Below, one piece after another: positions 1 to 33,248 of a DNA stretch of 33,248 nt. This DNA comes from Clostridia bacterium. Its GTDB lineage: Bacteria; Bacillota_A; Clostridia; Oscillospirales; CAG-272. How positions within the stretch are numbered: the first letter of the stretch is position 1; each line of letters starts with the position of its first letter. The stretch spans positions 1 through 33,248 of the forward strand of contig JAGBRZ010000207.1 of NCBI GenBank assembly GCA_017632155.1, in the 5' to 3' direction. The notes beneath the pieces were generated by a model. The model was not told where the DNA came from, did no database searches, and was given only the letters and a program-made list of their open reading frames with translations. A program made the translations under genes and the position numbers.

Positions 1-33
1 CTTGCTGCTCTCGAGGCAAGACTTAACGCATAA
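1..33 (+). CDS. C-terminal end of an unknown protein (partial)
   Basis: Reading from base 1 in frame 1 gives LAALEARLNA followed by TAA at 31-33. It is directly followed by a strong hairpin that would terminate plus-strand transcription. The peptide looks like the end of a helical or coiled-coil tail. Only ten residues are visible, so no family can be named and the reading frame could be chance. Confidence 0.35.
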   Translation, partial: LAALEARLNA

Positions 34-49
34 GATCAATTCTTATAAT

Positions 50-80
50 AATAACCCCGACCGAATCGGTCGGGGTTATT
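50..80. terminator. Bidirectional intrinsic terminator
   Basis: A perfect 14-bp stem (50-63 with 67-80) encloses a 3-nt loop; it is GC-rich in the middle and AT-rich at the ends. On the minus strand it lies 4 bases past the pyk stop and is followed by a U-rich run; on the plus strand it follows the partial gene at 1-33 and is followed by TGTTTATTTA. It therefore fits a shared terminator for two convergent genes. Confidence 0.78.
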
Positions 81-83
81 TGT

Positions 84-1502
84 TTATTTAGCAAGTTCTT
101 CGACTTTAATGAGATTGGTATTACCGGATTTGCCTGTAATATCACCGCCGGTAACAACTATCTTGTCACCCTTCGAAAGCGAGAATACTTCGGCGGCAGT
201 ATTCTTAGCAATATAGAACAGAACGTCTATTGACGTGTACTTATCGCAGATAACGGGGGTTACACCCCAAGAAAGGGCAAGCTTACGCCACGTGATCTCA
301 TTTGTGGTAAGACCGATTATCGGAACGGGGGCGCGGAATCTGGAAACAAGTCGCGCGGTCATTCCCGAAAGTGAGCAAGCAACGATTGCCTTGGCACCGA
401 TGTCTATTGAAACCGCGCAAGTAGCATGCGAAATCGCATCTACAGAATCTTTGATAGTAAATTCAGAATTATAGAATTTGGCAGCATAATTTATGTCACT
501 TTCGGCAGTTTCCGCAATCTTTGCCATAGTCTTAGCAGTGAGCACGGGATATGCTCCCACTGCTGTCTCTCCGGAAAGCATAATCGCGCTTGTTCCGTCA
601 TAAACAGCGTTTGCCACGTCTGAAATTTCGGCTCTTGTCGGACGAGGGTTATGAATCATCGATTCAAGCATCTCCGTAGCAGTAATCACGCGCTTACCAA
701 GAAGTCGGCATTTTGTAATAAGATGCTTTTGCATTGCGGGAAGATACTCAAACGGTACTTCAACACCCATATCTCCACGCGCGACCATTATACCGTCACA
801 GTGCTCACATATTTCTTCAATATTGTCATATCCTGATTGGTTTTCGATCTTTGCAATAAGGTCGATATAACCGCCACCTATTTCGGCGAGATAGTCCCTT
901 ATATCTATCATATCCTGCTTGCAGGATACAAATGAGCACGCAACATAGTCAACTCCGTGTTCAACGCCGAAGCGCAGATCTGATTTGTCCTGCTCGGAAA
1001 GATATTCCTGCTTTAAGTGCTTGCCCGGAAAGCTCATACTCTTTCTGTCGGAAAGCTCTCCGCCACAGTCAACAGTACAATTTATATTACCATCTTCGAT
1101 GCTGTCTACTGTGAAAATTAAAAGACCGTTGTTCAGAAGTATCTTATCGCCAACCTCAAGCTCTTCATTAAGGTGCTTATAAGACACGGATACCGCATTT
1201 TGATTGCCGACTATATCATCCGTGGTAAAGGTAAACTTATCACCGTCATTAAGAAATATCTTACCGGCTTCAAACGTTCTTATGCGGAATTCGGGACCCT
1301 TGGTGTCAAGCATAATTGCAATTGGAAGGTTCAGTTCTGCTCGCACCTTTTTGATAGCATTTATTCTTTTTGCGTGCTCTTCGTATGTGCCGTGTGAAAA
1401 GTTAAGACATGCCACGTTCATTCCGGCAAGACAAAGGCCGCGAAGGACTTCTTCGCTTTCGCTCGCAGGACCTATGGAACAGACGATTTTTGTTTTTCTC
1501 AT
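84..1502 (-). CDS. pyk: Pyruvate kinase
   Basis: Catalyses phosphoenolpyruvate plus ADP to pyruvate plus ATP, the last step of glycolysis, in the cytoplasm. The 472-residue product opens with the family signature RKTKIVCSIGP and carries the active-site stretch IAKIEN (catalytic Lys218), the metal and phosphate region ARGD (241-244) and TATEMLESM (274-282). The B domain lies at about 70-170, and the allosteric C domain ends near 472. It lacks the extra C-terminal PEP-utiliser domain present in many Bacillus enzymes, so the length is the short bacterial form. It starts 12 nt after the nrdR stop with AAGGCGGTAAAGG in front of the ATG, so it is probably co-transcribed with nrdR, and it ends at a strong terminator. 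Confidence 0.98.
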   Translation of the reverse strand: MRKTKIVCSIGPASESEEVLRGLCLAGMNVACLNFSHGTYEEHAKRINAIKKVRAELNLPIAIMLDTKGPEFRIRTFEAGKIFLNDGDKFTFTTDDIVGNQNAVSVSYKHLNEELEVGDKILLNNGLLIFTVDSIEDGNINCTVDCGGELSDRKSMSFPGKHLKQEYLSEQDKSDLRFGVEHGVDYVACSFVSCKQDMIDIRDYLAEIGGGYIDLIAKIENQSGYDNIEEICEHCDGIMVARGDMGVEVPFEYLPAMQKHLITKCRLLGKRVITATEMLESMIHNPRPTRAEISDVANAVYDGTSAIMLSGETAVGAYPVLTAKTMAKIAETAESDINYAAKFYNSEFTIKDSVDAISHATCAVSIDIGAKAIVACSLSGMTARLVSRFRAPVPIIGLTTNEITWRKLALSWGVTPVICDKYTSIDVLFYIAKNTAAEVFSLSKGDKIVVTGGDITGKSGNTNLIKVEELAK

Positions 1503-1514
1503 GCCTTTACCGCC

Positions 1515-1967
1515 TTAATCCACGCTTGTTTTCTTGATCTCATTGAGTTCTTTAATGAAGGTTTCAATATCCTTAAATTCGCGGTAAACGCTGGCAAAAC
1601 GAACGTAAGCAACGTCGTCAGCTTCCTTGAGCTTTCTCATAACCATCTCTCCGAGATCGCCCGATGTAACCTCTTGTCTAAGCGAGTTATGAAGCTCCGC
1701 TTCAATCTCTGCTGCGATCGTTTCAGCATTCACGGGGCGCTTCTCACACGCCTTGAGGAGTCCGGAAAGAAGCTTTTGGCGGTCAAAGAGCTGCTTTGAA
1801 CCGTTTTTCTTGATAACGATGGTCTGTACCGATTCCACAACCTCGAATGTGGTAAAACGCTTCTGGCAAGCCATACACTCGCGGCGGCGGCGGATATTGT
1901 TGCTTTCAACATTCTGGCGTGAATCAATGACCTTGCTTTCAAGGCATCCGCAATGAGGACATTTCAT
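1515..1967 (-). CDS. nrdR: Transcriptional repressor NrdR
   Basis: Zinc-ribbon and ATP-cone repressor of ribonucleotide reductase genes; it senses dATP/ATP. From the chosen start (MKCPHCGC) the protein has 150 residues, the usual NrdR length. The zinc ribbon uses Cys3, Cys6, Cys31 and Cys34 (CPHC and CMAC). The ATP-cone domain follows at about 46-136, starting around [12 protein letters not shown]. An in-frame ATG nine codons upstream (1994) has no ribosome binding site and would put a non-conserved tail before the zinc ribbon, so 1967 is preferred. It is the first gene of a two-gene unit with pyk. No ribonucleotide reductase gene is in the window. Confidence 0.97.
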
Positions 1968-2010
1968 ACAAATCACCAATCCTTTCAAATTCAAATAGTA
2001 TTACATAATA

Positions 2011-2039
2011 ATGATACCATATTTTTCGTGATTTGTAAA
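2011..2039 (-). promoter_or_regulatory. Sigma-A-type promoter for nrdR-pyk
   Basis: On the minus strand TTTACA (2034-2039) and TATCAT (2011-2016) are separated by exactly 17 nt, with TGG just before the -10 (extended -10 type). It places the start site about 35-40 nt upstream of nrdR. No NrdR-box pair was recognised by eye. Confidence 0.6.
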
Positions 2040-2062
2040 TAGATTATTTAAATTTTCCGCAA

Positions 2063-2326
2063 TTACTTTGCCATATCTTCGGCAATATCCTCCAGCGTGC
2101 AAGGAGTGACTGTGTTTTCAACTATTGTATCAAAAATTGAAACAGCACGTTTTTTATCGGTACCAAAGAAACTTAGTCTGCATTCTTCTCTGTCTTTTAT
2201 CTCAATTCCATATACGGGACGAAAACCTCTGCCCAGAGATAACAGCGAATATTTAATATTCATCCCCTCAATCTCTGCAGATGCCTTTTTTAACACGTTT
2301 ATTCCCTTCTTATCGTTGAATTTCAT
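2063..2326 (-). CDS. DUF6514-like small protein
   Basis: An 87-residue cytoplasmic protein of unknown function. The core, with an YGIEI strand in the middle and a C-terminal NTVTPCTLEDIAED stretch, resembles the short clostridial family I know as DUF6514, whose members end in a similar Pro-x-(His/Thr)-Leu-x-Asp-x-x-Glu-Asp helix. I rely on remembered family appearance, so this is tentative. The start at 2326 is chosen over the ATG at 2359 because AGGAAAG lies at correct spacing in front of it. The gene stands alone between the nrdR promoter and a 360-nt gene-free region. No catalytic motif or membrane segment is seen. Confidence 0.6.
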   Translation of the reverse strand: MKFNDKKGINVLKKASAEIEGMNIKYSLLSLGRGFRPVYGIEIKDREECRLSFFGTDKKRAVSIFDTIVENTVTPCTLEDIAEDMAK

Positions 2327-2687
2327 TATACTTTCCTTTCGATCTTGCTTTTTTAACAATATTATACATAATACCGAAAAAATTTTCTTTGAATCGGTTG
2401 ACAGGAATTATAGTGCAATATCAACAAATATTTTCAATATTTGGATTATTGACAGCATTTTGAGCGACATTTGATATGACATTTTAAATACAAAAGTTAT
2501 AAAGATTTCTTCTCACTTTGGTATAAAATAAAAGAAATATCCAAAAGTAGGCTTGCTTTTGCATATTGATGTAAACAATTACCGCTTGAAATTCAACTTT
2601 GATCATAGTATAATATTGTATATATGGGATTTAAACAAACAGTTTATTGCATATTTTTCAAATATTCATTGAAAGGAGTAAATAAGA
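2327..2687. other. Gene-free divergent promoter region
   Basis: About 360 AT-rich bases between the divergent genes at 2063-2326 and 2688-2969. I find the plus-strand promoter at 2586-2614 and, less surely, a minus-strand -10 box TATAAT (2361-2366) for the DUF6514-like gene without a good -35. No reading frame with coding character, repeat or RNA gene was recognised in the rest. Confidence 0.6.
2586..2614 (+). promoter_or_regulatory. Sigma-A promoter of the small membrane protein gene
   Basis: TTGAAA (2586-2591) and TATAAT (2609-2614) with a 17-nt spacer. The expected start near 2621 gives a leader of roughly 65 nt before the TTG start codon at 2688. Confidence 0.82.
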
Positions 2688-2969
2688 TTGTTACGAAACT
2701 TTTTAAACCGTATTCTCATTGAATTCTCAAAAATGAGCAGACTGCCGGTTAATTTTTTTAAATTCGGAGCAAGTCTTACAATACTTGCTCTTTCGGGAAT
2801 ATATTTGCTTTGTGATGAGGAAGTTGCAAACGGTGGTATTGGTGTTGAATTATACTACGCACCAATGCTCGATTACATACTGACAACGTTTATAATCTTT
2901 TGGGTAGGCATGTTTCTTCTTGACATTACCGAAAAAGAGATCACCGCCGGTAAAAAGCACCGACGGTGA
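2688..2969 (+). CDS. Small two-span membrane protein, function unknown
   Basis: A 93-residue protein I do not recognise. Two hydrophobic segments at about residues 24-43 and 61-80 are joined by an acidic loop (CDEEVANGG), and the tail is basic (KKHRR); this suggests a small two-span inner-membrane protein with both ends in the cytoplasm. Translation starts at TTG: a strong AAAGGAG (2672-2678) sits 9 nt upstream and no ATG fits. A consensus promoter precedes it and a terminator overlaps its last codons, so it is a one-gene transcription unit. It converges on the helicase gene with only 5 nt between the stop codons. Signals for expression are convincing; the function is open. Confidence 0.68.
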   Translation: MLRNFLNRILIEFSKMSRLPVNFFKFGASLTILALSGIYLLCDEEVANGGIGVELYYAPMLDYILTTFIIFWVGMFLLDITEKEITAGKKHRR

Positions 2970-2970
2970 T
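2940..2970. terminator. Bidirectional terminator overlapping the end of a gene
   Basis: 12-bp stem (2940-2951 with 2959-2970, one mismatch) with a 7-nt loop. On the plus strand it is followed by ATTTTTATTC, on the minus strand by CTCTTTTTC. It contains the last codons and stop of the gene at 2688-2969, and lies 4 bases past the helicase stop on the other strand, so it can end both transcripts. Confidence 0.77.
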
Positions 2971-2974
2971 ATTT

Positions 2975-5221
2975 TTATTCGACATATTCGCCAAAGATTT
3001 CAAGAATGCGTTTTTCAGCCTCGTTTGGATCGAGCTTATCTGCCGCATACGCTTTTTGTAGCAGTGAGTTGGGAAGATACTCATCATACTTATCGAACAC
3101 GGGATTTTCGGCGGACGTAATAACAGAAAGCGGATTAATTCCGTTTCGTTTAACTTCTTCGGCAAGTCCACGGGCGAGGATGCAATCATTACCCTTTTCC
3201 ATTTTGAAGGTAATGTATGCACCCGCCTCGTGCTCTATGCCACTGATCTTGTATTCATAAGCGTGAGCAGCGAGAAATTTACGGAAGGTTCTGAATGATC
3301 TCGTACCAAGCCACGGGAAGATGCACCAGGAATAACCGCCAAGGTGAACTATCGAATGATCGAGCATACCCGTATTTCTTGCAAGATGACGGGCGACCTC
3401 AAGTCTGTGGACGGCATTGGGCTTGAGATAAGGATAAACAACATCCTCCTCTAGAACACGGCGCATTCTTTGCAAAATCTCGGTATGGATCTCGCCATAG
3501 TCACCCGGCCAAGAAACCTCCATTTTTCCCTCGACGGGTTTAACGTAGATCAGTTTTCTTGCAACGTCAAGCTCTTCTACCTCCCACACTCTGCCCGCAA
3601 GCGCGAATCTGTCGCCGACGGGAGGAGGCGTTGTGATGGTTCCGATTTCTTCGGATTCGTGACGGACTGTAAAATCCTCGCTATCCTTAAATACGGCGTA
3701 AAACTTAAAGCTCGAGATCAATCTCTCGCCCGCAAGCCCGACTATCAAGCCCTTCTCTTCCGTCATCTCGATATAATCGTTTTCGATCATAGAGATCATC
3801 AAAGTTTTGTAATCCTCTTTGCTGATACCCGAAAGAGGGGGCAATGAAAGCACCCTTTCGGCGAGTGCTCTCGGAGTGAGTTCTCCGCTTGACGCAAGAA
3901 CACTTAACGTCTGATGGAACGCAAGGCTGAAGGGCATCTTCTTGATTCTCGGAGGCTCGATGAATCTTTCCTCGATATAAAGTTGAACTATCGCTATTGC
4001 ACGAAGCAATTCCCACGGGAACAGCTGAGGAAGGGGTGTGTTCGGCAATGGATTCTCCTCGCGGAAGACAAGCATCATTTCAGGAGGCTGACCACGTCTG
4101 CCCGATCTTCCAAGACGTTGAAGCAGACTTGATACCGAGTTTGGCGAAGAATTTTGAACGACTCGTTCGAGTTTGCCAATATCGATACCAAGCTCCATCG
4201 TTACAGTGGCACAGGTCACAGCGTGGATATCTTCATCCTTCATCTTTTGCTCTGCTTCTTCTCGGATTGAGGCGGAAAGATTGCCATGGTGAATAAGGAA
4301 TATATCCTTATCGCCTCGATTCTTTGCAATCTGTCGCAGAGTTGCCGTTACAAATTCCGTTTCTTCGCGGGAATTCGAGAATACAAGCGACTTTTTATCT
4401 CTTACACAATCATAGATATATTCGTATCCCGAATCGATCTGCGCGCGCTTTTTTTGGGCACCGTAATCTTCGGTTTTTTTCTCACCTTCTGCTTGCACGT
4501 GATCGTCGTTTTGTATATAAAAATGCTCCATTCCAAGACGCCAACGCAGCTTTTCGGGAGTAAGCGCAGGCACATCCGTGTCTCTGCCGCTTCCGGCAGC
4601 AAGCCAAGCAGCCGCAAGCTCGGCGTCACCGACTGTTGCAGAAAGGCCTATTCTTCTCGGGTGATGACCGATAAGTCTGCCAAGTCGGCAAAGCTGACAA
4701 ATGATCTGATTTCCTCTGTCAGAACCCGTAAGGGTATGAATCTCATCTATTATTACAAATTCAAGTCCGTGGAAGAGTCGAATTAGGTCGTTCGATCTAT
4801 TCATCAGCATTGACTCGAGCGACTCGGGTGTTATTTGCAATATTCCGCGAGGCTTGTCGAGAAGCTTCTTTTTGTGAGATTGTGCGACATCGCCGTGCCA
4901 ATGAGTTACAGGTATGCCTGAAATATCAAGCAATTCCTCTATGCGTGAAAATTGATCGTTAATAAGGCTTTTGAGAGGCGCGATATAGAGCACAGCAACA
5001 CTTTCGGGAAGATTGCCCTCAAGCATTGTGAGTATTGGGAAGAAAGCCGCCTCGGTTTTGCCAGATGCGGTTGATGAGGTAAGCAGAAGGTTGTTTTGAG
5101 TATAAAAGATCGACTCTGCAGCAAGAAGTTGGATCTCTCGCAACGCTTCCCAAGAATGCTGATAAATGTACTCACGGATATAATCCGGGAAACGTTCAAA
5201 TACACTTTCGTTTCTGTCCAT
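2975..5221 (-). CDS. Lhr-like DEAD/DEAH-box superfamily II helicase of a TerB-BrxD module
   Basis: A 748-residue ATP-dependent nucleic-acid helicase. Motifs appear in order: Walker A TASGKT (51-56), Ia APLKSL (81-86), II DEIH (159-162), III SAT (194-196), IV LVFSNSREETE (279-289), V TMELGIDIG (341-349) and VI QRLGRSGRRG (368-377). The region after about 400 has the look of the winged-helix and Lhr-core C-terminal domains (for instance FPWLGTR), without a cysteine cluster or nuclease motif. Helicases of this type accompany BrxD in BREX-like loci (BrxHI). It is the third gene of a tight operon, 11 nt after the BrxD-like ATPase gene, and ends at a terminator. Direct inference: it works with the ATPase and the TerB-domain protein on DNA; whether this is phage defence or stress repair is not shown by the sequence. 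Confidence 0.9.
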   Translation of the reverse strand: MDRNESVFERFPDYIREYIYQHSWEALREIQLLAAESIFYTQNNLLLTSSTASGKTEAAFFPILTMLEGNLPESVAVLYIAPLKSLINDQFSRIEELLDISGIPVTHWHGDVAQSHKKKLLDKPRGILQITPESLESMLMNRSNDLIRLFHGLEFVIIDEIHTLTGSDRGNQIICQLCRLGRLIGHHPRRIGLSATVGDAELAAAWLAAGSGRDTDVPALTPEKLRWRLGMEHFYIQNDDHVQAEGEKKTEDYGAQKKRAQIDSGYEYIYDCVRDKKSLVFSNSREETEFVTATLRQIAKNRGDKDIFLIHHGNLSASIREEAEQKMKDEDIHAVTCATVTMELGIDIGKLERVVQNSSPNSVSSLLQRLGRSGRRGQPPEMMLVFREENPLPNTPLPQLFPWELLRAIAIVQLYIEERFIEPPRIKKMPFSLAFHQTLSVLASSGELTPRALAERVLSLPPLSGISKEDYKTLMISMIENDYIEMTEEKGLIVGLAGERLISSFKFYAVFKDSEDFTVRHESEEIGTITTPPPVGDRFALAGRVWEVEELDVARKLIYVKPVEGKMEVSWPGDYGEIHTEILQRMRRVLEEDVVYPYLKPNAVHRLEVARHLARNTGMLDHSIVHLGGYSWCIFPWLGTRSFRTFRKFLAAHAYEYKISGIEHEAGAYITFKMEKGNDCILARGLAEEVKRNGINPLSVITSAENPVFDKYDEYLPNSLLQKAYAADKLDPNEAEKRILEIFGEYVE

Positions 5222-5232
5222 CTTGATGCCCC

Positions 5233-6585
5233 TTAAAAATCAATATCTGCGGGATCAAACTTAGATCTGGGAGTATCTGCAGGCGCGGTCGCTTCGGGTT
5301 CATCGGTTTTGAGAGTTACTGCGCTACCCACTATTGCATCAAAATTAACGTTCGGATTCTGCATAAGAATATTAAGAAGAGTCATATAGTCGCGCAGCAT
5401 TTCACGTGGAGTGATCATACTGTTCGCACCGGCTCTGTCAAGACATATCTGAACAAATTTGACTTGCTCGTCACGAGATATGCGAGGCTCCCAGTTAAAG
5501 TTTTGCGCGTGGAGCGACGTCATTCTTACCACAAGTGCCAAAAGCTCGTCATCGGAAAGTCTTGTAAGTCTGATAACGGGGCCAACGAAGTTCTTGTGCT
5601 TTTCGGATGAAAAGCGGCTGTCACAAAGTCGGCTGCGGAGTGCTTCATAGCTGAACAAACCTCGGCGCTGATCTTCGAGGAACTGAGGTGTACCTCCGAG
5701 AACGAGACCGAGATGCGGCGCTCGCCCTTGGAGAGTATCGTTGAACATTGAAAGTATCTTTTCGTAATTATTCTCACGCGACACTCTGTGAGGAATTTTA
5801 TAAAGGTTTACGCATTCATCTATGAAAACAAGCAAACCTCTGTATCCCATAGCTCGCGAAAGGGACGCCCAAAGCTTGAGGAAATCATACCAGTTATTGT
5901 CACCTATGATAGCGGATACGTCAAATCCAAGCTCGCGACGGGCTTCGGTTTTGGTTGAAAATTCACCGCGAAGCCAGCGCAAACATGCGGCGGCACGGAT
6001 ATCGTCCCCGCGTTGCGTTGCGCGGTAATATTCTCCGATAACGCGCGAAAAATCAAATCCACCAACAAGAAATTCGATCTCACGCAAGCTTTCGAAGAGT
6101 TTTGCATCAAGCTTTGCGGAAAACGTTGGTGAATCGGGTGTGATACCTTCGGAGATCAGTTGTCCTTGAAGTGAGAATACCCATTTTGCAATTATTTTTG
6201 GCATTGCGCCACCATCGGGGGCAGCCTTAGAGGCAAGGTTCTTCATAAGCTCGCGATAAGTTGCAACTCCTGCACCTCCACTTCCGTAGAGTCTGCGTTC
6301 GGGGGAAAGATCGCAATCGGCTGTGAGAAAATCGCGTTCAAGTGCATATCCTCTGATAAGCTGCATCAAGAAGCTTTTACCGCTTCCGTAGCGTCCGACA
6401 AGGAAGCGCATACTGCCGCCGCCCTCATTCATAAGCTCAAGGTCGGAAAGCAAGGCAGCTATCTCATCCTGTCTACCTATCGCAATATACGGTGCGCCCG
6501 AGCGCGGAACAACGCCCGCGGAAACAGAAGATATTAGCGAAGCAAGTATCCTCTTGGGTATAATTTGTTTCTTGTTATCTGCCAT
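5233..6585 (-). CDS. BrxD-like P-loop ATPase (BrxC/BrxD family, formerly DUF2791)
   Basis: A 450-residue P-loop ATPase. An N-terminal segment (KRILASLISSVSAGVVP, then IAIGRQDEI) leads into Walker A GRYGSGKS (64-71) followed by a hydrophobic helix; Walker B is LLVFIDEC (251-258), and an arginine-rich RLTRLSDDELLALV segment follows near 355. This arrangement matches BrxD, the ATP-binding protein of type 2 BREX. It has no added nuclease or DNA-binding domain. The start codon lies inside the upstream TerB gene (overlap 6575-6585), implying translational coupling, and the helicase gene follows after 11 nt. The last 30 residues are Pro/Ala/Thr-rich and look disordered. Family call is good; the cellular role is inferred from context. 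Confidence 0.86.
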   Translation of the reverse strand: MADNKKQIIPKRILASLISSVSAGVVPRSGAPYIAIGRQDEIAALLSDLELMNEGGGSMRFLVGRYGSGKSFLMQLIRGYALERDFLTADCDLSPERRLYGSGGAGVATYRELMKNLASKAAPDGGAMPKIIAKWVFSLQGQLISEGITPDSPTFSAKLDAKLFESLREIEFLVGGFDFSRVIGEYYRATQRGDDIRAAACLRWLRGEFSTKTEARRELGFDVSAIIGDNNWYDFLKLWASLSRAMGYRGLLVFIDECVNLYKIPHRVSRENNYEKILSMFNDTLQGRAPHLGLVLGGTPQFLEDQRRGLFSYEALRSRLCDSRFSSEKHKNFVGPVIRLTRLSDDELLALVVRMTSLHAQNFNWEPRISRDEQVKFVQICLDRAGANSMITPREMLRDYMTLLNILMQNPNVNFDAIVGSAVTLKTDEPEATAPADTPRSKFDPADIDF

Positions 6586-8215
6586 AATTCAGCGCTCCTT
6601 TCGTTTCTTCAATATAATCATCAAGCACCGCGTATCCGATTCCGACATCTTCAAGAAGGATGTCTCCACGAGTGTCCGCGGAAAGAGTATTAATCTTATC
6701 CGCGATAACGTCAGCGAGCGATCCCGCTTCTGCGGCTATTCTTCCCTGTGCTGCAAAATCTTCAGACAATGCGGCTTTGATAAACGCCGTTTCAACCTCG
6801 CCGAGGGCGGCGAAGAAATCATCTTCGGTTTGAGGGGGAGTTAATTCGGCTTCCTCTATCATAGTATTTTCTGTAATTTCTTCATTTTCCGAGAAAGCTT
6901 CGACAAGCTTTCCTGTTGTCTCCCAAGAAAGAGATTCGATCTGTGACGCAGATTCAAAGGACAGACCTTTAGATATTGGCTCATAAAGCTTTTCGTATTC
7001 GGGGATCTCGTCTTGAATGCTCGGATGGATAGTTTGAACCGGCAATTCAGAGGAGAAATATTCATCCGCAAGTTTCTTTATCTCCGCGGGTAGGGCATTT
7101 ACCGAAAGTCTTGATTTTACTCCTATATGGGCACGAATTCTGTTTTCTGCATATTTGAGAATATCTGTGACAATAAACCTTAATTCATGCGAGTGCGAGA
7201 AGGAGCAAAATTCGATCTCTATGCGTTTTTTCACGCGAGGCGTGCAGAGTGCGCCCGTATAGGAATCGCGCTGACTGCGGCTATCCTGAAGCTTCAGACC
7301 CGCGAGCTCAAAGGGATGCGAGGGATCGTTTGATCTTGAAATAATATACGCAAGCACTCCCCTCATATGCTTTTTATAAATCGGTTGATTCTCACCGGCG
7401 GCAAATTTGCTCTTCTTGTAGTTATAATTCGAGCAATGGCGTATAAGAAGCGCGGCAAATGCATTGGAATCTCCTACCGCATCTGCATAAAACTCGCGAA
7501 GTCCCGCCGTTGCGGGTAGTGAATTGCCGACCTCACCGAGAATATCGCTCGGCGGCGATACCCTCTCGATCATACACATATCGAATATCCACTCGGAAAG
7601 CTGAACGTCAAGGCGAGGATATTCATTTCTGTAATTCAACCAAAGTTCCGATAAAAGAGCAACAGAACGCTCCGCAGGGACTTTATCCGAAAGATTGATT
7701 GTTTCGTAGATCAAAAGAAGAATATAACTGTAATCAACAGAGGGATATCTTCCCGCACGAACCTCGCTTCTGAACCAAAGATAAAAGCCAAGCTGTTTAT
7801 CGTTGAGCTGAGAATACTGCGGCATATATGAGAAATACGGTTCGTGAGAAGCATTCTGCACGGACTTATTATAATAAAAAATTGCCGCTTTTCTGAATTG
7901 CTCGTAATATGGGTATGCAGTTGTCCAAGAATAAAGACGAACGTTATGGATAAGTGAGTTTTCGGGCGAATATTCAAGATCGGGGATCTTCTTTTTTTCG
8001 CTCTCTTCCGAATGCGGATGAATATATCTCTTGATGACCGATCCTTCGGGAATCTTTTCTGTCCTTGACTCCGCTTTGGCGGAATTATCGGGCACGGGGA
8101 TCTCTATTTCCGTTGCTTGCGTATGTTTATCATCAAAAGCCGAAGGAGCTCTTCGCTTCGGAACCAACGAATCTATATTCCAAAAATCATCAAGCTTATC
8201 TTTGTTTTCCGACAT
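6575..8215 (-). CDS. TerB-N / TerB-C domain protein
   Basis: A 546-residue protein, first gene of the module. Residues 1-85 are charged and look disordered. About 90-290 reads as the TerB-N domain (YSWTTAYPYYEQFRKAA, then PYFSYMPQYSQLNDKQLGFY and WFRSEVRAGRYP). About 455-545 reads as TerB-C (EVETAFIKAAL, then AEAGSLADVIADKIN and a YIEE end). I cannot find the compact TerB metal-binding domain usually placed between them, so this may be a TerB-less variant with another middle region. Ter-family proteins are linked to tellurite and phage stress responses. A strong site (AAAGGAGGAG) precedes the ATG, and a consensus promoter starts transcription about 25 nt upstream. It overlaps the ATPase gene by 11 nt. 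The role could be a sensor or scaffold for the ATPase and helicase; that is inference. Confidence 0.84.
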   Translation of the reverse strand: MSENKDKLDDFWNIDSLVPKRRAPSAFDDKHTQATEIEIPVPDNSAKAESRTEKIPEGSVIKRYIHPHSEESEKKKIPDLEYSPENSLIHNVRLYSWTTAYPYYEQFRKAAIFYYNKSVQNASHEPYFSYMPQYSQLNDKQLGFYLWFRSEVRAGRYPSVDYSYILLLIYETINLSDKVPAERSVALLSELWLNYRNEYPRLDVQLSEWIFDMCMIERVSPPSDILGEVGNSLPATAGLREFYADAVGDSNAFAALLIRHCSNYNYKKSKFAAGENQPIYKKHMRGVLAYIISRSNDPSHPFELAGLKLQDSRSQRDSYTGALCTPRVKKRIEIEFCSFSHSHELRFIVTDILKYAENRIRAHIGVKSRLSVNALPAEIKKLADEYFSSELPVQTIHPSIQDEIPEYEKLYEPISKGLSFESASQIESLSWETTGKLVEAFSENEEITENTMIEEAELTPPQTEDDFFAALGEVETAFIKAALSEDFAAQGRIAAEAGSLADVIADKINTLSADTRGDILLEDVGIGYAVLDDYIEETKGALNYGR

Positions 8216-8246
8216 GTTTGCGCTCCTCCTTTTTTGGTATTATATC

Positions 8247-8275
8247 ATTATAACCTATTTTTTTGAATCTGTCAA
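8247..8275 (-). promoter_or_regulatory. Full-consensus sigma-A promoter of the TerB-BrxD-helicase operon
   Basis: On the minus strand TTGACA (8270-8275) and TATAAT (8247-8252) are exactly 17 nt apart. The start site would lie near 8240, leaving a leader of about 25 nt. A second TATAAT (8239-8244) is present just downstream. No obvious operator palindrome overlaps it. Confidence 0.87.
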
Positions 8276-8375
8276 TATATTTTAAATTTAAAACTGTTTA
8301 AAATTAAAAAGTATTTATTTTTATATAATTATTATTTAAATTTTGCACTTTTTTGATTTTTCATATCAAAAGGTA

Positions 8376-8404
8376 TTGAAATTCGGAAATTTTTAGGGTA
8401 TAAT
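8376..8404 (+). promoter_or_regulatory. Sigma-A promoter of ireB-ribF
   Basis: TTGAAA (8376-8381), 17-nt spacer, TATAAT (8399-8404); the start near 8411 gives a leader of about 30 nt. It diverges from the TerB operon promoter, with about 100 bases of very AT-rich sequence between the two. Confidence 0.86.
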
Positions 8405-8441
8405 ATTAATGAGTATTTGTATCTTCAAGGAGGCATTCGCA

Positions 8442-8726
8442 ATGTTTAACAAAAATAGCAATCACGATACAAATTTTGATACGCGAAAATTCCCCTCTAC
8501 TGCCGACAGAGATGCGACGATCAGAGAGATTCTTTTTGCGGTCTATGAGGCTCTTGTTGAAAAGGGCTATAATCCCGTAAGCCAGATCGTAGGATATATC
8601 ATTTCTGAAGATCCGACATACATCACGAGCCACAGAAATGCTCGCGGTCTTATCTCGAAGCTTGACCGTGACGAGATCCTTGATGCGCTTTCAAGATATT
8701 ATTTTTCCGATATAGCCCAAAAATAA
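8442..8726 (+). CDS. ireB: IreB/ReoM family regulatory phosphoprotein (DUF965)
   Basis: A 94-residue small cytoplasmic regulator. The core motifs EALVEKGYNPVSQIVGYI, SEDPTYITSHRNAR and LDRDEI are diagnostic of the IreB (ReoM, formerly DUF965) family. Known members are phosphorylated on N-terminal threonines by a PASTA-domain Ser/Thr kinase and control wall synthesis, in Listeria through ClpCP-dependent turnover of MurA. Thr10 and Thr14 in the NHDTNFDTRKF segment are the candidate sites here. The start at 8442 has a perfect AAGGAGG (8427-8433) 8 nt upstream; an in-frame ATG at 8409 lies at the expected transcript start and is rejected. ribF follows after 9 nt. The kinase gene is not in this window. 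Confidence 0.93.
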   Translation: MFNKNSNHDTNFDTRKFPSTADRDATIREILFAVYEALVEKGYNPVSQIVGYIISEDPTYITSHRNARGLISKLDRDEILDALSRYYFSDIAQK

Positions 8727-8735
8727 TCAGCACTT

Positions 8736-9650
8736 ATGAAGCATTACACTCTCACGAACATACAATTCCCCGCAGAAGGGCGCGTTCTTGCTCTCGGAAG
8801 TTTTGACGGATTTCATCTTGGTCACCGCGCAGTCATTGATGCCGCGGTTGCACTTGCAAAAGAGCTGAATGCAGAACCCGCTGTATTTTGTTTTGATGTT
8901 CCTCCCGCCTGCTATGCTCCCGGAAGTACGGTTAAGATTCTTGGTGACAAGAATGAACGTAAAGAGCTTTTTGCGGCACGTGGAATATCCTCCCTCTTTG
9001 TTGCAGGATTTGAAGAGCTTCGCGGGCTTGACGCAAGAGATTTTATTACCGAGATCCTTATGAAGGAATGCGGCGCTGTAGGCGTTGTGTGCGGATTCAA
9101 CTTTGCCTTCGGCAAGAATCGCGCAGGAACTCCCATTCTTCTTCGCGACTACTTTAAAGATCGCGTGATAACGCTTGATCCCATATATAATGGAGAACTT
9201 CCTGTTTCCTCAAGCAGAATCAGAGCTGCGATAACAGACGGCGATGTTGAACTTGCGGCTTCAATGCTTGGAAGGCGTTATTCCATCACTTGCGAAGTAT
9301 CGGAAGGAAGAAAAGACGGGCGCAAGCTTGGTTTCCCCACTATAAACCAGCATCCGGATGAAAAGCGTGCAATTCCCTCTCACGGAGTTTATGTCACAAA
9401 AGCAATTCTTCCGAACGGACAAGCTTTCCCCTCGGTGACCGATGTTGGACTTGCACCGACGCTCGACCAGAGCGGAAGGGTGCGCCTTGAAACACATCTT
9501 TTAGATACCTTTATTGAAAATTCGCCCTCAAGCGCAAAGATTGAATTCATTGAAAGGATTCGCGGCGAATTTGTATTCAACAGCATTGACGAGCTTAAAG
9601 CTCAAATATCGAGCGATGTTGAATATGCAAGAAATTATTTTAAAAATTAA
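8736..9650 (+). CDS. ribF: Bifunctional riboflavin kinase / FAD synthetase
   Basis: Converts riboflavin to FMN and then FAD. The 304-residue product has the N-terminal nucleotidyltransferase domain (GSFDGFHLGH, 21-30; VVCGFNFAFGKN; SSSRIR) and the C-terminal riboflavin kinase domain (GRKLGFPTIN, and a conserved THLLDTF strand). Length and domain order are typical. It lies 9 nt after ireB with almost no ribosome binding site of its own, so translation is probably coupled to ireB. No FMN riboswitch is visible upstream. The carboxypeptidase-like gene follows 21 nt later. Confidence 0.96.
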   Translation: MKHYTLTNIQFPAEGRVLALGSFDGFHLGHRAVIDAAVALAKELNAEPAVFCFDVPPACYAPGSTVKILGDKNERKELFAARGISSLFVAGFEELRGLDARDFITEILMKECGAVGVVCGFNFAFGKNRAGTPILLRDYFKDRVITLDPIYNGELPVSSSRIRAAITDGDVELAASMLGRRYSITCEVSEGRKDGRKLGFPTINQHPDEKRAIPSHGVYVTKAILPNGQAFPSVTDVGLAPTLDQSGRVRLETHLLDTFIENSPSSAKIEFIERIRGEFVFNSIDELKAQISSDVEYARNYFKN

Positions 9651-9671
9651 GAAATCGGTATTTTTATTAGA

Positions 9672-11003
9672 ATGCTAATTAATAAATTTTTCCGCCGCGG
9701 GTCGGCTTTGCTCCTCACCGCGGCTGTTTTAATTTCAATATTTTCTTTGATATATATACCTACGTCAGCGATTGATCCAACAGGGGTAAATCTTGACGGC
9801 GCGCAAGCGATGTATCTCTATAACATTGAAAATGATAAAGTTCTTTACGAGAAGAATATTTATGAGAAAATACAGCCCGTTTCCACGGTTAAAATAATGG
9901 CGGGACTTATTGCCGTCGAAAACCTCGGCGACAAGCTTGACGACGTAATTGTAGTTACAGAATCAATGATAAAGGATGTTGTCGGTCAGCATTATAACAT
10001 TATGGCGGGTCACACACTTTCTGTACGCGATCTGCTTTATCTTGCTTTTTGCGGAGGATGCCATAAATCGATCAATATATTGGCTCACGTAATTTCGGGC
10101 AACCCAACGAACTTCATTGCGGTGATGAACTCAAAAGCAAAGGACCTTGGTATGAACGACACGTTTTATACCAACGTTACGGGTATGCATAGTGATACAA
10201 TGTACACGACCGTGAGCGATATTTCAAAGCTTTGCATCGCTGCATCGAAAAATCCGTTGCTTATGCAGATAACGACGACCGATGCACACACGACAGAAAG
10301 GCTCGGCGACCGCAACTTTACTTTTGAAAACCGTAACTATCTCGTCGGTACGGGTTATACCCCCTTGTATTACAATCCCATCTGCCACGGTCTTTCCGCG
10401 GGTAGCACGAGCGATAGCGGCTATTGCGTTGCAACCATCGCAGACAACGGAGATTTATCTTATCTTTGCATCGTTATGGGTGCAGGAATAGATGAAAGTG
10501 GAAGAATTCAGTCATATGACATAGCCAACGACCTCATTGATTGGGCTTACACCTCTTGGGGATACGTTGAGGTAATTTCAGAGGGAGTTACTATTTGCGA
10601 AATGCCGGTCACAATGTCCATGGACATTGACAGCGTCCTTATCGTTCCCGCCAAGAGCTTCAGTGTATACCTGCCAACTTCAACAATGCTTGGAACGGAC
10701 ATAACTTACAGTCACTCGCTTAACTCTGAGCGATTGCAAGCTCCCGTTTCCGAAGGCGCCTTTGTAGGTGTCATTACGGCATATAAGGACGGACAAGAAA
10801 TTGCTACTGTAGATCTTGTTACCAAAACATCCATCGCGCAGAGCGAAGTCCTTTACACCTTAACTAAAATCAAAGAGATTTCTCAAAGCAGAGTTTTTAT
10901 CGCGTCCGTGATATTTGCAATATTATTTTTAGTTTTATATATTTTGATAAAAGCTCTGATCCGAGGCTCGGCATCAAGTAAAAGATACAGATACCGAAAG
11001 TAA
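9672..11003 (+). CDS. Membrane-anchored D-Ala-D-Ala carboxypeptidase-like protein with a degenerate KTG motif
   Basis: A 443-residue penicillin-binding-protein homologue of the DacF/DacB (peptidase S11) type. A signal or anchor segment at about 12-32 is followed by the transpeptidase-like fold, and a second membrane helix lies at about 408-430 near the C terminus. The nucleophile motif STVK (71-74) and the second motif SIN (133-135) are present. The third motif, normally KTG, reads SAG (242-244) in the context HGLSAGST; the DNA (TCC GCG GGT) confirms this. The lysine is important for substrate carboxylate binding, so activity may be lost or altered. It follows ribF by 21 nt with a weak ribosome binding site. 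A canonical paralogue lies at 19878-21095. Either a regulatory or binding protein or an altered-specificity hydrolase is possible. Confidence 0.86.
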   Translation: MLINKFFRRGSALLLTAAVLISIFSLIYIPTSAIDPTGVNLDGAQAMYLYNIENDKVLYEKNIYEKIQPVSTVKIMAGLIAVENLGDKLDDVIVVTESMIKDVVGQHYNIMAGHTLSVRDLLYLAFCGGCHKSINILAHVISGNPTNFIAVMNSKAKDLGMNDTFYTNVTGMHSDTMYTTVSDISKLCIAASKNPLLMQITTTDAHTTERLGDRNFTFENRNYLVGTGYTPLYYNPICHGLSAGSTSDSGYCVATIADNGDLSYLCIVMGAGIDESGRIQSYDIANDLIDWAYTSWGYVEVISEGVTICEMPVTMSMDIDSVLIVPAKSFSVYLPTSTMLGTDITYSHSLNSERLQAPVSEGAFVGVITAYKDGQEIATVDLVTKTSIAQSEVLYTLTKIKEISQSRVFIASVIFAILFLVLYILIKALIRGSASSKRYRYRK

Positions 11004-11053
11004 CTTATTTCGACCTTTTCTTTCAAACAAATATAATATTTACAAATTTTGTA

Positions 11054-11082
11054 TTGACAATTCGATCTAAATATTGTATAAT
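11054..11082 (+). promoter_or_regulatory. Full-consensus sigma-A promoter of the acyl carrier protein gene
   Basis: TTGACA (11054-11059), 17-nt spacer, TATAAT (11077-11082). The leader of about 55 nt contains a small GC-rich hairpin (about 11097-11114) before TTGGAGG (11125-11131). Confidence 0.88.
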
Positions 11083-11141
11083 ATTCAAGGCATTTTGTCG
11101 CGGGGATTCCCCGACCATACTTATTTGGAGGCTTTTATACT

Positions 11142-11369
11142 ATGTTTGAACAGTTCAAAGAGTTACTTATCGAAGAATTTCAGGTTGATGAAGATAAGAT
11201 CACTCTCGACGCAGAGCTTTCCGGAGATCTTGCTATCAATTCCATCGAGCTTGCAGAGCTCATCCTTCGTTGCGAAGAGGAATTTGGCATTGACATCCAG
11301 GAAGAGGAAATGCACAAGTTCGTAACTGTCGGCGACGTTGTCGACTACCTTAACACTCTGGAGAAATAA
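11142..11369 (+). CDS. acpP: Acyl carrier protein
   Basis: A 75-residue acidic four-helix carrier protein that holds acyl chains on 4'-phosphopantetheine during fatty-acid synthesis. The attachment site is Ser34 in DLAINSIELAELIL; the family usually has Asp-Ser-Leu here, so Asn33-Ser-Ile is a mild deviation. The third helix (EEEFGIDIQEEE) and the final TVGDVVDYL are typical. A consensus promoter, a good TTGGAGG site and a strong terminator make it a one-gene unit with high expected expression. No other fat-synthesis gene is nearby, so it could be a specialised carrier protein; acpP is the simplest reading. Confidence 0.88.
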   Translation: MFEQFKELLIEEFQVDEDKITLDAELSGDLAINSIELAELILRCEEEFGIDIQEEEMHKFVTVGDVVDYLNTLEK

Positions 11370-11379
11370 TCAGTCAAAT

Positions 11380-11416
11380 AAAAAACATCAAGGTTTTTGT
11401 AGCCTTGATGTTTTTT
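11380..11416 (+). terminator. Intrinsic terminator after the acyl carrier protein gene
   Basis: A perfect 14-bp stem (11380-11393 with 11403-11416) with a 9-nt loop and a six-T run at its 3' end, starting 10 bases past the acyl carrier protein stop codon. Confidence 0.92.
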
Positions 11417-11466
11417 ATTGTCATAAACCTTATCGAATAGTATATATCTTTTATAGAGGTGATGTG

Positions 11467-12207
11467 ATGGATTATTCTGTAAGAAGACAAATCTTTAGAA
11501 GCTCGGTTTTAGTTATTATTTTTTCACTGATTCTCTCCTCTTACTGCATTGGTTTCGGTACTTTCATTAACAGACTCGAAGATACTCGAGCGGTAGAGGC
11601 TGTTTTGGGGCGAAGCGACAAAAAGTGTTTACTTATCGACCCCGGACACGGTGGAGAGGACGGAGGAACAGTTGGAGTAAACGGGGTTTTGGAAAAAGAT
11701 CTAAATCTTTCACTTTCGGAGGTTTTGGGCGCAATTCTTGAATTTTCGGGATATGAGATAGTTCAAACTCGGAAAGAAGATAAAATGCTTTATGATCGGA
11801 ACATAAACTTTCAAGGCAGGAAGAAGATGCTTGACCTCAAGGGGCGGCTTGAGATCGCTCAAACCATCGAACCTGATCTGTTTATCGGGATACATATGAA
11901 CGCATTTCCCGAGCAGAAATATTCGGGGCTTAGCGTATATTACTCAAAGAATCAAGCGAAAAGCAAAGACGCCGCAGAAATAATTCGCGCAAATGTAAAA
12001 AACAATCTTCAGCCTGACAATAACAGAGAAATCAAGGCAGCAAGTTCTAACATATACATTCTTGACAGAATAACTTGTCCGGCAATACTTATCGAGTGCG
12101 GATTTTTGTCAAACCCTCAAGAATGCGAAAAGCTTTCCACATATGATTACAGACGCGAGCTTTCATTTGTCCTGTTCTCTTCTCTGGTATCTTTTCTTGA
12201 AGAATAA
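11467..12207 (+). CDS. cwlD: CwlD-like N-acetylmuramoyl-L-alanine amidase
   Basis: A 246-residue zinc amidase (Amidase_3). An N-terminal membrane or signal segment (about 10-31) precedes the catalytic domain: His61 in IDPGHGGEDGG, Glu76 in LEKDLNL, His143 in GIHMNA, and catalytic Glu210 in ILIECGFLSN. Size, single domain and N-terminal anchor match CwlD, which with PdaA makes the muramic lactam of the spore cortex; this agrees with sigG in the window. A housekeeping amidase of the same fold cannot be excluded. The start at 11467 has AGAGGTGAT just upstream; the longer in-frame opening at 11338 runs back through the acyl carrier protein gene and the terminator and is rejected. I see no convincing sigma-A promoter in the 50 bases after the terminator, so a sporulation sigma factor may be used. 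Confidence 0.84.
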   Translation: MDYSVRRQIFRSSVLVIIFSLILSSYCIGFGTFINRLEDTRAVEAVLGRSDKKCLLIDPGHGGEDGGTVGVNGVLEKDLNLSLSEVLGAILEFSGYEIVQTRKEDKMLYDRNINFQGRKKMLDLKGRLEIAQTIEPDLFIGIHMNAFPEQKYSGLSVYYSKNQAKSKDAAEIIRANVKNNLQPDNNREIKAASSNIYILDRITCPAILIECGFLSNPQECEKLSTYDYRRELSFVLFSSLVSFLEE

Positions 12208-12217
12208 TAAAAATGAC

Positions 12218-12246
12218 TTGAAAAACCTTTAAAAGTATAGTATAAT
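12218..12246 (+). promoter_or_regulatory. Sigma-A promoter of yfcE-radA-trmO
   Basis: TTGAAA (12218-12223), 17-nt spacer, TATAAT (12241-12246), placed 10 bases after the cwlD stop. Leader of about 30 nt with AAAGGA at 12270-12275. Confidence 0.86.
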
Positions 12247-12282
12247 TAATATATCTATAAATATAAAGCAAAGGATATAAAA

Positions 12283-12840
12283 ATGAAATTATTTATCGCT
12301 TCGGATATACATGGATCTGCATATTACTGCAAAAAACTCATAGATGCTTTTCATAAAGAGAATGCAGATAGAATACTGTTGCTCGGTGACATTCTCTATC
12401 ACGGTCCACGCAATGATCTGCCGCGCGACTATGCGCCCAAAGAGGTCATATCTATGCTCAATCCGCTTTCGGATCGCATTATATGTGTCAGAGGTAATTG
12501 CGACGGCGAAGTTGACGATATGGTGCTTGATTTTCCTGTGCTTGCGGAATACGCTATCATTTCGGACTGTTCGCTTGGCGCAAATATCATCTTTGCTACA
12601 CACGGGCACCACTTCAATGCCTCAAAGCTCCCAAAGTTAAAGACGGGTGACGTTTTGTTGCACGGACACACTCATATTCCGACTTTTGAAACTGTGGATG
12701 GAATATTTGTGGTGAATCCCGGTTCGGTTTCGATACCCAAGGAAAACAGTGCGCATTCATACATGGTTTTTGAAAACTCGGAATTTGTAAGAAAATCGCT
12801 CAACGGAGAAATTCTTGCAGTCAATAAGGTGGGATTATGA
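12283..12840 (+). CDS. yfcE: YfcE-type metallophosphodiesterase
   Basis: A 185-residue calcineurin-like phosphodiesterase. Metal ligands are visible: Asp8 and His10 (SDIHG), Asp36 (LLGDIL), Asn72 (RGNCD), His107 (THGHH), and His129/His131 (LHGHTH). The insert YHGPRNDLP after the second motif is the feature that marks YfcE within the family. The physiological substrate is not established. The last bases overlap the radA start codon (ATGA), so translation is coupled. Confidence 0.91.
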   Translation: MKLFIASDIHGSAYYCKKLIDAFHKENADRILLLGDILYHGPRNDLPRDYAPKEVISMLNPLSDRIICVRGNCDGEVDDMVLDFPVLAEYAIISDCSLGANIIFATHGHHFNASKLPKLKTGDVLLHGHTHIPTFETVDGIFVVNPGSVSIPKENSAHSYMVFENSEFVRKSLNGEILAVNKVGL

Positions 12841-14234
12841 AAGGCTTAAAAACTGTATACATATGTTCAACGTGTGAATATGAAAGTCCCAAATGGATGG
12901 GCAAATGCCCGAAGTGCGGGGCTTGGAATTCATTTGTTGAAGACGTTATTGACACGTCCGCACAAACTAAATCACCCGCTGAAATAAAGAGAGGATACAG
13001 CATCGGATCGGATTCCCACGCCATACCGCTTGACAAGCTTGAGGCTGATACTTGCATAAGATCATTGACGGGACTTGGCGAGCTTGACCGCGTTCTTGGC
13101 GGAGGTCTTGTCAAGGGGTCTGTCGTTCTGCTTACCGGTGAACCGGGAATAGGTAAATCCACTCTTCTTTTGCAGATCAGCGGAATACTCGGTGAAACGA
13201 GAAAAGTGCTTTACATCTCGGGAGAGGAATCAAGCGGTCAGCTCAAGCTTCGTGCTGCGCGCTTGGGAGTCAAGGGCGGGGATCTTCTCGTACTGACAGA
13301 AACCAATATTGATAAGATCCTTAAGGAAACAGATTCGGTAAAACCCGACGTTCTGATAGTTGACTCGATTCAAACAATGTTCTCGCCCCAATCGGCGTCT
13401 TCACCCGGCAGTGTTTCACAGGTGAGAGAAACCGCCCTTTCTTTCATTTCAAAAGCAAAGAACGATGGCATTTCCGTCATCCTTGTCGGACACGTGAACA
13501 AGGAAGGCTCCATTGCGGGACCAAAGCTGCTTGAGCACATGGTTGACGCAGTGCTTTGCTTTGAAGGTGAGCATCAGCAGGCTTACAGAATAATCAGATC
13601 GGTCAAAAACAGATTTGGCTCAACCAACGAGATCGGTGTTTTTGAAATGACCGACAAAGGACTTTGCGAAGTTCCGAATCCATCCGAAGTTCTTCTTGCG
13701 GGAAGACCGAAGAAGGTTTCGGGCAACTGTGCGGTTTGCACTATCGAGGGCACTCGTCCCCTCATAGCAGAAGTGCAGGCTCTTGTCAGCAACACCTCCT
13801 TCCCTTCTCCCAGGCGGACTATAAACGGTATGGATTATAACCGCATATATCTCATCCTCGCTGTTCTCGAAAAGAGGCTCGGGCTGCGTTTTTCATCCTT
13901 CGACGTTTATATGAACGTCATCGGTGGAATGCGTCTTGATGAGCCCGCCTCGGATGCGGCGGCGGCGCTTGCGCTGATCTCATCGATAACGGACAAAATC
14001 GTTCCCGACGATCTGCTCGCAATCGCCGAGATTGGTCTTGCGGGAGAATGCCGCGCAGTATCCAATCTTGAGAGCCGCGTAAAAGAGGCTGAGAGGCTCG
14101 GATTCAAGAGGGTCATAGTTCCTTACAGAAACATCGAAAAGCGTCCCATTGACACCAAAATGAGCCTCATACCCGTAAAGAGTGTTTATGAGATGCTGTC
14201 TTATCTTTCAAACAACGGAAAAAGCCAAGAATGA
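12837..14234 (+). CDS. radA: DNA repair protein RadA
   Basis: A 465-residue RecA-like helicase that promotes branch migration in homologous recombination. Zinc finger Cys10, Cys13, Cys24, Cys27; Walker A GEPGIGKST (101-109); Walker B VLIVDSIQ (172-179); the diagnostic KNRFG motif (257-261); and a C-terminal Lon-protease-like domain (about 285-455, inactive in the family). Length is standard. It is coupled on both sides by 4-nt overlaps, with yfcE upstream and trmO downstream. Confidence 0.98.
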   Translation: MKGLKTVYICSTCEYESPKWMGKCPKCGAWNSFVEDVIDTSAQTKSPAEIKRGYSIGSDSHAIPLDKLEADTCIRSLTGLGELDRVLGGGLVKGSVVLLTGEPGIGKSTLLLQISGILGETRKVLYISGEESSGQLKLRAARLGVKGGDLLVLTETNIDKILKETDSVKPDVLIVDSIQTMFSPQSASSPGSVSQVRETALSFISKAKNDGISVILVGHVNKEGSIAGPKLLEHMVDAVLCFEGEHQQAYRIIRSVKNRFGSTNEIGVFEMTDKGLCEVPNPSEVLLAGRPKKVSGNCAVCTIEGTRPLIAEVQALVSNTSFPSPRRTINGMDYNRIYLILAVLEKRLGLRFSSFDVYMNVIGGMRLDEPASDAAAALALISSITDKIVPDDLLAIAEIGLAGECRAVSNLESRVKEAERLGFKRVIVPYRNIEKRPIDTKMSLIPVKSVYEMLSYLSNNGKSQE

Positions 14235-14923
14235 AACACGAAGAAATGCTTATTAAACCGATAGCGCACATTCATTGCGATTATAAGGCAAAATTCGGAA
14301 TACCGCGTCAAAGCGGACTTATCAACTCCGTGCCCGCAAAAATCATTTTTCTGCCCGAATACCGAAACCCCGATGCGTTTCGCGGGCTTGAAGGCTATTC
14401 GCACCTTTGGTTGCTTTGGCAGTTTTCGGAAGCTGTGCGTGACGGATGGTCACCTACTGTAAGACCTCCAAGGCTTGGCGGAAACAAAAGGATGGGCGTT
14501 TTTGCTACGCGCTCACCATACCGCCCGAATCCGATCGGACTTTCTTCGGTAAAAATTATTTCTATTGATCTGAACACCCCAAAGGGACCGATCATTGAGA
14601 TATCGGGTGCCGATCTTCTTGACGGCACGCCGATATACGACATCAAGCCGTATCTTGCGTACACAGATTCCCATCCCGAGGCTTCAAGCGGATTTGCACT
14701 TACTGACAGAGCACCGAGGTCCGAAGTTGTCATCTCGGAGGAACTGCTTCATAAAGTTCCCGAAGAACATCGAGCGAGCGTTATAGACATACTTGCCGAG
14801 GATCCCCGACCCGGATATCAGGATGATTCGAGCCGCGTTTACGTTCTTGAATATGCAAACTTTGAAATTGCATTCCGCGCATCAGACGGCAAGATCGTGG
14901 TGGACGACATAATATTCAAATGA
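14231..14923 (+). CDS. trmO: tRNA (t6A37) N6-methyltransferase TrmO
   Basis: A 230-residue TsaA/TrmO-family protein that methylates N6-threonylcarbamoyladenosine at position 37 of certain tRNAs using S-adenosylmethionine. Recognised by the N-terminal PIAHIH strand, the EGYSHLWLLW core, SPYRPNPIGLS (95-105) and LDGTPIYDIKPYL. The remainder forms the usual C-terminal extension. It overlaps the radA stop by 4 nt and ends one base before a terminator stem. Some members are still annotated as TsaA-like without a proven tRNA target. Confidence 0.93.
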   Translation: MKHEEMLIKPIAHIHCDYKAKFGIPRQSGLINSVPAKIIFLPEYRNPDAFRGLEGYSHLWLLWQFSEAVRDGWSPTVRPPRLGGNKRMGVFATRSPYRPNPIGLSSVKIISIDLNTPKGPIIEISGADLLDGTPIYDIKPYLAYTDSHPEASSGFALTDRAPRSEVVISEELLHKVPEEHRASVIDILAEDPRPGYQDDSSRVYVLEYANFEIAFRASDGKIVVDDIIFK

Positions 14924-14924
14924 G

Positions 14925-14949
14925 AAAAGGAGCGAATTTCGCTCCTTTT
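14925..14949. terminator. Bidirectional terminator between convergent operons
   Basis: 11-bp stem (14925-14935 with 14939-14949), AAAAGGAGCGA on the left, loop ATT, ending in a T run on the plus strand and CTTTTC on the minus strand. It lies between the stops of trmO (plus) and the winged-helix regulator (minus) and would serve both. Confidence 0.86.
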
Positions 14950-15542
14950 TATATGTATTTATTGATTGCGTAGCATCTGCTTGCCGGTGAAACGATCATA
15001 TTTCTTCCACCAATGCATTGTGCTTTTTTATTGACAGACGAAATATGCTTTGATACCGTAGCTGATTTCGAATGGATATCGCCAAGACAGACTTCGCCTA
15101 TTTCATCGAATGTCGCATTTTCGCCTACGCGCGACACAAGAAACGCAAGAATTGAGCGCTCTGTTGGCGTGAGCTTTAAGCTATATCCGAGAAATGTAAC
15201 TCCTCGAGGAGTTGCTTTCAAGACTCCGTTATACTCAAAACATTCCGCAGAGTCGGAAAATGATAAGAGAAGATCAAGAAGCTCGGGCGACTCATAATCT
15301 CTGAAATGCATAGAATCACCGACAGGATATTTCGATACCGAAATCATCGGTACTTCTGCGCACAAAAATGCCGAAAATCCGGGTGGTACGTCGCCTACTA
15401 TAAGCAACGCAGAAGCGTTGCATGCATACGAACGCACCGCGAATTCATTCAAGGGGATCGCCTCGATCATAACGCCTTTGTCGCGAAAATAGTTATGAAT
15501 GACCCTTCTCTTTGAAACATCATCACAGTATAAAAGTATCAT
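14949..15542 (-). CDS. Winged-helix regulator with an atypical receiver-like N-terminal domain
   Basis: A 197-residue protein resembling an OmpR/PhoB response regulator. The first ~95 residues look like a receiver fold: paired Asp7-Asp8 after the first strand and a VGDVPPG turn at 49-55. The phosphoacceptor alignment is uncertain (Gly50 or Asp51), and the conserved lysine before the last helix is replaced (FRDYESPELL). The C-terminal part (about 112-197) reads as a winged helix: LTPTERSILAFLVSR, then a recognition-helix region SKSATVSKHISSVNKKA and a C-terminal beta hairpin. It is the last gene of guaB-radC-regulator, overlapping radC by 4 nt. No partner kinase lies next to it. It may respond to something other than phosphorylation; no target is evident. 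Confidence 0.65.
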   Translation of the reverse strand: MILLYCDDVSKRRVIHNYFRDKGVMIEAIPLNEFAVRSYACNASALLIVGDVPPGFSAFLCAEVPMISVSKYPVGDSMHFRDYESPELLDLLLSFSDSAECFEYNGVLKATPRGVTFLGYSLKLTPTERSILAFLVSRVGENATFDEIGEVCLGDIHSKSATVSKHISSVNKKAQCIGGRNMIVSPASRCYAINKYI

Positions 15543-16339
15543 TCTGCATTTCCCTTATATGGAATATCAGATGCGGCTTTGGGTTCGTATACTCTGATGC
15601 CCGTCGGAACAACTTTCTCACCGTAATTAAAAGGTTTAGGTGCGGCGAATCGGTTTTCTCCCATTTCACCCTCAAAGACGGGACGGTAATATCTTCCTGC
15701 CACAATTATGTGATCTATCAAAGCAATATCAAAATTAGAAAGCAGATCCTTAAGATAAGTTGAAAATCTTTTGTCTTCGTCGGAGGGATATGGGATACCG
15801 TTGGGATGATTATGTATGAGGATAATGGATGACGCATCCCTTTTCAGAGCCTTTTCTGCAATCGTTCTTACCGAAAAGTGAACTGAATTGACTGCTCCCT
15901 CGCCAAGCATAACCGTATCAAGAAGCATCATTTTATTGTCAAAAAGCAAGGCATACAGTTTTTCGACCGAAACGCCGATATATAGCTTAACAGCATACTC
16001 GCCAACCTTTTGGAGAGTATCGTAAATCATAACATCTTTGCCATCGGAAAGCGCGTATTTACGGAAGGATTCAGCCATAAGCTTGATAAGAATAGCGGCA
16101 TTCTCACCTATTCCGTCGACCTTTTGGAGGTCTTCGTAATCCGCATCGAACACCGCTTTGAATGACCCGAAGCGCTCAACGAGCCTATGAGAAAGCTCGT
16201 TGACATCACGCCTCGGTATAGCATAAAACAATATAAGCTCAAGTATCTCATGGTCGCTGAATCCATCAAGACCGCCGGCGAGGAATCTTTCCTTCATACG
16301 CTGACGATGCCCTGCGTGGATACCGCTACCAGTACTCAT
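15539..16339 (-). CDS. radC: RadC family JAMM-domain protein
   Basis: A 266-residue RadC homologue. The N-terminal helix-hairpin-helix region ([16 protein letters not shown], 71-86) is followed by the JAB/JAMM domain with the metal motif [14 protein letters not shown] (His176, His178, Ser186, Asp189). The molecular function of RadC is unresolved; the old link to DNA repair in E. coli was withdrawn. About 40 residues beyond the JAMM fold ([10 protein letters not shown] to the end) extend the usual length. The gene overlaps guaB upstream and the winged-helix gene downstream by 4 nt each, an unusual partnership. Confidence 0.87.
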
Positions 16340-17838
16340 AATTTCGCGTTAGCTGTTTTCAGAATAACGTCGTGAGAGCCGCCCTCGACAATACTTGTGG
16401 AAGAAACAAGGGTGATTCGTGCGTTCTTCTGAAGATCGGGAATGGTGATAACACCACAGTTGCACATTGTGGACTTAACCTTGTATAGGCTCTTTGCTAC
16501 GTTATCGCGGAGAGAACCTGCGTAAACAACATAGGAGTCTACGCCTTCCTCGAATCCGAGACCGGTAGCGCCACCAAGGTCATATCTCTGCCAGTTACGT
16601 GCACGGTTGGAGCCCTCGCCCCAATACTCCTTGACGTACTGACCGTTGATGAAGAGCTTGTTTGTGGGGCTTTCATCAAATCTTGCAAAATATCTGCCGA
16701 GCATCATAAAGTCTGCGCCCATTGCAAGAGCGAGAGTCATATGATAATCGTGAACGATACCGCCGTCGGAGCAGATCGGAACGTAGATTCCGGTTTCCTC
16801 AAAATACTCGTCACGAGCTGCAGAAACCTCGATAAGTGCCGATGCCTGACCGCGTCCGATACCCTTCTGCTCACGAGTGATACAGATGGAACCGCCGCCG
16901 ATACCAACCTTAACGAAATCTGCGCCTGCCTCTGCAAGGAAGCGGAAGCCTTCACGGTCAACAACGTTACCTGCGCCGACCTTTACGGTGTCACCGTACT
17001 TTTCACGGATGAAATCGAGAGTCATCTTCTGCCAGCAGGTGTAACCCTCAGAAGCGTCGATACAGAGGACGTCTGCACCCGCCTCAACAAGAGCGGGAAC
17101 TCTTTCCTTATAGTCGCGGGTATTAATACCTGCGCCAACCATATATCTCTTTTGAGCATCAAGCATTTCGAGAGGGTTATCCTTATGAGCGGAATAGTCC
17201 TTGCGGAATACGAAGTAAAGGAGATGACCGTTTGCATCAACGATGGGAAGCGAGTTAAGCTTGTTTTCCCAGATAATATCGTTTGCTGCCTTGAGAGTAG
17301 TCTCTGCGGGAGCGGTGATAAGCTTCTCAAGGGGAGTCATAAACTCGGAGACCTTAATATCGGTGGACATACGGGAAACACGGTAGTCTCTGCTGGTAAC
17401 AATACCGAGGAGCTTGCCTGTACCGGTACCGTCTGCGGTAATAGCTATGGTATTGTGACCGTTACGCTGTACGAGTTCAAGAACGTCCGCGAGGGTATTA
17501 TCGGGAGTGAGGTTAGAATCACTTACAACAAATCCCGCTTTGAAATTCTTAACTCTTGCAACCATAGCAGCCTCGCTTGCGATGGACTGCGCACCATAGA
17601 TAAAGGACATACCGCCTTCACGTGCGAGAGCGATTGCCATCTTATCATCGGATACTGACTGCATGATAGCAGATACCATAGGGATATTGAGAGAGATCGC
17701 AGGTTCTTCACCCTTGCGATACTTTACGAGAGGAGTTTTAAGAGAAACATTTGCGGGGATACAATCGGGAGAAGTATAGCCCGGGATGAGAAGATATTCG
17801 CTGAAAGTACGCGAAGGTTCATTGTAATAGTATGCCAT
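16336..17838 (-). CDS. guaB: IMP dehydrogenase, Tritrichomonas-like type
   Basis: A 500-residue enzyme that oxidises IMP to XMP, the committed step of GMP synthesis. Two CBS domains sit at about 105-220 within the TIM barrel. The catalytic loop [20 protein letters not shown] places Cys319, and the flap ARNWQRYD places Arg418 and Tyr419. From memory these are the very residue numbers of the Tritrichomonas foetus enzyme, and the overall sequence is much closer to that protein than to the standard Bacillus/E. coli form (GPGSICTTR). The ribosome binding site is AAGGATG ahead of the ATG. It heads guaB-radC-regulator. No clear sigma-A promoter or guanine riboswitch is visible in the 96-nt gap upstream. 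Confidence 0.96.
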
Positions 17839-17884
17839 TTTTTAACACATCCTTAAAATAATTGATCTTCTGTAAAATTTCGCA

Positions 17885-17912
17885 ATAGCCGGACCTCAAA
17901 AGACCCGGCTAT
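17885..17912 (-). terminator. Possible terminator upstream of guaB
   Basis: 8-bp GC-rich stem (17885-17892 with 17905-17912) with a 12-nt loop, 22 bases past the stop of the gene at 17935-18342. On the minus strand the following run is GCGAAATTTT, a weak U tract, so it could be a weak terminator or attenuator ahead of guaB. Confidence 0.45.
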
Positions 17913-17934
17913 CGAGATATACTATCCGACTTTA

Positions 17935-18342
17935 TCAGATATACTTTTTAAGAGCCTCGGGAAGCTCCTCTGCATCAAGAGAAACGGTGAGGGTGATGTT
18001 CATCTTGTATCTGTCAGCAAGCTCGTCAAGGTGATGAGCGCACTTCTCGAAAGATTCAACGTCGCCGTTGCAAATGCGAAGAGTTCCGTCAATGTAAAGA
18101 TCGGTAACGTCATGGTTGCCCGAAAGAATACCTGCAACGAAGCCGTAAAGCTGGGATGCGCCGTAGAGATAATACTCATCAACATTGATGAGTCTGCAAC
18201 GGTAATTTACATCATAGCGAAGCTTGATGCCCTTCTCAAGACATACAACACAACCGTTGGATGTTTCGAGAGTTTCGTTGATCATATTAATGAGAGCCTT
18301 GGTCTTTCCGGAACCTTTTTTTCCGACAATTAATTTAAGCAT
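17935..18342 (-). CDS. Small orphan P-loop ATP-binding protein
   Basis: A 135-residue protein of unknown function. It opens with a textbook Walker A, VGKKGSGKT (6-14), directly after the start, then a helix of a type seen in thymidine-kinase-like and RecA-like folds. A hydrophobic strand DLYIDGTLRI (about 81-90) could act as Walker B, but lacks the usual Asp-Glu. The rest (HHLDELADRYKMNITLTVSLD) looks like an alternating alpha/beta core. No membrane segment or extra domain. AGGAGG sits at ideal spacing and a promoter lies 40 nt upstream. It is a free-standing gene between pgi and guaB. Confidence 0.72.
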   Translation of the reverse strand: MLKLIVGKKGSGKTKALINMINETLETSNGCVVCLEKGIKLRYDVNYRCRLINVDEYYLYGASQLYGFVAGILSGNHDVTDLYIDGTLRICNGDVESFEKCAHHLDELADRYKMNITLTVSLDAEELPEALKKYI

Positions 18343-18383
18343 TTCAACCTCCTGAAAGTTGGGTTTAAATAGTTCTTTATAAT

Positions 18384-18412
18384 ATTATACAATAGATTTG
18401 AAATAAAATCAA
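18384..18412 (-). promoter_or_regulatory. Sigma-A promoter of the orphan P-loop gene
   Basis: Minus strand TTGATT (18407-18412), 17-nt spacer, TATAAT (18384-18389). It sits 40 bases past the end of pgi; no terminator is evident between, so pgi transcripts may also read through. Confidence 0.77.
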
Positions 18413-18449
18413 GTGTATTTTCAATTAAAAACGCAGAATTTTAAAATTT

Positions 18450-19784
18450 TTAGAGTCTTGCACGGAGTTCTGCGGTCATTTCCTCGTATCCGGGTTTGCC
18501 GAGGAGTGCAAACATATTCTTCTTGTATGCCTCAACACCGGGCTGGTCAAAGGGATTGACGTCAAGAACGTATCCCGAAACAGCGCAAGCGAGCTCAAAG
18601 AAGTAGATCATATAGCCGAGGGCGTGTGCACTTCTTTCAGCAAGGCGAAGAACGATATTGGGTACTTCTCCGTCAACGTGAGCAAGAAGAGTGCCGTTCA
18701 TAGCAGTACGGTTTACCTCTGCCATAGGCATACCTGACAAGAAGTTAAGTCCATCGATGTTTGCGGGATCGTTCGGAACTTTTGCTTCGCTGTCGGGTGT
18801 TTCAACCGAGAGAACGGTTTCGAAGATTGTGCGGAGACCCGACTGAACATACTGTCCGAGCGAGTGAAGATCGGTTGAGAAGATTACAGAAGAGGGATAA
18901 AGTCCCTTGCCATCCTTGCCTTCGCTTTCGCCGTAAAGCTGCTTCCACCATTCGCAGAACATCTGCTCATAGGGCTCATAGCCAACGAGTATCTCGGTGA
19001 CTTTTCCTTTGCGGTAAAGGATATTACGGAGTGCGGCATACTTATATGCGTCATTGGTGTAAACGTCGCCTGCAGAAAGTGCTGTCATAGCGTCAGCAGC
19101 GCCCCCCATAAGCTCGTCAATGTCGATGCCCGAAACGGCGATGGGAAGAAGTCCGACTGCAGAGAGAACCGAGAAACGTCCGCCAACATCATCCGGTACA
19201 ACAAAGGTTTCGTATCCGGCATCTGTCGAGAAGGATTTGAGAGTTCCGCGAGCCTTATCAGTAGTAACGAAAATGCGATCCTTTGCGCCTTCCTTGCCGT
19301 ACTTATTTTCGAGCCACGCGCGGAAGTATCTGAATGCTACTGCAGGCTCTGTGGTTGTTCCCGACTTGGAAATTACGTTGATACAAACGTCACGTCCCTC
19401 GCAAATAGCAAGAAGCTCGTCAAGGTCGCTTCCGCTTATGTTACAACCCGAGAAATAGATATCGGGGGTGTCCTTCTTAAGAAGGTTATATCTGGGAGAA
19501 CGAAGGAATTCGACAACGGCGCGAGAGCCGAGGTAGGATCCGCCAATGCCGATTACAATAAAGACGTCGCAGGATTTTTTGATCTTCTCTGCTGCCGCCT
19601 TGATCCTTGCAAATTCTTCTTTGTCATAGTTTTCGGGAAGATTGAGCCAACCGAGCATTTCGGCGCCCTTGCCTGTTCCCGCTCTAAGAGATGCCGCCGC
19701 AGCTTCTACCTCGGGAGCGATAGCCGCGATCTCCTCATCTGTAATATAGGGTTTGATAAACTTATCATCAAGTCTAAGTGCCAT
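18450..19784 (-). CDS. pgi: Glucose-6-phosphate isomerase
   Basis: Interconverts glucose 6-phosphate and fructose 6-phosphate in glycolysis. The 444-residue length is that of the shorter bacterial form. Visible signatures: [12 protein letters not shown] (sugar-phosphate binding start), [12 protein letters not shown] (SIS phosphate loop), the [17 protein letters not shown] stretch, and the C-terminal signature around [10 protein letters not shown] containing the active-site lysine region. A single gene with its own promoter; AAGGACGGA precedes the ATG. No oddity seen. Confidence 0.98.
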
Positions 19785-19821
19785 GTGATTATCCGTCCTT
19801 GGAATATATTTTTACATATAT

Positions 19822-19850
19822 ATTGTACCACAAAATGTTTCAAATTTCAA
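19822..19850 (-). promoter_or_regulatory. Sigma-A promoter of pgi
   Basis: Minus strand TTGAAA (19845-19850), 17-nt spacer, TACAAT (19822-19827); about 30-nt leader. Confidence 0.77.
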
Positions 19851-19856
19851 CACTAT

Positions 19857-19873
19857 TTTGAGTATTTCTCAAA
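19857..19873. repeat. Small inverted repeat upstream of the pgi promoter
   Basis: TTTGAG (19857-19862) and CTCAAA (19868-19873) separated by 5 nt, just upstream of the pgi -35 and 5 bases past the stop of the carboxypeptidase gene. It has no U tract, so it is a poor terminator; an operator is possible but unproven. Confidence 0.35.
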
Positions 19874-19877
19874 CTTA

Positions 19878-21095
19878 TCACCATAAAATAAATCTTTGAA
19901 GCATTATAAATATCAATTCACGGAATGTTACACGGCTTTCAGTGACCGATGCAACGATATTTGTCTCACAAATTTGTTCTCCGTTTAAAGAAAAAGTAAT
20001 TTTTCCGACGGTTTCACCCGCAGCAATCGGCGCACGAACGCTTTCGGCAATTTCGGTTTTGACCGTAACTTTAGAGGCAGCACCCTTGGGAACAAGAAGT
20101 GATATTCCTTCGGTTTTACAAGGTAGAGTATCATTTTTTGAGCCGAGAAGTTTTATATTGCCACAGTCACTCGGCGGATATGTATACAGCGAATAATTTG
20201 CAAATCCCCAATCAAGCAGCTTTGCCGCCTCGGCGTTTCGTATATCCCTTGTGGGCGCACCCATTATGACTGCTATCAAGTGCATACCTTCGCGCTTGGC
20301 GGTTGCGGATATGCAGAATTTTGCCTTTGATGTTGAACCGGTTTTTAACCCTGTAGCACCGCTATAAAAGCGGACAAGTCGGTTGGTGTTTGTAAGACCA
20401 AATTCACCGTTTCGCACGGTATCCATCCAGATCGAGCTATACTCAAGAATCTTTTCGTGAGCAATAAGCTCGCGCGACATTATTGCGATATCGCGCGCTG
20501 AAGTAACGTGATTAGTCACGGTGTCATCAAGGCCGTTTGTGTTCTCAAAATGTGTATTTTTCATCCCGAGCTCTGCAGCGCGGGAGTTCATCATAGCGAC
20601 AAAAGATTCTTCACTTCCCGCGATAGCTTCTGCAAGAACAACCGCTGCATCATTGGCTGATGAAATAATTACGGATTTCAATAAATCTTCGACACTCATC
20701 TGCTCGCCGACTTCAAGGAATATCTGCGAGCCGCCCATTGAAGCGGCGTTGTCTGATGTTGTCAGCATTTGGTCAAGAGTTACATTCCCTTTTTCAATAG
20801 CCTCCATAACGAGCAGGAGCGTCATTACCTTTGTAACAGATGCCGGCGGGAGTGCTTCATCTGCGTTTTGTTCATAGAGTACGCGACCTGTTACGGCTTC
20901 CATAAGCACGGCACTTGTGCAGTCAAGTGGGGAAAGTTCCGGTATATTCTCTTCCCAAGCAGCGGCGGTGCTGTCAAGACAGCAAAGATACGAACAGAGC
21001 AAAACTACCCACAGGATATTTGCCGTCCAAAGTATCCAGAGCTTTTTGCGATCGAGTCGGTAATATAAATCAGATAAGCGTTTAAGAATAAGCAT
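19878..21095 (-). CDS. Serine-type D-Ala-D-Ala carboxypeptidase (DacF/DacB type)
   Basis: A 405-residue low-mass penicillin-binding protein that trims the terminal D-alanine from peptidoglycan stem peptides outside the membrane. A hydrophobic segment at about 19-39 serves as signal or anchor. All three motifs are intact: SVTK (86-89), SAN (146-148) and KTG (251-253, in GLKTGSTS). The C-terminal beta domain ends with a hydrophobic, amphipathic tail for membrane attachment. The start at 21095 is chosen because AAGGAAGGTGAAG lies immediately upstream; the ATG at 21191 lies within the preceding terminator region. B. subtilis dacF is a forespore gene, but no spoIIA genes follow here, so the exact subtype is open. 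Confidence 0.93.
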   Translation of the reverse strand: MLILKRLSDLYYRLDRKKLWILWTANILWVVLLCSYLCCLDSTAAAWEENIPELSPLDCTSAVLMEAVTGRVLYEQNADEALPPASVTKVMTLLLVMEAIEKGNVTLDQMLTTSDNAASMGGSQIFLEVGEQMSVEDLLKSVIISSANDAAVVLAEAIAGSEESFVAMMNSRAAELGMKNTHFENTNGLDDTVTNHVTSARDIAIMSRELIAHEKILEYSSIWMDTVRNGEFGLTNTNRLVRFYSGATGLKTGSTSKAKFCISATAKREGMHLIAVIMGAPTRDIRNAEAAKLLDWGFANYSLYTYPPSDCGNIKLLGSKNDTLPCKTEGISLLVPKGAASKVTVKTEIAESVRAPIAAGETVGKITFSLNGEQICETNIVASVTESRVTFRELIFIMLQRFILW

Positions 21096-21140
21096 TTTCT
21101 TCACCTTCCTTTGCATTTGATTATATGCGGAAGTAAACAA

Positions 21141-21176
21141 AAATATGAAGCTTGTTCGGAAACAAGCTTCATATTT
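21141..21176 (-). terminator. Intrinsic terminator of the nahK-gal operon
   Basis: A perfect 16-bp stem (21141-21156 with 21161-21176) with a CGGA loop, directly after the CPBP protease stop codon, followed on the minus strand by a T-rich run. It separates this operon from the carboxypeptidase gene. Confidence 0.9.
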
Positions 21177-21177
21177 T

Positions 21178-21882
21178 TTAAAATATACCAAATAAGATCA
21201 TACCTATCGTGTTTATCGCAAGGTTTGCGAAGATATGGACTATCCACGCGGGATATACCGTTTTGCACTTGCGGTCAAGGATATTAAGAATAACACCACC
21301 GACAAAAAGCGCAAAAATAATCAGTGCGGTCAAGCCTACCGAATACCAGCCGATCATCATTGTAATATGATACAAAGCAAAGCAAATAGCGCTGAAAATG
21401 CACGCCCACTTTTCTCCTATTTTGTCCGTAAGACCGATAAATCCAAAGCCGCGAAAAATGAATTCCTCAAGGAAGGAGTTGCACACGGCGATATAGAGAG
21501 CAACAAAGATAAAATTATTCTTTGTAACACCAATTTCATCGAGTGACGAAGTAATACCGGAGAGATCGAAATATTTGCCGAGCAAGAAGTATGCGCCAAC
21601 GATAAAGGTATACATTATCACGCCGAACGCGAGCATTGGGATAAGTGTTTTCTTGTTCGGATTAAAAAAGCGGAGCATTGCCGTTTCTTTGCGGATGACA
21701 ACAAGTGAGATCGGGATTATTACGAAAAGCGCGAGCTTGATCGCCGCTTTTACAAAATATGTTGGTGTAAATATAAGCTCGATTGCCGACATTGCGATGC
21801 AACATACGGCAAGAGCGATCATATAGGGCAAAGCGGCGGGGATATCCCCTGCCGCCTTACTATTCTTAAAAAGATTTTTCAT
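21178..21882 (-). CDS. CPBP family intramembrane glutamic endopeptidase
   Basis: A 234-residue membrane protein with about seven hydrophobic segments. The three CPBP (CAAX protease and bacteriocin processing) motifs are present: EEFIFRG (139-145), FALYHIT with His172, and HIFAN with His216 and Asn220. Bacterial members act in bacteriocin self-immunity or maturation, or on unknown membrane substrates. The start codon follows the galM stop directly, so it is the last gene of the sugar operon; no bacteriocin gene is visible. Its link with sugar metabolism is unexplained. Confidence 0.91.
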   Translation of the reverse strand: MKNLFKNSKAAGDIPAALPYMIALAVCCIAMSAIELIFTPTYFVKAAIKLALFVIIPISLVVIRKETAMLRFFNPNKKTLIPMLAFGVIMYTFIVGAYFLLGKYFDLSGITSSLDEIGVTKNNFIFVALYIAVCNSFLEEFIFRGFGFIGLTDKIGEKWACIFSAICFALYHITMMIGWYSVGLTALIIFALFVGGVILNILDRKCKTVYPAWIVHIFANLAINTIGMILFGIF

Positions 21883-22914
21883 TTAGTTTGCAATGAACTC
21901 GTAAACCGTCGAGTTTTTATACTCTTCTCCGGGACGGAGGACGGTATTTGTAAAGTTTGCGTGGTTTACCGAATCGGGCATATTTTCAGTCTCAAGGCAG
22001 AACGCTGCGCGCTTTATCTGCTTTTCGTCGCCTCGGAAGGGGAACTCCTTGTTGCCGAGGAAGTTACCACTGTAAAGCTGTACTGCGGGCAGATCAGTAT
22101 ATGTCTTGAGAGTAACAAGACCGTCGGGTGATGTAACCTTTACTCGCTCGTGCATTCCCTCTCCGCGATCGGTGAATACAACGCAGTGGTCAAGTCCACC
22201 GCCAAGGGTGATGTCCTTATGAGTACCGAGGATACCCGCGCTTATGAACTTCTCTTCTCTGAAGTCAAAAGGTGTTCCATCAACGGAAGCAATTTCACCG
22301 GTGGGAATGAGGGTATCATCGGTAGGAATATAGCGATCGGCATCGATCAAAATTCGGTGGGAATATATCGTGCCCGCGCCCATCAGGTTGAAATAGACGT
22401 GGTTGGTGAGATTTACGGAAGTTGCTTTGTCGGTTACGGCAAAATAATCAAGTCGCAGCGAGGATTCCGTAAGAGTATATCTTACAGAATAATCAAGCTT
22501 TCCGGGATAGCCCTCTTCGCCGTCGGGAGATGTAGCTGAGAAAAGAATGCTGCCACCGTCGATCGCCACATCATAGATCTTCTTATCAAATCCGATCTTA
22601 CCGCCGTGGAGGTGGTTAACACCGTTGTTACAGTAAAGCTCATATTCCTTACCGTCGAGGCTGAATTTGCCCTTGCAGATTCTGTTGCCTACACGACCGA
22701 CAACGGCGCCGAGGTAGCCATCGGCATTCATATAGGATGCAAGATCATCATAGCCGCGAACAAGATCGCGTACTTCGCCGTTCTTCAGAGCAAGGCGAAC
22801 GCGGATGATCGTTGCGCCGTAATCCGAAAGGGTAACCTCAAGGCTATCGTTTTTCAATATGTAGAGCGATACTTCTCTACCGTCCACTTCACCGAAATAT
22901 TTCTTTTCGATCAT
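21883..22914 (-). CDS. galM: Aldose 1-epimerase (mutarotase)
   Basis: Interconverts alpha and beta anomers of galactose/glucose before phosphorylation. The 343-residue product has the expected active-site positions: His103 in NHLHGG, His172 in NLTNHVYFNL, and Glu308 in CLETE. Length is typical. It lies 9 nt after galE and abuts the CPBP gene (stop and start adjacent), as part of the five-gene sugar operon. Confidence 0.94.
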   Translation of the reverse strand: MIEKKYFGEVDGREVSLYILKNDSLEVTLSDYGATIIRVRLALKNGEVRDLVRGYDDLASYMNADGYLGAVVGRVGNRICKGKFSLDGKEYELYCNNGVNHLHGGKIGFDKKIYDVAIDGGSILFSATSPDGEEGYPGKLDYSVRYTLTESSLRLDYFAVTDKATSVNLTNHVYFNLMGAGTIYSHRILIDADRYIPTDDTLIPTGEIASVDGTPFDFREEKFISAGILGTHKDITLGGGLDHCVVFTDRGEGMHERVKVTSPDGLVTLKTYTDLPAVQLYSGNFLGNKEFPFRGDEKQIKRAAFCLETENMPDSVNHANFTNTVLRPGEEYKNSTVYEFIAN

Positions 22915-22923
22915 AATTTCACC

Positions 22924-23937
22924 TTAATCGGTATATCCATCGGGGTTCATAGACTGCCAACGGTCAGCATCCTTGCACATACGCTCAATGCCGAATTTAG
23001 CCTGCCAGCCGAGAACTTCCTTTGCGAGTGTGGGATCTGCATAGCACTCGGCAATATCGCCGGGACGTCTGGGATCGATGACGTAAGGAACCTTTTTACC
23101 GCTTGCCGCCTCGAAGGCCTTTACGATGTCGAGAACCGAATAGCCGACTCCAGTTCCGACGTTAAAATACTCGGTACCTGTTACAGCCATCGCTCTGTCA
23201 AGGGCTGCGAGGTGAGCCTGAGCGAGGTCAACGACATGGATATAGTCGCGGACGCCTGTGCCGTCATGAGTGGGATAGTCATTGCCGAAAACGTGAAGCT
23301 TTTCGAGCTTACCGATAGCGGTCTGGCTCACGTAAGGAAGGAGATTGTTCGGGATACCCTTGGGGTCCTCACCGATAAGACCTGACTCGTGTGCTCCGAT
23401 GGGGTTGAAGTAACGAAGGATCGAAACGCTCTTGAGCTCACCTGCGTCGCAGATATCCTTGAGCATTCTTTCGATAACAAGCTTGGTCTCACCGTAGGGA
23501 TTGGTGGTGGAAAGAGGGAAATCCTCGCGAATCGGAACGGTCTTGGGAGAGCCGTAAACAGTTGCGGAGGAGGAGAAAACAATGGTACCAACGCCGTGCT
23601 CGATCATAGCGCGGAGAAGGTTGAAGGTTGCGTCAAAATTGTGGCTATAATAGCGAAGGGGCTGTGCACAAGATTCGCCGACAGCCTTGAGTCCCGCAAA
23701 GTGGATGACCGAATCGATCTCGTTCTCTGCAAATACTTTGCGTGTTGCCTCGAGATCAAGAAGGTCGCAAGCATAGAGCTTGGGGCGTTTGCCCGTGATC
23801 TTTTCAATTCTGTTAAGAACCTCGGGCTTGCTGTTTGAGAAATTGTCGATGATGATAACGTCGCGGTTGGCTTCGATGAGCTCAACTACGGTATGCGAGC
23901 CGATATAGCCCGCGCCGCCTGTAACAAGAACAGCCAT
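22924..23937 (-). CDS. galE: UDP-glucose 4-epimerase
   Basis: Interconverts UDP-galactose and UDP-glucose, and often UDP-GalNAc and UDP-GlcNAc. A 337-residue short-chain dehydrogenase-like protein: NAD-binding GGAGYIGSH (7-15), catalytic Ser124 and Tyr148-x-x-x-Lys152 (YGETK), and the substrate region NLLPYVSQ. AGAGGT precedes the ATG. It sits between nahK and galM, which fits recycling of the UDP-sugar made by this operon. Confidence 0.98.
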   Translation of the reverse strand: MAVLVTGGAGYIGSHTVVELIEANRDVIIIDNFSNSKPEVLNRIEKITGKRPKLYACDLLDLEATRKVFAENEIDSVIHFAGLKAVGESCAQPLRYYSHNFDATFNLLRAMIEHGVGTIVFSSSATVYGSPKTVPIREDFPLSTTNPYGETKLVIERMLKDICDAGELKSVSILRYFNPIGAHESGLIGEDPKGIPNNLLPYVSQTAIGKLEKLHVFGNDYPTHDGTGVRDYIHVVDLAQAHLAALDRAMAVTGTEYFNVGTGVGYSVLDIVKAFEAASGKKVPYVIDPRRPGDIAECYADPTLAKEVLGWQAKFGIERMCKDADRWQSMNPDGYTD

Positions 23938-23960
23938 TTTCTTTTACCTCTGTATTTTAA

Positions 23961-25046
23961 TTAAATATATTTCTTTACTATTTCGCGCATAAGGGGCATC
24001 TTTGCCTCCATATCGCGGACAAGAGCAAACTGATTGCGCGCACGGTCCAGATTGTGCTGCGGATGATGCACTCTGAAATAGGTATCGCCGTTAAGATAGT
24101 CGGTAAGGAATCTGATACCGGTTTCAAGTGTAATAATGAGAGCACCCATGGGAAGCTCCATAATCTCGGTTTCCGAAAGCGAACCTTCAAGACCGCTGAC
24201 AAAGCCTTTAGCAAACGCATCGAAAGCTTCCTCTCTCATATAGACCTTTGAAAGATCGGTTTCGTCCTCAAGCGCACTCGAAGCGCCGAAGCGGATCGCA
24301 TCTCCGAAGTCGAAGAGCACAGAGCCGGGCATAATGGTATCAAGGTCGATGATGCACACGGGCTCACCGGTTTCGTGATCCATAAGGATATTATTGAGTT
24401 TTGTATCGTTATGTGTTACGCGAAGAGGAAGATCCCCGCTCGCGATCTTATCCATAATATAAGAACACACCTCGGAATGATCAAGCACAAACTTGATATC
24501 ATCGGAAATGGATGCAGCTCTTCCGGCGATATCCTTTTCAAGTGCTATCTTAAAATCGTTAAGGCGCGAGGCGGTGTTGTGAAAGTTCGGAATCGTTTCG
24601 CGAAGCTCGCCCGCATCATAATCTGCAAGCTGCATCTGGAAATGTCCAAACGCCTTACCAACGCGCTCGAGAAGTTCGGTCGAGTCAGCGATCAGGAAAC
24701 AATCTACGTCATCAACGTACTTGTAAAGACGCCAACATCTTCCCTGCTCATCCTTATAATAGTAAAGCCCCGTTTCCGAGCAATAGAATTTGAGAGTTCC
24801 GCGCAGAGGATCTTTGCCTTCAGCCTCAAGCTTCTTGCGAATGTGCGACGTAACACCTACGATGTTATTCATAAGAATATCGGGATCCTTGAAAATGTTG
24901 GTGTTAATATGCTGCAGAACGAACTTTTCACCGTCGGCGCAATCAATAAAATACGTCGAATTGATGTGCCCGATCTTACATTCCTGCATTGCGACGGGTT
25001 CTGAAGGAAGATTAAACTTTTTTGCGATATCGAAAATTTCTTTCAT
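23961..25046 (-). CDS. nahK: N-acetylhexosamine 1-kinase (NahK/LnpB type)
   Basis: A 361-residue APH-fold sugar kinase that phosphorylates GlcNAc/GalNAc at C1. Several stretches are almost the same as my memory of the Bifidobacterium longum enzyme: RVTHNDTKLNNILMD (catalytic Asp214), IIDLDTIMPGS, FDFGDAIRFGAS and LEDETDLSKV. The N-terminal GHINSTYF loop and LQHINTNIF also fit. The start is ambiguous: at 25046 (MKEIFDIA, matching the family) a GGAGG lies 14 nt upstream, while an ATG at 25067 has no site and overlaps the preceding gene. Follows the nucleotidyltransferase gene closely. It belongs to the lacto-N-biose/galacto-N-biose type pathway. Confidence 0.94.
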   Translation of the reverse strand: MKEIFDIAKKFNLPSEPVAMQECKIGHINSTYFIDCADGEKFVLQHINTNIFKDPDILMNNIVGVTSHIRKKLEAEGKDPLRGTLKFYCSETGLYYYKDEQGRCWRLYKYVDDVDCFLIADSTELLERVGKAFGHFQMQLADYDAGELRETIPNFHNTASRLNDFKIALEKDIAGRAASISDDIKFVLDHSEVCSYIMDKIASGDLPLRVTHNDTKLNNILMDHETGEPVCIIDLDTIMPGSVLFDFGDAIRFGASSALEDETDLSKVYMREEAFDAFAKGFVSGLEGSLSETEIMELPMGALIITLETGIRFLTDYLNGDTYFRVHHPQHNLDRARNQFALVRDMEAKMPLMREIVKKYI

Positions 25047-25051
25047 TATAA

Positions 25052-25951
25052 TTACAGTGACCTCCATAAGTCGGCTGAGTATTTGCCTTGATCTATCATT
25101 TCGCGTATTTTAGCCTCGAGTCCTTCTCTGTCGGCTGCATAAGTTACGCCAAACCAGCGCGAAGGAGTGGGGCATACCTTGACGGTTGCAAGACCTGCCT
25201 GCATTGCGAGCGACGCGACGCTCGGGAGATAATATTCACTCTTCATAGGATCCTTCATATCCCCGAGGAAATCCTTGAATTTTTCAGCTGCGAAACCAAA
25301 CACTTCGGGAGTAAAGCCGAAGAAATTCATAGAAGAGATGCTGTCGCCCGAAACGGGGATCCAGTTGCCCTCTCCGTCATCATATTCCGCATCTTCGCCT
25401 GCCGTGCGAATAGCGGTGCGCTCGGTAATGTCAAGAAGCATACCGTTTTCATCTGCATTGCAAATTCCGCGTGAAACGCTTCCGCTTTCGGTCAGCGTGT
25501 TCGAAAGGCGGTAACCAGCCATCGCAAAGTGCATGGGCGGAGTATTCTTGAGGAAATCAGCCATTATCTGATATGTTTCAGCGCCGTAAAAATCATCGGC
25601 GTTGATAGTTGCAAAATTATCGCTGACACAATCCCTTGCCGCGAGGAGCGCGTGACCTGTGCCCCAGGGCTTTACTCTTCCTTCGGGGACAGTATAAGGT
25701 GCGGGAATATCGGTCATATCTTGAAACGCATATTCGACCTTAACGTGAGGTTCTACACGATGACCGACGGTTTCACGGAAGATTTCGAGATTTTCTCTTT
25801 TGATTACAAAAACGATCTTATCGAATCCGGCCTTGATGGCATCATAGCAAGAATAGTCAATAATAAATTCGCCGGAAGGACCAACGGGGGTGATCTGCTT
25901 CATTCCACCAAAGCGTGAGCCCATACCTGCTGCAAGAATTACAAGAGTCAT
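25052..25951 (-). CDS. Sugar-1-phosphate nucleotidyltransferase
   Basis: A 299-residue NTP_transferase-fold protein, first gene of the sugar operon. The nucleotide loop LAAGMGSRFGGMKQ lies near the N terminus; the metal-binding ATINADDFYG and the sugar-binding PWGTGHAL and SMNFFGF strands follow. With NahK and GalE next to it, it likely makes UDP-GlcNAc/GalNAc or UDP-glucose/galactose from the hexose-1-phosphate; the precise sugar cannot be read from sequence. The start at 25951 (MTLVILAAG) follows family convention; ATGs at 25963 and 25999 are in frame and the ribosome binding site is weak for all. It starts about 37 nt downstream of the -10 of a full-consensus promoter. Confidence 0.86.
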   Translation of the reverse strand: MTLVILAAGMGSRFGGMKQITPVGPSGEFIIDYSCYDAIKAGFDKIVFVIKRENLEIFRETVGHRVEPHVKVEYAFQDMTDIPAPYTVPEGRVKPWGTGHALLAARDCVSDNFATINADDFYGAETYQIMADFLKNTPPMHFAMAGYRLSNTLTESGSVSRGICNADENGMLLDITERTAIRTAGEDAEYDDGEGNWIPVSGDSISSMNFFGFTPEVFGFAAEKFKDFLGDMKDPMKSEYYLPSVASLAMQAGLATVKVCPTPSRWFGVTYAADREGLEAKIREMIDQGKYSADLWRSL

Positions 25952-25987
25952 GAAATTTACCATACTTTCGCATTTTATATCTATTAT

Positions 25988-26016
25988 ATTATATAACAAA
26001 AGGTGGAATATGTCAA
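25988..26016 (-). promoter_or_regulatory. Full-consensus sigma-A promoter of the nahK-gal operon
   Basis: Minus strand TTGACA (26011-26016), 17-nt spacer, TATAAT (25988-25993). No catabolite-responsive element was recognised by eye. Confidence 0.88.
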
Positions 26017-26070
26017 TAGTAATATATGAAAAATAGTTTTTTCAATGTGAATATTTATCGCTTTTGCTAC

Positions 26071-26099
26071 TTGATTTTTTTGATGGGAAATGTTATAAT
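26071..26099 (+). promoter_or_regulatory. Sigma-A promoter of the Crp-type regulator
   Basis: TTGATT (26071-26076), 17-nt spacer, TATAAT (26094-26099), about 25-30 nt of leader before the ATG at 26133. The two divergent promoters are about 55 bases apart. Confidence 0.7.
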
Positions 26100-26132
26100 A
26101 TATACAATTCTGTATCAAATGGGACATTTTTT

Positions 26133-26798
26133 ATGAAGCAATCATATCTGAACCTAATTATTGCGCAAAAGTTATTTGCCGGATGTAAGCCAAAGATGAT
26201 TGAAGATATCATTCTGTCAAGCGGGACCATTCTTTGCTTCCGCTCGGGTGAGGCGATGGAAATAAATGACCGTGCAGTCGGGATCTTACTCTCCGGCAGA
26301 GGGGTTATTTATTCCTCCGACCGTGGCAGACATACGCTTTTGCGGTTTATTTCCCCCGGCGATGCTGTTGGCGTTGCTGGACTATTTGCAGACAAAGCGC
26401 CCGACACGCGTATATATGCTTGCGGTGACGGCAAAAGCGAAATGTTTTTCGTCGGGCGCAAAGCCTTTGAGGAGCTTATGGCTACCGAAGATGACGGAAG
26501 ATTCAGAACCAATCTGATCAAATTTCTGTCGGACAGAGTTACATTTCTGAATTCAAAAATCGATTACGTAACAGGCGGCAGCGCGGAGAGGCGACTTGTT
26601 TTGTTTTTAAAAAACTCATCCGCAAGCAATAGTGGCGAAATTGAGATCGGTATGTCTATGACAGCACTCGCGCACGCGCTTGATGTTGGCAGAGCTTCCC
26701 TTTACAGAGCCTTTGACGCACTTGAGGAAGATGGAGCCATATTACGTGACGGGAAATCAATCAAAATACTCGCACCCGAATTACTTGATAACTATTGA
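26133..26798 (+). CDS. Crp/Fnr family transcriptional regulator
   Basis: A 221-residue regulator with an N-terminal cyclic-nucleotide-binding-like beta barrel (about 20-125, with LLRFISPGDAVGVAGLF as the phosphate-cassette-like part) and a C-terminal Crp-type winged helix (MTALAHALDVGRASLYRAFDAL). It has only two cysteines in the N-terminal part and no Fnr iron-sulfur pattern; the classical cAMP-binding Arg-Ser pair is not evident, so the ligand is unknown. The ATG at 26133 is used; an in-frame start at 26064 would lie upstream of the promoter -10. It precedes the ABC importer by 14 nt and probably regulates it. Confidence 0.82.
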   Translation: MKQSYLNLIIAQKLFAGCKPKMIEDIILSSGTILCFRSGEAMEINDRAVGILLSGRGVIYSSDRGRHTLLRFISPGDAVGVAGLFADKAPDTRIYACGDGKSEMFFVGRKAFEELMATEDDGRFRTNLIKFLSDRVTFLNSKIDYVTGGSAERRLVLFLKNSSASNSGEIEIGMSMTALAHALDVGRASLYRAFDALEEDGAILRDGKSIKILAPELLDNY

Positions 26799-26812
26799 AA
26801 GGAAGACATATT

Positions 26813-27811
26813 ATGAAAAGACTTTTATCACTCACACTCGCACTCATTCTTGCGTTTTCGCTTTGCGCTTGCACAGGAGGTGAATCCGAAGAGACTCTGG
26901 TACACGAAGATACCGCACCCGCAGATTTCACCGAAATTCGTGTTGCCGTACTCAACGGAACAACGGGATTCGGCATTGCGCCGCTTTACAGCGACATTAA
27001 AAGCGGAAACGATCACAATATGAACGCGAAAATTGATTTTTACGCCGATGCGACGCTCGTAGCGCCGCTTGTCATCGGCGGAAGCGTTGATGTTGCTGCT
27101 GTACCTACCAATCTCGCTGCTGTTCTTTACAATAAGACAAAGGGCGCGATCGAAGTTCTTGCGGTTAACACTCTCGGTGTTCTTTATCTCGTTGAAAATG
27201 GAGAAAACGTAAAGTCACTTTCCGATCTTGCGGGTAAGACGGTATATCTTCCCGGAAGCGGATCAAATCCCGAATACGTTCTCAAGACACTTCTTGAGCT
27301 TTCGGGGCTCAGCGATAAAGTTACTCTTGATTATACCTATGCAACTCCCGATGAGCTTACTGCGGCACTTGCAAGCGGCAAGGCTTCCCTTGGAGTTCTT
27401 CCCGAGCCTAAAGTTACTGCTGCTATGACAAAAAATGCATCTTTGAAGGTTGCCGTTGATTTTTCAAAGGAATGGAAGACTCTAACCGGCACTGAGCTTG
27501 TTCAGGGATGTATCATAGCAAGAAAAGAGTTTATTGATGCACACCCCGTTGCTGTAGATAATTTCCTTAAGGCATATAAGGAATCGGTCAACACTCTCAA
27601 TTCCGATCCCGAAAAGGCAGCTGCTGCAGTTGTTGCCGCCGGAATTGCCGCAAATGAGAATCTTGTAAAGAACGCACTTCCCAGATGCAACGTCACATAT
27701 CTTGTCGGTGATGAAATGAAAAACGCACTTAACGAATTTTGGGGCGCACTTTATGCACAGGTTCCTTCCTCGGTTGGCGGCACGCTTCCCGATGAAAGCA
27801 TTTTCGGTTAA
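26813..27811 (+). CDS. ABC transporter substrate-binding lipoprotein (NMT1/SsuA-like)
   Basis: A 332-residue secreted lipoprotein. A signal peptide ends in a lipobox LCAC with Cys20 as the lipidated residue. The mature part resembles the NMT1/TauA/SsuA class of small-molecule binding proteins: an opening IRVAVLNGTTGFGIAPLYSD, a FYADATLVAPLVIGGSVDVAAVPTNLA region, and LAGKTVYLPGSGS. AAAGGAAG lies 7 nt upstream of the chosen ATG. It is the first of a three-gene importer whose stop directly precedes the permease ATG. The substrate (sulfonate, nitrate, thiamine precursor, other) cannot be told. Confidence 0.89.
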   Translation: MKRLLSLTLALILAFSLCACTGGESEETLVHEDTAPADFTEIRVAVLNGTTGFGIAPLYSDIKSGNDHNMNAKIDFYADATLVAPLVIGGSVDVAAVPTNLAAVLYNKTKGAIEVLAVNTLGVLYLVENGENVKSLSDLAGKTVYLPGSGSNPEYVLKTLLELSGLSDKVTLDYTYATPDELTAALASGKASLGVLPEPKVTAAMTKNASLKVAVDFSKEWKTLTGTELVQGCIIARKEFIDAHPVAVDNFLKAYKESVNTLNSDPEKAAAAVVAAGIAANENLVKNALPRCNVTYLVGDEMKNALNEFWGALYAQVPSSVGGTLPDESIFG

Positions 27812-28576
27812 ATGAAAACAATTAAAAAAGCCGCACTGTCACTTGGCGTTGCCCTATTTTGGCTTGCCTTGTGGCAAGTAGCGGCGATGATCATCGGCAA
27901 TCCGCTGATACTCCCGACACCGATAGAAACTGTTTTAAGGCTATTCGAGCTTGCGGAAGAAAGCGAATTTTGGCTTTTTACTGCTCTTTCACTTTTGAGA
28001 ATTCTTATCGGAATACTTATTGCTATCCCCGCGGCGTGGGTGTTTGCGGCATTGTGTTCGGGCTCGGAAATTATAAACGTGCTTTTCTCCCCTGCTGTAA
28101 CTTTGATGAAATCCACGCCGGTCGTATCCTTTATCCTGATTGCTATATTCCTTGTTGATCGACACACAATTCCGTCAGCAATAACATTTATGATGGTCTT
28201 TCCCGTTCTTTTCGAGAACGTTCGCGAGGGTATATCGCAGACTCCGAAGGAACTTTTGCAAATGGCTGACGTATTCGGTGTATCGTGGATCATGAAGATC
28301 AAACGAATTTATATTCCCGCGATCAAACCGTTCTTCTTTTCCGCTTTGACCACGTCTGTTGGTTTGGCGGTAAAAGCGGGTGTTGCGGCGGAGGTTGTTG
28401 CTTACATCCCAGGCTCGATAGGGAAAATGCTTTCGGATGCAAAAAACTATATGGAACCCGCAGATCTGCTTGCTTGGACTGTCGTTATAATTACGATAAG
28501 TCTGTTCACTGAAAAGGTAGTTCATCTGCTCCTTGATCATACGAAAAGGAGGGCGCCAAATGATGCGGATAGATAA
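27812..28576 (+). CDS. ABC transporter permease (SsuC/TauC-like)
   Basis: A 254-residue inner-membrane permease with about six hydrophobic segments. The BPD-type cytoplasmic loop, with the family pattern ADVFGVSWIMKIKRIYIPAIKP, is at about 151-172 and contacts the ATPase. KSTPVVSFILIAI and GLAVKAGVAAEVVAYIPGSIG are typical for taurine/sulfonate-type permeases. It starts at the base after the binding-protein stop and overlaps the ATPase gene by 17 nt. Confidence 0.91.
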   Translation: MKTIKKAALSLGVALFWLALWQVAAMIIGNPLILPTPIETVLRLFELAEESEFWLFTALSLLRILIGILIAIPAAWVFAALCSGSEIINVLFSPAVTLMKSTPVVSFILIAIFLVDRHTIPSAITFMMVFPVLFENVREGISQTPKELLQMADVFGVSWIMKIKRIYIPAIKPFFFSALTTSVGLAVKAGVAAEVVAYIPGSIGKMLSDAKNYMEPADLLAWTVVIITISLFTEKVVHLLLDHTKRRAPNDADR

Positions 28577-29135
28577 TCTTTGTAAAAGCTTTGACAAAAA
28601 AGAAGTCATTAAGGATTTGTCACTTTCATTTCCGCAGAGCGGCTTTATCGCTGTTTGCGGTCCCTCGGGATGTGGAAAAAGCACGCTGTTGCATATCATT
28701 GCGGGGATTGAAAAGCCAAGCGGCGGGGAAATCGTATTCGATGACAGATCACATTCGATTTCTGTGTCATTTCAAGAGCCTCGGCTGCTTCCGAACAGGA
28801 CTGCTTTGCAGAACGTAAATTTCGTTCTCGGAGATAAAAAAGCAACCCTCTCGCGAGCGAAAGAGTTGCTTTGGGCACTTGATATTCGGAATGTTGATCT
28901 CTACCCCGACGAGCTTTCGGGCGGAATGAAGGCGAGAGTTTCGATTGCAAGAGCGCTTGCAAAAGAATCTGCCATTTATATTTTTGACGAGCCCTTTGCA
29001 AATCTTGACAAAGAAACCGCTTTGATGTGCGTTGACGTCATAAAAAAAGAAACGGCAGGTGCGCTGACTATCGCAGTTTTGCACGACACTGAGCTTGCAG
29101 AAAAAATATCCGACCAAGTGATATATTTTAAGTGA
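28560..29135 (+). CDS. ABC transporter ATP-binding protein
   Basis: A 191-residue ATPase for the importer: Walker A GPSGCGKST (34-42), Q-loop VSFQEP (69-74), signature LSGGM (119-123), Walker B IYIFDEP (139-145) and H-loop LHDT. It is shorter than most (about 240), lacking a C-terminal extension, but all catalytic motifs are intact. The start is at 28560 behind AAAAGGAGGG (a second ATG follows at 28563). The last 8 bases overlap the end of sigG on the opposite strand. Confidence 0.92.
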   Translation: MMRIDNLCKSFDKKEVIKDLSLSFPQSGFIAVCGPSGCGKSTLLHIIAGIEKPSGGEIVFDDRSHSISVSFQEPRLLPNRTALQNVNFVLGDKKATLSRAKELLWALDIRNVDLYPDELSGGMKARVSIARALAKESAIYIFDEPFANLDKETALMCVDVIKKETAGALTIAVLHDTELAEKISDQVIYFK

Positions 29136-29904
29136 TAAGCTTTCGCATACGCTCAAGCGCGCCTTTTTCAAGCCGAGATACCTGCGCCTGAGAAATTCCG
29201 ATCTCGTCGGCAATTTCCATCTGCGTTTTATTTTTGAAAAACCTCAAATTGATAATCTTTCTTTCACGCTCGCTGAGTGCTTCAAGTGCATCGGCGAGCG
29301 CGATCTTTTCAAGCCACGCCTCATCACTCGAGCCGATATCAGCAAGCTGATCGATGACATAGAGTGAATCGCCGTTTTCGGTATAGACCGGCTCGTAAAG
29401 TGAGATCGGTTCGACTATCGCTTCCATTGCTCTGACAACGCTTTCACGGTTTTCACCGAGTCTTGCCGCGATCTCGTCGGGAGTTGGATCTATCTGCTTT
29501 TCACGCGAAAGCTCTTCCCTTGCGCCGAGAGCTCTGTACGCAAGGTCTCGCATTGAACGGCTGATCCTTATGGCGTTATTGTCACGCAAATACCTTCTTA
29601 TTTCACCGATTATCATCGGCACTGCGTAAGTTGAAAACTTAACGCCAACATCTATATTGAAATTGTCTATTGCTTTTATGAGTCCGATACAGCCGACTTG
29701 AAAAAGGTCATCGGCAGATTCTTTTCTTCCGCCGAAGCGTTGGATAATGCTGAGAACAAGGCGCAGATTTCCGCATATCAGCTCTTCCCTTGCCGATTTA
29801 TCGCCCTCCTTGGTTCTTTTAAGAAATTCTTCCTTTTCCTCATCACTGAGAACCTTTAATTTTGCGGTATTAATACCGCTGATTTCTACTTTACCGCAAT
29901 ACAT
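29128..29904 (-). CDS. sigG: Sporulation sigma factor SigG
   Basis: A 258-residue forespore-specific RNA polymerase sigma factor. The N-terminal KVEISGINTAKLKVL is the sigma-G signature; region 2 includes GNLRLVLSIIQRF and DDLFQVGCIGLIKAIDNFN, the -10 recognition segment FSTYAVPMIIGEIRRYLRD follows, and region 4 contains LSERERKIINLRFF and EIGISQAQVSRLEKGAL. Length matches sigma-G and the opening excludes sigma-F. The ATG has GGAGG (in 29910-29914) at ideal spacing, but that site lies in a hairpin arm. The adjacent spoIIG genes known from Bacillus are absent; the upstream neighbour is an FAD oxidoreductase. Confidence 0.98.
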   Translation of the reverse strand: MYCGKVEISGINTAKLKVLSDEEKEEFLKRTKEGDKSAREELICGNLRLVLSIIQRFGGRKESADDLFQVGCIGLIKAIDNFNIDVGVKFSTYAVPMIIGEIRRYLRDNNAIRISRSMRDLAYRALGAREELSREKQIDPTPDEIAARLGENRESVVRAMEAIVEPISLYEPVYTENGDSLYVIDQLADIGSSDEAWLEKIALADALEALSERERKIINLRFFKNKTQMEIADEIGISQAQVSRLEKGALERMRKLIT

Positions 29905-29908
29905 AATT

Positions 29909-29953
29909 GCCTCCGGAATCTTGCTGAAAATAGTATCGGCAAAACCCGGAGGC
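29909..29953 (-). promoter_or_regulatory. Leader inverted repeat that would cover the sigG ribosome binding site
   Basis: Perfect 8-bp arms (29909-29916 and 29946-29953, CCGGAGGC type) enclose 29 nt with a smaller inner pairing (TTGC 29921-29924 with GCAA 29939-29942). The proximal arm contains the GGAGG of sigG. Only transcripts starting upstream of 29953 carry both arms. Confidence 0.5.
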
Positions 29954-29961
29954 TATTATTC
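29931..29961 (-). promoter_or_regulatory. Possible sigma-G/F-type promoter of sigG
   Basis: Minus strand GAATA (29957-29961) fits the sigma-G -35 (GHATR) and GATACTA (29931-29937) differs in one base from the -10 CATnnTA, with a 19-nt spacer, one longer than usual. Autoregulation of sigG would make sense, but the match is imperfect. No sigma-A box is found in this gap. Confidence 0.42.
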
Positions 29962-29990
29962 ATTTAACGAGGGCAAGCAGATTTTGGCAC

Positions 29991-31250
29991 TTAATCCACT
30001 TTTGCGCCCTTTTCTTTCAAAATCTTTCTGAGTACGCTGGTATCAACTGATCTTACGTTGCCGTTCAAAGCAAGCGAAGCTGCAATTCCGGCGGCTTCTC
30101 CGAGTGTAGCGCAAGTGGGCATTATACGAAGCGATGCTTGTGCATCGTGATCTGCAGAAACGCATCTGCCGGCGACAAGGAGATTTTCGACATTTTTAGG
30201 AATCAAGCAACGGTAAGGAATTGTGTAATACTCTCCGTGCGGGAAGTAATAATGACTCGTACCACTTCCGTCGGGGCTGTGAATGTCGATATCATAGTTA
30301 CAAACAGCTATCGAATCATCAAAGCGAGCGCACGACAAAAGATCCTCTTTTGTAAGGGTATATTCACCGTCTATCATACGGCTTTCGCGAACGCCGATCT
30401 GAATTCCGGTCGAAATAAGAGTGGAATCCTTGAATTCATCAAAATTCTCGCGGAGAAAATTATACATTTCAAAGACCTGCTCTCGGGCGATTATTTCGGC
30501 TTTAGTAACGTCTTCAGCGTTTGTCGGGTCAAGTTTTACCACGCGGGTAGTATTAAAATGCAGAATGTCGCCAACGAGAGTTTTGAAGATAAGTACGTTT
30601 TCACGGGGATTCTTTATCTTGCCGGAGGCTTGATATTCGGAATATAGCGAATTGATACGAGCTTTCAGATCAGCATCGTAGCCTTTAACTCCTGCAAGGC
30701 GGAAGCAGAGAGTCATAGGTTGGCAAAGATTATCGCTCTCTCTTCCGAGACGGTAGGGGCATCCTGCCATTACGGAGAGGTTAGCGTCACCCGTGGCATC
30801 GATAAAGCAATCGGCTTCGATCTCGGAATTGCCCGAAACGTTCGAGATCATCACGGATTTTATTCTCTCGCCTTCCTTGCGAACGCCCGTGACGTAGGTT
30901 TGATAGAGTAGCTCAACTCCGCTTTCAAGAGCCATTGTATTGAAAAGATATTTTAGAACTTCCTCATTGAACGGAAGACTTCTTTTTTCGTTTCTCGCGC
31001 CGCCGAGTTGACGAAGACGATCAACTATCTCTGTAAACAAACCGCAGCTGAGATCGATTCTCTCGCCGCTTTCGGGATCTGTTGTGGCATAGGGCATAAA
31101 AGGATTGACTAGATCATAGCAAGCCGCGCCGCCCATGCAATTGTATTTTTCGATGAGCAGAACGCTCTTGCCGAGTCTGCCTGCGCTGATTGCTGCAGTG
31201 GCACCCGCAAATCCACCGCCGACGACGATAATATCATATTTGTTTTTCAT
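29991..31250 (-). CDS. FAD-dependent oxidoreductase (FAD_oxidored family)
   Basis: A 419-residue flavoprotein. The Rossmann dinucleotide motif GGGFAG (11-16) near the N terminus is followed by MGGAACYDLVNPFM, an ATGDANLS strand at the middle, and the C-terminal FAD motif NLLVAGRCVSADHDAQASLRIM. This is the glucose-inhibited/FAD_oxidored-like group often found in gut anaerobes near carbohydrate genes; the substrate is unknown. Start at 31250 (MKNKYDII) has GAGGGAAGG upstream and is preferred to the ATG at 31268. A single gene with its own promoter; sigG follows after 86 nt with no clear terminator. Confidence 0.86.
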   Translation of the reverse strand: MKNKYDIIVVGGGFAGATAAISAGRLGKSVLLIEKYNCMGGAACYDLVNPFMPYATTDPESGERIDLSCGLFTEIVDRLRQLGGARNEKRSLPFNEEVLKYLFNTMALESGVELLYQTYVTGVRKEGERIKSVMISNVSGNSEIEADCFIDATGDANLSVMAGCPYRLGRESDNLCQPMTLCFRLAGVKGYDADLKARINSLYSEYQASGKIKNPRENVLIFKTLVGDILHFNTTRVVKLDPTNAEDVTKAEIIAREQVFEMYNFLRENFDEFKDSTLISTGIQIGVRESRMIDGEYTLTKEDLLSCARFDDSIAVCNYDIDIHSPDGSGTSHYYFPHGEYYTIPYRCLIPKNVENLLVAGRCVSADHDAQASLRIMPTCATLGEAAGIAASLALNGNVRSVDTSVLRKILKEKGAKVD

Positions 31251-31282
31251 AGCGACCTTCCCTCTCATTCGTTTGTTAATTC

Positions 31283-31311
31283 ATTATAACATAAATACCG
31301 AGCAAAATCAA
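31283..31311 (-). promoter_or_regulatory. Sigma-A promoter of the FAD oxidoreductase gene
   Basis: Minus strand TTGATT (31306-31311), 17-nt spacer, TATAAT (31283-31288) with an extended TGT before the -10. It starts just after the rplS terminator. Confidence 0.8.
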
Positions 31312-31321
31312 GAGAAACAAT

Positions 31322-31351
31322 AAAAGACACCCCGAAATCGAGGTGTCTTTT
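31322..31351 (-). terminator. Intrinsic terminator of rplS
   Basis: AAAAGACACC-type stem (31322-31335 with 31338-31351, one mismatch, tight loop) 16 bases past the rplS stop, followed on the minus strand by TTTTATTGTTT. Confidence 0.86.
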
Positions 31352-31367
31352 ATTGATGCAGGTAAGC

Positions 31368-31709
31368 TTAGATCTTCTCTTTAACCTTGGAAGCCTTGCC
31401 CACTCTGTCACGCAGATAGTAGAGCTTTGCACGTCTGACCACACCGGAACGAACGATGTCGACCTTAACAACGTTGGGAGAATGGATGGGGAAGGTCTTC
31501 TCAACACCAACAGAGTAAGAAACGCGTCTTACAGTGAAGGTCTCGGAGATTCCGCCGCCGTGCTTTGCGATGACAACGCCTTCGAAAAGCTGGATTCTCT
31601 CACGTGCTCCCTCTTTAATGCGGTTGTGAATACGAATTGTATCACCGACATTAACTACGGGAAGTTCAGACTTAAGATGCTCCTTGGTAATAGCTGCAAT
31701 GTAATCCAT
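31368..31709 (-). CDS. rplS: Ribosomal protein L19
   Basis: A 113-residue large-subunit ribosomal protein at the 30S-50S interface. Characteristic [39 protein letters not shown] and [17 protein letters not shown] stretches leave no doubt. AAAGGAGGAA precedes the ATG. It is a single-gene unit; the usual partners trmD and rimM are not next to it. Expression is probably controlled by the leader at 31741-31792. Confidence 0.99.
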
Positions 31710-31740
31710 TACCTATTCCTCCTTTATAGAAGTGATGTAA

Positions 31741-31792
31741 GAGCGTTCATACCGAGCATGCAGAGGACCGCTCCCCGTGTGTTGTCACACAC
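31741..31792 (-). promoter_or_regulatory. Candidate L19 leader RNA
   Basis: Between the rplS promoter and its ribosome binding site the transcript can fold a 6-bp hairpin with a TGTC loop (31777-31782 with 31787-31792) and a second element closed by GAGCG/CGCTC (31741-31745 with 31769-31773). An autoregulatory L19 leader is known upstream of rplS in Firmicutes; position and two-hairpin layout fit, but I could not compare with the family model. Confidence 0.52.
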
Positions 31793-31798
31793 TCGAAT

Positions 31799-31827
31799 AT
31801 TATACCATAAGTTGAAGAAAAATGCAA
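31799..31827 (-). promoter_or_regulatory. Sigma-A promoter of rplS
   Basis: Minus strand TTGCAT (31822-31827), 17-nt spacer, TATAAT (31799-31804), extended -10 (TGG). It lies 20 bases past the end of the sensor kinase gene. Confidence 0.76.
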
Positions 31828-31846
31828 TACCTTTTTCGAATATTTT

Positions 31847-32905
31847 TTATATTTTTTGATTATTTTTTTGTTTTTTAAGTACGACTTTGAATCTGCAACC
31901 GGACTCGGGCAAATTTTCAGCCGATATTGAGCCATCAAACATATCAATTATACGTTTTACAAGGGCAAGGCCGAGGCCGTTACCCTCTTGCTTGTGCGAA
32001 CTGTCAGCTTGATAGAATTTATCAAAAATATGCTTTTGCGAAGACTCAGATATACCGGGGCCGCAGTCATCAACAGAAAACACAATCTCTTCAGCAGTGC
32101 CGATAAGCCTTATAGTCACAAGTCCGCCGTGAGGGCTGAATTTGATAGCGTTACCGATAATGTTGTTCCAAACGTGCAAAAGCAGATTCTTGTCTGCGTC
32201 ATAAACCGTTTCATCGAGCTCTATGTCAAACTCAATCTCCTTCTCTACCCATTTGGGTTCAAGAAGCATTATCGATTGTCTGATCTGTTCGTCAATACGA
32301 AACGATTCCTTATTAATATCTACCGCACCGCTTTCAAGCTTTGAAATAATGAGCACGTTTCCAACAAGTTCAGAAAGGCGGCGAGTATTAAAGAGTATCT
32401 TTTCTGTATATCTTCTTCTTTCTTCCTCTGTCGAATCGGAATCCTGAAGAAGAGTGGCATAACCTTCAATAGCGTTCAATGGTGTTTTGATCTCGTGCGA
32501 CACGTTTGAAACAAAATCTGTCTGAAGAACCTCGGTTTCACCAAGCTCATCGACCATTGTGTTAAAGCTTCGGTTTAATGCACCGATCTCTTTGACTTTA
32601 CTGTGCTTTTTTAATCTGATCGAGAAATCTCCTGCAGCAACTTTTTTCATTGAATCCGAGAGCTTTTTGATCGGCTTCAAGAAAAACGAATTGATCAGAA
32701 CCGCAACGCTTGTAGCTATGCAGATCGAAATGATTGCAAAAAGGTAAAAAGGCGCGTTATTCAAATCAATATCGAAGATTTGTGCGGCATACCAGGCAAT
32801 TACAAGTGCGACAACTACCTCTACAACAGTGAATATTGTAAAGTAAAAGCGCATACTGAAGAAATCGTAAAAATGATCAATGCAAAACTGCTTGAACTTA
32901 TTCAC
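31847..32905 (-). CDS. HAMP-domain sensor histidine kinase
   Basis: A 352-residue membrane kinase that phosphorylates the adjacent regulator. Two membrane spans (about 20-42 and 52-75) leave only about ten residues outside, so it senses something in or near the membrane rather than with a large external domain. HAMP at about 76-128, phospho-acceptor His137 in NVSHEIKTPL, N-box NNIIGNAIKFS (247-257), G1 DDCGPGIS (279-286) and G2 GNGLGLAL (308-315). It overlaps the regulator gene by 4 nt. No target gene is obvious in the window. Confidence 0.94.
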   Translation of the reverse strand: MNKFKQFCIDHFYDFFSMRFYFTIFTVVEVVVALVIAWYAAQIFDIDLNNAPFYLFAIISICIATSVAVLINSFFLKPIKKLSDSMKKVAAGDFSIRLKKHSKVKEIGALNRSFNTMVDELGETEVLQTDFVSNVSHEIKTPLNAIEGYATLLQDSDSTEEERRRYTEKILFNTRRLSELVGNVLIISKLESGAVDINKESFRIDEQIRQSIMLLEPKWVEKEIEFDIELDETVYDADKNLLLHVWNNIIGNAIKFSPHGGLVTIRLIGTAEEIVFSVDDCGPGISESSQKHIFDKFYQADSSHKQEGNGLGLALVKRIIDMFDGSISAENLPESGCRFKVVLKKQKNNQKI

Positions 32906-33248
32906 AATTTCACCACCTTGTATCCAACTCCGCGCATGGTGACGATTTTAAAATCCGCAGAGTCGCGGAAGCGGTCGCGGAGGCGGCCGATATGGACGTC
33001 AACCGTGTGGGTATCGGTTTCCGAATCATAGCCCCAGATGTCATCCATAAGCTGTTGGCGGGTGAATATCTTGCCGGGATAGGAAGCCATTTTGAAGAGC
33101 AGCATAAATTCCTTCTGCGGAAGGATCATTCTTTCGCCGCCGGAGGTAACAGTCAGCGAATCGCATTCCATTACCGTTTCGCCGATAGTGAGTCTTCTTT
33201 CGCTGATAAGCTGAGCACGGCGAAGAAGCGCGCCGACGCGAAGGATCA
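32902..33248 (-). CDS. OmpR/PhoB family response regulator (partial, C-terminal part)
   Basis: The reading frame is open from the window edge, so the receiver domain is outside. The visible part begins in the linker (ILRVGALLRRAQ) and contains the winged-helix DNA-binding domain: LPQKEFMLLFKMASYPGKI, then the recognition helix DTHTVDVHIGRLRDRF and the wing VTMRGVGYKV. It ends with a 4-nt overlap with the sensor kinase gene. The internal ATG at 33171 is not the true start because coding clearly continues upstream of it. Confidence 0.95.
   Translation of the reverse strand, partial: ILRVGALLRRAQLISERRLTIGETVMECDSLTVTSGGERMILPQKEFMLLFKMASYPGKIFTRQQLMDDIWGYDSETDTHTVDVHIGRLRDRFRDSADFKIVTMRGVGYKVVKL

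Follow-up and report, generated by a model that had tools for sequence, protein, structure and literature searches.

A Shango-type sngABC triad in the chromosome of a clostridial family, and its pattern of inheritance

Relation of the triad to Shango, BREX and Ter systems

Shango was reported in PMC10250203 to restrict phages in Pseudomonas, and a report on E. coli is cited in the same text. Its helicase SngC was grouped with BrxHI, DruE and DpdJ in a published phylogeny (PMC12278908), and the TerB core PF05099 is listed for Shango in PMC10952713. A literature search outside bioRxiv preprints found no published mechanism for Shango; the first-pass annotation of this DNA had held that none was established for TerB-N proteins beside ATPases and helicases.

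The window, i.e., the whole 33-kb (33,248-nucleotide) stretch of DNA analysed, contained three minus-strand genes running from 8215 to 2975 in the order sngA-sngB-sngC, with promoter-like and terminator-like sites at the two ends:

8247..8275, minus strand: sigma-70-like promoter, TTGACA-17-TATAAT, 12/12 consensus match, 31 nt upstream of the sngA start codon (consensus match only)
6575..8215, minus strand: sngA-type gene, 546 aa, TerB_N and TerB_C domains and a conserved middle region with no Pfam name
5233..6585, minus strand: sngB gene, 450 aa, AAA+ ATPase of the Pfam family BrxC_BrxD
2975..5221, minus strand: sngC gene, 748 aa, superfamily 2 Lhr-type helicase
2940..2970, minus strand: intrinsic-terminator-like hairpin, 13 pairs (7 G-C) followed by a T-rich tail, directly 3' of sngC (consensus match only)

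Over the whole scan, promoter-like sites numbered 18, as compared with 12.6 (sd 3.4) in shuffled sequences, and terminator-like sites numbered 10, as compared with 7.1 (sd 2.7). The three-gene operon proposed earlier was confirmed in its coordinates, with an 11-nt overlap of sngA and sngB (6575-6585) and an 11-nt gap between sngB and sngC (5222-5232). The triad was found again in all four loci of the closest genomes, so the arrangement is not due to chance.

The three proteins matched, side by side, the PADLOC profiles SngA (3.8e-42), SngB (7.9e-160) and SngC (3.9e-239). By these profiles, and by a gene order identical to that of Shango, the triad is SngA, SngB and SngC of this known type of anti-phage system. 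The locus described earlier as a candidate defence system therefore belongs to a known kind, and the earlier interpretation was supported in part. The Pfam and defence-profile searches suggested at that time were run, and Pfam assigned TerB_N, TerB_C, BrxC_BrxD (1.2e-152), DEAD and Helicase_C within the triad.

A decayed or minimal remnant of type 2 BREX (BrxD and BrxHI) joined by a TerB protein is very improbable. SngB and SngC are homologous to the tightly linked BrxD ATPase and Lhr-like BrxHI helicase, in agreement with the placement of SngC beside BrxHI in PMC12278908, but the SngB and SngC profiles were ahead of BrxD and BrxHI by 371 and 380 bits, respectively, and these scores do not support a BREX remnant. 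The PADLOC score of the gene 2 product was 530.7 bits for SngB vs 159.6 for BrxD, and its NCBIfam BrxD score (157.6 bits) lay below the cut-off of 350. By profile, this ATPase is SngB and not BrxD; the former label "BrxD-like" was right at the level of the BrxC_BrxD superfamily only, and the likeness of the helicase to that of type 2 BREX held for the Lhr fold and the homology to BrxHI, not for the best profile. The reported lack of BREX core genes was borne out, since a Pfam scan of 33 window proteins gave no PglX, PglZ, BrxC or PglW. In comparison with Lhr itself, SngC had its own PADLOC profile as the best match, its Pfam Lhr winged-helix match fell below the cut-off, and, unlike Mycobacterium Lhr (PDB 5v9x), it is encoded in an operon with SngA and SngB. 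SngA shares both flanking domains with the TerB_N/TerB_C proteins of Ter stress systems, but the TerB core was not detected in it, and no further Ter gene was present among the window proteins scanned.

Features of the three proteins

The ATPase motifs of SngB and the helicase motifs of SngC appear intact from the aligned sequences. The features located in the proteins were as follows:

6578..6835, minus strand: SngA residues 461-546, probable C-terminal winged helix, overlapping TerB_C
6373..6396, minus strand: SngB Walker A GRYGSGKS, residues 64-71, with G64, G67, G69 and K70 invariant in 26 SngB rows
5815..5826, minus strand: SngB Walker B FIDE, residues 254-257, with D256 and E257 invariant in 26 rows
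5236..5262, minus strand: SngB C-terminal tip KFDPADIDF, acidic-hydrophobic and conserved, following a variable linker
5048..5071, minus strand: SngC motif I TASGKTEA, residues 51-58, invariant in 38 rows
4736..4747, minus strand: SngC motif II DEIH, residues 159-162, with D159, E160 and H162 invariant in 38 rows

Both SngA domains named by the first-pass annotation passed the Pfam cut-offs (TerB_N, 4.1e-10; TerB_C, 1.5e-6), TerB_C narrowly (28.9 bits vs 26.3). The structural model suggested that the SngA C-terminus is probably a winged helix. PF05099 was not found in the window SngA, nor among the families listed for 61 homologues (25 of 26 families), and was detected in only one of the three plasmid SngA proteins scanned. 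The plasmid proteins are of 769 aa (Klebsiella), 799 aa (Aeromonas) and 573 aa (Paenibacillus) vs 546 aa in the window, and alignment identity to the window protein was 15% for the two gammaproteobacterial proteins and 24% for that of Paenibacillus, the only one of the three recovered by a profile built from SngA homologues. Judged by these identities and this profile search, SngA has diverged from the SngA of plasmid Shango.

The pattern [DE][FIL]x[LIVFM]-COOH, picked post hoc from an alignment already viewed, ended 72 of the 81 SngB proteins, the mean with shuffled tails being 0.28 among 41 and 0.63 among 40. It failed in Klebsiella (FKL), Aeromonas (FQLS) and Burkholderia (FKL), as well as in one BrxD viewed (VVEF), and the PF ending of SSB was found in none of 43 SngB proteins. 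The predicted model of SngC fitted the Lhr helicase fold along the entire length.

From these features a most likely course of action can be proposed. SngA would bind DNA or a DNA-protein structure via its predicted C-terminal winged helix and helical domains, SngB would spend ATP on placing or activating SngC, possibly with its acidic-hydrophobic tip docking a partner, and SngC, judging by its fold and motifs, would unwind or strip DNA. Phage or invading DNA might then be blocked, as published for Shango, by remodelling instead of cutting, or by a recruited host nuclease.

Neighbourhood and inheritance in the family

The order nrdR-sngC-sngB-sngA-ireB was kept in L063 and L081, which are more distant, and in three of the four closest loci (L001, L002 and L003), the fourth (L004) ending in sngC. 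Conservation of the exact neighbours, which had been proposed as a check, was thus found at these flanks, but in other relatives the genes are scattered. No defence genes were seen adjoining the triad in the window, and the neighbours matched by Pfam were ordinary cellular genes; PADLOC matches in two of the ten neighbours scanned resembled a generic sigma factor and a histidine kinase.

The comparison of gene order and the trees drew on 44 family loci taken from the better matches, with SngB 55-98% identical to that of the window; places of SngB were known for 150 of the 204 genomes bearing it, down to 56% identity, so divergent SngB copies are under-sampled. For the comparison with rpoB, 30 genomes were requested and 28, all with linked, main-type triads, were used (G004 and G044 were dropped for fragmentary rpoB). 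SngB and rpoB had 18 of 25 splits in common (shuffled mean 0.25), and all 12 well-supported SngB splits agreed with rpoB. For SngC, 13 of 15 supported splits were common and two were in supported conflict, and for SngA 13 of 17 were common and one was in conflict. The 44 family SngB formed one group with no outsiders, though with a node support of only 0.30 and sequences drawn from good matches; since a BrxD served as its root, this tree does not test a BREX origin independently. The dN/dS values against L001 were 0.011 for sngB and 0.016 for sngC, as compared with 0.012 for nrdR and 0.021 for pyk; sngB and sngC are under purifying selection matching that of neighbouring core genes. In this family of gut bacteria the main-type triad has mostly been passed on by descent. 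In G019 and G021, divergent SngB grouped with other lineages; from their sequences these copies look laterally acquired, and thus lateral transfer also occurs in the family.

SngC relatives were found on 636 plasmid records, and 514 of these are predicted to be conjugative. Five plasmid neighbourhoods were inspected. In Paenibacillus, Klebsiella and Aeromonas a TerB_N gene was followed by an ATPase gene and then a helicase gene, in Burkholderia only the ATPase and helicase were annotated, and the fifth was BREX. This mobility elsewhere, together with the G019 and G021 copies, would suit a recently acquired defence cassette placed by chance between housekeeping genes. The conserved nrdR-to-ireB order, the agreement of the genus SngB with rpoB and the single grouping of the family SngB argue against such a cassette, which is improbable and already largely refuted by tree congruence.

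Prevalence, joint retention and possible roles

SngB was present in 204 of the 295 genomes of the clostridial family that holds the closest genomes (every listed best E < 1e-60), recA in 272 and cas1 in 44. At E <= 1e-60, SngB was found in 41 of 197 genomes in the order and in 15 of 196 in the class. SngB was near-core in the family, yet less widespread than recA and not present in all relatives. SngB and SngC occurred together in 195 of the 295 genomes, alone in 9 and 8, respectively, and both were lacking in 83. Fourteen of the 20 listed recA-less genomes had SngB, which makes missing contigs a real cause of absence. In a recA-tree label test on 80 of the 272 recA-positive genomes, including all 27 listed ones without SngB and SngC, several small clades lacked both throughout, which indicates that the triad is not essential.

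SngB and SngC were retained jointly even where unlinked. They lay on different contigs in 26 of the 114 genomes with both places listed, out of the 195 with both genes, a count that includes possible assembly breaks such as G257, where SngB is at a contig edge. Firm unlinked cases are G291, with sngB and sngC 105 kb apart on one contig, and interior placements such as G022. SngC was not beside SngB in 9 of the 44 loci and was found elsewhere in the genome in eight of these (in pieces in G114), G052 giving only a weak match (3.5e-5). SngA, searched for in the 44 family loci only, was present in 43, the exception (L045) being near a contig end.

We lean towards the view that the locus is a complete Shango-type SngABC, which in this family has become a near-core component of the chromosome, inherited for the most part vertically. 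The triad likely encodes a DNA-surveillance helicase complex of the Shango type, chromosomally borne, whose probable role is defence. Shango itself has already been published and the new part is the inheritance pattern, the genes described here being chromosomal, near-core, mostly vertical and scattered in some relatives.

A serious rival, to which we give about one chance in three in our own judgement, is housekeeping DNA maintenance, in which SngABC would be a helicase, its loader and a DNA-binding adaptor acting in repair or at replication forks, the Shango defence of other lineages being a mobile offshoot or a side effect of this activity. Consistent with it are the near-core prevalence, the vertical inheritance of the main type, core-gene-like purifying selection, housekeeping neighbours and joint retention of SngB and SngC after operon break-up, as at the 105-kb separation in G291. 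Against it stand the 83 genomes lacking both genes, some of them incomplete assemblies but with small recA-tree clades wholly without them, the patchiness of SngB across the class, the plasmid-borne SngC relatives, and an anti-phage effect as the sole published phenotype found (PMC10250203).

The Shango-type reading has observations that count against it: no defence neighbours were seen, the genes are near-core and dispersed, SngA is diverged, the SngC and SngA trees conflict in places with rpoB, and SngB looks laterally acquired in two genomes. Near-core, dispersed genes are unusual for a defence cassette and hint at a deeper role in DNA care. It is conceivable, if rather unlikely, that SngABC is a core genome-maintenance machine, in which an AAA+ loader with an SSB-like tip would put an Lhr-type helicase on replication intermediates, stalled or foreign, that the winged-helix TerB protein recognises, mobile Shango being the transferred form of this machine; Shango immunity would then handle phage replication as a damaged fork. 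Both SngB and SngC are kept in about two thirds of the sampled genomes, under core-gene-like selection and even after operon break-up, a pattern that suggests a joint requirement for the components. The lineage offers a deep alignment of natural sequences for structural studies, and makes it directly testable whether a so-called defence system also has a permanent task in the upkeep of the chromosome.

Identity and arrangement of the triad

The open reading frame coordinates bore out the tightly coupled three-gene unit proposed in the first-pass annotation, with an overlap of 11 nt followed by a gap of 11 nt, and its TerB-N and TerB-C domains in the first gene were both assigned by Pfam. The following features were located, all on the minus strand:

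8275-8247, minus strand: perfect consensus promoter match, 31 nt upstream of the gene 1 start
8215-6575, minus strand: sngA (gene 1); Pfam TerB_N and TerB_C; PADLOC SngA, 143.6 bits
6585-5233, minus strand: sngB (gene 2); Pfam BrxC_BrxD; PADLOC SngB, 530.7 bits
5221-2975, minus strand: sngC (gene 3); Pfam DEAD and Helicase_C; PADLOC SngC, 794.1 bits
Directly beyond sngC, minus strand: terminator-like hairpin of 13 pairs, found by sequence scan

The description of the ATPase as BrxD-like held for the Pfam family, but the protein fell below the cut-off of the NCBI BrxD profile, and the PADLOC scores for the BREX type 2 ATPase (BrxD, 159.6 versus 530.7 bits for SngB) and helicase (BrxHI, 414.2 versus 794.1 bits for SngC) were far lower. 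The PADLOC naming of the three proteins, together with the missed BrxD cut-off, therefore identifies the triad, almost certainly, as a Shango-type system. The suspected defence system thus matches an already published anti-phage type and is not a new kind; according to PMC10250203, which cites an earlier E. coli report, phage inhibition by Shango was demonstrated in Pseudomonas.

The middle region of SngA (roughly residues 239-370, at about 7106-7501 in the window) is strongly conserved and lacks a Pfam family. SngB ends, past a variable linker, in an acidic-hydrophobic tip (window 5236-5262) conserved in SngB of Clostridia and relatives and reminiscent of the SSB tail tip. Proteobacterial SngB has a related FxL tail at its C-terminus.

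Surroundings and gene order

The triad has nrdR and pyk to one side, ireB and ribF to the other, and the further Pfam-matched genes of the window are ordinary cellular ones (e.g., radA, radC, guaB, pgi, galE and the genes for ribosomal protein L19 and a sigma factor). In a PADLOC scan of ten neighbours only two gave matches: the sigma factor to MzaA (9.2e-19) and a histidine kinase to PDC-M43B (1.8e-7). We regard both matches as generic similarity; the surroundings do not look like a defence island. No convincing gene was found in the about 945 bases (1995-2939) separating nrdR from the sngC terminator, where a 125-aa ORF (2097-2474) had no Pfam match.

The nearest genomes, all clostridial MAGs, come from the gut of goat, yak and dairy cattle. 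The order nrdR-sngC-sngB-sngA-ireB is kept in three of the four closest loci, the fourth (L004) stopping within sngC, and also in the more distant loci L063 and L081.

Prevalence and dispersal in the family

SngB was found in 12/13 genomes of the genus of G002, a relative, and in 204/295 sampled genomes of its family (every listed best E < 1e-60), as compared with 272/295 for recA and 44/295 for the CRISPR gene cas1. At E <= 1e-60, SngB was present in 41/197 genomes of the order and 15/196 of the class (G002 counted in), and SngC in 203/295 family genomes. Both proteins occurred together in 195 of the 295, SngB alone in 9, SngC alone in 8 and neither in 83. Since 14 of the 20 listed family genomes without recA carry SngB, the absence counts are inflated by missing contigs. 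Mapped onto a recA tree (80 genomes), presence switched 15 times (shuffled mean 22.7, minimum 17 in 1000), the absences being clustered in several small clades without SngB and SngC, plus scattered single ones. We infer that the family absences combine clade-wise loss and incomplete assemblies.

The strongest new result is the retention of dispersed Shango genes. Among 114 genomes with both places printed, SngB and SngC lay within 6 kb in 87, on different contigs in 26, some possibly because of assembly breaks, and 105 kb apart on the same contig in G291. SngC was away from SngB in 9 of 44 closely read loci and was found elsewhere in the genome for eight, the ninth (G052) giving a weak SngC match only. 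In G066 (L062), two unrelated ORFs separate sngA from sngB, which are divergently oriented, and sngC is on another contig. The genes, retained after operon breakup, are probably selected as a set.

Descent, transfer and mobile relatives

Congruence with rpoB was assessed in 28 genomes, all with linked triads. SngB had 18/25 splits in common with rpoB (label shuffling gave a mean of 0.25 and a maximum of 3), including 12/12 well-supported ones, with no supported conflict; the values were 17/25 for SngC (supported 13/15, two in conflict) and 14/25 for SngA (supported 13/17, one in conflict). Mean identity was 0.75 for rpoB, 0.69 for SngC, 0.65 for SngB and 0.37 for SngA. In comparison with L001, the closest locus, dN/dS was 0.011 for sngB, 0.016 for sngC and 0.038 for sngA, and 0.012, 0.021 and 0.070 for the neighbours nrdR, pyk and ireB. 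In a tree of 95 sequences the 44 family SngB proteins examined, all picked among good matches, formed a single group free of outsiders, with low node support (0.30).

Shango in this family is a core-like, mostly vertically inherited and partly dispersed form. The copy in the window may act in defence, in chromosome maintenance or in both. No description of such a form was found in the literature searched; the available part of PMC13356809 mentions Shango in rumen genomes, without the core-like dispersed form.

Lateral entry into the family also occurs: SngB of two of its genomes, G019 (L287) and G021 (L288), with 48% and 45% identity, was placed with other lineages. SngB and SngC of these loci are divergent (44-50% identical to the window proteins), a pattern resembling loss of the core type and gain of a different one.

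Relatives of SngC were found in 636 plasmid records, 514 of them predicted conjugative, mostly from Klebsiella and Salmonella and all with <60% identity; an annotated TerB_N gene stood in front in three of the five neighbourhoods viewed. On a cyanobacterial plasmid (L260, 5192-11543), pglZ (annotated as BREX-6), brxD and a DEAD/DEAH helicase gene are consecutive, an arrangement that parallels the SngB-SngC pair on the BREX side.
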